64,000 nucleotides of DNA from Hyphomicrobiales bacterium (lineage in GTDB: Bacteria; Pseudomonadota; Alphaproteobacteria; Rhizobiales; Xanthobacteraceae). Below, piece by piece: positions 1 to 64,000 of this stretch (its first letter is position 1; each line of letters opens with the position of its first letter). The DNA is taken from NCBI GenBank assembly GCA_003169835.1, contig PNAI01000016.1:62001-126000 (forward strand). The letters are read 5' to 3'. Below the pieces are notes generated by a model. That model did not search any database, was not told where the DNA came from, and saw nothing but the letters and a program-made list of their open reading frames with translations. The position numbers and the translations under genes are program-made.

Positions 1-452
<452 letters not shown>

Positions 453-466
453 TCGAGGAGGACAAG

Positions 467-1330
467 ATGCCGCACGCGACGACCAGCGACAAGGTGCGGC
501 TCTATTACGAAGAGGCGGGAAGCGGCACGCCTATCCTGTTTGTGCACGAATTCGCCGGCGACCATCGCAATTGGGAGCCGCAGATGCGCTATTTCTCCCG
601 TCGGCATCGCTGTATCGCCTATTCCGCGCGCGGCTATAAGCCGTCCGACGTGCCGAGCGACGCCGGCGCCTATACCTACAAGCACTGGATCAGCGATGCG
701 ATCGCGGTGCTCGATCATCTAAAGATCGTCAAGGCGCATTTCGTGGGCCTCTCCATGGGCGGTTACACAGTGGTGCTGATCGGGACCCATCATCCGGGGC
801 GCGCGTTGTCGTTGACCGCGGCGGGTGCGGGCTCGGGCTCGGAGCGGGCGCAAACGGAGGAATTTAGAAAAAATGCGCTGGCCACGGCTGACTTGTTTGA
901 AAAATTCGGTTCGGCGGAAGTGGTGCGGACTTATGGACTCAGCCCGCCACGAATTTCGTTTCTGTTGAAGGACCCGCGCGGGTTTGCCGATTTCAACGCG
1001 GCCTTCGCCGCGCATGACGCGCAGGGCTCGGCGCATACCATGCGCGGGTTTCAGGCCGCGCGGCCGTCGCTGTACGATTTTGAGACCGACATCCGGCGCA
1101 TAGCGGTGCCGACTCTGATCGTGGTTGGCGATGAGGACGAGCCGTGCTTGGAGCCAAGCTTTCGGCTCAAACAATGGATCGCGCCCTCCGGGTTGGTGGT
1201 GTTCCCCAAGACCGGACATGTCGTGAATCAAGAAGAGCCGGCGCTTTTCAATCAAATGGTCGGCGATTTCATCGGCCGGGTTGAGGCAGGCCGCTGGCCG
1301 CCGCGCGATCCGCGTTCAATGCGGAAATAG
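467..1330 (+). CDS. alpha/beta hydrolase, aromatic-catabolism associated
   Basis: This is a 287-residue alpha/beta-hydrolase-fold protein. The ORF-track start at 449 is a TTG overlapping pobA; the ATG at 467 is preferred because GAGGAGG ends 5 bases before it. Seen in order are the oxyanion-hole region around LFVHEFAGDH, the nucleophile elbow GLSMGG (Ser near residue 96), a late acid in VVGDEDEP, and the catalytic His in KTGHVVNQEEP. No signal peptide is visible, so it should be cytoplasmic. It is broadly like enol-lactonases and C-C bond hydrolases of aromatic pathways, and its place between pobA and a ring-hydroxylating oxygenase fits that. The substrate cannot be assigned. Confidence 0.8.
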   Translation: MPHATTSDKVRLYYEEAGSGTPILFVHEFAGDHRNWEPQMRYFSRRHRCIAYSARGYKPSDVPSDAGAYTYKHWISDAIAVLDHLKIVKAHFVGLSMGGYTVVLIGTHHPGRALSLTAAGAGSGSERAQTEEFRKNALATADLFEKFGSAEVVRTYGLSPPRISFLLKDPRGFADFNAAFAAHDAQGSAHTMRGFQAARPSLYDFETDIRRIAVPTLIVVGDEDEPCLEPSFRLKQWIAPSGLVVFPKTGHVVNQEEPALFNQMVGDFIGRVEAGRWPPRDPRSMRK

Positions 1331-1390
1331 ACGCGAGGGGCTCCGAAGGTTAAGTTTGCAGGGCAGTTACGGGTAAGAGGACCGCAAGCC

Positions 1391-2704
1391 ATGCTGAGCG
1401 CCGAGCAAAACGATCGCATCACCCGCGTCGGGCCGGACAAGCCGGCCGGAACGCTGTTGCGCCGCTATTGGCAGCCTGCTGCGCTGGTCGATGAACTCAC
1501 CGGCAACCGGCCGATCAAAGCCATCAAGCTGCTCGGCGAAGATCTCGTGATTTTCAAGGACGACAAGGGACACTATGGCCTGGTCGGGCGCTCCTGCCCG
1601 CATCGCGGCACGGATTTGGCCTACGGGCGGCTCGAAGACGGCGGCTTGCGCTGCGCGTTCCATGGCTGGCTGTTCGATGTCAACGGCAAATGCCTGCAGA
1701 CACCAGCCGAGCCGGAAGACAGCAATCTGTGCGCCAAGATTCAGCACAAGGCCTATCCGGTGGTGGAACGCAGCGGAATCTTATTTGCTTACATGGGGCC
1801 GGGCGAGGCGCCGGAATTTCCTCATTTCGATTGCTTCGTCGCGCCCGCAACACACACGTTCGCGTTCAAGGGTATGATCGATTGCAATTGGCTGCAGTCG
1901 CTCGAAGTGGGCATCGATCCGGCGCACACGTCATTCCTGCATCGCTTCTTCCACGACGAGGACCCGAAGGAAGGCTACGGCAAATTGTTCCGCGACACCT
2001 CGATCGATTCGGAAATGCCGATGACGAAAATCATGCGCGAGTTCCCGCGCCCGCGCATCGAGGTGGAGCCGACCGACTACGGCATGCGCGTCGTCACGCT
2101 GCGAGAGATCAGCGAGAAGAACACGCATGTGCGCGTGACCAATCTGATGTTTCCCAATGCATTCATTATCCCGATGAGCCGGGAGATGACGATCACGCAG
2201 TGGCATGTGCCGATCGACGACAAGCGGCACTACTGGTATGCCATCTTCACGAGTTTTGGTGCACCGGTGAACAAAGACGAGATGCGGCGCCAGCGCCTTG
2301 AGCTGTATGAATTGCCCGACTACATCCCGCGCAAAAACAAGCGCAACGATTATGGCTTCGATCCGCATGAGCAGGAGCACGATACGTATACGGGCATGGG
2401 AGCCGACATCAACGTGCACGATCAATGGGCGTGCGAGTCGATGGGCGAGATCGCGGATCGCACGCAGGAGCATCTCGGCCAATCGGACAAAGGGATCACG
2501 GCGTACCGGCGTCTGTTGAGGATGGCGATTGACGAGGTGGAAAAGGGCGGCACACCGCTGATGGTGCTCGATGCGCAATCGGCGGCCAAGATCATGGGGC
2601 CGGCCGCTATCGACGGCATCGGGCCGACCGACGACTGGCAGGGCTACTGGCAGAAGACCGACGCGAGCAAGCGCAAGGCCGCAAGCTGGGCCAACGGCCG
2701 CTGA
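1391..2704 (+). CDS. Rieske aromatic ring-hydroxylating oxygenase, phthalate 4,5-dioxygenase-like
   Basis: This 437-residue terminal oxygenase would use electrons from a reductase to insert O2 into an aromatic ring. The N-terminal Rieske domain has the [2Fe-2S] ligand pair CPH (about residue 70) and CAFH (about residue 90). The catalytic domain carries the likely mononuclear iron His ligands in GIDPAHTSFLHR. Sequence style and length match the homo-oligomeric phthalate/vanillate-type alpha subunits, which need no beta subunit. No dedicated reductase lies in the window. AAGAGGACC precedes the ATG. The next gene starts within 10 bases of the stop, indicating one operon. Exact substrate unknown; the neighbouring GS-like ligase may be informative. 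Confidence 0.88.
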   Translation: MLSAEQNDRITRVGPDKPAGTLLRRYWQPAALVDELTGNRPIKAIKLLGEDLVIFKDDKGHYGLVGRSCPHRGTDLAYGRLEDGGLRCAFHGWLFDVNGKCLQTPAEPEDSNLCAKIQHKAYPVVERSGILFAYMGPGEAPEFPHFDCFVAPATHTFAFKGMIDCNWLQSLEVGIDPAHTSFLHRFFHDEDPKEGYGKLFRDTSIDSEMPMTKIMREFPRPRIEVEPTDYGMRVVTLREISEKNTHVRVTNLMFPNAFIIPMSREMTITQWHVPIDDKRHYWYAIFTSFGAPVNKDEMRRQRLELYELPDYIPRKNKRNDYGFDPHEQEHDTYTGMGADINVHDQWACESMGEIADRTQEHLGQSDKGITAYRRLLRMAIDEVEKGGTPLMVLDAQSAAKIMGPAAIDGIGPTDDWQGYWQKTDASKRKAASWANGR

Positions 2705-2713
2705 TATCCGGTG

Positions 2714-4210
2714 ATGTCCTCGCACAAGCGACGATCGTCCGGCTTGAGCTTCGTCGATCGCCACAGTCTGTGGACCGGCGCGCAGGCCAAGGCCGCGCTT
2801 GGTGTGGAGCGGGCGATCAAGCAGCAAAAGCTTGAGCTGGTGCGATTCTCATTCGTCGATCAGCACGGGATCTTGCGCGGCAAGACACTCGTTGCATCGG
2901 AAGCCGCGCGTGCCATGCGTGACGGCGTCACGATGACGAGCACGCTGCTCGCGAAAGACACATCGCATCGAAACGTGTTTTCACTCTTCGGGGCCTGTGG
3001 CGGTATGGGCATTCCCGAGATGGAAGGCGCGGGCAACATTGTGATGGTGGCCGATCCGGAAACCTTTCGCGTGCTGCCGTGGGCGGAAAGCACCGGCTGG
3101 GTGTTGTGCGATATCTTTTTTGACAACGGTAAACCCGTGCCGCTCTCCACGCGCCAGCTTTATCGCGATGTATTGGCGAAGCTTGCGAAGGTCGGCTTCG
3201 ATTATTTCGCCGGTCTCGAAGTCGAATTTCATCTGTTCAAGATCGAAGATTTAAGGCTTGCGCCCGAGACGCTCACCTGGCCGCCCGAGCCGCCAAGAGT
3301 AAGCCACACCACGCACGGCTTTCAGTATCTGACCGAGGGACGCTACGACCAAGTCGCTCCGATCATGGAGATTTTGCGGAAAAACATCGCAGCACTCGGC
3401 CTGCCGTTGCGCTCGCTCGAAGTGGAGTTTGGCCCTAGCCAGTATGAATTCACCTTTGCGCCCGAATTGGGCATGGTCGCCGCCGACGCGATGGTGCTGT
3501 TGCGCAGCGCCATGAAGCAGATGGCGCGGCGGTATGGTTATCTCGTGAGCTTCATGTGCCGGCCAGGATTGCCCAATACGCTCGCCAGCGGCTGGCATCT
3601 GCATCAATCGCTGCTCGATCGCAAAACGAAATCCAATGTCTTCGTGTCGCGCGACAAGAAGGATCTGCTCTCGCCGTTCGGCCGCAGCTTTCTCGCAGGC
3701 CTGCTGGCGCATGCGCGCGCGGCGACCGCGTTCGCGACACCCACCATCAACGGCTACAAGCGCTATCACGGCGTCAATTCGATGGCGCCGATCCAGGCTG
3801 TGTGGGCGCGCGACAATCGCGGCGTCATGGTGCGGGTGATGGGCGATGCAGGAGAAGAGGCAACGCATCTGGAGAACCGTGCCGGTGAGCCGCTGGCCAA
3901 TCCTTATCTCTACATGGCCTCGCAAATTCATGCGGGGCTCGACGGCGTTGCGCGCAAGCTCGATCCCGGGCCGTCCGCCGATTCGCCATACGAAGTTTCC
4001 GCCGAGCCGATGCCCAAAACGCTGGATGAGGCGCTGGCCGCGCTACGCAAGGACGAATGTTTCCGTGCGGGATTCGGGGATGCGTTCGTGAATTACTACG
4101 CGCACATCAAGGAGGCCGAGATCGCCCGTTTCCGTAAAGATTCCAAGGATAACAAGGGCTCAACCGAAGTCACCGATTGGGAGCAACGCGAATATTTCGA
4201 TTTATTTTGA
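2714..4210 (+). CDS. glutamine synthetase-family gamma-glutamyl ligase
   Basis: This 498-residue GS-fold protein is longer than housekeeping GlnA (about 470). Core motifs are present: GLEVEFHLF and EVEFGPSQYEF (metal and glutamate site), SGWHLHQS (HxH), NGYKRYHGVNS, DNRGVMVRV (nucleotide/phosphate site) and ENRAGEPLANPYLY. It should therefore be catalytically competent. Family members outside nitrogen assimilation join glutamate to amines, as in gamma-glutamylputrescine, gamma-glutamylanilide or gamma-glutamyl-isopropylamide synthesis. It starts within 10 bases of the stop of a Rieske oxygenase, so I infer an amine or aromatic amine substrate rather than ammonia. GTG at 2711 is an alternative start; neither has a clear Shine-Dalgarno, which suggests coupling to the oxygenase gene. 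Confidence 0.8.
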   Translation: MSSHKRRSSGLSFVDRHSLWTGAQAKAALGVERAIKQQKLELVRFSFVDQHGILRGKTLVASEAARAMRDGVTMTSTLLAKDTSHRNVFSLFGACGGMGIPEMEGAGNIVMVADPETFRVLPWAESTGWVLCDIFFDNGKPVPLSTRQLYRDVLAKLAKVGFDYFAGLEVEFHLFKIEDLRLAPETLTWPPEPPRVSHTTHGFQYLTEGRYDQVAPIMEILRKNIAALGLPLRSLEVEFGPSQYEFTFAPELGMVAADAMVLLRSAMKQMARRYGYLVSFMCRPGLPNTLASGWHLHQSLLDRKTKSNVFVSRDKKDLLSPFGRSFLAGLLAHARAATAFATPTINGYKRYHGVNSMAPIQAVWARDNRGVMVRVMGDAGEEATHLENRAGEPLANPYLYMASQIHAGLDGVARKLDPGPSADSPYEVSAEPMPKTLDEALAALRKDECFRAGFGDAFVNYYAHIKEAEIARFRKDSKDNKGSTEVTDWEQREYFDLF

Positions 4211-4301
4211 GTGGCGCGCGGGCCAGCATTGCGGTTTCAAGCTACAAAATTGCCGCAAATGGCATACAATCCTTGTGTGACGAGAGTCGGCGGGTGAAGT
4301 G

Positions 4302-5027
4302 ATGCGTTTTGGTTTAGGGGTCGTATCGCTCTTTGCGATATTCGCTGTCGCGAGCCAGGTGCAGGCTGGCAGCAAAGAAGACTGGCAGGATTGCCGGGCC
4401 GATCATCCCGACCGCAACATTACGGGATGTTCGAAGATCATCGAGGCGCGCAAGGAGTCCGTTAAAGATCGCGCCGCTGCGTACTACAGCCGCGGTAGCG
4501 CCTACGGCGAGAGAAGCGATTACGGCCGCGCCATCGCCGATTACGACGAGGCGATCAAACTCAATCCAAACAATTTCGATGTCTATATCAGCCGCGGCCT
4601 GATCTACGAGGCCAAGGGTGACAAGGATCACGCCATTGCCGACTACAGCGAGGCGATCCGGCTCAATCCGAAGTTTTCCTCGGTGTATTTCACGCGCGGC
4701 AACGCCTACGAGGACAAGGGCGACCACGACATGGCGATCGCCGATTACACCGAAGCAATTCGGCTCTATCCCAAGCATACCAATGCGTATTACAGCCGCG
4801 CCGCGGTGTCGGAAAAGAAGGGCAATTTCGACGATGCCATCGCCGATTATTCGGCGGCGATCAAGCTGCACCCGGGCTACACCGCCGCCTACAACAACCG
4901 CGGCAATGCCTATCGCGCCAAGGGCGAAAAGGAAAAAGCGGTGGCGGATTATAAGCGCGCGCTTGCCATTAATCCGAACCTGCAGTCGGCGAGGGATAGC
5001 TTCAAGGCGCTGGGCGCCGCGCCGTAA
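4302..5027 (+). CDS. secreted TPR-repeat protein
   Basis: A 241-residue protein with an N-terminal signal peptide (MRFGLGVVSLFAIFAVASQVQA, cut after AQA-like VQA). Then come about five consecutive tetratricopeptide units with the repeated pattern AIADYxEAIxLxPxxxxxYxxRG, each 34 residues long. Such periplasmic TPR proteins act as protein-binding scaffolds; the partner is not evident. ATG 4302 is preferred over GTG 4299, which overlaps it. It is convergent with gyrB, 43 bases apart, with only an imperfect inverted repeat (CTTCTTGTCA and TGACGAAGAAG) between them. Confidence 0.85.
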   Translation: MRFGLGVVSLFAIFAVASQVQAGSKEDWQDCRADHPDRNITGCSKIIEARKESVKDRAAAYYSRGSAYGERSDYGRAIADYDEAIKLNPNNFDVYISRGLIYEAKGDKDHAIADYSEAIRLNPKFSSVYFTRGNAYEDKGDHDMAIADYTEAIRLYPKHTNAYYSRAAVSEKKGNFDDAIADYSAAIKLHPGYTAAYNNRGNAYRAKGEKEKAVADYKRALAINPNLQSARDSFKALGAAP

Positions 5028-5070
5028 CGCTTCTTGTCAGTCCGGCAATGACGAAGAAGATGTTGATCTC

Positions 5071-7626
<2,556 letters not shown>

Positions 7627-7754
7627 TTAAAGGGGCAGGGGCCCCGGAAAGCGCCCTGGAATCGGGTTGAAAAACGGCGCGGTTTTGAATGCTTTTCAGG
7701 AGTTAATTTTTCCCTAAAATTTGTGTGCCTGGGGGTCATCGCGCGCCTGCGCAT

Positions 7755-8900
7755 TCAGCGCTTGGGCAGCACGCGTCCGGGGCTGATCTCGAAGACTTCC
7801 GCGCGATCTGCGATCTCGGCGAAGGCTAAAGGATCCGCGCCGGTCATCCAGACCTGCGCGCCGAGGCGTTCAAGCGCCTCATAGAGCGCGCTGCGCCGCG
7901 CCGGATCGAGATGGGCCACGATCTCGTCAAGCAGCAGCAGCGGCGAGGATCCGGTCATCTCGGCAATCAGCCCGGCATGGGCGAGCACAAGTCCGATGAG
8001 CAATGCCTTCTGCTCGCCGGTCGAGGCGTCGGAAGCCGGGATGTTCTTAGGCGCGTAGGTGACCGCGAGGTCGGTCAGATGCGGGCCGACGGTAGTGCGG
8101 CCGGCGGCGGCATCGCGGGAGCGGTTGTCTCGGAGCACAGCGCGGTAGCGATCCTCGATCTCGCTCGCCGGATGATCCGGCAGCAGGCGCTCGATCCAGC
8201 CGTCGAGCGCAATCTCGGCTGCGGGAAATACGCTGTCCTTACGGGCGGCGAGCGCGCCTTGCAGGCGGCGCACGGTCTCCGCGCGCAAGGCTGAGACCGC
8301 CACGCCAAGCTCGGCGGTTTCGTGCTCGATGGCATCGAGCCAGTGCAGGTCGGGGCGCGGCTCCTCCAGCAGGCGATTGCGCGAGCGCAAGGCACGCTCC
8401 AGCGCATTGACGCGGCCGGGATGCTCGGCGTCGACGGCAAGTACCAGACGGTCCAGGAAACGGCGGCGCTCGGAGGCGGGGCCGGAAAAAAGCTGGTCCA
8501 TCGCGGGCGTGAGCCACACGACACGCAGGTGATCGGCAAATGCCGCAGCCGAGGTGACCGGCTCGCGGTCGATCCGGCATTTGCGCGCGGGCGTTATGTC
8601 GGCTGTGGGCGGTTCGATACCGGTGCCCAGTGTGACGAGGCCGAGCATGCCTTCGATTTCGGCGGATACGGCCCAAGAAACGTCAGACGCGCCGTCGCAT
8701 TCGCTGAAGGCAATCTCTTCGAAGGTGGCGCGGCGCAAGCCGCGACCCGGCATCAGCAGCGAGATAGCTTCGATGAGATTGGTCTTGCCGGCGCCGTTCG
8801 GTCCGACGAGGAGAACGAGATTGCCCGACACGTCTAAGCTCGCCGCGTGGTAGCTGCGGAAATTGGTCAGGCTGAGATGGTGGATCGCGGCGGCGGTCAT
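7755..8900 (-). CDS. recF: DNA replication/repair protein RecF
   Basis: RecF is an SMC-like ATPase that loads RecA at gaps and stalled forks with RecO and RecR. The 381-residue product has Walker A GPNGAGKTN near residue 34, the signature STGEQKALLIGL, and Walker B LLLLDEIVAHLD, in the correct order. The ATG at 8900 (MTAAAIHHLSLTNFRSY) matches the usual family start. In most relatives it directly follows dnaN; here a repeat-flanked DUF559 gene separates them. Confidence 0.95.
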   Translation of the reverse strand: MTAAAIHHLSLTNFRSYHAASLDVSGNLVLLVGPNGAGKTNLIEAISLLMPGRGLRRATFEEIAFSECDGASDVSWAVSAEIEGMLGLVTLGTGIEPPTADITPARKCRIDREPVTSAAAFADHLRVVWLTPAMDQLFSGPASERRRFLDRLVLAVDAEHPGRVNALERALRSRNRLLEEPRPDLHWLDAIEHETAELGVAVSALRAETVRRLQGALAARKDSVFPAAEIALDGWIERLLPDHPASEIEDRYRAVLRDNRSRDAAAGRTTVGPHLTDLAVTYAPKNIPASDASTGEQKALLIGLVLAHAGLIAEMTGSSPLLLLDEIVAHLDPARRSALYEALERLGAQVWMTGADPLAFAEIADRAEVFEISPGRVLPKR

Positions 8901-8930
8901 TGCGGTACCCGGGCAGCGGGTCGCAGCTCC

Positions 8931-8987
8931 TTACCCTCTCCCCTTGTGGGAGAGGATGGCGCGCGAAGCGCGCCGGGTGAGGGGTCA
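8931..8987. repeat. left inverted repeat flanking DUF559 gene
   Basis: A 57-base element with two stem-loops: CCCTCTCCC/GGGAGAGG around a short loop, and GGCGCGC-GAA-GCGCGCC. It ends GGGTGAGGGGTCA. The last three bases, TCA, are the complement of the TGA stop of the DUF559 gene. The reverse complement of the element at 9359-9418 matches it in both outer arms, with one mismatch in the first arm and a different but still self-complementary central stem. Confidence 0.9.
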
Positions 8988-9359
8988 ACGATCGTCAGGA
9001 TTGAGACGCGCGAATAGGTCTTCAAGAATTGCTTTTGGCTGCTTGAGGACATCGTTGTTCCAGTAACGCAGGACGCGAAAGCCTTCTTGTTGCCTCAAGA
9101 CGGCATCGCGTATCTTGTCGCGTAGCGATGAAGCGTGTTGGCCGCCATCGATTTCAACGACGAGCCGTTGGTCGAAGCATACGAAGTCCAAGATATAGCT
9201 TCGAAAGGGTACTTGCCGACGAAATTTATGAGCTGCTAACCGCCAGTCACGTAACAATAGCCACATGGCGCTTTCGGCATCGGTTGGTCCACGCCGCATG
9301 CGCTTCGCGTGCTTTAGACCCAGACGATTGACTGGACGATGATGTGCGCTGATGGGCAT
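8985..9359 (-). CDS. DUF559 endonuclease-domain protein (Vsr-like fold)
   Basis: A 124-residue protein of the DUF559 family, related to very-short-patch-repair and restriction-endonuclease-like folds. Visible are RRGPTDAESAMWLLLRDWRL, FRRQVPFRSYILDFVCFDQRL, VVEIDGGQH (probable metal-binding acidic core with the upstream D/E) and GFRVLRYWNNDVL. Nuclease activity is inferred from the fold only. The gene fills the space between two inverted repeats exactly. The upstream repeat supplies the AGGGG Shine-Dalgarno, with TC before the ATG, and the downstream repeat supplies the TGA stop. It sits between dnaN and recF in the same orientation. Cargo or driver of a small mobile unit is my inference. Confidence 0.85.
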   Translation of the reverse strand: MPISAHHRPVNRLGLKHAKRMRRGPTDAESAMWLLLRDWRLAAHKFRRQVPFRSYILDFVCFDQRLVVEIDGGQHASSLRDKIRDAVLRQQEGFRVLRYWNNDVLKQPKAILEDLFARLNPDDR

Positions 9360-9418
9360 GACCCCTCACCCGGCTCGACCTTCGGTCGAGCCACCCTCTC
9401 CCACAAGGGGAGAGGGTA
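9359..9418. repeat. right inverted repeat flanking DUF559 gene
   Basis: A 60-base element, inverted copy of 8931-8987. It reads TGACCCCTCACCC, then the stem GGCTCGACC-TTC-GGTCGAGCC, then CCCTCTCCC/GGGAGAGGG and TAA. The central stem differs from the left copy (GGCGCGC) but remains perfectly paired, so the structure rather than the bases is kept. On the minus strand it forms the 5' leader and ribosome-binding site of the DUF559 gene. Confidence 0.9.
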
Positions 9419-9456
9419 AGAGGCAGCTGTCGCCAGGTAAACGGCCTACACCCGCA

Positions 9457-10575
9457 TTACACTCTCATGGGCATCAGCACATAAAGCGCGCCGTTGGATT
9501 CCTTGTCTTGGATCAGCGTGGGCGAGCCCGGATCGGCGAGCTTGAGGAGCGCCACTTCGCCGTCGAGCTGGGCGGCGATGTCGAGCAGGTAGCGCGAATT
9601 AAATCCGATGTCGATCGGATCGGAGCCGTACTCGACTTCGAGCTCCTCGGTCGCACTGCCGGAATCCGGATTGGTGACGGACAGCACAAGCCGGCCGCCG
9701 GTGAGCGAGAGTTTTACCGCGCGTCCGCGTTCGCTCGAGACCGTCGATACGCGATCGACGGCGGCTTCGAAGTCCTTCTTGGTGACCGTGAGTTCCTTGT
9801 CGTTGCCGGTCGGAATCACGCGCGCGTAGTCGGGAAACGTGCCGTCGATCAGCTTGGAAGTGAGCACCACATCGCCGACATTGAAGCGGATTTTCGCCTG
9901 CGAGAGCTGGATTTCGATTTCCGCCTCGCTGTCCTCGATCAGGCGCTGCACTTCGCCGACGGTTTTGCGCGGGATGATGACGCCGGGCATGGAGGCGGCA
10001 CCTGAGGGAAGCGCAAGCTCGAACTGCGCCAAGCGATGGCCGTCGGTTGCAACCGCACGCAGCCTTGCCGATTTGCCGGTGCCTGCCGTGTGCAGATAGA
10101 TGCCGTTGAGGTAGTAGCGCGTCTCTTCCGTAGAAATCGCAAACTGGGTCTTGTCGATCAGGCGCTTGAGATCGGCCGCGGGAAGCTTGAACTTGTGGGT
10201 CATGTCGCCGGCGGCGAGATCGGGAAAATCGCTCTCCGGCAGCGTCTGGAGCGTAAAACGCGAACGGCCGGCGCGGATCGAGAGCACGGCGCGGTCGCCT
10301 GAGGCCTCGAGCACGACCTGCGAGCCTTCCGGCAGCTTGCGCACGATCTCGTAGAACATATGCGCCGGCACCGTGGTCGCCCCGCCGGGAGAGACTTCGG
10401 CTGCGACGGTTTCGATGACTTCGAGGTCGAGGTCGGTGGCCTTGAGGTGGAGCGCCGATTTCTCCGCCCGCACGAGCACGTTGGCAAGAATGGGAATCGT
10501 GTTCCGGCGCTCGACCACACGATGCATGTGGGAGAGCGATTTCAGCAGCTCTGCGCGCTCGACGGTGACCTTCAT
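9457..10575 (-). CDS. dnaN: DNA polymerase III beta sliding clamp
   Basis: The 372-residue product is the ring-shaped processivity clamp. The family start MKVTVERAELLKSL is at 10575; the track start at 10608 is an upstream TTG. Typical features are RRNTIPILANVLV, DLDLEV, FYEIVRKLP, TRYYLNGIYLH, TDGHRLA and the C-terminal cleft segment ending YVLMPMRV. It lies 171 bases downstream of dnaA with a strong hairpin in the gap, and is followed by the repeat-flanked DUF559 gene. Confidence 0.96.
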   Translation of the reverse strand: MKVTVERAELLKSLSHMHRVVERRNTIPILANVLVRAEKSALHLKATDLDLEVIETVAAEVSPGGATTVPAHMFYEIVRKLPEGSQVVLEASGDRAVLSIRAGRSRFTLQTLPESDFPDLAAGDMTHKFKLPAADLKRLIDKTQFAISTEETRYYLNGIYLHTAGTGKSARLRAVATDGHRLAQFELALPSGAASMPGVIIPRKTVGEVQRLIEDSEAEIEIQLSQAKIRFNVGDVVLTSKLIDGTFPDYARVIPTGNDKELTVTKKDFEAAVDRVSTVSSERGRAVKLSLTGGRLVLSVTNPDSGSATEELEVEYGSDPIDIGFNSRYLLDIAAQLDGEVALLKLADPGSPTLIQDKESNGALYVLMPMRV

Positions 10576-10705
10576 GCGGAAGCCTGCTGCGTCTGTGGCA
10601 ATGCTCAATTAAAGGGACGAGAAGGGTGGCGCGGGCACATGCGTAACGCAAGGGCGGGCGAATGGCCCGTCCCCGTTTTACCCAGCCGTTTTGTGACAGA
10701 CGCCG

Positions 10706-10731
10706 CTGCGGACGAGGTCACTCGTCCGCAG
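10706..10731 (-). other. perfect 11-bp hairpin in the dnaA-dnaN gap
   Basis: CTGCGGACGAG, loop GTCA, CTCGTCCGCAG: a perfect 11-base-pair stem, 15 bases after the dnaA stop on the coding strand. No T-run follows on either strand, so it is not a classical intrinsic terminator. It may protect the 3' end of dnaA mRNA or partly attenuate read-through into dnaN (inference). Confidence 0.6.
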
Positions 10732-10746
10732 AGACGGGATGGCTGC

Positions 10747-12234
10747 TCACTCCTGCAATTGACGCTTGAGCAGCTCGATTTCGTCGGCGAGAGCCGTGTC
10801 GTTGCCGACCAGATTTTCGATCTTGCGCACGGCGTGCAGCACCGTGGTGTGGTCGCGGCCTCCGAAGCGGCGGCCGATCTCGGGCAGCGAGCGCAGCGTC
10901 AAGGTTTTTGCAAGATACATTGCAACTTGGCGCGGACGCACCACGTTGGCGGTGCGGCGCGACGACAGCAGATCGGCGCGGCTGACGTTATACTGGCGCG
11001 CGACGATGCGTTGGATTTCCTCGATCTTGACGCGCTTTGGCTCCTGCGGCCGGATTAGATCGCGCACCTCGCGCTCGGCCATTTCCATGGTGACCAACTG
11101 GCCGGTGAGCTTGCTGTGCGCGAGCAGCCGATTGATCGCGCCTTCGAGGTCGCGGCCGTTGTGCGTTACCGCCTTCGCGATGAAGGCGAGCACCGGGGCC
11201 GGCACGTCAAAACTCGGATGGTGCGAGCGCGCAGCCGTGACGCGAGCCTTGAGAATTTCGAGACGGAGTTCTTCGCCCAAAGTCCCCATCTCAACCACCA
11301 AGCCGCCAGCGAGCCGCGAGCGCACGCGGTCATCAAGGCTTTCGAGGTCGGTGGGCGGCCGGTCGGCGGCAATCACCACCTGCCGGCCGGCGTCGATCAG
11401 CGCATTGAGGGTATGACAGAATTCGGCCTGTGTGGATTTGCCTTGAAGGAACTGCAGATCGTCGATCACCAGCACGTCGATGCCGCGTAGCGCCTCTTTG
11501 AATGCGAGCGCGGTTTGCGTGCGCAGTGCCGAGACGAAGCCGTACATGAATTTTTCAGCGGTGAGATAGAGCACCTTGCGCTCGGCGCCGGAATTGCCCG
11601 CCCAGGTAATGGCTTGCAGCAGATGCGTCTTGCCGAGGCCAACGCCGGCGTGGACGTAGAGCGGGTTGAACATCACGACGTCGCCGCGCTTGGCCATTGC
11701 CACCTGCTTGGCGGCCGCATGCGCGAGCGTGTTGGAACGGCCGACGACAAACGTGTCGAAGGTCAGGCGCTGATCGAGCGGCGAGCCGCCGAGTGCCTCG
11801 TGTCCGGCCGAGACCGGCGCAAAGGCCACGCGCACATCGCCGTCATACTTCAGGCCGCGCGGCTCGCGTGCGAGATCGACTTGCTCAACCGGTTTTGGTT
11901 TGGGCGGGTTGAGGCGAATCACGGCGCCGCGCACGCTCAGCTCAATGCGCATCACTTCGGACTGCTCGGCCTGCCAGGCCGCGAGCATGCGCTCGGTGTA
12001 GTGGGACTGGATCCAGCTTTTGAGGAAGCGGGTCGGCACGGACAGAAATGCGGTGTTTTCTTCGATCCGCTCCAGGTCCATGCGCGCAAACCAGCTCAGA
12101 AAGATGTCGTCGCCGACGTCGGCGCGCAGCCGTCCTTTGACCCTGGTCCAGCGTTCTTGATCCTGGATCGTCGGATTGCTGGTTTCGGTCAGTTCGACGT
12201 TGCTGTGATACTCGGTGGCACGGGAGGTAGACAT
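10747..12234 (-). CDS. dnaA: chromosomal replication initiator DnaA
   Basis: DnaA is an AAA+ protein that binds origin boxes and opens oriC. Domain I is near the N-terminus ([24 protein letters not shown]). Domain III has Walker [15 protein letters not shown], Walker [14 protein letters not shown], and sensor residues in [12 protein letters not shown]. Domain IV carries the helix-turn-helix with [21 protein letters not shown] and [19 protein letters not shown] 12234 (MSTSRATEY) is chosen, giving 495 residues; an in-frame ATG at 12249 adds five. It is preceded by a gene-free kilobase. Confidence 0.97.
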
Positions 12235-13323
12235 TGGTCCGCTATCCATTACGGGCGGTCACATCACTCGATACAAAGATGTGAGCAATTAAAGGGATGA
12301 CGATGGCGTCGCGACGCCCAATGAAGGCAGCGCGGCAACCCGTAGCGTTATGGTGTCGTCAGCCGCTCGAAGGCGGCACAAATCGCGCTGTCAGGAACGC
12401 GGCCGCAATCGCGGCAATGCTGGAAACAATCTCGCGCGTGCGCACTGTCTGCGCAATTACGCTTTGTGCGCGTGCGCACGCTCTCGCCTGTGGCGAGCTC
12501 AGCCACTCTGTCGACATGATAAACCCCCTCTCACACCACAGCAGAGCTGTGATGGTCGTCCGTTACATTTGACTAGATTTTGTTACGCCGCACTCACTTC
12601 CAGCCGCCGCATACTATAGCGGTTGTTTTCAACACGATCAGATCAAGATTTAAACCGCCTTTACTTACCTATACTTGGGATGCCCAGGCCGAGAACATTT
12701 AAGTATACGATTCTGTTCTCTTCCTCGGCGAGCCCGAATACGGCTGTATTACTGACCGTGCCGCCAACTTGGAAGCAGGCGCAAATTACACAGTGCCAGT
12801 TTCGCCCGCAACGCCGGGCAAGGCCGCAATTTTGGGCGCTGTCTTGCGCGGTCGCCGATCGCGGGAAGGTGGTGTGTTTGAGCCCGCTTGCAAGCTATTG
12901 AATCATTGCAGAGAATCTGGGGCTGCCAGCCTGCGTTCGAGGCGCGATGCGGACGCACGAACGGGCGCGATACGGCGCCGGCCGATTTTAAGAGCCTGTT
13001 AACAATTACGAGTCCTTGCCGGCGCTTTCCTTATAAGCCGTTCTTTTATTTGATATTTTTTTGTTCGAAATTGCAGGGTAGCCCCCGTGTCAGATGCCCA
13101 GCGAAGAGGCAAAATGCCTTCCAGAGGGCTAAGTAAAAATACGTATTTCGGCGTGAAAATGGTGTTCTGCAGACGACTGTGGCAAATCCGTCACAGCTCG
13201 ATTTATCTGCAAGAATTGACGTTGAAATAAGTTAAAACGGGATCTACCCGATCCGAATACCACTTTGCAGTGGTCTAGGGGATTTTGAGGGCTAGAAGCT
13301 GAAGTTTGACGACCAAAGGGCGG
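12235..13323. other. about 1.1-kb gene-free region between rpsT and dnaA; weak oriC/dnaA regulatory candidate
   Basis: No convincing ORF occurs on either strand. The region holds a 12-base direct repeat (12434 and 12468) and a small CTCGCC/GGCGAG hairpin near 12483. It also has two relatively AT-rich stretches, about 12560-12720 and 13030-13075, the second including TTTATTTGATATTTTTTTG, in otherwise GC-rich DNA. Near rpsT there is a small ACCACT/AGTGGT hairpin with a GCAA loop (minus-strand reading). I found no DnaA box matching TTATCCACA; the nearest are TTATCTGCA (13203) and TGTGGCAAA (13178), each with two mismatches. It surely contains the dnaA promoter; origin function is not supported by boxes. 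Confidence 0.35.
12434..12479. repeat. 12-bp direct repeat GCGCGTGCGCAC upstream of dnaA
   Basis: Two exact copies of GCGCGTGCGCAC at 12434-12445 and 12468-12479, start to start 34 bases. Each ends in the palindrome GTGCGCAC. They lie 200-245 bases upstream of the dnaA start, so a regulator binding site is possible. Function is inferred from position only. Confidence 0.4.
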
Positions 13324-13590
13324 TCATTTGCCGAGTTTGGCGATCCGCTTGGTGAGTCGCGAGACCTTCCGGCTGGCGGCGTTTTTGTGCACCTGGCCGC
13401 GACGCGCCGCACGCATGAGCTCGGGCTCCGCTTGTTTCATGGCAGCAAGCGCCTTGTTGCGGTCGCCAGCGGTAATCGCATCCTCGACCTGGCGCACGGC
13501 TTTACGCACACGTGTGCGCCGGGCCTTGTTGACCTCGGTGCGGCGGGCGATCTGACGGATCGCCTTGCGGGCTGAACTGGTGGTGGCCAT
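13324..13590 (-). CDS. rpsT: 30S ribosomal protein S20
   Basis: An 88-residue, very basic protein that binds 16S rRNA early in small-subunit assembly. It shows the S20 pattern: [25 protein letters not shown] in the first helix, the central [21 protein letters not shown] segment, and [20 protein letters not shown] at the end. The initial ATG gives the normal family length. It is transcribed toward dnaA, about 1.1 kb apart, a common gene order in Hyphomicrobiales. Confidence 0.96.
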
Positions 13591-13736
13591 GATCGTCTAA
13601 GCCATAAATGCTTATGTCGCCAAAATTCAATGGCGGCGAGGGCTCTCGCCGCCTGATGCGTGACGCTTATAATCAGGTGCCCCAGATGCGTCAACGTCCG
13701 CGAGCGCTCGCGCGCGGACGCCAATTGAGGCGTCAA

Positions 13737-14633
13737 TCACGCCACGCGTTTGCCGCGCACGTGATCGAATCCCGCAACCACCGACGCGCGGTCGGCCGCC
13801 GAGAAGGGCGCCAGCGGCGGCTTGACGCGTGCCCAGGCCGGGTCGGCATGAATATGACCGAGCAGCGCCTTAACGCCGGAGACCAGCGGCTTGCCGTCGA
13901 ACAACTTGCGAATGATGACTGCCTGATCGATGGCGGTCTGATCGCCCTTGGCCCAGGCGCGCTGGCACAGATCGGCGTTGAGGTTGGCGGTCGCTGAGAT
14001 ACAGCCGGCAAAGGCTCCGGCGCGCGCCTCGAGCAAGACAGCCTCCGTCGAGGGAAATACGTCGAAGGTCTTCGAAATCGCCGCGGCCTCGCGCGCGTAG
14101 GCCATGTCGCCGGAGGAATTCTTGAGACCCACGATGCGCTGACCGAAGGCGTCGAGCAGCCGGGTGATCAACTTGACCGGCCAGGGCAGACCGGACTGCT
14201 GCGGGAAGTGATAGAGATAAATCGGTATCGGCTTTTGCGCGCTCGCCTGGACGATCGCTTCCACATAGGCGAACAGCCCGTCGTCGGGCACGTCCTTGTA
14301 GTAGAACGGCGGCAGCACCAGCGCACCGGCAAAATTCAAGCTCGCGGCATGTTGGGTCAGAGCGATGGCGTCGGAGACGGCAGCGGCGCCGGTGCCGACC
14401 ATCATACGATCGAGGGGAAGTCCTGCGTCGCGATAGGCGCTCATCACGCGCTTGCGCTCGTCGAGCGAGAACGAGGTCGCTTCGCCGGTGGTGCCGAGCA
14501 CGTTGAGCCCGTCGCAGCCGTTGTCGAGCAGGTAACGCGCAAGCTTGGTCGCACGTGCGATATCGGGCGTGCCGCGCTCATCCACCGGGGTTGCGATTGC
14601 GGCGATCACGCCGCGGAGTTTGCTCTCGCTCAT
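13737..14633 (-). CDS. dihydrodipicolinate synthase / N-acetylneuraminate lyase family protein
   Basis: A 298-residue class I aldolase-type TIM barrel. It has the family signature GTTGEATSFSLDERK near residue 48, the Tyr in PIYLYHFPQQSG, and the Schiff-base Lys in VGLKNSSGD. It lacks clear features that would make it the housekeeping DapA, and DapA paralogues often act on 2-keto acids such as keto-deoxy sugars or 4-hydroxy-2-oxoglutarate. GAGG lies about 9 bases before the ATG. It follows malic enzyme with a 28-base gap on the same strand, so the two may share a transcript. Substrate unassigned. Confidence 0.85.
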   Translation of the reverse strand: MSESKLRGVIAAIATPVDERGTPDIARATKLARYLLDNGCDGLNVLGTTGEATSFSLDERKRVMSAYRDAGLPLDRMMVGTGAAAVSDAIALTQHAASLNFAGALVLPPFYYKDVPDDGLFAYVEAIVQASAQKPIPIYLYHFPQQSGLPWPVKLITRLLDAFGQRIVGLKNSSGDMAYAREAAAISKTFDVFPSTEAVLLEARAGAFAGCISATANLNADLCQRAWAKGDQTAIDQAVIIRKLFDGKPLVSGVKALLGHIHADPAWARVKPPLAPFSAADRASVVAGFDHVRGKRVA

Positions 14634-14661
14634 GTCGTTATCCTCGCCAATAAAGAAATCG

Positions 14662-16941
14662 TCATCCGCTTACATTGAACGCCGCGAGCGCGGCCATGTT
14701 GACGAGCTGGCTGTCGTTGGCGGTCATCGACACGATTTGCACGGAACGATCGAGCCCGACCAGCAGCGGCCCGATCACGGTGGCGCCGCCCAGTTCCTGC
14801 AGTAGCTTGGTGGAGATCGAAGCGGAATGGAACGCCGGCATGATCAGCACGTTGGCCGGCCCTGAAAGCCTGCAGAACGGATAGGCCGCGGCGGCTTCCG
14901 GATTGAGGGCCACGTCGGCGGCCATCTCGCCGTCGTATTCGAAATCTACGCGGCGACCATCGAGGATTTTCACTGCGCCCTGTACGTGAGCGGAGCGTTC
15001 GCCAGGGGGATGGCCGAAAGTGGAGAAAGCGAGCAATGCGAGTCGCGGCTCGTAGCCGAGCCGGCGCGCGACTCCGGCCGCTTCGACCGCGATATTAGCG
15101 AGTAATTCTGCACTTGGCATTTCGTTGACCGCCGTATCGGCGACCAGTACCTGCTTGCCGCGCGCCAACACCAATGAGATGCCGATGACGCAGTGACCGG
15201 GCTTGGGATCGATGCAGCGGCGCACGTCTTCGAGGGCCACCGAGAAATTGCGCGTGACGCCGGTGATCATGGCGTCGGCATCGTCGAGCGCCACCATGCA
15301 GGACGCGAAGGTGTTGCGGTCCTGGTTGACCATGCGCTGGCAATCGCGGAACAGGTAGCCTTGGCGCTGCAGCCGCTCGTACAGATGGGCCGCGTAAAGC
15401 GCATTCCGCTTTGAGAGCGCGGCATTGATGATCTCGATGCCGCCGCCGAGATCTATACCGAGATTTTGCGCGATCTCGCGGATCGGGTTCTCGCGCCCGA
15501 CCAGGAGCGCGGTGCCGAGCCCCTCGTGGACGAAGCTTGCGGCGGCGCGGATCACCTGCTCTTCCTCGCCTTCGGCGAAGACGACGCGTTTGGGCGCGCG
15601 GCGCAGGTGCTCGAACACGCGCTGGAGCACGCCTGCGACCGGGTCTCGCCGCGTGCGCAGCTGCGCGCGATAGGCATCCATGTCGACGATCGGCTTGCGC
15701 GCAACGCCAGTATCCATCGCCGCTTTGGCAACCGCGGGTGGAACGCAGGAAATAAGGCGGGGATCGAACGGCACCGGGATGATGTAATCGGGTCCGTATT
15801 TCGGCCGCGCCCCGTACAGGGCGGCGACTTCGTCGGGCACGTCCTCGCGCGTGAGTGCCGCCAGCGCGCGCGCCGCGGCGATCTTCATCTCCATATTGAT
15901 GGTGGTGGCGCGCACATCGAGCGCGCCCCGGAAAATGAACGGGAAGCCGAGAATGTTATTGACCTGGTTGGGGTAGTCGGAGCGGCCGGTGGCCATGATG
16001 GCGTCGTCGCGCACTTCCGCCACTTCTTCGGCGGTAATCTCCGGGTCGGGATTGGCCAAGGCGAAGATGATCGGCTTTTCCGCCATCGACTTGACCATCT
16101 CCTTGGTGAATGCCCCTTTGACCGAAAGCCCGAAAGCCACATCGGCGCCTTCGAATGCCTGCGCCAGCGTGCGGGCGGAAGTTTTGACCGCATAGCCCGA
16201 CTTCCACTGGTTCATGCCTTCGGTGCGGCCCTGATAGATCACGCCCTTGGTGTCGCACAGAATCAGATTGCCGGGCGTGAAGCCGATGGCCTTGAGCAGT
16301 TCCAGGCAAGCGATGCCGGCGGCGCCCGCACCGTTGCAAACGAGCTTGGTATTTTTGATATCGCGCCCGGTCAGATCGAGCGCATTGATCAATCCGGCCG
16401 CCGAGATGATCGCGGTGCCGTGCTGGTCGTCATGAAACACCGGAATGTCCATCAATTCGCGCAGCCGCTGCTCGATGATGAAACACTCGGGCGCCTTGAT
16501 GTCCTCAAGATTGATGCCGCCCCAGCCTTTGCCGAGGAATTTCACGCAATTGATGAATTCGTCCGGGTCCTCGGTGTTGACTTCGAGGTCGATGGAATCG
16601 ATGTCGGCGAAGCGCTTGAACAGCACCGCCTTGCCTTCCATCACGGGCTTGGCGGCAAGCGCGCCGCGATTGCCTAAGCCTAGAATGGCGGTGCCGTTGG
16701 TGATGACCGCGACGAAGTTGCCTTTGACCGTGTAGTCGTAGGCCAGCTCTTCGTTCTCGGCGATCGCCAGCACTGGGACAGCTACGCCGGGCGAATAGGC
16801 CAGCGAAAGATCGCGCTGGGTCGCCATCGGCTTGGTGGCCACGACCTCGAGCTTGCCGGGCCGGCCCTGGCTATGAAACAGCAGCGCTTCCTGGTCGGTG
16901 AAGGTCGGACGGTTGCCGCGGCCGTTAGATTTAGCGGACAT
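14662..16941 (-). CDS. maeB: NADP-dependent malic enzyme, MaeB type
   Basis: Oxidative decarboxylation of malate to pyruvate with NADP, linking the TCA cycle to pyruvate and NADPH. The 759-residue protein is the large two-domain type. Residues about 1-430 form the malic enzyme domain (SLAYSPGVAVPVLAI, GNRGALAAKPVMEGKAVLFK, FHDDQHGTAI, NGAGAAGIACLELL). The rest is a phosphotransacetylase-like domain (VFAEGEEEQVIRAA to the end) that is usually regulatory and not catalytic. ATG 16941 is chosen over the track start because GGAG lies 6-7 bases before it. Confidence 0.95.
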   Translation of the reverse strand: MSAKSNGRGNRPTFTDQEALLFHSQGRPGKLEVVATKPMATQRDLSLAYSPGVAVPVLAIAENEELAYDYTVKGNFVAVITNGTAILGLGNRGALAAKPVMEGKAVLFKRFADIDSIDLEVNTEDPDEFINCVKFLGKGWGGINLEDIKAPECFIIEQRLRELMDIPVFHDDQHGTAIISAAGLINALDLTGRDIKNTKLVCNGAGAAGIACLELLKAIGFTPGNLILCDTKGVIYQGRTEGMNQWKSGYAVKTSARTLAQAFEGADVAFGLSVKGAFTKEMVKSMAEKPIIFALANPDPEITAEEVAEVRDDAIMATGRSDYPNQVNNILGFPFIFRGALDVRATTINMEMKIAAARALAALTREDVPDEVAALYGARPKYGPDYIIPVPFDPRLISCVPPAVAKAAMDTGVARKPIVDMDAYRAQLRTRRDPVAGVLQRVFEHLRRAPKRVVFAEGEEEQVIRAAASFVHEGLGTALLVGRENPIREIAQNLGIDLGGGIEIINAALSKRNALYAAHLYERLQRQGYLFRDCQRMVNQDRNTFASCMVALDDADAMITGVTRNFSVALEDVRRCIDPKPGHCVIGISLVLARGKQVLVADTAVNEMPSAELLANIAVEAAGVARRLGYEPRLALLAFSTFGHPPGERSAHVQGAVKILDGRRVDFEYDGEMAADVALNPEAAAAYPFCRLSGPANVLIMPAFHSASISTKLLQELGGATVIGPLLVGLDRSVQIVSMTANDSQLVNMAALAAFNVSG

Positions 16942-17112
16942 TTCAACTCCTAACGTACCGGCCAACAGGCCGAAAGTTCGACGTTAGCGGAAGGAGCGGG
17001 AGCGACTCAAGGGAGGCGATGCAAAGGATGACCGTGTGTCGCCGCGTTCGGCAGTTGAATCGCGACGGCGCGCGCGCTAATCGGTTGCGGCAGGCAATCG
17101 TGGAAAGAGGTT

Positions 17113-17433
17113 ATGATTCGCTTTCTGTTCAGGTTCGCTGGAATTGTGCTGCTCGCGCTGGCCTTCATATTCGTGGTCTACGACGGCATGAAGTCGATCG
17201 CGAGCCACATGTTCTATGCCACCAGGGTCGAGCAATTCTGGACCGAGGTGCACAGCCGCAGCTTGCAGATGCTGCGGGAAGCCGTCGAGCGCAGTGCCGG
17301 CGTGGGAATCTGGCGCTGGGTGGTCGAGCCGATCCTCGATCAGCCGATCGCGCTGGTGTTCGGAATCCTGAGCGTGATTCTCATCCTGCTGGGACGCAAG
17401 AAGCGCCCGCTGATCGGATACGCGCGGGAGTGA
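17113..17433 (+). CDS. small two-helix membrane protein, conserved hypothetical
   Basis: A 106-residue protein with a transmembrane helix at residues 4-23 (FLFRFAGIVLLALAFIFVVY) and a second at about 78-93 (PIALVFGILSVILILLG), the latter ending in GRKKRP. A short loop with WTEVHSRSLQMLREAVER lies between. The basic C-terminal tail suggests a cytoplasmic end. AAAGAGG precedes the ATG. I do not recognise a function. It is divergent from maeB and convergent with the next gene, with a palindromic repeat in between. Confidence 0.7.
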   Translation: MIRFLFRFAGIVLLALAFIFVVYDGMKSIASHMFYATRVEQFWTEVHSRSLQMLREAVERSAGVGIWRWVVEPILDQPIALVFGILSVILILLGRKKRPLIGYARE

Positions 17434-17462
17434 GCTTGTTTGAGAATGATCTGATCCGACCT

Positions 17463-17500
17463 TCCTTCGCCCGCCGAAGCGGGCTTCGCGAAGGCGGGAA
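17463..17500. repeat. palindromic repeat, REP-like
   Basis: CCCGCC (17470) pairs with GGCGGG (17493), enclosing GAAGC/GCTTC. It sits in the 90-base convergent gap between the small membrane gene and the heme-binding-like gene. Its form resembles short GC-rich palindromes scattered in Rhizobiales genomes; it may also help end both transcripts. Confidence 0.6.
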
Positions 17501-17523
17501 ACCGGTTGGGATCATGCTTGCGC

Positions 17524-18051
17524 CTACTTCCCGATCGCGTCGATGCCGGCGCGGGCGACTTGAGTGTCCTGGGCCGAGAGCACGCCGGAAACGCCGATCG
17601 CGCCGACGATCTTGCCGTCGATCATAATCGGGATGCCGCCTTCGAGCGGCACGAAGTCCTTGAGCGCCAGATAGCGCATTCCGGCGCCGCCGCCCGAGAC
17701 GACCTCATCAAGCAGCTTGGTCGAACGCTTGAAGAAGAGTGCCGTGCGCGCTTTGCCCTCGGCGGTGGCGATGGCGGAGAGCTGGGTGTCATCGCGCCGA
17801 TGCAACATTACTATGTTGCCGCCGCTGTCGAGAATGACGATCACGACCGGCCACTTGTTCTTCTCCGCTTCGCCTTCCGCACCCGACATGGCCTGTTTTG
17901 CGGCATCAAGAGTAATGGGCGGGCCATAGGGCGGCGGCATGGTTTGCGCCGGTGTCTGTGCACGAGCAAAACTTACGCCCAACAAAAAGCTGGCAATGGC
18001 CGCGCTCAGCGCAAGCGCGCGCGCGGTCGAGATCGTCACTGACGTCATCAT
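17524..18051 (-). CDS. secreted heme-binding-like protein (GlcG/HbpS, DUF336)
   Basis: A 175-residue protein with a signal peptide (LALSAAIASFLLGVSFARAQ, cut after the AQ region), so probably periplasmic. The domain has the GlcG/HbpS hallmarks: VVIVILDSGGNIVMLHRRDD, KARTALFFKRST, FVPLEGGIPIMIDGKIVGAIGVSG and the final DTQVARAGIDAI. Family members bind heme or cobalamin, or lie beside oxidation pathways; the ligand here is unknown. Confidence 0.85.
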   Translation of the reverse strand: MMTSVTISTARALALSAAIASFLLGVSFARAQTPAQTMPPPYGPPITLDAAKQAMSGAEGEAEKNKWPVVIVILDSGGNIVMLHRRDDTQLSAIATAEGKARTALFFKRSTKLLDEVVSGGGAGMRYLALKDFVPLEGGIPIMIDGKIVGAIGVSGVLSAQDTQVARAGIDAIGK

Positions 18052-18331
18052 GTGGTCTCCGCATCTTTACGTGTGGCGACACTAGAGCGCGCCCGGCTAA
18101 ATTGGAATTCAGATTTTCTGTCCGGGTGCACTCCTCATGTTTCAGTTTAAGTGTCGTCCGGCTGACCGGCCCGTCATCGCCTGACGTCATAAAAAGCGCG
18201 CCAGAATGGGACGCGCTCGCGCAACCGTGAAAACGCAGGCTTCTGCGTATCGCCGGAATGTGAGGCTAAGGGTACGTGCGCGCGGGGGATTTGAGGCTTA
18301 TATTTGCCTCAACAAACCTGGAGAAGAAAAA

Positions 18332-18988
<657 letters not shown>

Positions 18989-19107
18989 TCGCCTGCAAGC
19001 TGCAGACTTCAGGTCTGGCGCGGCTTTGCGCGAAGGCGGCTTAAAGCTTTGTTAACCATAACTACGGTTAATTGAGCTTGAAGATTTGCCGTCTCGGGAG
19101 TCAAAGC

Positions 19108-19740
19108 ATGCGGCCAGGCCGCTTACTTCCGTTGTCATTGATCTCGATCTTGCTCGGTGCCTGCTCGCTGCTGCCGCCGTGGTTCGTAGGCACGCCGACG
19201 CCGACCTCGTCGAGCAACAAGTCATCGGCCAATATCGCCGAGAGACAAACGCTCAGCACGCCGCGCGCGGGTGGAATGGAACTCAACGGCGCGTATCGTC
19301 TTGATACTGGCGATCGGGTGCGCGTGCTGGTGGCCGGCCAGGATGCGTTGAGCAATTCCTATGAGCTCGATGCGGGCGGTGCGATCGAGATCGTATCGAT
19401 CGGCAGGGTGCTGGCGCGCGGGCTCAACACGATCCAATTGTCCGGCGTCATCGAGCGGCGGCTCAAGCAGAACAAACTGCGCGAGGCGCATGTGGCGGTT
19501 CAGATCGAGACCTATCGGCCGTTCACCATCCGCGGCGAGGTCGCCAATCCTGGGCAATATCCGTACGTCAACAACATGACGACGGAAACCGCGATCGCCA
19601 TCGCGGGCGGCCTGAAGCCGCGCGCCAACAAGGCCGCGGTCACGGTCAGCAGCGACGGTCAAGATGGCGCGCGCGCGCCGTCGGCGCTGACGAGTCCGGT
19701 GCAGCCGGGCGAAGTCGTCACTGTGACGGAAGAGCGCTGA
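19108..19740 (+). CDS. polysaccharide export lipoprotein, Wza-like
   Basis: A 210-residue outer-membrane-type lipoprotein. ATG 19108 follows GGGAG by 7 bases; the track start is an upstream TTG. A lipobox LLGAC ends the signal peptide. The Poly_export domain follows (GAYRLDTGDRVRVLVAGQDALSNSYELDAGGAIEIVSIGRV, GLNTIQLSGVIERRL), then a soluble ligand-binding beta-grasp segment (YRPFTIRGEVANPGQYPYVNNMTTETAIAIAGG). It would form part of a capsule or exopolysaccharide export channel. It is short for Wza and no exopolysaccharide synthesis or co-polymerase gene lies nearby. Confidence 0.85.
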   Translation: MRPGRLLPLSLISILLGACSLLPPWFVGTPTPTSSSNKSSANIAERQTLSTPRAGGMELNGAYRLDTGDRVRVLVAGQDALSNSYELDAGGAIEIVSIGRVLARGLNTIQLSGVIERRLKQNKLREAHVAVQIETYRPFTIRGEVANPGQYPYVNNMTTETAIAIAGGLKPRANKAAVTVSSDGQDGARAPSALTSPVQPGEVVTVTEER

Positions 19741-19772
19741 GATTTTCTAGCCAGATTCAGAATTACTTCGCT

Positions 19773-19840
19773 CATTCCCGCGAAAGCGGGAATCCAGTCG
19801 TTTTGCTTTAGGACTGGGTCCCCGCTTTCGCGGGGACGAA
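19773..19840. repeat. REPIN-like pair of inverted palindromes
   Basis: First palindrome CATTCCCGCGAAAGCGGGAATCCAG (19773-19797), a 16-base spacer, then the inverted relative CTGGGTCCCCGCTTTCGCGGGGACGA (19814-19839). The CCAG/CTGG edges face each other, as in REP doublets (REPINs). It lies in the gap between convergent genes. No RAYT transposase is in the window. Confidence 0.75.
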
Positions 19841-19858
19841 CGGAGGAATGGCAGAGTG

Positions 19859-20536
19859 TTACTTCCCACTCATATGCTTATTCAGGAAGGCCGTCGTGCG
19901 CTCATAGGCGAGCTTGGCGGCGTCGGCGTTGTAGCTGCCGCGCTCGTCGCAGTGGAAACCGTGGCCAGCACCCTTGTAGACATAGATCTGGCAGTCGGAA
20001 CGCTTCTGCTTGATAATTTCCACGTCGGCCATCGAGATGCTGTGATCGGTCTCGCCGAAATGCATCTGGACCGGGCATTTCGGTATCTCGTCGGCGAACG
20101 CAACGATCCGGCCGCCGTAATAGGACACAGCAGCGCGCAAACCGGAAAGCCGCGCGGCGGAAAGAAACGCAATCGAGCCGCCCATGCAAAAGCCAACGAT
20201 GGCGATGGGACCTACGGATTTAATTTCCTTAATCGCGGCGTCGGTGTCGCGCAGCATGGCGTCCCAATCGGGCTTGGCGATGAATTTACGCGCGGCCTCG
20301 ATTTCCGGCGGGGTATAGCCGCATTCGAAATTGGGCTGCGTGCGGTCGAACAAGGCGGGCGCGACCGCGACATAGCCCTCGCCCGCGAAACGGTCGCAGA
20401 CCGCGCGGATGTGCTGGTTGACGCCGAATATTTCCTGGATGACGACGATGCCGCCTTTCGGCGCGCCTTTCGGATCGGCGCGATAGGCACCGAGCTTGTG
20501 CTGATCGGCGGCGGTGAGTGAAAAATGCTTGCCCAT
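19859..20536 (-). CDS. dienelactone hydrolase family protein
   Basis: A 225-residue alpha/beta hydrolase of the carboxymethylenebutenolidase type. The nucleophile elbow is GFCMGG with Cys instead of Ser, typical of dienelactone hydrolase, and GAGHGFHCDERGSY holds the catalytic His. The acid is likely the Asp in HFGETDHSIS. True dienelactone hydrolases open lactones in the modified ortho-cleavage pathway; many paralogues have other roles. GGGAGG precedes the ATG by about 7 bases. No chlorocatechol genes are adjacent, so the specific reaction is left open. Confidence 0.85.
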   Translation of the reverse strand: MGKHFSLTAADQHKLGAYRADPKGAPKGGIVVIQEIFGVNQHIRAVCDRFAGEGYVAVAPALFDRTQPNFECGYTPPEIEAARKFIAKPDWDAMLRDTDAAIKEIKSVGPIAIVGFCMGGSIAFLSAARLSGLRAAVSYYGGRIVAFADEIPKCPVQMHFGETDHSISMADVEIIKQKRSDCQIYVYKGAGHGFHCDERGSYNADAAKLAYERTTAFLNKHMSGK

Positions 20537-20631
20537 GATGAGCCTCCCACGTTGATGTTTTTGTGATGATTGTTTAGTCCAGCGAGGCCCCGCTCGCCAA
20601 GGCCCGATCTAGCTTTTGGCGGTATGCGCGG

Positions 20632-21591
20632 CTACTGCGTCTTGATGCGGGGGAGCACGCGCGCCTTGGCTTCGATGTCGCGCTTGAGCCGTGTGCTGAA
20701 GGCCGCAGCATCAGCGTAGTAATTCGTCGGTTGGGCGGCGCGCTTGGCCACGGCTGCGTAGATTTCGCTCTTGGCGGAGATCGCGCAAGCGGCAGCAAGA
20801 GTGGCCAGGATCGGTGCAGGTGTGCTGGCTGGCGCAAATAGACCGCCGAAACTCGCCAGGCTCACGTCGTAGCCTTGTTCCTTGACGGTCGGCACATCGG
20901 GAAACGCGGGATGACGCGTCTCATCAAAAATGCCGATGACGCGGATGTTCTGGCCCACGGCGCTGCCGAGCACGAGGGAGGCCACATCAAGCCGACCGCC
21001 GAGCAGGTCGGTCAGGACCAGCGGCTCGCCGCGGAACGGGATGTCTTTAATGTCGATCTTGGCAGCTTGCAGAAATTCTTCCATCGCGAGATGGGGGATC
21101 GTGAGCACGCCTTGATGGCCGTAGTTGAGCGCGCCCGGACGCGATTTCGCCGCCGCCACGAGATCGGCGACGTTCTTGATCGGCGTGCCCGAAATAACAG
21201 CGAGCGCCATGGCGTTGGTGAAGGTCTGGCAGACCGGGACAAGTGCGTCGGGCTTGTAGCCTGCGTCGGTGCGCGCCTGCGGATAGACGGAGAGCACAAG
21301 CGCGGGCGCGAACAGCAACGTGTAGCCGTCGGGATCGGCGCGCACGACGGACAGCGCGCCGATCGAGCCGCCAGCGCCAGGCTTGTTCTCGACGATGAAC
21401 TCGCGGCCGAGCTTGCTCGACAATCCCACGGCGATGGCGCGGGCCAGAACATCAGTGGTGCTGCCGGCGACGTAGGGGTTGACGATTTTTACGACGCGGC
21501 TCGGATAAGTGTCCTGACCGATGGCAGGTGCCGAAAGGCCAAACGCAGCGGCGGCCGCAAAGGCGGGCATGAGTTTCCAGGCGGCGCGCAT
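20632..21591 (-). CDS. Bug/TctC-family tripartite tricarboxylate receptor
   Basis: A 319-residue periplasmic binding protein. The start MRAAWKLMPAFAAAAAFGL at 21591 opens a signal peptide cut near IGQ; the track start adds five residues. The mature part starts DTYPSRVVKIVNPYVAGSTTDVLARAIA and contains VENKPGAGGSIGALSVVRADPDGYTLLF, the Bug-family ligand loop. Such proteins bind carboxylates for TctAB permeases or act as sensors; no tctA/tctB lies in the window. It follows the luciferase-like monooxygenase with a 30-base gap on the same strand, so the two probably form an operon. Confidence 0.9.
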   Translation of the reverse strand: MRAAWKLMPAFAAAAAFGLSAPAIGQDTYPSRVVKIVNPYVAGSTTDVLARAIAVGLSSKLGREFIVENKPGAGGSIGALSVVRADPDGYTLLFAPALVLSVYPQARTDAGYKPDALVPVCQTFTNAMALAVISGTPIKNVADLVAAAKSRPGALNYGHQGVLTIPHLAMEEFLQAAKIDIKDIPFRGEPLVLTDLLGGRLDVASLVLGSAVGQNIRVIGIFDETRHPAFPDVPTVKEQGYDVSLASFGGLFAPASTPAPILATLAAACAISAKSEIYAAVAKRAAQPTNYYADAAAFSTRLKRDIEAKARVLPRIKTQ

Positions 21592-21621
21592 GATCGTTGT
21601 CCCCAAACTTGTCCGTCTCAG

Positions 21622-22647
21622 TCAGCGGGATTGTACTGCAAGTCCGAACGCTTCGGCCATCAACTCGTACGAGCGTTTTCGCGCGGCGTGGTCGAAGATC
21701 ATGGAGGTGATCATCACTTCGTCGGCTTGGGTTGCCTTGATCAAAGGCTCCAGCCTGTCCAACACTGTCGCCTTGCTGCCGACGATCATGCGTGCGCGAT
21801 TGTACGCCACGCGTTCACGATCGATCGGTGCGTACTCATAGGCGGCGGCATCCTCTGGACTTGAAAGCGGCGAGAACTCGCCCTTGCGGCGGCGCACGAA
21901 ATTGAGGTCCACGGTGGCCGCAATCCGGTCCGCTTCCGCGTCGGTGTCCGCGCAGATGGCTTGCACGGCGAGGATCGCCAGTGGTTTGGCGAGTTGCGGC
22001 GAGGGCTTGAAGTGTTTGCGGTAGATGGTCATCGGTGCGACCGGATCCAAATCGGAAAAATGGTGTGCGAAGGAAAATCCAGCGCCGACTTGTGCCGCGA
22101 GTTGCGCGCTATAGCCGCTCGAGCCGAGCAGATAGATCGGCGGCAATGCCACGTCCGACGGCATGGCGTGTACGTTGCGGAACGGATGGCCTTCGGGGAA
22201 GCCTCCCTGCTCGAACAAGAGCAGTTCCTGGAACCGTTCGAGAAAATCATCATCCGGGTTAGGCGCGCATTCCTGCCGGCGGCGCAGCGCGTAGGACGTC
22301 ACGGGATCGGTGCCGGGCGCGCGGCCGAGGCCAAGATCGATGCGGCCGGGGAAGAGACCTTCGAGCACCTTGAAGCGTTCCGCCACCATGAGCGGGGCAT
22401 GGTTGGGCAGCATCACGCCGCCGGAGCCCACACGCATGTGCATGGTCACCGCTGCGATCTGTCCGATGATGATGTCTGGCGCGGAACTTGCGATGGCCGG
22501 AAGGTTGTGATGCTCGGCGACCCAATAGCGCGTGTAGCCAAGCCGGTCGGCAAGGCGGGCGAGGTCCAGGCTGTTGTGCAGAGCCATCGCACCGGGCGTG
22601 GCGGTGGTCACGGGTGACAAATCGAGGACGGAGAGGGGCGTGCTCAC
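21622..22647 (-). CDS. LLM-class flavin-dependent oxidoreductase (luciferase-like)
   Basis: A 341-residue TIM-barrel monooxygenase of the bacterial luciferase family that uses reduced flavin. Typical segments are LARLADRLGYTRYWVAEHHNLPAIASSAPDI, RVGSGGVMLPNHAPLMVAERF, LEGLFPGRIDLGLGRAPGTD, and YLLGSSGYSAQLAAQVGAGFSFAHHF. The style matches the YhbW/MsnO8-like group. No flavin reductase is adjacent. It precedes the Bug receptor on the same strand, which may deliver its substrate or a related compound (inference). Confidence 0.9.
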   Translation of the reverse strand: MSTPLSVLDLSPVTTATPGAMALHNSLDLARLADRLGYTRYWVAEHHNLPAIASSAPDIIIGQIAAVTMHMRVGSGGVMLPNHAPLMVAERFKVLEGLFPGRIDLGLGRAPGTDPVTSYALRRRQECAPNPDDDFLERFQELLLFEQGGFPEGHPFRNVHAMPSDVALPPIYLLGSSGYSAQLAAQVGAGFSFAHHFSDLDPVAPMTIYRKHFKPSPQLAKPLAILAVQAICADTDAEADRIAATVDLNFVRRRKGEFSPLSSPEDAAAYEYAPIDRERVAYNRARMIVGSKATVLDRLEPLIKATQADEVMITSMIFDHAARKRSYELMAEAFGLAVQSR

Positions 22648-22854
22648 GCGGGCGATACCATGATGCAGGATTTGGCGATGCTGAAGGATTTATTACAAGA
22701 AACGAAACTCATGTGGAATAAGCGCAAGTTCATAGTGTCATTAGCATGCATAAGTTTGATTCATAGTGCCGGTCTGATGATCCAGGCTGATGACGGCTGT
22801 CATTATATGGATATGATGGTTGGGGTTGCGACCAACGCGCGCGGAGTTTGACGA

Positions 22855-23832
22855 ATGGCGTCCTTGAGCGGCTGGAAGATCCCTTCATCGATGCAGCCGA
22901 AGCCGGAAGATTATCGCTACGACCTCGACCACGCCTTGGCGTCGGTGGTCGGCGTGCGGACCGTCATTCCCGGCGATGCTTTCACCGCCGAGACGCTTGG
23001 CACCGAGCGCACCGGCAATGGTGTGCTCATCAGCGCCGATGGTCTGGTGCTCACCATTGGCTACATCATCACGGAAGCCGAAACGGTGTGGCTCACTCTG
23101 GTCGATGGCCGTGCGGTGCCCGGCCATGCGCTTGGCTACGATCAGGCGACCGGATTTGGATTGATCCAGGCGCTGGCGCGATTGGACTTGCCGGTCATGC
23201 AGATCGGCCAGTCGAGCGAAGCGGCGCTGAACGAGCAGGTGGTGATCGGAGGCGTCGGCGGACGGCAGCGTTCGGTCGCAGCGCGCATCGTGGGACGGCA
23301 GGAATTTGCAGGTTATTGGGAATACGTACTCGACGAAGCAATGTTCGTTGCACCGGCGCATCCGCATTGGGGCGGAACGGCGCTGATCGGGCCGACGGGC
23401 GATCTGCTCGGCATTGGCTCGCTGCAGCTCGAACAGGCGCGCGAGGGCGGGAAAAGCGAGCACATCAACATGATGGTGCCAATCGATCTGGTGAAGCCGA
23501 TCCTCGAGGATTTGCAGACGCGCGGGCAGCCCAATCGTCCGCCGCGGCCTTGGCTTGGCCTCTATGCCACCGAGATCGAGGACAAGGTGGTGGTGGTTGG
23601 ACTTGCGAAAAATGGACCGGCGCAGCGCGCCGATCTGCGCACCGGCGACATCGTGCTCTCGGTCGGGGGCACCGAGGTGCGCAATCTTGCCGGATTGTTC
23701 CGGCGCGTGTGGTCTCTTGGAGACGCCGGCGTCGAAGTGCCGGTGCGCGCCTATCGCGATGGCAAGACTTTGGATTTGCGGGTCAAGTCGGGTGATCGCA
23801 ATCGCTTCCTCAAGGCGCCGCGGCTGCATTGA
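22855..23832 (+). CDS. HtrA-like S1C protein with PDZ domain, catalytic triad lost
   Basis: A 325-residue cytoplasmic-looking protein (no signal peptide) with a trypsin-like domain at about 25-215 and a PDZ domain at about 235-320 (RPWLGLYATEIEDKVVVVGLAKNGPAQRADLRTGDIVLSVGG). The fold landmarks of HtrA/DegP are present but the active site is not. The His site reads LTIGYII where HtrA has TNAHVV. The Asp site reads DQATGFGLIQ where HtrA has D..SDLAVL. The Ser site reads HPHWGGTALI where HtrA has GNSGGPL. It is therefore predicted to be a pseudoprotease, perhaps a peptide-binding scaffold. The ORF is intact, which argues against simple decay. Confidence 0.85.
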   Translation: MASLSGWKIPSSMQPKPEDYRYDLDHALASVVGVRTVIPGDAFTAETLGTERTGNGVLISADGLVLTIGYIITEAETVWLTLVDGRAVPGHALGYDQATGFGLIQALARLDLPVMQIGQSSEAALNEQVVIGGVGGRQRSVAARIVGRQEFAGYWEYVLDEAMFVAPAHPHWGGTALIGPTGDLLGIGSLQLEQAREGGKSEHINMMVPIDLVKPILEDLQTRGQPNRPPRPWLGLYATEIEDKVVVVGLAKNGPAQRADLRTGDIVLSVGGTEVRNLAGLFRRVWSLGDAGVEVPVRAYRDGKTLDLRVKSGDRNRFLKAPRLH

Positions 23833-23992
23833 ACGCATAATCAATTGAACGAATTGATGGCGGCATTGAAATTTGTCATTGCCGCGCATCGCTGAATTGC
23901 GTGCCGCGCTCTAGGCCGGATGCGTTTCTTGATGCTAGGACGTTGCAAGTTATCTGATACGTCTGTTGACACGCGTTGCCGGGAACAGGTCT

Positions 23993-25225
23993 GTGACAAA
24001 GAACGCGAATATCGGCGCGCGCGATCCGGCGCCTGAGTCCGCCTACGCGCGGATGCGGCTTGGCATTGCGCTGGCGCTCGGCACCATCGGCAGCATCGGT
24101 ATGTGGTCCTTTGTGGTAGCGCTCCCGTCGGTGCAAGCCGACTTCGGAGCGACACGCGCCGATGCGTCGCTGGCATTTACGCTGACCATGATCGGCTTTG
24201 GGATTGGCGGCGTTGTGGCGGGCCGTCTGTCCGATCGCTTTGGCATCGTGTTTCCTGCCGCCTGCGGCGCGCTCCTGCTTTGCGTTGGTTACATTTTGAC
24301 GGGGATGGCGAGCAGCCTTTTATGGTTTGCGCTTGCGCAGGGTCTGATCGGGTTGGGCAGCTCCGCTACGTTCGGGCCGTTGATGACCGACATTTCGCAT
24401 TGGTTCACGCGCCGGCGCGGAATTGCGGTGGCGATCGCCTCGTGCGGAAATTATTTGGCCGGGACGATCTGGCCTCCGCTGGTGCAGCATTTCATCGCCA
24501 CCGACGGATGGCGCACGACGCAGATCGGTATCGGGATTATATGCGTCGTCACCATGCTGCCGCTCGTGATGGCATTGCGGCGGCGCGCGCCGGTGCATCA
24601 TGAAGAGGTTGCGGGTGCGAGCGCCACGGCGGCGCGCGGGTCGCTTGGCGCTTCATCGAATGCGCTGATGGTGTTGCTGTGCATTGCCGGCGTCGCTTGC
24701 TGTGTCGCGATGGCGATGCCGCAAGTCCATATTGTCGCCTATTGCGGCGATCTTGGTTACGGCACGGCGCGCGGTTCGGAGATGCTTTCGATGATGATGG
24801 GCTTTGGCATCATCAGCCGTTTAGCGGCGGGCCTTATCGCGGATCGCATCGGCGGGCTGTCGGCTCTGCTCATGGGATCGGTGTTGCAGGGCGTGGCGCT
24901 GTTTCTTTACCTGTGGTTTGACGGCCTGACATCGCTCTACGTCGTCTCGGCGCTGTTCGGCCTGTTTCAGGGCGGCCTCGTACCGATGTACGCGATCATC
25001 GTGCGTGAGTATTTCTCGGCGCAGGAAGCCGGCACACGGCTCGGCATCGTGCTGATGGCGACATTGTTCGGCATGGCGCTCGGTGGCTGGATGTCGGGGG
25101 CGATCTTCGATCTCACCGGCTCGTACCAAGCGGCATTTTTGAACGGAACGCTATGGAACTTGCTCAATGCGGGTATCGTGCTGTGGCTGCTGACGCGGTC
25201 GCGACGGCGCATGGCATATGCTTAA
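23993..25225 (+). CDS. MFS transporter, monocarboxylate/oxalate-formate antiporter-like
   Basis: A 410-residue, 12-helix major facilitator protein. Seen are the loop 2-3 motif GRLSDRFGIVFPA, the helix 5 region, the second-half repeat GLIADRIGGLSALLMGS, and the conserved WFTRRRGIAVAIASCGNYLAGTIWPP typical of the MCT/OFA-like group. GTG at 23993 (MTKNANIG) is preferred because GGGAACAGG lies just before it; the track start is a TTG 27 bases upstream. No adjacent catabolic gene indicates a substrate; organic acids are the usual cargo. Confidence 0.85.
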   Translation: MTKNANIGARDPAPESAYARMRLGIALALGTIGSIGMWSFVVALPSVQADFGATRADASLAFTLTMIGFGIGGVVAGRLSDRFGIVFPAACGALLLCVGYILTGMASSLLWFALAQGLIGLGSSATFGPLMTDISHWFTRRRGIAVAIASCGNYLAGTIWPPLVQHFIATDGWRTTQIGIGIICVVTMLPLVMALRRRAPVHHEEVAGASATAARGSLGASSNALMVLLCIAGVACCVAMAMPQVHIVAYCGDLGYGTARGSEMLSMMMGFGIISRLAAGLIADRIGGLSALLMGSVLQGVALFLYLWFDGLTSLYVVSALFGLFQGGLVPMYAIIVREYFSAQEAGTRLGIVLMATLFGMALGGWMSGAIFDLTGSYQAAFLNGTLWNLLNAGIVLWLLTRSRRRMAYA

Positions 25226-25331
25226 CGCATGATTGACGACAATTGCGAATTTCAAATTAGCCGCATTACAACGATCTTCCGGTAGAGAAGGCGCGGCAAA
25301 ATCAGAGTTGTCCGGAAGATACGCTCAAAAA

Positions 25332-25835
25332 ATGCACGAAACGCAGCTCGCGCACGCACAAGTCGCCCAACTCATCGAAGAACTCACGATCCTGGTTGCC
25401 GACAACAACCAGCACATGCGCAAGACCACGCGCATGATGCTGACAAATATCGGCGCCAAGTCGATCTATGAGGTTGATGATGGCGTTGCAGCGCTCGAAG
25501 CCATTCGCACGCTCGATCCCGATGTGATGATCCTGGATTGGGCTATTCCGGTGCTTACCGCTCCGGAAATTATGCGCATCATCCGTTCGCCCGGCGTATT
25601 TCCGAAAGCAAGCCTGCCGGTCATCATGGTCACCGAGCGCGGAACGCGTACGCGCGTGCAGGAATCGATCCGGCTCGGCGCCCACGAGCTGCTGGTCAAG
25701 CCGATGTCGCCGAAGGCTTTGCAGCATCGGCTGGTGAATATCTTCCTGGCGCAGCGTCCGATGGTGCGGACCGGCAAGTACTACATCCCGCAGCCGCGCC
25801 GGCAGGTCGATTGGGCCTTGATCGAGGGCGCCTGA
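25332..25835 (+). CDS. stand-alone response-regulator receiver protein
   Basis: A CheY-like receiver with no output domain. The ATG at 25332 (MHETQLAHAQVAQL, 167 residues) is chosen; the track start at 25233 adds 33 residues of non-typical sequence. Landmarks are ILVADNNQHMR, the phospho-accepting Asp in VMILDWAIPV, MVTERG (switch Thr) and LLVKPMSP (Lys). The acidic pair that binds magnesium reads DN instead of DD, which may alter metal binding. After the domain comes a 30-residue basic tail with KYYIPQPRRQVDW. No kinase is nearby. Partner unknown. Confidence 0.8.
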   Translation: MHETQLAHAQVAQLIEELTILVADNNQHMRKTTRMMLTNIGAKSIYEVDDGVAALEAIRTLDPDVMILDWAIPVLTAPEIMRIIRSPGVFPKASLPVIMVTERGTRTRVQESIRLGAHELLVKPMSPKALQHRLVNIFLAQRPMVRTGKYYIPQPRRQVDWALIEGA

Positions 25836-25881
25836 GCCATCAATTGGCGCGCCGCTCCGTCAAAACCTCATTTGTCGTTAG

Positions 25882-25989
25882 GGCTTGGTTTACAATCCGA
25901 CGCTGCTGCGCGAGCCGGTGACGGTGAACCGCTGGGTTGGCGTTGGGCTAATTATGATTGGCGCCAGCCTGATTGTGGTCTCGGCGTAA
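25882..25989 (+). pseudogene. remnant of an SMR/EamA-type transporter C-terminus
   Basis: Directly after an in-frame TAG, the frame reads GLVYNPTLLREPVTVNR and then WVGVGLIMIGASLIVVSA before TAA. This is the last helix of a small drug/metabolite transporter and resembles the end of the SMR subunit at 27401 (IKWLGIALIMLGTSLIGAYA). There is no start codon and the upstream part of the gene is missing. I read it as the broken tail of a related gene left by a deletion. Confidence 0.6.
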
Positions 25990-26009
25990 TCACGCGTTAA
26001 GCCATACTC

Positions 26010-26840
26010 CTAATCCCAGCCGCTGACGCGGCCGGCTGGATTGGCAATGCGGCCGTCGGATTTCTTGAGCGCGGAAATCTGCTTCATCTCGTGGTCAGTC
26101 AGCGCGAAATCGAAGATGTCGATGTTCTCGGCGATGCGCTGGGGATTCGACGAGCGCGGGATGGCGGCGACGTTTTGCTGCAGCAGCCAGCGCAATGCGA
26201 TCTGCGCGATGGTGCGGCCGCGCCGGCGCGCGATCGCGCCCAGCACCGGATCGTTGAACATGCGCCCGCGCGCTAGCGGACAAAATGCAGTGAAGATCAG
26301 CTCGTGGCGGCGGCAGGCCGCCAGCAGCTTTGTCTGGTCGAGATAGGGGTGATACTCAGCCTGCAGGACCGCAAGAGGTTCAGGGCAATGTTGGCTCGCA
26401 TGGTCGAGCAACGAAGTGTTGAAATTGGCCACCCCGATGTGGCGCGCGAGCCCGCGCCTTTTGGACATGGCGAGCGCGCCCATGGTCTCGGCCAGCGGGA
26501 TCGCCTCATTCGGCCAGTGCACAAGCAGCAGATCGACGTAGTCCACGGCGAGATTTTTCAGGCTCTCGTCGACCGAACGGGCGAAATCGTCGGCGCGCAA
26601 ATATTCGTGCGACACCTTGGTGGTGAGGAAGACTTCGCCGCGCGGCACCTGCGAGGCGCGAAGCGCCTGACCGACGGCGCGCTCGGAGCCGTATTTCCAG
26701 GCGGTGTCGATGTGGCGATAGCCGGCTTGCAGCGCGGCGGCGACGATCTCGGCGGTATTGCCCGAAAGCGAAGATGTGCCAAATCCAATTGCGGGCATTG
26801 CGGCACCGCGGGTTGTTATGGATGGCATGATCGACGTCAT
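26010..26840 (-). CDS. aldo/keto reductase (2,5-diketo-gluconate reductase-like)
   Basis: A 276-residue NADPH-dependent oxidoreductase of the AKR superfamily. The signature sites are visible: GYRHIDTAWKYGSERAVG (Asp and Tyr of the catalytic tetrad), LTTKVSHEYL (Lys), LLLVHWPN (His), and the C-terminal coenzyme segment AAIPRSSNPQRIAENIDIFDF. It reduces aldehydes or ketones; the substrate is not predictable. Start is either ATG 26840 or ATG 26828 (MPSITTRG); neither has a clear Shine-Dalgarno sequence. Confidence 0.9.
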   Translation of the reverse strand: MTSIMPSITTRGAAMPAIGFGTSSLSGNTAEIVAAALQAGYRHIDTAWKYGSERAVGQALRASQVPRGEVFLTTKVSHEYLRADDFARSVDESLKNLAVDYVDLLLVHWPNEAIPLAETMGALAMSKRRGLARHIGVANFNTSLLDHASQHCPEPLAVLQAEYHPYLDQTKLLAACRRHELIFTAFCPLARGRMFNDPVLGAIARRRGRTIAQIALRWLLQQNVAAIPRSSNPQRIAENIDIFDFALTDHEMKQISALKKSDGRIANPAGRVSGWD

Positions 26841-26993
26841 GGGTGCAATTCGCTTCGAAGGTGTCGTTTTTGCGGAGCGCGGGGCTTGCGGATGTACGCG
26901 CGAGCCTCGATAGAGTAGCCAAAGCTCAAGCGCAGCTTAAGGCCCCGACAGGGGCATAGCCATTCATTCAATTCAAGGCTGTCCGGTTCACGC

Positions 26994-27404
26994 ATGCCAC
27001 CCTCCGCCGGCTTTCCCTACAAGGTTGCGATCGGGCTGGCGTTGATTATCGCCATGGACACATTTGTTCAGCTGTTCTGGAAGATAGCCGCGGTCACATT
27101 GCCGGAAATGCCGTCGTGGGAAGCAGTCGAGATGGCGCTGAACCAGCCGCTGTTTCTTCTGGTTATTGGTCTGATGACTTGTCAGCTGTTCATCTGGCTT
27201 TCGGTTCTCGGGCAGGCGGACTTGAGCTTTGCGCAGCCGTTTTTTTCGCTCTCGCGCATCACGGTGTGTCTGGCGTCGGCGTATTTTCTGCAAGAGTTCA
27301 TCGGCCCCGCGCAGGTCGTGGGCATCGTGCTGGTCTGCGCGGGGGCCTGGTGCATCAGCCGCGCACCGCGCAATACCGTCCGGGACAAGAGCGCATCGCC
27401 ATGA
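26994..27404 (+). CDS. EamA/SMR-type small membrane transporter, subunit 1
   Basis: A 136-residue, four-helix protein of the drug/metabolite transporter superfamily: VAIGLALIIAMDTFVQLFWK, PLFLLVIGLMTCQLFIWLSVL, FSLSRITVCLASAYFL and VVGIVLVCAGAWCI. The pattern of a short four-helix unit resembles the paired SMR flippases (ArnE/ArnF, or heteromeric EbrA/EbrB). It overlaps the next gene by ATGA, meaning tight translational coupling, so a heterodimer is likely. Confidence 0.8.
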   Translation: MPPSAGFPYKVAIGLALIIAMDTFVQLFWKIAAVTLPEMPSWEAVEMALNQPLFLLVIGLMTCQLFIWLSVLGQADLSFAQPFFSLSRITVCLASAYFLQEFIGPAQVVGIVLVCAGAWCISRAPRNTVRDKSASP

Positions 27405-27733
27405 CGCAGACCGCGGTCGGCATTCTGTTGGTGGTGCTATCTTCGCTGGTCGAAGGCATTGGCGAGATACTTTTCAAGAAATCGCGGCTGCAACGGCGGC
27501 GGCGGATTTTTTGGGTGCTGCTGGGCGTCTCGGTGTTCGTCGTGCAGTTCACGTTCTATACCGCGGCGCTGCGATTTCTGGCGGTCGGCGCTGCGTTTGC
27601 GATTGCGTCTTTGAGCTTTGCGTTCGTTGCTCTGCTCTCAAAATTGATCCTGCGTGAAGAAGTCACGCCGATCAAATGGCTTGGCATCGCACTCATCATG
27701 CTGGGCACGAGCCTGATCGGCGCCTATGCGTGA
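27401..27733 (+). CDS. EamA/SMR-type small membrane transporter, subunit 2
   Basis: The reading frame in the track begins at 27116, but the gene starts at ATG 27401, which overlaps the stop of subunit 1. The 110-residue product has four helices (GILLVVLSSLVEGIGEILFKK, IFWVLLGVSVFVVQFTFYTAAL, AFAIASLSFAFVALLSKLIL, IKWLGIALIMLGTSLIGAYA). LREEVTPIKWLGIALI is a typical helix 3-4 SMR segment. Substrate unknown; lipid-linked sugar export and drug efflux are the two main options. Its stop abuts the stop of the convergent HpaB-like gene. Confidence 0.8.
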   Translation: MTQTAVGILLVVLSSLVEGIGEILFKKSRLQRRRRIFWVLLGVSVFVVQFTFYTAALRFLAVGAAFAIASLSFAFVALLSKLILREEVTPIKWLGIALIMLGTSLIGAYA

Positions 27734-29185
27734 CTATTTCGGCGCGTCGTAGCTGGCGAGCAATGTGTCCACCTCGGCGGTCCAGGATTTCCAGGGCGCA
27801 GTCGAATTGCTGTACATGTTCATCACGAAGCCCGGGCCGGCGTAGAATTTTTCGTACTGCATGTGACGTCCCGCGAAATCGGAGCCAAGCAGATCCCACG
27901 CGAGGTTGAGGAGCTTCATGCGGCTCTTCGCAGTCTGTCCGGGCACCGACCAATAGGCCTCGAACTTTTCGCGGGTCACCTTGTCGTCGAACACCGACGC
28001 GTCGGCCGGCATCTGGAAAACGCCGGCGCCCATCAATTCACGCACGGTGTCGCAGATTTCCGCGTGATGGTTGGTGCACCAGTGCAACGCTGCATAGACA
28101 TAGCGGCGATTGACGGTGTGGAAAGGTTGGGTTTGCGCTTCGCCGCAATTGATCTGGCCCATGATGAGGCCTTCGAGCGTCGCTTGCATGGCGGCGAGGC
28201 GGCCAAGGGTAAACTGCACGGCGGGAATCTGACCGACGCTGTTCATCTCGACGAGCTTGCCCGCGACGCCAACGATGAATTTCAGCTTTTCGAGGAAGCG
28301 CACATTAGCCTGGTGATTGGCCATGGCGTGACCCGGGGTGAGCATGTAAATCGCGCGAGTCATTTCAATGTTGTCGTGGCAGAAAACGCGCTCCCATGGG
28401 ACGTGCACGTTCTCGAACAATACCGCGGCGTCGTTTTCGTCGTAGCGCGCGGCGAGCGGACTGTCGAACTCGCTTCGGGCATAGCGCTCATAGGGTTTGC
28501 GCGACCAGATGCTCACGCCAGGCGAATTGAGCGGAACGGCGCAGGTGATCGTTTCCTTCTCGTTTCCGGGCGCGACAGGTTGCAAGTTGCCGCACCAAGT
28601 CTCGTGGCAGAAGACCGTTGCGGTACCGAGCATTTTCAGGCCGTTGATGGTGACGCCGCGGTCGTCTTCGGCGACCACGCGCAATGTTGGAGAAGTGCGC
28701 GTGGCCGCGTCACCGGGCGCCATGCGCCAGCCTTGCGGATTTGTGACGGTGTGGGACGCGAAAATATCGTTCTTGCGCATGTGGCGGTAATATTTCGTGA
28801 TGTTGTCGCCAAAGCCGGGGCGGATGCGATCGAACATCGCGGGGTCCATGGCGAGGCCGCTTACGTAACTCGGGAAATTATCGGGCGAGCGGCCGATCAG
28901 GCCGTGCGTCCACGACGCGATGCGCCGGTGGGTTTCGAAGCGGCGCTGAAGGTCCTCGCGCGTGCGTGGCAACAGGTAATAGGCCGAGAAGGTATCGCCA
29001 TCCTCCTCGCAGAGCATCACGTCGCGGTTCTCGGGCGCGCGCTTGCGCTCGTAAATATCGGCGAAGGATTTTGCGGCGTTGCGGAACGCCGGGTGCGTGG
29101 TGACGTCCTCGACCAGCTCGCTGCCGATATAGACCTTTCGGCCGTCGCGGATGGACGCGAGGTACTCCTTACCGGTCAGCAACAT
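27734..29185 (-). CDS. 4-hydroxyphenylacetate 3-hydroxylase family (HpaB) monooxygenase
   Basis: A 483-residue FADH2-using aromatic monooxygenase of the HpaB/PvcC family. Seen are the N-terminal LLTGKEYLASIRDGRKVYI, the FAD/substrate region PQGWRMAPGDAATRTSPTLRVVAEDDRGVTINGLKMLGT, FENVHVPWERVFCH, and the C-terminal LLNLAWDLLGSDFAGRHMQYEKFYAGP. Such enzymes ortho-hydroxylate phenols and need a separate flavin reductase (HpaC), which is not in the window. It starts 8 bases after dctM ends, so it is probably the last gene of a TRAP transporter operon, and its substrate is likely what that transporter imports (inference). Confidence 0.9.
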   Translation of the reverse strand: MLLTGKEYLASIRDGRKVYIGSELVEDVTTHPAFRNAAKSFADIYERKRAPENRDVMLCEEDGDTFSAYYLLPRTREDLQRRFETHRRIASWTHGLIGRSPDNFPSYVSGLAMDPAMFDRIRPGFGDNITKYYRHMRKNDIFASHTVTNPQGWRMAPGDAATRTSPTLRVVAEDDRGVTINGLKMLGTATVFCHETWCGNLQPVAPGNEKETITCAVPLNSPGVSIWSRKPYERYARSEFDSPLAARYDENDAAVLFENVHVPWERVFCHDNIEMTRAIYMLTPGHAMANHQANVRFLEKLKFIVGVAGKLVEMNSVGQIPAVQFTLGRLAAMQATLEGLIMGQINCGEAQTQPFHTVNRRYVYAALHWCTNHHAEICDTVRELMGAGVFQMPADASVFDDKVTREKFEAYWSVPGQTAKSRMKLLNLAWDLLGSDFAGRHMQYEKFYAGPGFVMNMYSNSTAPWKSWTAEVDTLLASYDAPK

Positions 29186-29193
29186 AATCTACC

Positions 29194-30468
29194 TCAGTGA
29201 AGGAACTTGAGCGGGAATAGTGTGATCGCCGGAATGTAGGTGATGAGCGCGAGTGCGATCAGGTAGATGATGAGGAACGGAAACATCCCGCGATAGAGCT
29301 GCGGCAATGGAATGCCGAACAGCGCGTGCGTGGCGAAGATGTTCAGCCCGAACGGCGGCATGAACAGGCCGACCGCGAGATTGACCGTTACGATGATGCC
29401 GAAATGAATCTGATTAACGCCGGTCTGCTGAATCAGCGGCGCCAGGAGCGGAGTGAGGATCAAAATCGCCGCCGGCGGCTCGAGCACGCTGCCGAAGAAC
29501 AAGAGCACGACGTTGATGGTCAGCAGGATGAGCCAGGTTTCCATATTCAGGCTGGTAATCAAATCAACGAGCTTCGCCGGGAAGCCACTGACGGTAATCA
29601 GCCAGGAATAGGCGCCGGCGGCGGCAACGATGATGAGGATCTGCGAAATCAAGATGCTGGAGTCCACCGCGGCCAGCCAGATTTCGCGCCAGGTGAGTTC
29701 GCGATAGATGTAACGTGCAACCAGTACTGCATAGATACAGGCGATACCGGCCGCTTCCGTGGGTGTGAAAATACCGCCGTAGATGCCGCCGAGGATCACG
29801 ACCGGAGCAAGCAGCGACCAGAACGCATCGAGCGTGGTGAGCCAGACATTCTTCCAGCGCAATCCCGCCGTGAGCGGGATCATGTTCACGCGAGCGTAGT
29901 ACAAGATATAAACGGAGATCAGTGCGCCGATGAGCAGGCCGGGCACGATGCCTGCAAGAAACAGCAGCGGCACTGACTGCTGCGCCGCGATGCCATAGAT
30001 GATCATGGGGATTGACGGCGGGATGATGACGGCGATCGATCCGCACGACGCGATCAAACTGCCGGCGAAGGCCGGGCTGTAGCCGCGGCTTTTGAGTTCC
30101 GGCACCATCAGGCGGCCGATTGCGGCGACGCAGCCGACGCTTGAGCCGGACATGGCGCCAAACAGTTCGGACGACGCGATGGTGGCAAGTGCGAGCGAAC
30201 CGCGCACGCCTCCGATCAGCGAGAGCGCCCATTCCACCAGCCGGCGCGCGAGGCCGCCGCGGCCCATGACTTCGCCTGCAAAGATGAACAGCGGAATAGC
30301 GAGCAGCGGAAAATTATCGAGGCCGCCGAACATCGAAATATGCATCTGCGAGAGCGTATAGCCAGACGCCAAGAGGCCGGCGCCGGCCGCCGAGAGCAGG
30401 GCGACGTAAATCGGAACACCGAGCACCAAAAGCAGGAGCGGGAGCAGGATCAGCGCCAACGAAACCAT
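29194..30468 (-). CDS. dctM: TRAP transporter large permease DctM
   Basis: A 424-residue, about 12-helix membrane subunit that carries sodium-coupled uptake of acids captured by DctP. The start MVSLALILLPLLLLVLGVPIYVALL at 30468 follows TAGGAC; the 46 extra residues of the ORF track are not membrane-like. Conserved segments include FAGEVMGRGGLARRLVEWALSLIGGVRGSLALATIASSELFGAMSGSS and IIPPSIPMIIYG. It lies 8 bases after dctQ and 8 before the HpaB-type gene, all on the minus strand. Confidence 0.94.
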   Translation of the reverse strand: MVSLALILLPLLLLVLGVPIYVALLSAAGAGLLASGYTLSQMHISMFGGLDNFPLLAIPLFIFAGEVMGRGGLARRLVEWALSLIGGVRGSLALATIASSELFGAMSGSSVGCVAAIGRLMVPELKSRGYSPAFAGSLIASCGSIAVIIPPSIPMIIYGIAAQQSVPLLFLAGIVPGLLIGALISVYILYYARVNMIPLTAGLRWKNVWLTTLDAFWSLLAPVVILGGIYGGIFTPTEAAGIACIYAVLVARYIYRELTWREIWLAAVDSSILISQILIIVAAAGAYSWLITVSGFPAKLVDLITSLNMETWLILLTINVVLLFFGSVLEPPAAILILTPLLAPLIQQTGVNQIHFGIIVTVNLAVGLFMPPFGLNIFATHALFGIPLPQLYRGMFPFLIIYLIALALITYIPAITLFPLKFLH

Positions 30469-30476
30469 GCGATGTC

Positions 30477-30998
30477 CTAGCCGTCTTTGCCGGGTGCTTG
30501 TTTGCCGGGGTTTTGCGCGTCCGGGTCTTCGGGCGCGAACAGGCGCGCGACTGTCATCAGGATGATCAACAGAAGACCCGAAGCGAATGTGACGTGTGCA
30601 ATCCACACTGGCATGCCGAGGGCGTCATTGCGCTGGCCAAAGCTGTAGAGCTGCGAGGTGACGCGCAAGCTCATCCAGAACAACGTGCAGAGAATTACGA
30701 TTGAGATCAGTGTCGCGAATGTGTGCAGAGCTGCGCGCAGCCGGCCGCTCGCGAGATTGACGAAGGCGTCGATGTGGATGTCAACCTGCCGCCAGGCGAC
30801 GGCCGCAGCGCCCCAGAATACGCCGGCGATCATGATGTAGACCATCGCCTCTTCCGCCCAGGAAAATGGCTGGGAAAATACATAGCGCGCGACGACGTTC
30901 GCGCCATTGATGGCGGTGACAATGATCAGGCAGGCGCCTGCGACGCCGAGCCCAATGCCGGAGATCGTCCGACCAAATCCGAGAAGAAATTGCCGCAA
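30477..30998 (-). CDS. dctQ: TRAP transporter small permease DctQ
   Basis: A 173-residue, four-helix small subunit. Features are VTAINGANVVARYVFSQPFSWAEEAMVYIMIAG, the DctQ signature around the first two helices, and WRQVDIHIDAFVNL. The start is TTG, behind GAGGGCGG. A charged tail (EDPDAQNPGKQAPGKDG) follows the last helix. It belongs with the DctP-like receptor 63 bases upstream and dctM 8 bases downstream. Confidence 0.9.
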   Translation of the reverse strand: MRQFLLGFGRTISGIGLGVAGACLIIVTAINGANVVARYVFSQPFSWAEEAMVYIMIAGVFWGAAAVAWRQVDIHIDAFVNLASGRLRAALHTFATLISIVILCTLFWMSLRVTSQLYSFGQRNDALGMPVWIAHVTFASGLLLIILMTVARLFAPEDPDAQNPGKQAPGKDG

Positions 30999-31061
30999 GC
31001 GCCCGCCCTCACTCAGCGTATTATTGTCCGCACGCCGCGCGATCGAGGCGCGAAGACGCGA

Positions 31062-32096
31062 TTATTTCACGCTCGCGGCCAATGTCTTGAGCTTGTCATA
31101 GAAGGTCTTCAGCGCGGCGTCCTTGGCAAACATCGGCTGAAGTGATTCCGCCACGCGCTTTTGCGCTTCGGCCTGCTCGGCGTCTGATAATTTCGCGAAC
31201 TTGCCGTTGTTCTTGGTCCAGACTTCACGGTCCGCCGCGAGGCGCGCGATCTGCCATTGGTTTATTTGCGGCTCGATCTTGACGGCCGTTTCGGTCACCA
31301 GTTTCTGCAGATCGGGCGGCAGCTTGTCGTAGAAGATCTTACTGATGACGGTCGTTGAAATGAGCGACCACAGCCGCGTTTCGAGGAGATACGTCGCGGA
31401 GTCGTAGTAGCGGAACGCCGTGAACACGGTCATCACGGCATTAACGCCGTCGATTGTGCCCTGTTGCAGCGCGGGCAGAACTTCCTGCAGCGCCATCGGA
31501 ACCGTTGCCGCGCCGAGCGCCTTCACCTGGGCTTGCTCGGCTTCGGAGGCAAGTACGCGGATGCGTTTGCCGGAGAAGTCGGCGAGTTTGAGGATTGGTG
31601 CTTTGCTGCCGATGAGCTGGGTGTCGTAGGGAATCAAGGAGGCGGTGATGTAGCCGCGCCCTTCGCCGAGGGCGGCGATGGTCTGCCGCGTTTCCGGCAG
31701 ATTGAGAACCTTGACGGCGTGTTCGTTGTCGCCCCATAGGCCGGTCATGGCGATTGCCTGATAGCGCGGGTCGACGGCGACATAGAATTCCGCAGGCGCA
31801 ATGATGGCCTCGATGGTGCCGAGCCGGATGCCTTCCATCATGCGTTGAAAGTTGCCGAGCTGGCTTGCGGGATAGACCTCGACCTTGATCTTGCCGTTTG
31901 AAGCTTTCTCCAGCTCCGTTTTGAACACCTTCATGTATTCATGCTGGATGTCGTTGATGGTTTGCGTCGCGAACTTCAAGGTGAAATCCTGCGCGCATGC
32001 CGGATTGGCCGTGATGGCGAACGCGGCCATCAAAGCGAGTGTGAGAACGAACAACCCGAATTGCCGGAAAGCTGCGGAGCGATGCTGGAAAGCCAC
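31062..32096 (-). CDS. dctP: TRAP transporter substrate receptor DctP
   Basis: A 344-residue periplasmic receptor. GTG at 32096 is chosen, because GGGAG lies 7 bases before it; the track ATG at 32120 adds eight basic residues. A signal peptide (FGLFVLTLALMAAFAITANPACA) precedes QDFTLKFATQTI. Family segments are YPASQLGNFQRMMEGIRLGTIEAIIAP, FSGKRIRVLASEAEQAQVKALGA and LQQGTIDGVNAVMTVFTAFRYYD, which contacts the substrate. DctP proteins bind C4-dicarboxylates, keto acids or aromatic acids; the Arg in RIRVLAS is the usual carboxylate clamp. Ligand not assigned. Confidence 0.92.
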   Translation of the reverse strand: MAFQHRSAAFRQFGLFVLTLALMAAFAITANPACAQDFTLKFATQTINDIQHEYMKVFKTELEKASNGKIKVEVYPASQLGNFQRMMEGIRLGTIEAIIAPAEFYVAVDPRYQAIAMTGLWGDNEHAVKVLNLPETRQTIAALGEGRGYITASLIPYDTQLIGSKAPILKLADFSGKRIRVLASEAEQAQVKALGAATVPMALQEVLPALQQGTIDGVNAVMTVFTAFRYYDSATYLLETRLWSLISTTVISKIFYDKLPPDLQKLVTETAVKIEPQINQWQIARLAADREVWTKNNGKFAKLSDAEQAEAQKRVAESLQPMFAKDAALKTFYDKLKTLAASVK

Positions 32097-32292
32097 GTGA
32101 CGTCTCCCTTTTTCCCCCATTCTTCAAGTCTTGGCGTCGATGTTAGTCGTTTCAGCCATCCCAGTTCAACCGTGCACCTGCACTGTTGTTTCGTTTGAAT
32201 TTTGTGCCCGCGCTCCTACAATCGGGCCTGCACGCGGAACGTGTTGAAACAGCTGCCGCGGCGAAGGGGTTTAGGCCGCAAAAGACGCAGGA

Positions 32293-32622
32293 ATGACCAT
32301 GGCTGACGAGGGCGACTGGATACGCGTGGCATCGCGCGCCGATATCAAGCCGGATGTGGTGCTTGCATCGCTGCTGGGCGATGATTCGATCGTGCTCACC
32401 GAGTTCGAGGGGCGCGTCTATGCCATCAGCGACACCTGCACGCATGAATTTGCGCTGCTCTCAGGAGGCTTTCTTGACGGCCATGAGATTGAATGCCCGC
32501 TGCATCAGGCACGCTTCGATGTGTGCACCGGCCGATGCCTTGAGGGACCCGCCACGCAGGATCTGGAAGCCTTTGAGGTGAAGATCGAGGGCGATGACGT
32601 GTATGTGAGAAAGCAGAAATAA
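32293..32622 (+). CDS. Rieske [2Fe-2S] ferredoxin, non-heme oxygenase type
   Basis: A 109-residue soluble Rieske protein like the BphF/CarAc ferredoxins that pass electrons to ring-hydroxylating oxygenases. The cluster ligands are CTH (about residue 47) and CPLH (about residue 68), in DTCTHEFALLSGGFLDGHEIECPLHQARFD. There is no signal or membrane helix. Divergent from dctP and convergent with the MmgE-like gene, it stands alone: no oxygenase or reductase is adjacent, and the only Rieske oxygenase in the window is 30 kb away. A partner must lie elsewhere. Confidence 0.92.
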   Translation: MTMADEGDWIRVASRADIKPDVVLASLLGDDSIVLTEFEGRVYAISDTCTHEFALLSGGFLDGHEIECPLHQARFDVCTGRCLEGPATQDLEAFEVKIEGDDVYVRKQK

Positions 32623-32626
32623 TTAC

Positions 32627-32668
32627 TGTCATTCCGGGCCCGGCCCTTCGGGCCATCCCGGAATGACA
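32627..32668. repeat. REP-like palindrome (GTCATTCCGGG family)
   Basis: TGTCATTCCGGG pairs with CCCGGAATGACA (12 bp) around an inner stem GGCCC-TTC-GGGCC. It lies in a convergent gap. A CTTTTTC run starts a few bases beyond it, so it may also work as a terminator for the ferredoxin gene. The same half-site (GTCATTCCGGG) recurs at 48961-49065. Confidence 0.75.
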
Positions 32669-32677
32669 AAGACTTTT

Positions 32678-34093
32678 TCAAGCCGCGCGTTCGCCCTTGG
32701 CCTGTCGTGTTATCTGCAGCAAGTCCATCAGCTTGCGCACTGAGGGGAAATCCTCCAGCCGGTTCACGGCGTCGATGATCTCTTCCACGCGTGCGGCCGA
32801 CAGACGTGTTTTGCCATAGGTGCGGAATTTCTCCTCGATCTGCGCGCGCGAAAGCGGGTTTTCGAACGAACCGCGCGGATGGTCGCAACGGCTGACAAGC
32901 TTTTTACCATTGGCGAGTTCGATCTCCACAATGGTTTGCACGCCGTTGAGGGCCGGATCGGGCCGGATCTCGATTTTCTGTTCGGCGAAGCGGCGCACGT
33001 TCGGATCGTCGTAACGCGCGGATTCGAACTGCGCCAGCGTTAGCGCGCGATCGAAGATGCTCACGGCCGCTGTGTAGTGCGCGGAAATGAGGGCTTCAAA
33101 CTTGCCCTTATATTTCGGCAGCTTGCCGTGATAGTCGAACGCGGCCGGGGCCATCGCAACGCGCATCTGCTTGACGTTCGCCGGATCGATTTCGTTTTGC
33201 TCAAGAAGATCGAACAGGGCGGTGTTCAAGCCTTGTTGCAACGATGCCGATGGCCACAGACGCAGCGCGATCTGTTCGAGTTCCCAGTGCGTGCCGAGTT
33301 GGGCTGTGGCAAGCTCGGGCTTTCCCCCGCCGGCATAGGTGTTGAACAGGCCGCCGTCCTTGGCGGTGAGGAACTCGCGGGTGGCGACGAATTTCGTTTC
33401 GGCGAGGAGCGCTGCAAGCAGCCCGGAAAGCGCGCCGCGGCACTGATGAAATTTCACCGAAGGCGTGCCCCAGGCGGCATAGGTGCCGGCGGCCTGGCTT
33501 CCTGCCAACCCAAATGCGCGCGCCATGGTTTCGGCATCGAAGCCGCGCAGGCGGCCGACGGCTGCGGCCGCACCGAAGGGACCAAGGACGCCCGGCGCAT
33601 GCCATCCCTGTTTGCGATACGCCGCGTAGTCGAGGCCGAGCCCGATGCGCGTCAGTATTTCGCTGCCGGCGGCAATCGCGACGAGAAGATCGCGGCCGGA
33701 GAGGTTGTCGCGTTCGGCGATTGCGAGCGCCGGCGGGATCACTTCCGGCGTGACGTGAGCCATCGTCGGGCGGTGCGCATCGCACATGGTGACGGCGGTA
33801 ATCAGATAACCGTTGAGCAGCGTCGCGCCCGTCAATGAAAGTTGCCCGCCGGCGATCACGCTCGATTCCTTGGATTGCGCCAGCGCTTCGGCGAACGCCG
33901 TCATCTGCGGCGTTTCCTCGCCCTGGTTGCCGGCGAGCGCGCAGGCGAGCGCATCGAGCAATAGATGTTTGCAATGCTCGCGCGCTTTTTCGGGGATGTC
34001 CTCGTAGCGCAGCGTGGCGGCAAAGCGAGCTAGTACCTGAGTGGTTTCTTTGCTCGTGTCTTGTGTGATGTCTTGCGTTGCGGCTTGCGCCAT
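32678..34093 (-). CDS. MmgE/PrpD family protein
   Basis: A 471-residue protein of the 2-methylcitrate dehydratase/aconitate-decarboxylase fold. The second ATG at 34093 is used because AGGGG touches the first ATG but stands 6 bases from the second. Typical features are LLLDALACALAGNQ, LLNGYLITAVTMCDAHRPTMAH, GLDYAAYRKQGWHAPGVLGPFGAAAAVGRL, FGLAGSQAAGTYAAWG and KFHQCRGALSG. The reaction is dehydration, isomerisation or decarboxylation of a carboxylate; which one is unknown. It sits 48 bases after the ABC permease at the end of a seven-gene minus-strand run, suggesting a role in the same acid pathway. Confidence 0.87.
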   Translation of the reverse strand: MAQAATQDITQDTSKETTQVLARFAATLRYEDIPEKAREHCKHLLLDALACALAGNQGEETPQMTAFAEALAQSKESSVIAGGQLSLTGATLLNGYLITAVTMCDAHRPTMAHVTPEVIPPALAIAERDNLSGRDLLVAIAAGSEILTRIGLGLDYAAYRKQGWHAPGVLGPFGAAAAVGRLRGFDAETMARAFGLAGSQAAGTYAAWGTPSVKFHQCRGALSGLLAALLAETKFVATREFLTAKDGGLFNTYAGGGKPELATAQLGTHWELEQIALRLWPSASLQQGLNTALFDLLEQNEIDPANVKQMRVAMAPAAFDYHGKLPKYKGKFEALISAHYTAAVSIFDRALTLAQFESARYDDPNVRRFAEQKIEIRPDPALNGVQTIVEIELANGKKLVSRCDHPRGSFENPLSRAQIEEKFRTYGKTRLSAARVEEIIDAVNRLEDFPSVRKLMDLLQITRQAKGERAA

Positions 34094-34141
34094 CGCCATC
34101 CCCTGTTGATTGGTCTTGAAGCAATTCAGATCATAACAGCA

Positions 34142-34987
34142 TCAGCGTTCGCTGTCGGCGATATCGCGCTGCCAGGGCGCGACCTTGTGCTCGAGCCAGC
34201 CGACCAGCCAGGTCAGGCCGATGCCGAGCGCCATGAGCACGACCACGGGTACGAACATGCGCGCGGTGTCAAAACTGTCGCCGGCCTTGAGAATAATGCC
34301 GCCAAGCCCGGTGAGCAGCGTGAAGAATTCCGCCACCACGATGGCGATGATCGAGCGGCCGACCGCAAGCTTCAATCCGACCATGATGAAGGGGAGCGTC
34401 GATGGAATGATGATTTTGGTCATGATCTGGAAATCCGAGCCGACGTAGGTTTTACCGAGCTCGATCAGGGTGCGCGGAACGCTTTTTGCGCCGGCCCAGG
34501 TGTTGATGGCGATGGGAAATACGGCGAGCACGGAAACGATGGCTACTTTCACGGCGAAGCCCAAGCCAAACCACAGAATAAACAGCGGAATGAGCGCGAC
34601 CAGCGGCATGGCGTAGCCTGCCGTCACGTACATCCCGAGACCTGCTTCGGCCCAGCGATAGCGGCCGGTGAGCAGCCCGAGCGGGATGCCGACAACGGCC
34701 GCTATAAAATAGCCGAGCGAAAGCGGCTTCATGCTCTGGATGAACGCTTCAAAGAGTTCGCCATCCTCGACCATCGTAACGCCGGCCTTGAATATCTCCG
34801 ACGGATAGGAGGCGAAGATCGGATTGATCTCGCGGCCGAAAATTTCCCAGAACGCGAGCATGATGACGAGCGAGGCGATCGTGATCACGGAACTCGGCAC
34901 GCTCGCGCCAAACCCTCTGCGGCGGGCGCGCGCGCGTGCTGCGGGCGGCGGGGCAGCGCTTTGCTTTGTTCCGGTTGTGTCCAACAT
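34142..34987 (-). CDS. ABC transporter permease, SsuC/TauC/NitT family
   Basis: A 281-residue, six-helix membrane subunit. The ATG at 34987 (MLDTTGTKQS) is used; an upstream GTG at 35002 overlaps the ATPase stop and would couple the genes. The inner-membrane EAA-type loop is seen in GAKSVPRTLIELGKTYVGSDFQIMTKIIIPSTLPFIMVGLKLAVGRSII. It forms an importer with the adjacent ATPase and binding protein. Substrates in this family are nitrate, sulfonates, taurine, phthalate-like and pyrimidine compounds; the neighbouring UbiD and CoA ligase point to an organic acid (inference). Confidence 0.92.
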   Translation of the reverse strand: MLDTTGTKQSAAPPPAARARARRRGFGASVPSSVITIASLVIMLAFWEIFGREINPIFASYPSEIFKAGVTMVEDGELFEAFIQSMKPLSLGYFIAAVVGIPLGLLTGRYRWAEAGLGMYVTAGYAMPLVALIPLFILWFGLGFAVKVAIVSVLAVFPIAINTWAGAKSVPRTLIELGKTYVGSDFQIMTKIIIPSTLPFIMVGLKLAVGRSIIAIVVAEFFTLLTGLGGIILKAGDSFDTARMFVPVVVLMALGIGLTWLVGWLEHKVAPWQRDIADSER

Positions 34988-34998
34988 CACCGCTCGCC

Positions 34999-35832
34999 TC
35001 ACATCGCCAGATCTGCCGGACGCTGGTCGGTGAGTTTGAGCATCCGCCAGATGTGATAGCGCTTGTTTTGGAACTCCTCGGTGCCGCGAATGCCGATCGG
35101 ATCGTTGCGCGGGCGGGGGATGTTGATATCGACGATCTCATGAATGGTGCCGTGCGGCGTGAAGATCACGACCCGGTCGGAGAGCAGCACGGCTTCGTCG
35201 ATATCGTGGGTGACGAACATGACGGTTTTCTTGGTCTTCTCGTGCAAGCTCAAGAGCTCGGTCTGCATCTCCTCGCGAATTTGCGCGTCGAGCGCGCCGA
35301 ACGGCTCATCCATCAGCAGCACTTCCGGATCGGTGGTGAGGGCGCGCGCGAGGCCGACGCGCTGCTTCATGCCGCCGGAGAGCTGGTAGGGCCGCCGGTC
35401 GGCCGACTTTTTCAAGCCCACGAGGTCGAGCATTTTGTTTGCAATGGAGCGGCGTTCGTCCTTGCGAACGCCTTTGAGTTCCAGTCCGAACTCGATGTTT
35501 TCGATCGCGGTGCGCCAGGGCAGCAGCTCGGCGTGCTGGAACACCATGCCGCGGTCATAGCCGCAGCCGTTGACCTCGCGGCCGTCGATTTCAACTGTAC
35601 CGGAGGTCTGCTCGTCCAGCCCAAGTACGATGCGCAGCGATGTCGTCTTGCCGCAGCCGCTGCGCCCGGTCAGAGCTACGAACTCACCAGCGCGGATATC
35701 GAAGGAGATGCCGTTGAGCGCGTTGACGACTTGCGTGCCGCCACCGGTGCTCACGTAATATTCTTTTGTGAGATCGCGGACGCGAACCTTGGGGCCGGCG
35801 AACGTCACAACCAAGTTCTCCGTGATCAGCAA
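34999..35832 (-). CDS. ABC transporter ATP-binding protein, SsuB/TauB family
   Basis: A 277-residue nucleotide-binding subunit. Walker A GRSGCGKTTSLR (about residue 56), Q-loop VFQHAELLPWRT, signature LSGGMKQRVGLARAL, Walker B VLLMDEPFGALD and the switch His in VTHDIDEAV are all intact. The start is uncertain: the track start is TTG; a GTG at 35808 has GGAG 9 bases upstream. It overlaps or touches the permease gene downstream and follows the binding protein gene by 33 bases, so the three form one transport unit. Confidence 0.93.
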   Translation of the reverse strand: MLITENLVVTFAGPKVRVRDLTKEYYVSTGGGTQVVNALNGISFDIRAGEFVALTGRSGCGKTTSLRIVLGLDEQTSGTVEIDGREVNGCGYDRGMVFQHAELLPWRTAIENIEFGLELKGVRKDERRSIANKMLDLVGLKKSADRRPYQLSGGMKQRVGLARALTTDPEVLLMDEPFGALDAQIREEMQTELLSLHEKTKKTVMFVTHDIDEAVLLSDRVVIFTPHGTIHEIVDINIPRPRNDPIGIRGTEEFQNKRYHIWRMLKLTDQRPADLAM

Positions 35833-35865
35833 GAGCCGCGAACGCCGAGGCCGAAAGACCGCCCG

Positions 35866-36852
35866 CTATTTCTTGACGATCTTGAGCGCATCCACGCGCA
35901 CCGATTCGTCGAGGAATGGCGTGAGATCGAGCGGCTTGTTCAGCCGCTTGGCTTCGAGCAGGACACCAACAAGCCATTTGAGCTTTTCGGTTGGAATTTC
36001 CGCCGTGGGCGAAACGTAGTCGCCCTTCTTGGCTTCGTCGAACACCGCGGCAAAGATCGGCTCAGTCGCGGCGATCTTTGTAATCTTGGCGCCGAGCGCA
36101 ATGGTCTCGTCGCGATGGCTCATCGCGTAGTTCAGGCCTTCGATATAGCCGGCCATGAAATTCACCATTTCATCGCGTTTTGTGGTGAGCGTTTTGCTTT
36201 GAACGCTGATGAGGAAGCGAGGCCATTCGGGCACGATCTCGTGCGCGAGACCGAGTGCCTTGATGCCGAGTTTCTCCTGCTCGGGGATGTATTCGGTCGA
36301 GGCGGCGGTTGCATCGATCTTGCCGCCGGCGAGCGCCTTGATGCGGCCCGACGTGCCGCCGACGTTGGCGATCTGGAGGGAATTCGGGTCGCCGCCCTTG
36401 CGCTTGATCATTTCACGCGCGATCAGCTCCGGCGTTGCGCCCGGCGCGGAGGTTCCAAGTGTCTTCCCCTTCAGGTCTTCCCACGAATTGATGTTCTTGC
36501 TCACGTACAACGCGTAGGGATAGCCGATCATCGAAGAGCCAATAAACTTCATCTGGGCGCCGCGGTCGATGGCAACGAGTGCGGGGCCGGGAGAGCCTTC
36601 CACGCTGTCGCATTGATCGGCGAGCAGCGCACGCACCACGTCGGCGTCGCCCCGCAGCTCGACATATTCAACGTCGAGTCCGTGATTTTTGAAGAAGCCC
36701 TTCTCGATCGCCATATAGAAGATGCCGGCGTCGCCCTTGGCGGAGACAAGCCCATGCCGCCACTTGGTCAGCGTCTGGGCCGAGGCGGAAATCGAAAGCC
36801 CGAGCAGAAGGCCGATCGCTGCCGCGGTCAGTTTTGTCATCCTCACTCGCAT
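35866..36852 (-). CDS. ABC transporter substrate-binding protein, NMT1/SsuA-like
   Basis: A 328-residue periplasmic binding protein. The signal peptide MTKLTAAAIGLLLGLSISASAQ is clear; the ATG at 36852 with GGAGTG upstream is preferred, although ATG 36840 is possible. Family features include GIFYMAIEKGFFKNHGLDVEYVELRGDADVVRALLADQ, DLKGKTLGTSAPGATPELIAREMIKR and GGKIDATAASTEYIP. Ligand not predictable from sequence. The gene lies between a UbiD-type decarboxylase and its own ABC subunits. Confidence 0.91.
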   Translation of the reverse strand: MRVRMTKLTAAAIGLLLGLSISASAQTLTKWRHGLVSAKGDAGIFYMAIEKGFFKNHGLDVEYVELRGDADVVRALLADQCDSVEGSPGPALVAIDRGAQMKFIGSSMIGYPYALYVSKNINSWEDLKGKTLGTSAPGATPELIAREMIKRKGGDPNSLQIANVGGTSGRIKALAGGKIDATAASTEYIPEQEKLGIKALGLAHEIVPEWPRFLISVQSKTLTTKRDEMVNFMAGYIEGLNYAMSHRDETIALGAKITKIAATEPIFAAVFDEAKKGDYVSPTAEIPTEKLKWLVGVLLEAKRLNKPLDLTPFLDESVRVDALKIVKK

Positions 36853-36915
36853 TATGATGCACTCCTATCACAACTGGCGTTTTGGATCAGCGCGCGGTTG
36901 CGCGCAGGGTATCGT

Positions 36916-38616
36916 TTACTTTTTGTCTTTCTGCGCCTGCTTTTCTTTGCGCGCGGGGCCGTAATCGGGATCGTCCTCCAGCGTGCGCATTTCGGTGTTC
37001 ATCGGAACATCGCTGCGGCGGCGCTGCCGGCACCATTCGCCGGTCTGCCAGTATTCGCTTTTCACCGCGAGTTGAGCCTGGCGTTCGAGGTGCTCGTTCC
37101 ACTCGCCGAGATCATAACCATACCACGGCATTTCGGGGCGCAATTTCGGCAGGCCGAGACTTTCCCAAATCCCCTTGGCGGCTTCCATGTATTCACGCTT
37201 GGGCAACGAGATCGGCGGGAAGGTCTCCTTGAGCGTCGCATCGATGAGCACGGCTGAGTCCTCGTTGTCGATCAGGCTGCGTGGGCCGTGGCCCTCGTCC
37301 TTGTGCTTGAGCATTTCCACGTCGCGATGCGGCTTGCAGCGATACGACATGGCCCAGAAGATCGCATCGGAGTTGTCAGCATCTATATCCTTGTCGACGG
37401 CCACGACCCATTTGCCTTCGGCGCGGCGGAATGACGCAACGCCGTAGAGCGCACGCCAGATCTCGGTGCGCTTGGTGTTCCGCTCGAACTGGATCACGAT
37501 CAATTTATGCAGCGATGTCAGCGGCTCGTGCGTGGTCACTTTGACGATGCCCTGGATGCCGAGGTTGTTCTTGAGATGCAGCATCTGGGCGGCTTCGTAA
37601 GCCGGGCGTTTGATGCAGCTCGACTCCGACGGCGTCACCTGGCTTACCCACGAGGTCATGATCGCGTTCTTTTTGCGGGTGATAGCGGTGACGTCGAGCA
37701 CGCCATTGTATTCCTGCAGATTGACGTGGCCGTGAGACTCGCCGAATGGCGCTTCGGGTTCGAGAAATTCAGTCGAGACGAAGCCCTCGATGATGATCTC
37801 GGCTTCGGCCGGAACCATGAGATCGACGGTCTTGCATTTGACGACGTTGAGCGGCTGGCCGATCAAACCACCTGTAATGTCGAGTTCGTCGTAAATCTCC
37901 GGCACCTTTTGGACTGCGGTGTAGGAGACCGCCGGCGGACAGCCGAGAACGACCGCGCAGGGCATCGGCTGGCCTTTTTCCTTCCACTTCGCCCAGTGCA
38001 TGTAGCCGCCGGTGCGCAGCTCGATGGATGGATTCATGCCCATGCGATCGGGCGCTTTGATCATGCCCCGGTAGTTGCCCATGTTCTGGATGCCGGTGTC
38101 GGGATCGATGGTGATGAAATGGCTCGACGTGGTGTAGGGCGCGTTGTCCCAGCCGGGCGTTGAGATCGGAACCGGAATGGCGTCGAGGCCGTTGCCGTTT
38201 CGCAGGTCGGCGTCCTGATAGACGATCTCCTGGCAGGGTGCGTCCTTGACCATGCGCGGTTTGAGCGGATTGCTCATCGCCTTGATCCAGCGGTCGCGGA
38301 TCTCTTCGATCTTGCATCCCATGCCGATCGAATAAATCTGGTTGTTGCCGGCAAGGCCGCAAACCAGCACCGGTATGTCGTACTTGCGGCCCTTGCTGTC
38401 GTGAACGTTGGTGAAAAGAAAAGCGCGCCGGTCTTCGGGCGGGATGCCGCCGCGGAATTGCCAGCGCACCAGCGGGTGCATTTCGGTGTCTTTGTTGATC
38501 GGGCGGTCGATTTCGATCAACAAGCCCGCCTTGCGCAGCGCCGCAATATGCTCGTGCAGATCGGGGTAGGTGCGGTTGGGAGCGCTCGTCGCACGTTCGG
38601 CAGCCGACATGGCCAT
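36916..38616 (-). CDS. UbiD family (de)carboxylase
   Basis: A 566-residue member of the prenylated-FMN-dependent decarboxylases. The start MAMSAAERATSAPNRTYPDL at 38616 follows GAGGAAC by 8 bases; the track start at 38676 is too long. Conserved segments include NMGNYRGMIKAPDRMGMNPS, CAVVLGCPPAVSYTAVQKVP and EAPFGESHGHVNLQEYN, the last with the Glu of the Glu-Arg-Glu catalytic group. Such enzymes reversibly (de)carboxylate aromatic or unsaturated acids and need the UbiX flavin prenyltransferase, which is not in this window. Placement beside a CoA ligase and a NitT-type transporter suggests aromatic acid catabolism rather than ubiquinone synthesis. Confidence 0.93.
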   Translation of the reverse strand: MAMSAAERATSAPNRTYPDLHEHIAALRKAGLLIEIDRPINKDTEMHPLVRWQFRGGIPPEDRRAFLFTNVHDSKGRKYDIPVLVCGLAGNNQIYSIGMGCKIEEIRDRWIKAMSNPLKPRMVKDAPCQEIVYQDADLRNGNGLDAIPVPISTPGWDNAPYTTSSHFITIDPDTGIQNMGNYRGMIKAPDRMGMNPSIELRTGGYMHWAKWKEKGQPMPCAVVLGCPPAVSYTAVQKVPEIYDELDITGGLIGQPLNVVKCKTVDLMVPAEAEIIIEGFVSTEFLEPEAPFGESHGHVNLQEYNGVLDVTAITRKKNAIMTSWVSQVTPSESSCIKRPAYEAAQMLHLKNNLGIQGIVKVTTHEPLTSLHKLIVIQFERNTKRTEIWRALYGVASFRRAEGKWVVAVDKDIDADNSDAIFWAMSYRCKPHRDVEMLKHKDEGHGPRSLIDNEDSAVLIDATLKETFPPISLPKREYMEAAKGIWESLGLPKLRPEMPWYGYDLGEWNEHLERQAQLAVKSEYWQTGEWCRQRRRSDVPMNTEMRTLEDDPDYGPARKEKQAQKDKK

Positions 38617-38767
38617 AACAATGTTCCTCGTTATTGTTGGTGTTTTATCGGATGAGGATCGCGAACCCCAACCCATTTAAAGCCTACAAGAACGCGTCTG
38701 ACGGTCAAGCAGCGAGCCTCGTGCGAGGCGGCCATCGCGGTATGCATCGTATGCAGTGTTGCCGGGC

Positions 38768-40318
38768 TTAAGGCGTCGGTGCGGAAGCGGACATGCGTTC
38801 GATCGCGATGCGAGCGACCTGGCTGCGCTGTGTCTTGCCGTTGGCGTTCTTCGGCAGTTGCTCGAACGCCAAGACGCGGTGGGGAAATTTGAAAGGTGCG
38901 ATACGGCCGGAAAGGGCACTCGCGAGGCTCTTTTCGTTCGTCTGCTTGCTGACTGCGCCGGTGCGCCAGACCACGGCCGCACCAATTTTGTTGCCAATCT
39001 CGCGATCGGGGATCGGAAAGACGCAAGCCTCTTCGAATTCGCCCAGGCCCAGGATGGCGTCTTCGAGTTCGCGCGGTGCGATTAGTACGCCCTTGCTTTT
39101 GAAGCAGTCGTCGGCGCGGCCGACGATGTAGACATAGCCATCCTTGTCCATGCGGGCGAGATCGGAAGTGACGAAGTAGTTTTCGTGCACGGCGGCGCGT
39201 GTCTGCGCTTCGTCGCCGAGGTAGCCGAGGAAGAAGCCGGGATAGTCGAAGCCAAAGGCGAGTGTGCCTGTGCTTTCGGCCGGAAGCTGCGCGAGGTTGT
39301 CGTCAAGGATCGCGGCGCGCGCGCCCCAAGTCTTGCCGGTCGAGCCGGCGCGCTTTTTGATTCCGGGGCCGTCGCCAATCACCATCTGCGCTTCGGAAAT
39401 TCCGTAGTGCTCCCAGATCGGACAGCCGATGCGGGCCTGCCATTCGTTGCGCACGGAATCCTCCAGCGGCTCGCCGGTGGAATTGGCGCCGCGCAGCGAA
39501 TTCAAGTCGAAGCGCTTTTCGATGCCGGGCGTGCCGAGGATGCGTCGATATAGTGTGGCGACGCTATGGAGCAACGTCACGCGGTCGCGTTCGATGGTTT
39601 GTAAAATGCGCTCGGGGCTGGCGCGGTCCTCCATGACGGCGCCAATGGTGCCGTTACGCAGGGGAAAGAGCATGTTGTGGCCGAGTGCACTGATGAAGCT
39701 CCATTCGCCGGTGGCGAGGACGACGTCGTTTGCCTGCGGCGGCACGCGTGCACGGTTGGAATCGCCGAGCGCTTCGAGCCAGCGATGCGCGTGCACAATT
39801 CCTTTCGGCCTTCCGGTGGTGCCGGAGGTGAACACGATCAGTGCGGGCGTGTCGCGACTTGTGTCGAAAGCGGGTGGGGTGGCAGAGTTTGCGTTGAGTT
39901 TCTTGCCGCTCAAATCAGAAAGCCCTTCGTGGGTCACGACAAGACGAAGAGCATTGGGCTTGAGGCCTGCTATGGCCGGGTCGTCGTGCAGGCTTTCGGC
40001 CAGCAGAAAGAATCTCGGGTCGGACAGCGCAACGATATGTGCCAATTCGCTTTGGCCGAATTGCGAGTTCTGCAGGACCGGAACGGCGCCGACCCAGATC
40101 ACCGCGAGCAAAGCTGCGGCGAATTCCACGGAATTCGTCATGCGCAGGAGGATTTTGTCGCCGGGCTTCACTCCTACGCTCAGGAGATCGGCCACGATCA
40201 GGAAGACCATGCGCTGGAACGCGGCGTTGCTGACCGGCCCTTGCGCGGCGAGAAATGCGTTGCGATCCGCACGCGCTCCTTCGCGGCCAAGACGCAATGC
40301 GACTTCGGCGAGATTCAT
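38768..40318 (-). CDS. AMP-forming acyl-CoA synthetase, benzoate-CoA-ligase-like
   Basis: A 516-residue adenylate-forming enzyme that activates a carboxylic acid to its CoA thioester. The P-loop motif VFTSGTTGRPKGIVHAHRW, the adenine/aryl segment IWEHYGISEAQMVIGDG, YVYIVGRADDCFKSKGVLIAPRELEDA (hinge) and the C-terminal Lys in KNANGKTQRSQVAR are all present. The PGDKILLRMTNSVEFAAALLAVIWVGAVPV opening is like benzoate-CoA ligases. It follows the enoyl-CoA hydratase-like gene by only 12 bases and precedes ubiD by 151, so a common operon is likely. Confidence 0.92.
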   Translation of the reverse strand: MNLAEVALRLGREGARADRNAFLAAQGPVSNAAFQRMVFLIVADLLSVGVKPGDKILLRMTNSVEFAAALLAVIWVGAVPVLQNSQFGQSELAHIVALSDPRFFLLAESLHDDPAIAGLKPNALRLVVTHEGLSDLSGKKLNANSATPPAFDTSRDTPALIVFTSGTTGRPKGIVHAHRWLEALGDSNRARVPPQANDVVLATGEWSFISALGHNMLFPLRNGTIGAVMEDRASPERILQTIERDRVTLLHSVATLYRRILGTPGIEKRFDLNSLRGANSTGEPLEDSVRNEWQARIGCPIWEHYGISEAQMVIGDGPGIKKRAGSTGKTWGARAAILDDNLAQLPAESTGTLAFGFDYPGFFLGYLGDEAQTRAAVHENYFVTSDLARMDKDGYVYIVGRADDCFKSKGVLIAPRELEDAILGLGEFEEACVFPIPDREIGNKIGAAVVWRTGAVSKQTNEKSLASALSGRIAPFKFPHRVLAFEQLPKNANGKTQRSQVARIAIERMSASAPTP

Positions 40319-40330
40319 CGCTTTAAGTCC

Positions 40331-41212
40331 TCAAGCTCCGTAGCCCGGTCCGCGATAGGTGGGTTTGCGCTTATCGAGAAAGGCGCGGATGCCTTCGCGG
40401 CAATCGGCGGTGCGGGTGATCTCCATCACTGCATCGAGTTCGGCCTGCGCCCCCTCGGCATTTTTGTTGTGATCCCAGTAGCGGCGCACCAGCGCCTTGG
40501 CGTGGCGCACGGAGAGGAATGGCGCGCTCGCAATGCGGCCGGCGATCTTGAATACTTCTTCCATGAGCTTGTCGTGCGGGTACACGCGTTCCACAAGGCC
40601 GATGCGTTCGGCTTCCGCGGCGTCGATGATCTCGCCAGTCAGGATCATTTCCATGGCGCGGCCTAGGCCCACGAATTTTGGAAGGTTGCGCGCTCCGCCC
40701 GACTCCGGCACGAAGCCGGCTGGCACCGCGACCTCGCCGAGCTTTGCTTTGTCCGATGCGTATCTGATGTCGCAGGCGGTCGCGAGCTCAAGCCCGATGC
40801 CGACCGCGGGGCCGTTGATGGCGGCGATGGTCACCGCCTGGAGTTCCTCGAGCTTGCGGATGGCGCGCTGGATCACGACGTGGCGCAGGTCGTTGAAGAA
40901 ATAATTCGCCAGTTCCTTGTAAGGGCCAAAGTCGCCGAAGTCGTGCTCGTTGTCGAGCGCGCCCAAGGGCGCGGCTTCCGAACGGAGATCGCCGCCGGCT
41001 GAGAAGCCGCGGCCTTCGCCGGTGATGATGACCACTCGCAAACGATCATCGCGGCGGATCTGATCGAGAATGAGATCGAGCTCGACGCGCATGCGAACAT
41101 CGATGGCATTGAGCGCTTCGGGGCGGGAGAGCGTGATCAGTCCGATGCAATTGTCGTCGGGCGCGTTCGGTGGCGCCTGCACGGACCATTTCAATGTCTT
41201 GAATTCAAACAT
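40331..41212 (-). CDS. crotonase-family enoyl-CoA hydratase/hydrolase, atypical active site
   Basis: A 293-residue crotonase-fold enzyme. Oxyanion-hole segments are GEGRGFSAGGDLRSE and NGPAVGIGLELATACDIRYA. By hand alignment the first catalytic Glu of rat crotonase (E144) is kept (GLE), but the second (E164) aligns with Ala in GEVAVPAGFVPESGG. The enzyme may thus be an isomerase, hydrolase or specialised hydratase. An insertion with NEHDFGDFGPYKELANYF follows the oxyanion-hole region. It is the first gene of a minus-strand run continuing with a CoA ligase 12 bases on. Its C-terminus ends RKPTYRGPGYGA, as in several aromatic-CoA pathway members. Confidence 0.9.
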   Translation of the reverse strand: MFEFKTLKWSVQAPPNAPDDNCIGLITLSRPEALNAIDVRMRVELDLILDQIRRDDRLRVVIITGEGRGFSAGGDLRSEAAPLGALDNEHDFGDFGPYKELANYFFNDLRHVVIQRAIRKLEELQAVTIAAINGPAVGIGLELATACDIRYASDKAKLGEVAVPAGFVPESGGARNLPKFVGLGRAMEMILTGEIIDAAEAERIGLVERVYPHDKLMEEVFKIAGRIASAPFLSVRHAKALVRRYWDHNKNAEGAQAELDAVMEITRTADCREGIRAFLDKRKPTYRGPGYGA

Positions 41213-41509
41213 CGGCCTCTCCCTTCAACCGCCCGGTCTATGATCTCAACCGCTGCCGCGTGTCGAGACGCGCGTGCCATCATTATGATGGATTTCCCGC
41301 TGCCGGAAACAGAGCAGCCATGCGGGGATGTTGCCCTTGATCGTACCGGTTGCAAAGCGCATGGCCTACCCGACATTTGAGCAGATTTTACCGGGCCTGG
41401 CGGTCGTGTCGTCAGGGCCGTCGCACCTGTGACGAAACTCGCATTGCGTCTGGGTATTGCGATGGTGCAACATTCCGAGAACGGCTGAGTAAAAGAGGTG
41501 GGCTTGAAG

Positions 41510-42520
41510 ATGGAAAATTCATTCGGGCGCGGTCGGCTCTTTCATTTTGCGAGCGGCGTGGTTGGCGCGCTGCTGGCGGCAGTCTTTGTGATCGGGCAAG
41601 CGAATGCGCAGGCCTATCCGTCGCGGCCGGTGAAGGTGATCGTTCCATTTGGGGCGGGCTCGGCGAGCGACATCACGGCGCGGCTGCTCATGGAAAAGCT
41701 CGGCGAAAGCATGGGCGCAAATTTTGTGGTCGAGAACAGGGTCGGCGCGGGCGGCAATATCGGGACCGATGCGGTGGCCAAGGCCGATCCGGACGGCTAC
41801 ACGCTGGCCTACTCGGCGATCGGGCCGCTTGCGATCAACAAGACGCTGTTTGCGAAGATGCCGTACGATCCGGAAACCGATCTTGAGCCGATCTCGCTCT
41901 CTGCGGTACTGCCCAATCTGCTGGTGATCAATCCAAAGATCATTCCGGTCAAGAACGTCCAGGAGTTCATCGCGTATGCCAAAGCGCACCCTGACCAGAT
42001 CAACTATTCGTCGATCGGAATCGGAAGCTCGCAGCACCTCGCTGCGGTGCAGTTCGAGCTGGCAGCGGGCATAAAAATGAAGCACGTGCCATACCGGGGC
42101 GGGCCGCAGATGATGACCGATCTCATCAAAGGCGAAGTTCCGGTTACCTTCCAGAATATTCCGACGGTGCTTGGCCCGCTCGGAACCGGGCAGGTGAAAG
42201 TCCTGGCGATTACCACCGCGAAACGAAACAAGGTTCTCCCGGATGTTCCGACGATGCAGGAAGAAGGCGTCAAGAATTTCAATTCCTCTGCCTGGTTCGG
42301 ATTTGTTGCCCCCAAGGGAACGCCGGCGGCAATTGTCGACAAGCTCAACGCAGAGACGGTCAAGGCGCTGTCCGATCCGACTTTAAGCAAGCGCATGATC
42401 GAGATCGGTGCTGAACCCAGCCCGATGTCGCGGGCGGAATTCAAGGCGTTTATCGCGGCCGAAGTGGCGAAATGGCGCAAGGTGATCGAGGACTCGGGCG
42501 TGGCCAAGGTCGATCAGTAA
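41510..42520 (+). CDS. Bug/TctC-family tripartite tricarboxylate receptor
   Basis: A 336-residue periplasmic binding protein. ATG 41510 follows AGAGG; the track uses a GTG 12 bases upstream. A signal peptide (LFHFASGVVGALLAAVFVIGQANA) precedes QAYPSRPVKVIVPFGAGSASDITARLL and VENRVGAGGNIGTDAVAKADPDGYTL, the Bug ligand loops. No permease is near. It precedes a UbiD-family gene on the same strand (186-base gap) and is divergent from the ECH-CoA ligase run, so it likely captures a related acid or acts in sensing it. Confidence 0.92.
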   Translation: MENSFGRGRLFHFASGVVGALLAAVFVIGQANAQAYPSRPVKVIVPFGAGSASDITARLLMEKLGESMGANFVVENRVGAGGNIGTDAVAKADPDGYTLAYSAIGPLAINKTLFAKMPYDPETDLEPISLSAVLPNLLVINPKIIPVKNVQEFIAYAKAHPDQINYSSIGIGSSQHLAAVQFELAAGIKMKHVPYRGGPQMMTDLIKGEVPVTFQNIPTVLGPLGTGQVKVLAITTAKRNKVLPDVPTMQEEGVKNFNSSAWFGFVAPKGTPAAIVDKLNAETVKALSDPTLSKRMIEIGAEPSPMSRAEFKAFIAAEVAKWRKVIEDSGVAKVDQ

Positions 42521-42706
42521 GCAGCGCTTAAACGTTATTGCTCCAGCCCTGCACAATCCGCGGGCTAGCCCCGCGTCTGCCCCGAACGCGCTATGCGGGC
42601 GAAACATAGCGGTGAGCGAAGAAGAAATGTTAGGACAATAGCAGGCCTCGGCTATCAGCCGGTTTTGAGGCATCAAAAGACGTAACAACGGGAGGAGTGA
42701 GATCTC

Positions 42707-44245
42707 ATGCATGGAACATCAGGAGCCGCTGCGCCGGCAGAGAAGGACACTCGCGTGCAATTCGGCGACATGCGCGGGTGGATCGCGGCGCTGAAAAAAG
42801 AAGGCGAGCTGCACGAGATCAACACGGAAGTGGATTGGGATTGCGAGCTCGGCACGGTTACGCGGCGCGTGTTCGGCAATGGCGACGGCCCGGCGCTGAT
42901 GTTCAACAACATCAAGGATTACAACAAAGGCGGACGCTGCACGCAGCTGTTCACCGGTGGGCTTTCAAATTATTCACGCGTCGCCATGATGTTCGGGCTG
43001 CCGAAGAACGCGCCGATCACGGATTTGGTCAAAGCCGCGCGCAAGGCTTACGCGAGCCGCGTGCCGCCGGTGACGGTGAAGACCGGACCGGTGAAGGAGA
43101 ATATCCTCAAGGGCAACGACATCGATCTGTTCGAGTTTCCCGTGCCGCGCTGGCACCGGCTCGACGGCGGGCGCTACATCAACACGATGCAAGGCTCGGT
43201 GACGCGCGATCCGGTTTCCGGCCGCATGAACGTCGGCATCTATCGCGGCATGATCGGTAAGAAGGACACCATTCCGGTTCTGCTATGGCGGCCGCAGAAT
43301 TGGGGCCAGGACATGCAGAAATATTCCGACAAACATCAGGAGATGCCGGTTGCGTTCATCTATGGCTGGGAGCCGTGCCTGCCGTTTTGCGCGTCTTCTC
43401 CGATTCCACCGGATGTTTCCGAATATGACGTGATGGGCGCCGTGCGCGGCGCGCCGGTGGAGTTGGTCGATTGTGAAACGGTGCCGCTGCAAGTGCCGGC
43501 CACCGCCGAGATGGTGGTCGAGGGCTGGATTTCGTCCGATCCGGCGACGTTCGAAATGGAAGGGCCGTTCGGCGAATACACCGGCTATTTCGGCGGCGAT
43601 CAGGCGCCCAAGCATCGCGTGCGCGTGACCTGTATTACACATCGCAACAAGCCGATCTTCCGCGGCACGCTCGAAGGTACCATGCCGAAGATGCTCAACG
43701 AGAATTCCATTATGAGCTCGGTGCAGCGCGCGGCGCTGGCGTGGAACATTCTGGAGCGCTCGGGCGTTCCGGGCGTGACCGACGTGCATTGTCCGCCCGC
43801 CAACAACGGCACAACGCTCATCATCCAACTGCGCCAGACCTATCGCGGGCAGGCCAAGCAGGCGGCCGCCGCGATCTGGGGCTCGAGTGCCGCGCACCTG
43901 CGGTACAAGAATATCTGGGTGGTGGACGAGGACATCGACATCCACGACTACGGCGCGCTCGATTGGGCGTTTGCATATCGGGTCAATGCTGCGGAAGACG
44001 ACATCGTGTTCTTTCCCGGCACGTTCGGCTCGGCGCTCGATCCGAGCACGCGGCTCAAATACCGCAACACGTCCATGTATGGCACGGGCAAATGGTGCCG
44101 CGTGCTGATCGACGCCACCGTCAATCTCGATTTCGAGCCGGAAGAAAATTACGGCGGCAAGCGCTATCCGCCGATGGTCATTCCAGAGAAGCAGGACATG
44201 GATTTGGTGGAGAGGCGCTGGAAGGATTACGGCTTCAAGGACTGA
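42707..44245 (+). CDS. UbiD family (de)carboxylase, second copy
   Basis: A 512-residue UbiD-fold protein with a strong Shine-Dalgarno (GGGAGGAG). Conserved parts include FGDMRGWIAALKKEGELHEI, NVGIYRGMIGKKDTIPV, EMEGPFGEYTGYFGGDQAP (with the catalytic Glu) and PGVTDVHCPPANNGTTLIIQL. It clearly differs from the UbiD at 36916 in length and sequence, so the two are distinct paralogues, probably with different substrates. A Bug receptor lies upstream and a good intrinsic terminator follows 25 bases after the stop. Confidence 0.93.
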   Translation: MHGTSGAAAPAEKDTRVQFGDMRGWIAALKKEGELHEINTEVDWDCELGTVTRRVFGNGDGPALMFNNIKDYNKGGRCTQLFTGGLSNYSRVAMMFGLPKNAPITDLVKAARKAYASRVPPVTVKTGPVKENILKGNDIDLFEFPVPRWHRLDGGRYINTMQGSVTRDPVSGRMNVGIYRGMIGKKDTIPVLLWRPQNWGQDMQKYSDKHQEMPVAFIYGWEPCLPFCASSPIPPDVSEYDVMGAVRGAPVELVDCETVPLQVPATAEMVVEGWISSDPATFEMEGPFGEYTGYFGGDQAPKHRVRVTCITHRNKPIFRGTLEGTMPKMLNENSIMSSVQRAALAWNILERSGVPGVTDVHCPPANNGTTLIIQLRQTYRGQAKQAAAAIWGSSAAHLRYKNIWVVDEDIDIHDYGALDWAFAYRVNAAEDDIVFFPGTFGSALDPSTRLKYRNTSMYGTGKWCRVLIDATVNLDFEPEENYGGKRYPPMVIPEKQDMDLVERRWKDYGFKD

Positions 44246-44270
44246 GCGGTCTCATTGGACGGTATGTATG

Positions 44271-44303
44271 GGGTGGGCAACGGAATCGTTGCTCACCCTT
44301 TTT
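44271..44303 (+). terminator. intrinsic terminator after ubiD-like gene
   Basis: GGGTGGGCAACG, loop GAAT, CGTTGCTCACCC: a 12-bp stem with one G-U pair, followed by TTTTT. It lies 25 bases after the UbiD stop and separates it from the opposing tRNA gene. Confidence 0.85.
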
Positions 44304-44331
44304 GTCGATCGATCACACGGTGATGAGTGGA

Positions 44332-44408
<77 letters not shown>

Positions 44409-44581
44409 GGGATCAAGGCATTTGATAGCCGATAGGCGTGGATGCAGCAACGGCGGGTTGTCATCTCGCGGTGGCTTGAGCGCGAATACACCGTGCACAA
44501 GCCGTGGCTGTCACCCCATTTGACGTTCTATAGTGCACTCTACGAATAGGCGCGCGCTCAAAGGAGCCGGAGGAAACCCCT

Positions 44582-45802
<1,221 letters not shown>

Positions 45803-45832
45803 TTTGTTTTTTTTGAAACCCGCTTACGCGAT

Positions 45833-46678
45833 TTAAGATTGCGTATGCAAGCACAGCGCTGCGAGTCGATCGACCATGGCGCTGTTGGGATCGGGCAGCG
45901 CATCGACGATGGTGAAGTGGTTGGTGCCGGCAATCGCTTCGTAGCGCGTTGTGGCGCCGCGCGCGCGCCAAGTTTCTGCGATGATCTGGCTCTGGCGCAA
46001 GAATTCGGACGATTCCAGCGAGCCTACGACCGCATCGAAGACACAAGTCTTGGCGACCGGCCATTGCAGTGGCGAAACGCGGCGCGCGAGCGCTGCATCG
46101 AGCTTGAGCTCCTGGTTCATCGAAACGTGAATGAGCGGCTCCAGGTCGAAGACGCCGGAAATCGAATAGCCAGCGGGCACAAGGTCGGCGGGGGCGTCGG
46201 CAGCGATCGACTTCCAATCGGTGGCGGCCATGCAGGCGGCAAGATGTCCGCCGGCCGAATGGCCGTAGACCATGATGCGCTGGCCGAAGCGGCGCCAGAG
46301 GTAAAGGCAGGCCTGGCGGATCTGCGAAATGATGTCGGCGATGCTGACTTGCGGGCACAGGTCGTAACCGGCGAGCGCGACGGCGACGCCGTGCGCATTG
46401 AGCCCGCTCGCCATGTGACTGAACATCGAAGGATCGAGCGAGCGCCAATAGCCGCCGTGCACGAACATCGCGAGCGGCGTGGTTCCGCTGCCCTCGGGGA
46501 AGAACAGGTCGACATACTGTCGCGGACTCGCGCCATAGGACATGCCAAGCGCGCAGCCTTCCTCCGCGCTGGCTTTTGCCCGGTAGTCGGCAGCTTCGCG
46601 CTGCCAGCGGGCAAAAATCTCAGTATGCTCCGGCACGCGCGCGCGGTTGTTGTATTCGACCTCGTAATCAATCGGCAT
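45833..46678 (-). CDS. alpha/beta hydrolase, arylformamidase-like
   Basis: A 281-residue hydrolase. ATG 46678 (MPIDYEVEYNNRARVPEH) is chosen because GGGAG sits 7 bases upstream; the track start adds 27 residues. Features are the HGGYW oxyanion motif (FVHGGYWRSLDPSMF), the nucleophile GHSAGGHLAA, an acid in the ESSEF region and the His in GTNHFTIVDAL. HGGYW plus GHSAGG is the pattern of bacterial kynurenine formamidase-like esterases. There are no tryptophan-pathway genes adjacent apart from gcdH, so esterase is the safer call. Confidence 0.85.
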   Translation of the reverse strand: MPIDYEVEYNNRARVPEHTEIFARWQREAADYRAKASAEEGCALGMSYGASPRQYVDLFFPEGSGTTPLAMFVHGGYWRSLDPSMFSHMASGLNAHGVAVALAGYDLCPQVSIADIISQIRQACLYLWRRFGQRIMVYGHSAGGHLAACMAATDWKSIAADAPADLVPAGYSISGVFDLEPLIHVSMNQELKLDAALARRVSPLQWPVAKTCVFDAVVGSLESSEFLRQSQIIAETWRARGATTRYEAIAGTNHFTIVDALPDPNSAMVDRLAALCLHTQS

Positions 46679-46785
46679 GCCCAGCTCCCGACTCACGGGC
46701 CGCAGATTGGGGTAAGAGGGCACCGCGGGCAAGTAAATATGCGAGGCCGATTGTTCCAATATGAGCGGGGCGTTATGAGTTGCCC

Positions 46786-47916
46786 ATGAAAGTTAACGGC
46801 ATATCCACACGCAGCGTCTGGCGAGAGCCGGATGGCGTCTCGGTCGGCGTGATCGATCAAGCGTTGTTGCCATATCGGTTCGCAACCATTCGGCTTGCGA
46901 CGCTGGAAGACATCGCGCGCGCGATCAGCAGCATGCAGGTGCGCGGCGCGCCGCTGATCGGGGCCGTTGCCGCATACGGGCTTTGCATGGCGCTGCGCGT
47001 GGATGCTTCGGACGAAAATCTCGAGCGCGCCTATTCAATGCTGCTGGCCACGCGCCCGACAGCGATCAATCTGAAATGGGCGCTCGATGAGGCGATGGCG
47101 GCGGTGCGCAATTTGCCGCGCGATCAACGCGTGGCCGCTGCTTATCGCCGCGCCGACGAAATCTGCGACGAGGACGTCGCCATCAATCAGGCCATTGGAC
47201 AAAACGGACTAAGGTTGATCGAAGACATTGCGCGACGGAAAAAATCCGATGCGCCAGTCAACGTGCTCACGCATTGCAATGCGGGCTGGCTTGCTACGGT
47301 CGATCTGGGCACAGCGACGGCGCCGATCTATCTCGCGCATGATGCAGGGATCAAAGTCCATGTCTTCGTCGATGAGACGCGCCCGCGCAATCAAGGTGCG
47401 CTCACCGCGTGGGAACTCGGCCAGCACGGCGTGCCGCATACGTTCATCGCAGACAATACCGGCGGGCATTTGATGCAGCACGGGTTGGTCGACATCGCCA
47501 TCGTCGGCACCGACCGCGTCACCGCGCAAGGCGACGTGTGCAACAAGATCGGCACTTATCTCAAGGCGCTCGCCGCCAAGGACAACAATGTTCCATTTTA
47601 TGTGGCGCTGCCCTCGCCGACGATCGATTTCACTGTCACCGATGGAATTGCCGAAATTCCGATCGAGCAACGCGGGGCAGAGGAGATCGCGAACGTGACC
47701 GGGCGCGGCGCTGACGGTGGCGTTACAACGGTGCGCGTCGTGCCCGAGGGCTCGGACGTTGCGAATTACGCGTTCGACGTTACGCCGGCGCGTCTGGTGA
47801 GCGGGCTGATCACCGAGCGTGGCGTGATTGCTGCCACGCGCGGGGCGCTCGCAAAGGTATTTCCCGAGCGTGCGAATTCTGCAAAATATGCGCCGAGCGG
47901 CAGGTCAGAGGGTTGA
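46786..47916 (+). CDS. mtnA: S-methyl-5-thioribose-1-phosphate isomerase
   Basis: MtnA converts methylthioribose-1-phosphate to methylthioribulose-1-phosphate in methionine salvage. The 376-residue protein (ATG 46786) has RGAPLIGAVAAYGL, the catalytic Cys in THCNAGWLAT, DETRPRNQGALTAWELGQHG, NTGGHLMQHGLVDIAIVGTDRVTAQGDVCNKIGTYL with the catalytic Asp, and VALPSPTIDF. None of mtnB, mtnC, mtnD or mtnK is seen here. The next gene begins 2 bases after its stop, an odd pairing with a Bug receptor. Confidence 0.94.
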   Translation: MKVNGISTRSVWREPDGVSVGVIDQALLPYRFATIRLATLEDIARAISSMQVRGAPLIGAVAAYGLCMALRVDASDENLERAYSMLLATRPTAINLKWALDEAMAAVRNLPRDQRVAAAYRRADEICDEDVAINQAIGQNGLRLIEDIARRKKSDAPVNVLTHCNAGWLATVDLGTATAPIYLAHDAGIKVHVFVDETRPRNQGALTAWELGQHGVPHTFIADNTGGHLMQHGLVDIAIVGTDRVTAQGDVCNKIGTYLKALAAKDNNVPFYVALPSPTIDFTVTDGIAEIPIEQRGAEEIANVTGRGADGGVTTVRVVPEGSDVANYAFDVTPARLVSGLITERGVIAATRGALAKVFPERANSAKYAPSGRSEG

Positions 47917-47918
47917 AT

Positions 47919-48950
47919 ATGGCCGGAAAATTCGGATGGATTGCGTCTTCGATCGGGCTCACGTTCGTGTTCTGCTTTGCCGGCTCTATGCCGGTTCACA
48001 CACAATCGCCGGGCGAGACATTTGCCGGCAAGAACATCTCGGTGATCATCGGTTTTGGTGCGGGCGGTGGCTACGACATGTGGGGCCGTCTCGTCGCGCG
48101 CCACATCGGTAAACATCTTCCGGGTAAGCCCAATACCATCGCGCAAAATATGCCGGGCGCGGGCAGTTATGTCGCGGCGAGCCACATCTATGGCGCCGCG
48201 CCGAAGGACGGCACGGTGCTCGCGATCATCGCGCGCGATGCAGCGCTCGGGCCGCTGTCCAGCGCGCCGGGCGCGCGATTTGACGCGACCAAACTCTCGT
48301 GGATCGGCACGCCGACGAAGGAGCACAATGTGTGCATCGCCTATCACACGGTGGCGGTGAAGAGTGTGGCCGATCTGCGTGAGAAACAATTGATCCTGGG
48401 AGATACCGGGCCGGGCACCGGCACAAGGTCGTATCCGAAAGTGCTCAACGATCTGCTCGGATTCAAATTCAAGCTGGTCGGAGGTTTTCAGTCGTCGGCG
48501 GATGTGTTCCTGGCGATGGAACGGGGGGAGGTCGATGGCATCTGCGAGAGCCTCGACAGTGTGATGAACCGCAGGCCGGATTGGATATCGAGCAAGAAAG
48601 TGACGGTTCTGCTGCAGGCGGGAGCTGCGCCGCATCGCGATTTAAAAGATGTACCGAATGTTCTCGATCTTGCGCGCAACAGCGACGAACGCCAAGTTCT
48701 GGAATTCTTGTACGCCGGACAAGAGATTGGGCGGCCGTTCGTCGCACCGCCGGATATGCCGGCGGATCGGCTCAAAATGCTGCGCGATGCTTTCAACGCG
48801 ACCATGAAAGATGCCGATTTCGTGGCGGACGCCAAGCGCAATAAATTTGAGTTGGAGCCCGAAGACGGCGAACATCTGGCGGCGCTGATCAAGAAAATCT
48901 ACGCGACGCCAAAGCCGATCATCGACAGGGTGACTGAGCTCATCAAGTGA
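47919..48950 (+). CDS. Bug/TctC-like periplasmic receptor, divergent member
   Basis: A 343-residue periplasmic protein. ATG 47919 has GAGGG 7 bases upstream, inside the end of mtnA. Signal peptide GWIASSIGLTFVFCFAGSMPVHTQ. The mature start GKNISVIIGFGAGGGYDMWGRLVARHIGKHLPGKPNTIAQNMPGAGSYVAAS is a recognisable but diverged Bug pattern (PGAG instead of GAGGNIG). It contains CIAYHT and CESLDS, cysteines unusual for the family. Tight coupling to mtnA suggests either a shared substrate (a sulfur sugar or its product) or a chance neighbour. Confidence 0.85.
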   Translation: MAGKFGWIASSIGLTFVFCFAGSMPVHTQSPGETFAGKNISVIIGFGAGGGYDMWGRLVARHIGKHLPGKPNTIAQNMPGAGSYVAASHIYGAAPKDGTVLAIIARDAALGPLSSAPGARFDATKLSWIGTPTKEHNVCIAYHTVAVKSVADLREKQLILGDTGPGTGTRSYPKVLNDLLGFKFKLVGGFQSSADVFLAMERGEVDGICESLDSVMNRRPDWISSKKVTVLLQAGAAPHRDLKDVPNVLDLARNSDERQVLEFLYAGQEIGRPFVAPPDMPADRLKMLRDAFNATMKDADFVADAKRNKFELEPEDGEHLAALIKKIYATPKPIIDRVTELIK

Positions 48951-48960
48951 CTTTTGATTT

Positions 48961-49065
48961 TGTCATTCCGGGGCGACGCGAAGCGTCGAGCCCGGAATCT
49001 AGAGGCAAACTCAGAACAAGCATTTGGATTCCGGGTCCGCGCCTTTGGCGCGTCCCGGAATGACG
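48961..49065. repeat. REPIN-like doublet (GTCATTCCGGG family)
   Basis: Left palindrome TGTCATTCCGGG...CCCGGAATCT (48961-49000) with inner stem GACGC-GAA-GCGTC, then a spacer, then the inverted relative GATTCCGGG...CCCGGAATGACG (49027-49065) with inner stem CGCGCC/GGCGCG. This is the two-REP arrangement of a REPIN and shares its half-site with 32627-32668. It lies in the convergent gap between the Bug gene and regA. Confidence 0.8.
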
Positions 49066-49082
49066 AGTTGAGAGAATTCGAT

Positions 49083-49637
49083 TTAGCGCGGGGCGCGTTT
49101 GGCCAAGATCCGCTGCAGGGTGCGGCGGTGCATGTTGAGCCGGCGTGCCGTCTCCGACACGTTGCGGGCGCACAGTTCGTAGATGCGCTGGATGTGTTCC
49201 CAGCGTACGCGGTCGGCCGACATGGGATGTTCCGGCGGTTCGGCCTTCTTGCCATCGAGTGCCAGCAAAGCCGCCACCACGTCGTCGGCGTCGGCGGGTT
49301 TGGCAAGGTAATCGATGGCGCCGATCTTGATCGCGTTCACGGCGGTCGCGATGTTGCCGTAGCCGGTCAGCACGATGGCGCGCGCGTCCGGACGCCGTTC
49401 TTTGAGCGCCGAGATGACATCAAGTCCGCTGCCGTCGCCCAGCCGCATATCGACGACGGCAAAAGCAGGCGGTGCGCGTTCCACGTGCTGGAGCCCTTCG
49501 GAAACCGCCTCCGCGGTCGTCACCTCGAAGCCGCGGCTCTCCATCGCGCGGGCGAGGCGCTGCACGAACGCCTTGTCGTCGTCGACGATCAGCAGTGATC
49601 GCTCGGGCACATTTGCCAAAGTAGCGACGTCGCTCAT
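49083..49637 (-). CDS. regA: redox response regulator RegA/ActR/PrrA
   Basis: A 184-residue two-domain regulator. Receiver: LLIVDDDKAFVQRLARAM, phospho-Asp in AFAVVDMRLGDGSGL, VLTGYGNIATAV, YLAKPADADDV. A short Pro-rich linker precedes the Fis-type helix-turn-helix ending IQRIYELCARNVSETARRLNMHRRTLQRILAKRAPR, which is nearly invariant in the RegA family. It controls respiration, fixation and photosynthesis genes by redox state. The cognate kinase gene lies just upstream (70 bases). Confidence 0.96.
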   Translation of the reverse strand: MSDVATLANVPERSLLIVDDDKAFVQRLARAMESRGFEVTTAEAVSEGLQHVERAPPAFAVVDMRLGDGSGLDVISALKERRPDARAIVLTGYGNIATAVNAIKIGAIDYLAKPADADDVVAALLALDGKKAEPPEHPMSADRVRWEHIQRIYELCARNVSETARRLNMHRRTLQRILAKRAPR

Positions 49638-49707
49638 CGCGTTCCTCTATTTTCAGCCATTGGTTGAAGATTAGAGAAGTAACGCGCCTAGCTCAAGCAA
49701 AATGAAT

Positions 49708-51030
49708 TCACGAAACCGCCGCGGTTAACGGACGCTCAAAATCCTCGCGCCCCCAACGGATTCGAACCACCGCTCCACGATCGGGAAATGCCCGATTTTC
49801 GAAATTCAGCGTTGCGCCCGATCGTTCGAGCAACGTCTTGGCGATGAAAAAGCCTAGTCCCAAGCCCGTGGTTTCGCTGCCGGCATTCATGCGGCGCCGC
49901 TTGCTCGATTTCACATAGGGCTCGCCGATACGGTCAATGATCTCCGGCGCAAAACCCGGCCCGTCGTCGCTGATGGTCACGGCAACATCCTCGCCGCTCC
50001 AATCGGCCGCGACCTCGACGCGCTTCTGGGCAAAATCGACGGCGTTTTCGAGCAGATTGCCGAGTCCATAAAGTATCGCGGGATTGCGCGCGCCGACGGG
50101 CGGTGCAAGCTGGTGCGGTACTGCGACTTCGATTGCGACCCCGAAATTGCGGTGCGGCGCCACGACTTCTTCGATCAATGCGGTGAACGGCATGCGGTCG
50201 AACGGCTCGCCGCTTGCCGACAGCTCGGTGAGCTTTGCCAGGATGCCGCGGCAACGCTGCGACTGTTCGCGCAGCAGGCGCACATCCTCGGCATGTGGTG
50301 AATCCGGCGGGATGGCGCGCTCGAGTTCCTTGGCGATCACCGAAATGGTGGACAGCGGCGTGCCGAGTTCATGGGCGGCTGCGGCGGCGAGACCATCGAG
50401 CTGCGAGAGATGCTGCTCGCGCTCGAGTACGAGTTCGGTAGCGGCGAGCGCTTCGGCAAGTTGGCGGCCTTCTTCGGTGATTTGCCAGGAATAGAGACCG
50501 ATGAAGAGAATGGACAGCAAAATCGACAGCCAAACTCCCAGCATGTAGATCCACGGCAAATCGAGTGGGTCTTCGTTCTCCCAGGGCAGCGGATAATGCA
50601 CGAACAAAAGTATCGTGGCACAAAGCATCGCGAATCCGCCAAGGACCAGTGTCAGGCGCGGCGGCAACGCAGTAGCCGAAAGCAGGACGGGCGCGAGAAA
50701 TAGAAACGCGAATGGATTTTGCAGCCCGCCGGTGAGGAACAAAAGCGCTGCGAGTTCGGCGGTATCAAAGGCCAGCAGCCAAGCGGCGCGGTCGGGCTCG
50801 ACGCGCTGAGAGGTGCTAAAGCGCACGCGCAGCATCACGTTGAGCCACACCGCGAGGACGATCACGGCCATGCATGGCCAGATCGGCAATTCGAAATCGA
50901 GGCCGTAATAGACCACTACTACGGCGGTGGTCTGACCAATGATCGCGAACCAGCGCAGCCGCAGCAATGTGTCAAGCCGGACCTGCCGCCGCTGCGGCAG
51001 ATGGAGCTTGTCAAAATCCTGACCAAGCAT
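49708..51030 (-). CDS. regB: redox sensor histidine kinase RegB/ActS/PrrB
   Basis: A 440-residue membrane kinase, partner of RegA. The N-terminus has about six helices with the quinone-site heptad GGLQNPF. The H-box is AAHELGTPLSTISVIAKELE. The redox-active Cys is in the conserved stretch LREQSQRCRGILAKL. ATPase boxes are ILYGLGNLLENAVDFA (N), ISDDGPGF (G1) and GLGLGFFIAKTLLERSGA (G2). All functional landmarks are intact. Confidence 0.96.
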   Translation of the reverse strand: MLGQDFDKLHLPQRRQVRLDTLLRLRWFAIIGQTTAVVVVYYGLDFELPIWPCMAVIVLAVWLNVMLRVRFSTSQRVEPDRAAWLLAFDTAELAALLFLTGGLQNPFAFLFLAPVLLSATALPPRLTLVLGGFAMLCATILLFVHYPLPWENEDPLDLPWIYMLGVWLSILLSILFIGLYSWQITEEGRQLAEALAATELVLEREQHLSQLDGLAAAAAHELGTPLSTISVIAKELERAIPPDSPHAEDVRLLREQSQRCRGILAKLTELSASGEPFDRMPFTALIEEVVAPHRNFGVAIEVAVPHQLAPPVGARNPAILYGLGNLLENAVDFAQKRVEVAADWSGEDVAVTISDDGPGFAPEIIDRIGEPYVKSSKRRRMNAGSETTGLGLGFFIAKTLLERSGATLNFENRAFPDRGAVVRIRWGREDFERPLTAAVS

Positions 51031-51181
51031 GGCTGCAATGTAGCGGTTCGCTTGGCCGGCTTAAATACCGGATTGTGCGCTGGCGGGCTTTATCTTGGGC
51101 CGTTAACTTGCGCCTATTGTTGCGGCCGAAGACGCGGTGGGGCTTGCGCCGGGGCGCTTGCCGCGTCACATCTGCGGCATC

Positions 51182-51955
51182 ATGCTGTCCGCTGCAACCA
51201 TGCCCGCCGACCCCACCATCACCGTCGATTGCCTGGTCAAGATCTATGGAAAAGATGTCGCGGTCGATGGCATTTCATTTGCGCTCAAGCCGGGCTCGGT
51301 CACGGCGCTGCTGGGCGCCAACGGTGCCGGCAAGTCCACGACCATCGCGACGATCATGGGTCTGCTGACGCCGACGTCGGGCCGCGCGACGGTGCTCGGC
51401 GCGGAAATGCCGCGGCAGCGCCATCGCGTGCTTCACCGTATGAATTTCGAAAGTCCCTATGTCGACATGCCGATGCGGCTCACCATCCAGCAGAACCTGA
51501 CGGTTTTCGGCATGCTCTATGGGGTTGCGAATTTGCCTGAGCGCATCGCAAGGCTTGCCGCGGAACTTGAACTCACGGAGCTGCTCGACCGGCCGACCGG
51601 CAAATTGTCGTCGGGCCAGAAGACCCGCGTGTCGCTGGCAAAATCGCTGATTAACGAACCGGACGTCCTGCTGCTCGACGAGCCAACCGCTTCGCTCGAT
51701 CCCGATACGGCAGATTGGGTGCGCGGGCGGCTTGAGCGCTATTGCAGGGAGCGGCATGCCACCGTGCTGTTGGCCTCACACAACATGGCGGAAGTCGAAC
51801 GGCTGTGCGAGCGCGTCATCATGATGAAGCGCGGGCGGATCGAAGACGACGACACGCCGGAACGGCTGATCGCGCGCTACGGTCGGAATACGCTGGAAGA
51901 AGTCTTTCTCGACATTGCGCGCGGCCGCACCGACGCTCGCGAGGCCGCGCAATGA
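51182..51955 (+). CDS. ABC-2 type transporter ATP-binding protein
   Basis: A 257-residue export ATPase. Walker A GANGAGKSTTIATIMGLL, Q-loop region RMNFESPYVDMP, signature LSSGQKTRVSLAKSL, Walker B VLLLDEPTASLD and switch His in LLASHNMAEVERL are present. The C-terminal GRNTLEEVFLDIARGR is typical of the NodI/YadG-like exporter group. The start is ATG 51182 or ATG 51200; neither has a clear Shine-Dalgarno. It overlaps the permease by ATGA. Confidence 0.92.
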   Translation: MLSAATMPADPTITVDCLVKIYGKDVAVDGISFALKPGSVTALLGANGAGKSTTIATIMGLLTPTSGRATVLGAEMPRQRHRVLHRMNFESPYVDMPMRLTIQQNLTVFGMLYGVANLPERIARLAAELELTELLDRPTGKLSSGQKTRVSLAKSLINEPDVLLLDEPTASLDPDTADWVRGRLERYCRERHATVLLASHNMAEVERLCERVIMMKRGRIEDDDTPERLIARYGRNTLEEVFLDIARGRTDAREAAQ

Positions 51956-52773
51956 GCGTGCAGGAAAACGAAGCCGTTATGTTTTCGACGCGGCGCGTGT
52001 TGGCGATGGTGCTGCGCTATTGGTATCTGCTGCGCTCGTCCTGGCCGCGCATTCTCGATCTGATCTATTGGCCCGCGGTGCAGATGCTGATGTGGGGATT
52101 CCTGCAACTCTATCTGAACCAGAATTCCGGCTTCTTCAATAAAGCCGGCGGCACATTCATAGGTGCGGTGCTGTTGTGGGATATTTTATTCCGCGGCCAG
52201 CTTGGATTCTCGATCTCGTTTCTAGAGGAAATGTATGCGCGCAACATGGGCAATCTGATGATGAGCCCGTTGCGGCCGGTCGAGTTCGTCACAGCACTGA
52301 TGGTGATGAGCATTATCCGGCTGGCGATCGGCATGGTGCCGGTCTCGCTGCTTGCGATTGCATTTTTCGGATTCAATCTGTGGGGTTTCGGCCTCGCGCT
52401 TGCGGCGTTCTTCCTCAATCTCATCTTGACGAGCTGGGCGATCGGAATTTTCGTGGCGGGACTGCTGCTGCGCAATGGACTCGGCGCTGAGAGTCTTGCC
52501 TGGACCTTCATGTTTTTGTTTCTGCCGCTCACCTGCGTCTATTATCCGGTGGCGGTGCTGCCGGTCTGGCTGCAGCCGGTCGCGTGGTCCTTGCCGCCGA
52601 CCTATGTGTTCGAGGGCATGCGCGCGCTGCTGATCGATCATGTGTTCCGCGCCGACCTGATGATCGAAGCGTTCGCCATCAATGTCGGATTGTTTGCGGC
52701 GGGGGCGGTAGCGTTCTTTATGCTTTTGCGCAGTGCGCGCCGGCACGGAACGCTCCTGCAGACCGGCGAATAA
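51952..52773 (+). CDS. ABC-2 type transporter permease
   Basis: The gene starts at ATG 51952, overlapping the stop of the ATPase (ATGA), and not at the track start 51742. The 273-residue product has six helices and the ABC-2 patterns DLIYWPAVQMLMWGFLQLYL, FISFLEEMYARNMGNLMMSPLRPVEF-like FSISFLEEMYARNMGNLMMSPL, and PPTYVFEGMRALL. Similar pairs export polysaccharide, lipid or small drugs; the substrate is unknown. Confidence 0.92.
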   Translation: MSVQENEAVMFSTRRVLAMVLRYWYLLRSSWPRILDLIYWPAVQMLMWGFLQLYLNQNSGFFNKAGGTFIGAVLLWDILFRGQLGFSISFLEEMYARNMGNLMMSPLRPVEFVTALMVMSIIRLAIGMVPVSLLAIAFFGFNLWGFGLALAAFFLNLILTSWAIGIFVAGLLLRNGLGAESLAWTFMFLFLPLTCVYYPVAVLPVWLQPVAWSLPPTYVFEGMRALLIDHVFRADLMIEAFAINVGLFAAGAVAFFMLLRSARRHGTLLQTGE

Positions 52774-52865
52774 GGCATTGCTGCGATGCGGCGGCCACAA
52801 CCTGCTGAATTCATGTCAATTTTCAAGGTAACGGATTACAACAAGCCGATAGTTATATTGACGGT

Positions 52866-54248
52866 ATGGCTGCGAATCGTCAGGATGCTGCATCGCAACA
52901 AGATCGGGCCGGGGCCCATAAAATGGCAATTGGAGAATTTGGCGGGGCGCCACAGACCGGCGGTCCGGTGGCTTCGACCGGCCTCTACTGGCTCTATGAG
53001 ATGAGCCACGCCGCGCTCAATCCCTGGCGCGTCATGGCCGATGTGACAAAGCTCTATTTCAAAAATCCGCTCAATCCGCTGACGCGCACCCAGTTCGGCA
53101 AGACAATGGCTGCGTCCGCCGAATTGTTCGAGCGCATCACACGCCGCTACGGCAAGCCGGAGTGGCACATCGATTCCACTTTGGTCGGTGGCGAGCGCGT
53201 GCCGGTCCATATCAGCTGCGTGTGGGAGCGGCCGTTCTGCCAGCTGCTGCACTTTGAGCGCGTGTTCGAACGCGTACCGCAGCGGCCGCAGCCGAAGCTT
53301 CTGATCGTGGCGCCAATGTCAGGCCATTACGCCACGCTGCTGCACGGCACGGTCGAGGCCTTCCTGCCTAATTTCGATGTCCACATCACCGATTGGATCG
53401 ATGCGCGCATGGTGCCGGTGGCTGAAGGCCGGTTCGATCTCGACGACTACATCGACTATGTCATCAGCATGCTGCATCGGCTTGGCGGAGACACCAACGT
53501 GATCGCCGTGTGCCAGCCTTCGGTACCGGTGCTGGCCGCCGCAGCGTTGATGGAAGCGAGCAACGACGCGTACGCGCCGCGGTCCATCGTGCTGATGGGC
53601 GGGCCGATCGATACGCGCGTCAATCCGACGGGAGTCAATAAGCTAGCAGAAGAGCGGGGCATCAATTGGTTCCGCAACAACGTCATCACCAAAGTGCCGT
53701 TTCCGCATCCGGGTCTCATGCGTGATGTGTATCCTGGATTCCTGCAGCTCAATGGTTTTGTGAGCATGAATCTCGACCGGCATGTCGATGCGCATCAAAA
53801 TATGTTTTTGCATCTGGTTGGCGGCGACGGCGATTCAGCGCAGAAGCACCGGGAATTTTATGATGAATATTTGGCGGTGATGGATCTTACGGCGGAGTTC
53901 TATCTGCAGACTGTCGATACCGTTTTTGTCCGTCATGCGCTGCCGAAGGGCGAGATGACCCACCGCGGCCATCCGATCGATCCGTCTATGATCCGCAGAG
54001 CCGCGCTACTGACGATCGAGGGCGAAAGAGACGACATATCAGGCGTCGGGCAGACCGAGGCTGCGCACAAGCTGTGCGTGAACATTCCGCTGGAGCGCAA
54101 GGCGCATTATCTGCAGCTTGGCGTTGGCCATTTTGGCGTGTTCAACGGCTCGCGATTCCGCGCCGAAATCGCTCCGCGCATCTCGGATTTCATCCGCTCC
54201 ATCAGCGCGCCGGTGGCACGCAAGGCATCCGTGCGCGTGGTGGCTTAA
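52866..54248 (+). CDS. phaZ: intracellular poly-3-hydroxybutyrate depolymerase
   Basis: A 460-residue esterase that breaks down stored PHB granules. The alpha/beta-hydrolase core has the catalytic Cys in IAVCQPSVPVLAAAAL, typical of the intracellular PhaZ family in place of the Ser lipase box, the acid in LLTIEGERDDISG, and the His in GVGHFGVFNGSRFR. N-terminal segment TGLYWLYEMSHAALNPWRVMADVTKLYFKNPLNP is diagnostic. No signal peptide. ATG 52866 or ATG 52923 may be used. phaC/phaR are not in the window. Confidence 0.94.
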   Translation: MAANRQDAASQQDRAGAHKMAIGEFGGAPQTGGPVASTGLYWLYEMSHAALNPWRVMADVTKLYFKNPLNPLTRTQFGKTMAASAELFERITRRYGKPEWHIDSTLVGGERVPVHISCVWERPFCQLLHFERVFERVPQRPQPKLLIVAPMSGHYATLLHGTVEAFLPNFDVHITDWIDARMVPVAEGRFDLDDYIDYVISMLHRLGGDTNVIAVCQPSVPVLAAAALMEASNDAYAPRSIVLMGGPIDTRVNPTGVNKLAEERGINWFRNNVITKVPFPHPGLMRDVYPGFLQLNGFVSMNLDRHVDAHQNMFLHLVGGDGDSAQKHREFYDEYLAVMDLTAEFYLQTVDTVFVRHALPKGEMTHRGHPIDPSMIRRAALLTIEGERDDISGVGQTEAAHKLCVNIPLERKAHYLQLGVGHFGVFNGSRFRAEIAPRISDFIRSISAPVARKASVRVVA

Positions 54249-54348
54249 AGTCCATCGTCTCCTTTGACTGTGCGCGTCTGACTTGCTCCAATCGGGGGCC
54301 GGGAGATGTTTCGTCTCATATCCGGAAATATTCCCATCGGTTCGAACC

Positions 54349-55134
54349 ATGCCGCTTAGCGCCTTGTTCTTTCGCCGATCGAGCGAGCCGCGAACGATCG
54401 AGATTGCTTACGAGCAAGCGGTCTATCAGGTGCGGGTGCGCCGGCACCGCCGTGCGCGCCGCTATACACTGCGTGTTCATGCGGCCAGCCGCGACGTGGT
54501 GCTCACCATGCCGTTGCGCGGGAGCGTGCGCGAGGCCAGGATCTTCGCCCAGAAGCACGGGGCCTGGATCGCCGCGCGGCTGGTGCGCTTGCCCATCGCT
54601 GCGCCGTTCGGTCATGGCGCGATCGTGCCGCTGCGCGGAGAGCCGCATCGCATCGTGCATCGTCCCAAAGAGCGCGGCACGGTGTGGGTCGAGGCCGGTT
54701 CCGATGGCGCGCAATTGCTATGCGTGACGGGTCAGGCGCCGCATATCGGCCGGCGGATCGGCGATTATCTCAAGCGCGAGGCCAAGCGCGAGCTGGAAGC
54801 CGCGAGCTGCCGTGCCGCCGAGAAGCTTGATGTCGCGATCAAGCGCGTCTCGGTGCGCGATCAGGCAAGCCGCTGGGGTTCGTGTTCGAGCACCGGCGTG
54901 CTGTCGTACTCCTGGCGGTTGATTCTGGCGCCGCCGTTCGTGCTTGAATATCTCGCAGTGCACGAGGTCGCGCATTTGGTGGAAATGAATCATTCGGCAC
55001 GGTTTTGGCGTATGGTCGCGGCGCATTGCCCAGACGAGGGGCGGGCCAGGGCATGGCTCGATGCGCATGGCAGCGATCTGCATCGCTACGGCATCGCCGA
55101 TGACGAGGCAAGGCCGCGTACGGCCGAAATCTGA
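54349..55134 (+). CDS. YgjP/SprT-like zinc metallopeptidase (DUF45)
   Basis: A 261-residue protein starting at ATG 54349 (MPLSALFFRRSSEPRT); the track start adds 22 residues. The zinc motif is HEVAHLVEMNHSARFW, preceded by the conserved RVSVRDQASRWGSCSSTGVLSYSWRLILAP of the YgjP-like family. The basic N-terminal part (VRVRRHRRARRYTLRVH) is also typical. Substrates are unknown for most members. No signal peptide, so cytoplasmic. Confidence 0.9.
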   Translation: MPLSALFFRRSSEPRTIEIAYEQAVYQVRVRRHRRARRYTLRVHAASRDVVLTMPLRGSVREARIFAQKHGAWIAARLVRLPIAAPFGHGAIVPLRGEPHRIVHRPKERGTVWVEAGSDGAQLLCVTGQAPHIGRRIGDYLKREAKRELEAASCRAAEKLDVAIKRVSVRDQASRWGSCSSTGVLSYSWRLILAPPFVLEYLAVHEVAHLVEMNHSARFWRMVAAHCPDEGRARAWLDAHGSDLHRYGIADDEARPRTAEI

Positions 55135-55160
55135 TCGCCTCAATCCTCAACCCACAATCC

Positions 55161-56348
55161 ATGATGCCGCGCCCCAATCCCACCGCGCTGACCGCGCTTC
55201 TGGCTCTGCTGACCGGCATCGCACCGATGTCGGTGGACATGTATCTCGCTTCATTGCCGGATATTGCGCGCAGTCTCGTGACGTCCGACGCACAGGTGCA
55301 GCTCACACTCTCGTTCTATCTTGTCGGTTTTGCCATCGGCCAGGTGATCTGGGGCCCGATCTCCGACCGGCATGGGCGAAGGCCGATCCTGCTGACGGCA
55401 ATTTCGGTTTTCATTGTGGCCAGTGTCGTATGCACGATCGCTCCTTCGATCGAGGTTTTGATCGCGGCGCGCTTTGTTCAAGCGGTTGGCGGCGCGGGCA
55501 TGACGGTGCTGGCGCGTGCGGTGGTGCGCGATGTCTACGAAGGTTTGGCCGTGGCGCGCGAATTGTCGCGCATGACTGCGGTCATGGCGCTGGCGCCGCT
55601 GCTTGCGCCGCTGCTTGGCGGCGTGCTGCAGACGTTTTTCGGCTGGCGCGCGAATTTCGTCGTGCTGACGGCCATCGGCGTCTCGACAGCGGCGCTGGTG
55701 GCGCTGCTGCTGCCGGAAACATTGCGCAGCCGTGCGCCCGAACCGGTCTCGTTCGGCTCTATCTTTCGCTCCTATCGCACGTTCGCCAGCGATCGGACCT
55801 TCCTCACTTATTCAGGGCTGCTCATTTGCGCGTTCGGCGGATTGTTCGCCTGGATCTCGGCTTCCGCGTTTGTGCTGCAAAATCTCTATCGCCTTACGCC
55901 GTTTGAATTTGGCCTGGCGTTTGCGGTCGGATCGGTCGGCTACCTCATCGGCACGTGGATTGCGGCGCATATCGTCGCGCGCGTTGGGCTCGATCGCACA
56001 CTGGGGCTTGGATGCGTCGTAATGGCGGGCGGAGGTGCTGCCGGTGTGCTGGCGTTGTTGTTTGGATTTACGTCGGCGACTGCGCTGGTATTGCCGGTTG
56101 CCGTGTTTCTCGCCGGGCTCGGGCTCGCGTTGCCGCAGGCGCAAGCCGGCGCATTGCTGCCGTTTCCGGAGCGGGCCGGGACTGCATCCTCACTGGTCGG
56201 GTTTTTGCAACAGACGGCAGGCGCGGTGGTCGGCGCCATTGTCGTGCATCTGCTGGGTCAGAGTGCGTGGCCGCTCGCCATCGGTGTTGCAGTCATGGGA
56301 TGCGGCGCGTTTGTGCTCTGGGCGCTTACGCATGAGATGCGTAAATAA
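55161..56348 (+). CDS. Bcr/CflA family drug-resistance MFS transporter
   Basis: A 395-residue, 12-helix proton antiporter. The first helix segment GIAPMSVDMYLASLPDIARSL, helix 2-3 motif GPISDRHGRRPILL, RFVQAVGGAGMTVLARAVVRDVYEG (helix 4-5) and GGVLQTFFGWRANFVVLTAIG are typical of Bcr/CflA. It starts 26 bases after the metallopeptidase gene and may be co-transcribed. Its drug or amino-acid export substrate is not known. Confidence 0.93.
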   Translation: MMPRPNPTALTALLALLTGIAPMSVDMYLASLPDIARSLVTSDAQVQLTLSFYLVGFAIGQVIWGPISDRHGRRPILLTAISVFIVASVVCTIAPSIEVLIAARFVQAVGGAGMTVLARAVVRDVYEGLAVARELSRMTAVMALAPLLAPLLGGVLQTFFGWRANFVVLTAIGVSTAALVALLLPETLRSRAPEPVSFGSIFRSYRTFASDRTFLTYSGLLICAFGGLFAWISASAFVLQNLYRLTPFEFGLAFAVGSVGYLIGTWIAAHIVARVGLDRTLGLGCVVMAGGGAAGVLALLFGFTSATALVLPVAVFLAGLGLALPQAQAGALLPFPERAGTASSLVGFLQQTAGAVVGAIVVHLLGQSAWPLAIGVAVMGCGAFVLWALTHEMRK

Positions 56349-56367
56349 ACACCGAGCTTGAATATTT

Positions 56368-58467
56368 TTAGTGCCGTCCGAACAAGCGATCGACCAGCCA
56401 ATTGTCGAGCTTGTCGGCCGCGGGAGTCGGTGCGGGTTCCGGCTGCGGCGGGTTGGGAGCGAAAATCTTCCAAGGTGGCAGGATGCCCGCAAGCGGTGAA
56501 TCGCCCGAGACGCCCGGTAGATTCACGACCGGTACACCCTGATGGGCCGTTTTCATGAACTTGCTCCAGATATCAACCGGCAACGCACCGCCGGTCAATT
56601 TTTTGGTGGGCGAGCCGTCGTCATTGCCGAGCCACACGCCGGTGACGAGATGGGCGGTGTAGCCGACGAACCAGGCGTCGCGGAAATCCTGCGAGGTGCC
56701 GGTCTTGCCGGCGGCGGGCCAGCCGGGGAAATCGGCCTTGCGTGCGGTGCCGTCCACCAGCGTTTGGTGCATCATCGCGTTCATCATGGCGACATAGCGC
56801 TGCTCGACGATGGCGCCAAGATTTTGCGGCGCGCGCTGGTAGAGTAATTTTCCATCATTGGTGCGCACGCGCTCGATAACATGCGGGGTGATCGCGTTAC
56901 CACCGTTCGCAAACGGCGCATAGGCGCCGACCAGTTCGAGCACCGAGACCTCCGAAGTGCCGAGCGCGATCGAGGGATTGGCTTCGAGCTTGGAGGCGAT
57001 ACCGAGGCGGTAGGCGGTGCGGACCACGGCTGCAGGAGTTAGCTCAAGCGTGAGCCGCACGGATACGGTGTTGAGAGAGTGCGAGAACGCCTGCTGCAGC
57101 GTCACCGGCCCGAAATATTCGCGGCCATAGTTTTCTGGCTTCCAGCCCTTGAGCGCGATCGGCTTGTCTTCGCGGATCGTGTCCGGCGTCAGCCCGCGTT
57201 CGAGCGCGGTGAGGTAGACAAACGGCTTGAAAGCAGAGCCGGGCTGGCGCTTGGCGGCGATGGCGCGATTGAATTGGCTCTCAGCATAATTCTTGCCGCC
57301 GACCAGCGCACGCACGGTGCCGTCGGGATTTATCGCGACGATAGCCCCTTGAGTCACGCCGAATTTCTCGCCCCTTTGTGCAAGCTCGTCGACCAGCGCC
57401 TTCTCGGCCGCGGCCTGCAAGAGCGGATCAATCGAGGTCGCGACAACGATGTCATCTTCGACGTGACCGATGAGATCGTCGAGAACATCCATGATCCAGT
57501 CGGCTACATAATTGGCCGAGCCGGTGCCGACTTGCCGGATCGCCTGGGCCGGGCTTATGAGCGCGGCCTTGGCGGCGTCGTCGCTGATGAATTTAAGGTC
57601 CGCCATGGCGGCGAGTACGATCTGGGCGCGGCGCTCGGCGCCGTTGGGATTGCGGCTGGGCGCCAGGCGCGAAGGCGAGCGGACGAGGCCTGCAAGCACT
57701 GCGGCTTCCGCCAACGAGAGTTGCTTGGCTGGCTTGTTGTAATAGCGCTGCGCTGCGGACTCGATGCCATAGGCGCCGGCGCCGAAGTAGACGCGATTGA
57801 GATAGAGCTCGATGATTTCATCCTTGCGGAACTTGTGCTCGATCCAAAGCGCGAGCACGGCTTCCTGCAGCTTGCGGGTGAGCGTGCGCTCTTGCGTGAG
57901 GAACAGGTTCTTGGCGAGCTGCTGGGTGATGGTTGAGCCGCCTTGCGCCACGCCGCGGCGCAGGATGTTGGCGAGCATGGCGCGCGTGATGCCGATTGGA
58001 TCGATGCCGTAGTGCGAATAGAAGCGCCGGTCCTCGATGGCGACGAAGGCCTGCGGCACATAGCGCGGTAGGTCGCGCAGGTGAATCGCCGGCCCGCCGT
58101 CGCCGCGCATGGCGAACGGGTGGCCATCGAGGCTGACGATCTGGATCGAAGGCGGCCGCTTAGGGATTTCGAGCGAATGGATCGGCGGCAGGTTCGCGAA
58201 TGTCCAGGCCATGACGCCCATTGAGGCGACCAGCATCCACAGCCCGAGCACAGCCCCCCAATAGGCTATCCGGCGGATGCCCGACCGACGACGGCCACCG
58301 CGCTTGCGCGAGCGTTTGCCGCTTCGGCCGCGCCGCCGGCGTGGGTGCTGCGGTGCACCTTCACCGGCGCTGCCGCGTTGAGAAGAATCAGGACGTTGAT
58401 CTGACATCGATGTTGCGTCGAGGGTGGGCTCGTGGCGCGCGTGCGCCTTTTGCCGATTCAACGCCAT
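56368..58467 (-). CDS. penicillin-binding protein 1A, bifunctional
   Basis: A 699-residue class A PBP that polymerises and cross-links peptidoglycan. A Lys/Arg/Ser-rich cytoplasmic tail (RGRSGKRSRKRGGRRRSG) is followed by a membrane helix (YWGAVLGLWMLVASMGVMAWTF). The glycosyltransferase has FVAIEDRRFYSHYGIDPIGITRAML and QGGSTITQQLAKNLFL. The transpeptidase has SAFKPF (SxxK), HSLNTVS (SxN) and AAGKTGTSQDFRDAWFVGY (KTG). A Pro-rich tail (PPQPEPAPTPAADK) ends it. Start Met 58467. Confidence 0.95.
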   Translation of the reverse strand: MALNRQKAHARHEPTLDATSMSDQRPDSSQRGSAGEGAPQHPRRRRGRSGKRSRKRGGRRRSGIRRIAYWGAVLGLWMLVASMGVMAWTFANLPPIHSLEIPKRPPSIQIVSLDGHPFAMRGDGGPAIHLRDLPRYVPQAFVAIEDRRFYSHYGIDPIGITRAMLANILRRGVAQGGSTITQQLAKNLFLTQERTLTRKLQEAVLALWIEHKFRKDEIIELYLNRVYFGAGAYGIESAAQRYYNKPAKQLSLAEAAVLAGLVRSPSRLAPSRNPNGAERRAQIVLAAMADLKFISDDAAKAALISPAQAIRQVGTGSANYVADWIMDVLDDLIGHVEDDIVVATSIDPLLQAAAEKALVDELAQRGEKFGVTQGAIVAINPDGTVRALVGGKNYAESQFNRAIAAKRQPGSAFKPFVYLTALERGLTPDTIREDKPIALKGWKPENYGREYFGPVTLQQAFSHSLNTVSVRLTLELTPAAVVRTAYRLGIASKLEANPSIALGTSEVSVLELVGAYAPFANGGNAITPHVIERVRTNDGKLLYQRAPQNLGAIVEQRYVAMMNAMMHQTLVDGTARKADFPGWPAAGKTGTSQDFRDAWFVGYTAHLVTGVWLGNDDGSPTKKLTGGALPVDIWSKFMKTAHQGVPVVNLPGVSGDSPLAGILPPWKIFAPNPPQPEPAPTPAADKLDNWLVDRLFGRH

Positions 58468-58719
58468 GTTTCATCCTGCGGATCAGCCCCGGCGGCCGAT
58501 GCACGCCGAATCTTGCGTACAGGCTAATTCTGGCAATTTAAGGGGTGGTTAAGCGATTGAACAATCGCGCAATACCGGCCGCGAAATGGCGGACGCTGAT
58601 ATGTGATATCGCATCAATCCGACTGTTGATGAGCGGTCCTGCCATATTTTCGAGAATCGCATTTTATGCATGATGTAGCGATTCCGGGGGATCCCGGTGG
58701 GACTGTTTTGGAGACTCAC

Positions 58720-58923
58720 ATGCGCAAAGGCGCTCTTCTGCTCGCACTCGCGTTCGCTGTATCTGCGACGGTTTCGGCTTCGGCCGCAAGGAAACCGAAA
58801 GCCGATCCGGCGGTTCAGGCTCAAAATGACTCCGCGGCGTTCTTCAACGACGCGTTCCATCCGTGGGCACCCTCGGCGGCGATGTCGAAATCCTCAAAGG
58901 GCAAGAAGAAGAAATCAAAGTAG
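58720..58923 (+). CDS. small secreted basic protein, hypothetical
   Basis: A 67-residue ORF starting at ATG 58720, behind GGAG by 7 bases; the track start at 58666 is upstream of the Shine-Dalgarno. It has a signal peptide (MRKGALLLALAFAVSATVSASA), a short mature part with NDSAAFFNDAFHPWAPS, and a Lys-rich end (KSSKGKKKKSK). I do not recognise a family. A hairpin terminator follows 40 bases downstream, which supports it as a real, separately transcribed gene. Confidence 0.65.
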   Translation: MRKGALLLALAFAVSATVSASAARKPKADPAVQAQNDSAAFFNDAFHPWAPSAAMSKSSKGKKKKSK

Positions 58924-58962
58924 ATCCAATCCGGAAAATCACCGGGCGTTTTTGTTGTGGCA

Positions 58963-58991
58963 GCGATCCCATGCAGACAGCATGGGGTCGC
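58963..58991 (+). terminator. candidate terminator after small secreted protein gene
   Basis: GCGATCCCATGC, loop AGACA, GCATGGGGTCGC: a 12-bp stem with one G-U pair. GCCGCCGTTTTG follows on the plus strand, a weak T-run. It lies between two convergent genes and may serve mainly the plus-strand one. Confidence 0.45.
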
Positions 58992-59014
58992 GCCGCCGTT
59001 TTGGGGCATTGCCG

Positions 59015-61855
59015 TCAGTTCGCGGCGAGGCCTCTTGCGGATTTTTTTGATTCTTCTGGTGCTACGAACAATTGCAGCAATGCTCGCTTGATCGTCATCT
59101 CCCGTGTGGCCGACGCAATTTTGGCGCCCATCAGATCGGTGACATAAAAAACGTCAACCACGCGCTCGCCGAAAGTCGCGACATGGGCGGATGTGATATT
59201 GAGATTGAGCTTCGAGATCGTCGATGTGAGTTCGTAGAGCAGGCCTGGCCGGTCGAGGCCCATGATTTCGATTACCGTATAGCGATTCGACCACTGATTA
59301 TTGATCGTGACTTCCGGCTCGATCGCAAAGGCTTTGAGCGGCGTTCTCGTACCCGAGCGCCGCGCCATGACTTCCGGCAGTTTCAGGTCGCCGCGCAAGG
59401 CCTTCTCGATGGTATCTGCGATGCGCGATGCGCGGCGCGCCTCGTCGTCGTCGTGCTCGAATTCGCGCGACACAGCGATGGTATCGAGCGCGCGGCCGTC
59501 GGTGGTGGTGAAGATCTGCGCATCGACGATGTTGGCACTGGCGGCTGCGCAGGCGCCGGCGATGATCGACAGCAGACGCGGATGATCGGGCGCCAGCACG
59601 GTCAGTTCGGTGACGGCGCGCGCAGAATCGAACGCAAACGAAGTCGCCAATGACTTGTTATCCGCTTCGGCCGAGCGCACGAAACGAGCATGGGTGACGC
59701 GGTGCGGCAGGTCCACTTTTAGCCAGTAGGCGGGATAGTGGCGCGCGACATAGCCGTCGATCTGCTCGGGCGACCAATCCTTGAGCTCGGCCTTGAGTTC
59801 GGCTTGCGCAATTGACACGCGCTGCGCACGGTTGACTTCGGAGAAGCCGCCGGTGAGTGCGGGCTCGGTCTCGTAGTAAAGCGTGCGCAGGAGCTGCGCC
59901 TTCCAGCCGTTCCATACGCCGGGGCCGACCGCGCGGATGTCGGCGGTGGTGATGATGGTGAGCAACTTCATGCGTTCGAGTGACTGCACGACGGCGGCGA
60001 AATTCTCGATGGTGCGGCGATCGGTCAAGTCGCGCGATTGCGCGACCGTCGACATGACCAGATGGTTTTCGATCAGCCAGGCGACGGTTTCGGTTTCGGC
60101 CGGAGAGAGGCCAAGGCGCGGGCAGAACCGGCGAGCGACGCGCGCGCCGGCGATAGAGTGATCCTCGATGCGGCCTTTGGCGATGTCGTGCAAAAAGAGC
60201 GTGACATAGAGCACCATGCGGTGGTGCGGCTGGATTTTGTGCACGAGGTCGTTGGCGAGCGCGAATTCCTCGTGCTGCCCGCGTTCGATGTCGGCCAGTA
60301 TGCCGATGCAACGCAGCAGATGCTCGTCCACCGTATAATGGTGGTACATGTTGAATTGCATCATGGCGACGATGCGCCCGAATGCGCGGACGAAGCGGCC
60401 GAGCACGCCAGTCTCATTCATTCGCCGCAAGACGATTTCGGCGTCGTGCGATGTCAGGATTTCGAGAAACAGCCGGTTTGCTTCGGTGCTTTTCCGCAGA
60501 TCGTCGTCGATCAGCTTCAACGAGTGCGTTGCGGCGCGCATGGCGTCGGGGTGCAGCACCAGATTGTGCTTCTGCGCGAGATGAAACATGCGGATCAGGT
60601 TGACCGGATCGCGGCTGAAGACGTCGGCATCGGTGACGGTGAGCCGGTTGTTGTCGTCGATAAAATCCTCGCTCTCGCGCAACGGCCGGCGGCCGCGCGG
60701 GCGGAATCTTGCCATGACGCGGCTGAGCACCGGCGCGGGCTTGGCCTGCTGGTCTTCCAGCGCTGCACACAGAATGGCGGTGAGATCTCCGACATCCTTG
60801 GCAGTCAGGAAGTAGTGCTTCATGAAGCGCTCAACGTCCTTCATGCCGGGATGTTCGGTGTAGCCCAGGCGCACGGCGATTTCGCGCTGGATATCGAACG
60901 AGAGGCGCTCCTCGGCGCGCCCGTTGACAAAGTGCATGTGGCAGCGCACCGACCAGAGGAAATCCTCGCAGCGGCGGAAGACCTTCAATTCGTCACGGTC
61001 GAATACGCCACGGTCGACGAGTTCCTCGACATCGCGCACGCGGTAGACGTATTTGGCGATCCAAAACAGCGTGTGCAGGTCGCGCAGGCCGCCCTTGCCG
61101 TCCTTCACATTGGGTTCGACCAGGTAGCGCGACTGGCCGGCGCGGCGGAGACGCTCCTCGCGCTCGGTGAGCTTGGCGGTGACGAATTCCGCGGCGGTGC
61201 CCTGCACGACGGATTTGCCAAACCGCGTCATAAGCTCGCCGAACAGATTGCGATCGCCGAGCAGAAATCGCGACTCCAGGATCGCGGTACGAATCGTCAT
61301 GTCCGCCTTGGCTTGGCGGATGCATTCGTCGATCGAGCGTGTCGCGTGGCCGACTTTGAGTCCCATATCCCAAAGGCAATAGAGGATCGCTTCGGCGACC
61401 GATTCACCCCAAGCGGTTTGTTTGTATGGAAGCAGGAACAACAGATCGATGTCGGAACCGGGCGCCATCAGGCCGCGGCCGTAGCCGCCGGTTGCGACAA
61501 TCGCCATGCGTTCGGCTTCCGACGGATTGTCCGACGGATAGAGATGCTTGGCGGCAAACTCGTAGAGCACGAGGATGATCTCGTCCTGCATGAAGCAAAG
61601 ACGTTCGGCGCAGCGGCGGCCCTGGCGGTCCTTGAGTAGGAGGCGCTCGGCGACGGCGCGGCCTTCGATGAGCGCCGATTTCAACCGTTGCGCCACGGCG
61701 GTTCGTAGTTCGCGCTCGCGCCCGGCATGGGTCTCCGCGAGCTTTTCGAGGTCGGAGACGATCGGGCGCTCATCGAACAGATCGATCGCGCCATGGGAAG
61801 CAAGTTCGGCTGGCAACATGAGCATCGACATAGCGGAGGGTGGCAACCCTGTCAC
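59015..61855 (-). CDS. glnD: bifunctional uridylyltransferase/uridylyl-removing enzyme GlnD
   Basis: GlnD senses glutamine and modifies PII proteins. The 946-residue protein has the nucleotidyltransferase motif GGYGRGLMAPGSDIDLLFLL, the HD domain (HHYTVDEHLLRCIG and VTLFLHDIAKGRIEDHS), and two C-terminal ACT domains (TVLAPDHPRLLSIIAGACAAASANI and IEIMGLDRPGLLYELTSTISKL). The start is uncertain: 61855 is a GTG in this window, and ATG 61831 or 61825 are alternatives; no good Shine-Dalgarno was seen. Confidence 0.95.
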   Translation of the reverse strand: MTGLPPSAMSMLMLPAELASHGAIDLFDERPIVSDLEKLAETHAGRERELRTAVAQRLKSALIEGRAVAERLLLKDRQGRRCAERLCFMQDEIILVLYEFAAKHLYPSDNPSEAERMAIVATGGYGRGLMAPGSDIDLLFLLPYKQTAWGESVAEAILYCLWDMGLKVGHATRSIDECIRQAKADMTIRTAILESRFLLGDRNLFGELMTRFGKSVVQGTAAEFVTAKLTEREERLRRAGQSRYLVEPNVKDGKGGLRDLHTLFWIAKYVYRVRDVEELVDRGVFDRDELKVFRRCEDFLWSVRCHMHFVNGRAEERLSFDIQREIAVRLGYTEHPGMKDVERFMKHYFLTAKDVGDLTAILCAALEDQQAKPAPVLSRVMARFRPRGRRPLRESEDFIDDNNRLTVTDADVFSRDPVNLIRMFHLAQKHNLVLHPDAMRAATHSLKLIDDDLRKSTEANRLFLEILTSHDAEIVLRRMNETGVLGRFVRAFGRIVAMMQFNMYHHYTVDEHLLRCIGILADIERGQHEEFALANDLVHKIQPHHRMVLYVTLFLHDIAKGRIEDHSIAGARVARRFCPRLGLSPAETETVAWLIENHLVMSTVAQSRDLTDRRTIENFAAVVQSLERMKLLTIITTADIRAVGPGVWNGWKAQLLRTLYYETEPALTGGFSEVNRAQRVSIAQAELKAELKDWSPEQIDGYVARHYPAYWLKVDLPHRVTHARFVRSAEADNKSLATSFAFDSARAVTELTVLAPDHPRLLSIIAGACAAASANIVDAQIFTTTDGRALDTIAVSREFEHDDDEARRASRIADTIEKALRGDLKLPEVMARRSGTRTPLKAFAIEPEVTINNQWSNRYTVIEIMGLDRPGLLYELTSTISKLNLNITSAHVATFGERVVDVFYVTDLMGAKIASATREMTIKRALLQLFVAPEESKKSARGLAAN

Positions 61856-62161
61856 CGCCCGCCGGCATCGCTGAAAAATAAAAGTTCACTCCCGGCCGTG
61901 CGATCAAGGAAACCGCATGCCAGGCGGGGCAATCGAAAGGGGATAATTATCTCATTGACGGACAATGACTTAGCTATTTAAATATCAACTCAGCGCCGAT
62001 TTGAGCGAACAGCTTGCGGGCGCTTAACAAGTGCAGCTAAAGCGGTCGGGGTCCGCCCCGTCCCAATGAGCTGACGGGCGGGCGATATATCCCGCCCTCC
62101 ATCAACCGACCGGTCACGCGCCCCCTTGGGCGCGCCCGGCGAACCACGTGTGGAGGTAGCT
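61856..62161. other. divergent intergenic region, glnD / ABC binding protein, with hairpins
   Basis: This 306-base gap between divergent genes contains no gene I can support. It has an AT-rich stretch near 61940-61990 that includes an interrupted palindrome TCATTG-N5-CAATGA (61952-61968), a candidate operator. Two GC hairpins follow just upstream of the binding protein gene: GGGCGGG/CCCGCCC (62076-62097) and CGCGCCC/GGGCGCG (62117-62134). The latter ends 28 bases before the ATG. Confidence 0.5.
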
Positions 62162-63130
62162 ATGACTGTCATTTCTCGACGTTCACTCCTGATCTCGGCC
62201 ACCTTGGCCGGGCTGTTGCCGACCACGGCATTTGCCGCGGACGTGAAAGAAATTCGCATCGACTGGGCGACCTACAATCCGGTCTCGATGGTGCTCAAGG
62301 ACAAGGGGCTGCTGGAGAAGGAATTCGCCAAGGACGGCATTGCCATCCGGTGGGTTCAAACGCTCGGCTCAAACAAAGCGCTCGAGTTCCTCAACGCCGG
62401 CTCGATTGATTTCGGTTCGACCGCGGGGTCCGCGGCGCTGCTTGCCAAAGTCAACGGCAATCCGATCAAGTCGATCTATGTCTACTCGCGGCCGGAGTGG
62501 ACCGCGCTGGTGACGACGAAGACATCTTCAATCCAGAAGATCGAAGACCTCAAAGGCAAGCGCGTGGCGGTCACGCGTGGAACCGATCCGCACATCTTCC
62601 TGGTGCGTGCGCTGCAGAGCGTGAAGTTGACAGAGAAAGACATCACGCCGGTGTTGTTGCAGCATCCGGACGGCAAGACCGCACTGATCCGCGGCGACGT
62701 GGATGCCTGGGCCGGGCTCGATCCGATGATGGCGCAGGCCGAAGTCGAAGACGGCGCGCGGCTGTTCTATCGCAACGCTGCCGCCAACACTTGGGGGATA
62801 TTGAACGTGCGCGAGGAGTTCCTCAAAGAACACCCGGCGCTCGTGAAGCGCGTGCTCGCGGTGTACGAGGAGGCGCGCAAGTATTCGCTCGCCAATTACG
62901 CCGAAGAAAAGCGCGTGTTCATTACCGCGACTAAGCTTCCCGAAGCGGTGGTCGATAAGCAGCTCAAAGAACGCACTGAGCTGACGCACAGCAAGATCGG
63001 TGCGCCGCAGCGCGACTCGATCCTGGCTGCGGGCCTGGCGCTGCAGCAGGCCGGTGTCATTCCGGCCAGCGTCGATGTGAAAGCGACGGTCGATGCGCTG
63101 ATCGATTCGAGCGTACCGCTGACGAACTGA
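62162..63130 (+). CDS. ABC transporter substrate-binding protein, SsuA-like (aliphatic sulfonate type)
   Basis: A 322-residue periplasmic protein starting at ATG 62162 with GGAGG 6 bases upstream; the track start adds 12 residues. It has a twin-Arg-like but short signal (MTVISRRSLLISATLAGLLPTTAFA). The mature part resembles SsuA/NMT1: IRIDWATYNPVSMVLKDKGLLEKEF, WVQTLGSNKALEFLNAGSIDFGSTAGSAAL, DLKGKRVAVTRGTDPHIFLVRAL and GDVDAWAGLDPMMA. Sulfonate, taurine or a related anion is likely. The permease gene follows 87 bases downstream. Confidence 0.92.
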   Translation: MTVISRRSLLISATLAGLLPTTAFAADVKEIRIDWATYNPVSMVLKDKGLLEKEFAKDGIAIRWVQTLGSNKALEFLNAGSIDFGSTAGSAALLAKVNGNPIKSIYVYSRPEWTALVTTKTSSIQKIEDLKGKRVAVTRGTDPHIFLVRALQSVKLTEKDITPVLLQHPDGKTALIRGDVDAWAGLDPMMAQAEVEDGARLFYRNAAANTWGILNVREEFLKEHPALVKRVLAVYEEARKYSLANYAEEKRVFITATKLPEAVVDKQLKERTELTHSKIGAPQRDSILAAGLALQQAGVIPASVDVKATVDALIDSSVPLTN

Positions 63131-63217
63131 GCGCGACGAGATGCGCAAGGGATACTCTCTCCGCCGCGATGGCGGAGAGAGCCTCCCGTTTGGTGCATTG
63201 CATTTCTTGGGCGTGCC

Positions 63218-64000
63218 ATGTCTCTTGTGCGTATGAGTTTTGAGGCGGAAGGCGCCACAGCAAGCGAGTCCAAGCCTGCGGGCGAGCGGGTTGTGCGCTG
63301 GGCACGGCCGGTGTTGGGCTTGCTGCTGCCGGTCGGTCTCGCGCTCGGTTGGGAAATCGTTGTATGGCTCGGAATTTCGGATGGCCGGCTGGTGCCGCCG
63401 CCCTCGCGTATTTATGAAGAGTTTGCAGAGCTTGCGCGCTCCGGCGAACTTCTCCGCCATCTCATCGCGACACTTATGAGAGTTGCTGCCGGTTTTGGCT
63501 TGGGGACGTTGGCTGGCACTTTGCTCGGCGCGATCGCCGGTTATTCCGGGCTGGTACGCCGCCTCGTCGATCCAAGCCTACAGGGACTGCGCGCGGTCCC
63601 TTCGATTGCATGGATTCCTCTGTTCATTCTGTGGCTTGGGATATTCGAGACCTCGAAGGTCGCGTTGATCGCGGTCGGCGTGTTCTTCCCGATTTATCTC
63701 GGGGTCATGGATGCCATCCTGTCGGTTGACCGCAAAATCGTTGAGGTCGGACGGGTGTTCCGCCTGTCGGGAGCTGGCATGGTTCGTCGCATCCTGCTTC
63801 CGGCTGTGCTTCCGACCTATGTGGTGTCGCTGCGCTCAGGACTCGGGCTCGGCTGGATGTTTGTGATTGCGGCTGAGTTCATGGGAGCTTCGGAAGGTCT
63901 TGGCTATCTGCTCATTGACGGCCAGCAACTCGGTAAGCCGACTGAGATCGTCGCTGCGATCCTTGCCTTCGCGGTGCTGGGAAAGGCGACCGACGCGATA
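63218..64000 (+). CDS. ABC transporter permease, SsuC-like (cut by window end; absent from ORF track)
   Basis: Not in the ORF track because no stop is reached: the frame from ATG 63218 (or ATG 63233) stays open for 261 codons to base 64000. Translation reads MSLVRMSFEAEGATASES..., then helices LGLLLPVGLALGWEIVVWLG and AGFGLGTLAGTLLGAIAGY, then AVPSIAWIPLFILWLGIFE and the EAA-type loop VGRVFRLSGAGMVRRILLPAVLPTY. This matches SsuC/TauC permeases and completes the cassette begun by the binding protein. The ATPase should lie beyond the window. Confidence 0.92.
   Translation, partial: MSLVRMSFEAEGATASESKPAGERVVRWARPVLGLLLPVGLALGWEIVVWLGISDGRLVPPPSRIYEEFAELARSGELLRHLIATLMRVAAGFGLGTLAGTLLGAIAGYSGLVRRLVDPSLQGLRAVPSIAWIPLFILWLGIFETSKVALIAVGVFFPIYLGVMDAILSVDRKIVEVGRVFRLSGAGMVRRILLPAVLPTYVVSLRSGLGLGWMFVIAAEFMGASEGLGYLLIDGQQLGKPTEIVAAILAFAVLGKATDAI

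Follow-up and report, generated by a model that had tools for sequence, protein, structure and literature searches.

A DUF559 nuclease-like gene between inverted triplex-type repeats at dnaN-recF, a candidate REPIN/RAYT-like system

Multi-copy inverted doublets are a feature of the REPIN/RAYT system (TnpA-REP; PMC3116915, PMC8266576), in which a diverged, single-copy enzyme lies beside its own class of repeat and one genome may hold several enzyme-repeat pairs. The DUF559 system analysed here shares these features. In contrast, its enzyme belongs to the PF04480 nuclease family rather than to the HUH Y1 transposases (PF01797), neither of the two elements described below has a GTAG/CGTC foot, and a third triplex arm is present. 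MITEs of classical insertion sequences are likewise short, gene-less inverted-repeat elements scattered in intergenic DNA, whereas the DUF559 unit ends in triplex-type folded motifs and encodes no DDE transposase.

A second point of comparison is TM_ECO (formerly PIT), an intrastrand-triplex motif with 23 copies in E. coli K-12 and five inverted pairs (Holder et al. 2015, PMC4666352), which follows earlier TM/PIT work by Hoyne, Maher and colleagues (cited in PMC4666352). The motif is found in more than 260 genomes, and the E. coli version forms a triplex in vitro (PMC4666352). Its authors report having seen no remnant of a transposase or integrase in its vicinity and no association with mobile elements, and they state that in earlier work it had no promoter or terminator activity (PMC4666352). 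DUF559 is not mentioned in the main text of that paper. On the enzyme side, the Vsr/EDxHD nucleases (E. coli Vsr 1VSR, I-Bth0305I 3R3P, NGO0050 3HRL) resemble the protein described here in predicted fold and in their conserved acidic/histidine core; the DUF559 gene differs in standing alone between triplex elements, outside an intron or intein. For one DUF559 protein, VsrA of Caulobacter, a role in repair has been proposed that is linked to the correction of mismatches at methylated sites (PMC12907096). A link between DUF559 and these repeats was not found in the literature searched; most subscription papers and preprints lie outside that literature, and absence from it does not mean that the link is unknown.

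The unit between dnaN and recF

The window (the whole 64,000-nucleotide stretch of DNA analysed, from an assembly that is fragmented and 82.6% complete) carries a unit of about 490 bp made of an end element, a DUF559 gene and an inverted end element (Table 1). The earlier note, written from sequence alone, had claimed that a 124-residue ORF fits exactly between two inverted copies of a repeat at dnaN-recF, that the upstream copy touches the ATG and the downstream copy supplies the TGA stop, and that the unit is lodged in a replication operon without breaking it. All three claims held. The coordinates were confirmed, the last base of the upstream element is the A of the ATG, the TGA lies inside the downstream element, and both host genes are intact and run in the same direction. 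The proposed AGGGG ribosome-binding site has to be qualified, being only 2 nt from the ATG and thus close for a good site. Taking the unit out would leave about 65 bp between dnaN and recF, comparable to the shorter spacers at this junction in relatives, about half of which have 31-68 bp there. Next to the unit, no gene for a cytosine methylase was identified.

Table 1. Features of the DUF559 unit and its host genes (window positions)
Feature	Position	Strand	Evidence
DUF559 (PF04480) gene, 124 aa	8985..9359	(-)	ORF, Pfam E=5e-33
Upstream element, reading toward gene	9359..9420	(-)	Inverted-arm search, single-strand DNA fold z=-5.7
Upstream hairpin A	9417-9393		
Upstream hairpin B	9392-9372		
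Upstream third purine arm, GGGTGAGGG	9371-9363		
Downstream element, inverted	8930..8988	(+)	Inverted-arm search, single-strand DNA fold z=-4.4
Downstream hairpin A (one mismatch)	8933-8957		
Downstream hairpin B	8958-8974		
Downstream third arm	8975-8983		
Residual recF-side spacer, 29 bp	8901..8929		
Residual dnaN-side spacer, 36 bp	9421..9456		
dnaN, host gene, intact, same direction	9457..10608	(-)	ORF; matched in 60/61 genomes searched
recF, host gene, intact, same direction	7755..8900	(-)	ORF; adjoins dnaN in 28 relatives

Mechanical repeat finding returned two pairs of inverted arms, at 8923-8963/9387-9427 (88% complementary) and at 8969-8987/9359-9377 (95% complementary). Reading toward the gene, the element consists of hairpin A (CCCTCTCCC-CTTGT-GGGAGAGGG), hairpin B and the third purine arm, which touches the gene. 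Hairpin B differs in sequence between the two copies while keeping its pairing (GGCTCGACC/GGTCGAGCC versus GGCGCGC/GCGCGCC, both fully paired), as the earlier note had said of the central stems; one broken pair in the downstream hairpin A (GGGAGAGGA), a mismatch in arm 2, has to be added as a correction. The two elements fold separately, each into hairpin A plus hairpin B, and when single-stranded DNA folding was compared with dinucleotide shuffles, 0 of 200 shuffles equalled the real elements.

The general anatomy, shown over many loci, is a C-rich/G-rich hairpin, then a second hairpin or a linker of 2-3 nt, then a third G-rich arm that is the mirror of the hairpin's purine arm, a relation that a triplex requires. 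The arms of the window elements have full or near-full mirror symmetry and are compatible with G.G:C, A.A:T and T.A:T triplets. At other loci with an asymmetric arm 2, and with hairpins picked without regard to any third arm, the mirror fitted better in 71 cases and a direct copy in 14, with 53 ties; the third arm as a direct repeat or a Watson-Crick partner was outdone by the mirror relation.

These elements share with TM_ECO/PIT the arm order CCCTCNCCC - GGGNGAGGG - GGGNGAGGG, all three arms of which are present in the window, the arms themselves (CCCTCTCCC / GGGAGAGGG / GGGTGAGGG), the purine-motif mirror relation and the arrangement as inverted doublets. The 5-nt CTTGT fits the 3-6 nt first loop of that motif. 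In contrast, the second loop of TM_ECO/PIT is 3 nt long and the window departs from this, with the 18-22 nt hairpin B in its place. By their three-arm pattern the window elements are of the TM/PIT intrastrand-triplex type (PMC4666352), the triplex itself having been shown only for the E. coli motif; the repeat seen by the earlier note belongs to a known class. A systematic left/right linker asymmetry, as in the E. coli type A/B distinction, was suggestive at some loci and amounted to only a mild bias over 84 loci. Rfam gave sub-threshold matches only, with the element at 9362-9418 weakly resembling whalefall-1 (17.8 bits versus 37 needed), and some members of this metagenomic 'RNA' family might be triplex elements of DNA.

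The encoded protein retains the family-invariant residues D58, E69, D71 and H75; the residues common to 56 aligned homologues are W33, Q49, D58, F59, E69, D71, G72, H75, D81, R84, R98 and N101. An AlphaFold (AF2) model (pLDDT 87, pTM 0.80) matched 3hrl (E=4e-7), the homing endonuclease I-Bth0305I (3r3p, E=2.8e-3) and Vsr (1vsr, E=0.07) in Foldseek searches. The model thus predicts a PD-(D/E)XK/Vsr-like fold, as in enzymes that nick or cut DNA, with the core residues kept, and the nuclease-like description in the earlier note held, with the activity itself inferred. A phage origin was rejected, with two weak matches as its only support.

Facing repeats at DUF559 genes

In the source genome, all four DUF559 loci are bracketed by such elements, one of them decayed. 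The core repeat pattern occurs 30 times there in the forward form and 0 times for the reversed-pattern control, and because of this difference and the bracketing of all four loci the pattern is not due to chance. Several inverted doublets are also present in this genome. Its fourth DUF559 copy (L004, G000 C35:31346) is decaying, with an internal TAG and degenerate inverted flanks still present.

Facing elements were found at both ends of 84 of 107 standalone DUF559 loci, which had been gathered by a profile search of relatives and by protein similarity within a genome collection, in both cases without regard to flanks. The background rate (31 motifs in 392 kb) is about 0.9% per flank interval and orientation. 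The loci come from, among others, alpha-, beta-, gamma- and deltaproteobacteria, Nitrospirae, Omnitrophota, Planctomycetota, Dehalococcoidia (Chloroflexi) and Kiritimatiellae. A second profile-picked set, from one genus, had facing elements at 23 of 27 loci; in a phylum-wide HMM-picked set both ends passed the strict test at 10 of 28 loci and at least one facing element was present at 26 of 28. Some misses, such as L323, have the identical layout with different arm sequences, and at a minority of loci the gene lies next to a doublet or has an element at a single end only. As a control, a facing pair was found for 0 of 20 proteins with DUF559 fused behind an RNA-methyltransferase-like part (identified by inspection). 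For the sampled loci, bracketing is specific to standalone catalytic DUF559 and does not extend to the fused domains.

The fused form, about 400 aa long, occurs in many genomes of the family (L295-L314); its front part resembles an RNA methyltransferase and its tail resembles DUF559. It may be a domesticated DUF559, because the catalytic E-x-D motif is absent from the two fused proteins whose sequences were examined. On a cyanobacterial plasmid (Picosynechococcus pAQ6), a DUF559 gene lies amid CCCCC-hairpin-GGGGG-CTAGGGGG motifs, which follow a similar logic with another sequence and in mixed orientation.

The second loop varies over DUF559 loci, being hairpin B at some and 2-3 nt at many others. 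Within a locus the two ends are matched: left and right carry identical arms in 43% versus 9.6% after shuffling (maximum 19%), loops are identical in 27% versus 2%, and the linker type agrees in 88% versus 54%. The ends are also class-specific within a genome; the identity between paralogues is 37-64% for the most part (72% in one pair), and every paralogue has an end class of its own. Recent amplification of the DUF559 gene itself was not seen among paralogues. The copies are not recent duplicates, and because the paralogues have diverged the pattern is that of RAYT/REPIN rather than of a recently amplified insertion sequence. Since near-identical gene copies are absent, autonomous movement of the gene is rare or ancient.

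Gene and repeat also co-occur at the level of whole genomes. Among 299 Pseudomonadota genomes, 83 had a strong DUF559 match (E<1e-20), 84 had the three-arm pattern and 67 had both (odds ratio 49, p=6e-35); stratification by family gave an exact p=1.4e-15 over 11 families, the strata having been tallied by hand from tables. Apart from this stratified test, the statistics are mostly uncorrected for relatedness. The searched pattern was missing from 16 of the 83 DUF559 genomes and present in 17 of the 216 without a strong match; other element classes, or lost or missing genes, could possibly explain these discordant genomes, which has not been shown. Y1_Tnp (PF01797) had no match in the source genome (82.6% complete) and no association with the repeat over the 299 genomes (odds ratio 0.79, p=0.37), a lack of association that rules against Y1/RAYT as the mover.

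Gain, loss and gene-less doublets

No DUF559 gene was found at the dnaN-recF junction of 28 relatives in which both genes are adjacent; their spacers range from 31 to about 1000 bp. In several relatives (L164, L166, L167, L177, L180 and L185) the spacer holds other palindromes, many of the type GTCATTGCCGGGCTTGACCCGGCAATCC with an inverted partner, and the dnaN-recF spacer appears to be a hotspot of short inverted-repeat DNA.

The pheS-pheT junction gave a fuller series in the genus of G024 (80 species), where some species carry a class-1 DUF559 unit and others a different, class-2 DUF559 unit. One (L255) holds a gene-less class-2 doublet, five (L252, L253, L254, L258 and L260) retain solo end remnants, and six (L246-L250 and L259) are empty, with pheS and pheT overlapping or abutting. 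Class-1 repeats in this genus have a median of 20 copies with the pheS-pheT class-1 unit and 5 without it (p=7e-6, relatedness uncorrected). In Sphingomonas another unit lies between sufB and sufC. No empty site was found for the Sinorhizobium and Azospirillum plasmids. Neither a target-site duplication nor an exact junction was resolved at the empty sites, because the intergenic flanks diverge too fast.

Gain and loss at fixed loci, together with the association of gene and repeat, are shown; that DUF559 catalyses the mobility is inferred. The earlier note had suggested a mobile unit in which gene and repeats travel together, a reading that would have been refuted if all relatives carried the gene at this junction or if DUF559 homologues occurred without the repeats. 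Both refutations failed, on the 28 junctions and the 107 loci respectively, and what is seen at pheS-pheT, from units and doublets to remnants and empty sites, supports the suggestion; movement of the repeats by the protein is not shown.

Dispersed gene-less doublets are common, and in the genome G289 (100% complete) 17 of 18 fetched doublets are exactly 149 bp long and one is 150 bp. Two of them (L350 and L351) are identical where printed, flanks included, and may be one duplicated locus. This genome has at least three DUF559 genes, some next to doublets (L344, L345), and no Y1_Tnp match. The outer flanks of its 149-bp doublets (L346-L362) are conserved (GCGCGGGATC / GAGACGCGC), and some of these doublets are nested in a larger inverted repeat with CTGTCCGGGGAAA-type ends. 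Because of these flanks and the larger repeat, the mobile unit of G289 may possibly exceed the triplex core.

In E. coli MG1655, the DUF559 gene ycjD has fabI and sapF as its neighbours, and TM no. 9 occupies the gap on the fabI side; in a related strain, there is also an element that overlaps ycjD at its 3' end. The locus was covered in 3362 of 5395 genomes with a match and is conserved across several phylogroups (PMC12817139). It could not be used as a clean full/empty site, as the two ycjD-less strains examined have an efflux operon at fabI-sapF (PMC12817139). At hrpB-mrcB (L191, L195), the triplex doublet of K-12 is missing from one strain and replaced by a single hairpin in another; this collapse is a clean example of deletion within the doublet, between its inverted motifs. 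For the E. coli doublets, presence/absence and hairpin collapse were observed and no clean duplication.

Proposed mechanism and alternatives

We consider a REPIN/RAYT-like system built on a Vsr/EDxHD-type nuclease to be the best reading of these data, with a probability of roughly 0.7. In this reading the DUF559 protein would be a nicking endonuclease of the Vsr/EDxHD type, would recognise folded elements of its own class, each a hairpin with a G-rich third arm, and would cut at the element ends while they are single-stranded, for example on the lagging-strand template. The DNA between two inverted elements would then be excised or copied elsewhere, the moved DNA being either the DUF559 gene or, in a gene-less doublet, the short spacer. 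Binding and cutting of the element by DUF559, the triplex form as substrate and the route of insertion are all inferred, without biochemical or in vivo evidence. A bolder reading, which we can neither favour nor set aside, is that a small PD-(D/E)XK nuclease of Vsr/EDxHD type, and not an HUH or DDE enzyme, serves a widespread class of mobile DNA: it would recognise ends folded as intramolecular triple helices in single-stranded DNA and would mobilise its own gene as well as large populations of doublets without a gene, among them E. coli PIT/TM, whose origin has not been explained.

The strongest rival, which we nevertheless regard as unlikely, is a homing model: DUF559 as a homing-type endonuclease would cleave resident gene-less doublets and be copied in by recombinational repair, the doublets spreading by other means. 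In its favour, the homing endonuclease I-Bth0305I is among the closest folds, and the gene-less doublet at pheS-pheT in L255 is of the same class as the gene unit at that junction in another species. However, homing into arbitrary doublets would blur the matched ends within a unit and the paralogue-specific ends. Moreover, because repeat presence tracks DUF559 genome-wide, doublet spread would still have to be linked to DUF559 somehow.

A passenger model, in which another transposase (RAYT/Y1 or DDE) moves the triplex repeats and DUF559 is chance cargo between two of them, appears very unlikely. MITE-like doublets usually parasitise a transposase, and Y1 enzymes have been proposed as movers of similar REP doublets (PMC3116915, PMC8266576). 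Against this stand the Y1_Tnp results for the incomplete source genome and the 299 genomes, DDE families being outside that test, and the recurrence across phyla of one gene, rather than varied cargo, between the elements.

An equally improbable housekeeping model, in which DUF559 serves in repair or surveillance as a nuclease clearing triplex or mismatched DNA and is kept where repeats are common, the flanking repeats regulating expression or terminating transcription, can appeal to the Vsr-like fold, the mismatch-repair link of Caulobacter VsrA (PMC12907096) and the conserved ycjD locus (PMC12817139), but it leaves unexplained the inverted, matched, class-specific ends and the gain and loss at conserved operon junctions, and the motif lacked promoter or terminator activity in the earlier work (PMC4666352).

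The REPIN/RAYT-like reading joins two orphans, a widespread DUF nuclease family to which no role has been assigned, and a triplex repeat, conserved in hundreds of genomes, whose spread is unexplained. If true, it would constitute a second system of the REPIN/RAYT kind, one that uses another enzyme and has a non-B DNA structure as its recognition signal. It would also give a testable function to the E. coli PIT elements and ycjD and provide a small nuclease/DNA-structure pair to study, for which K-12, having both ycjD and TM repeats, is a convenient test bed.
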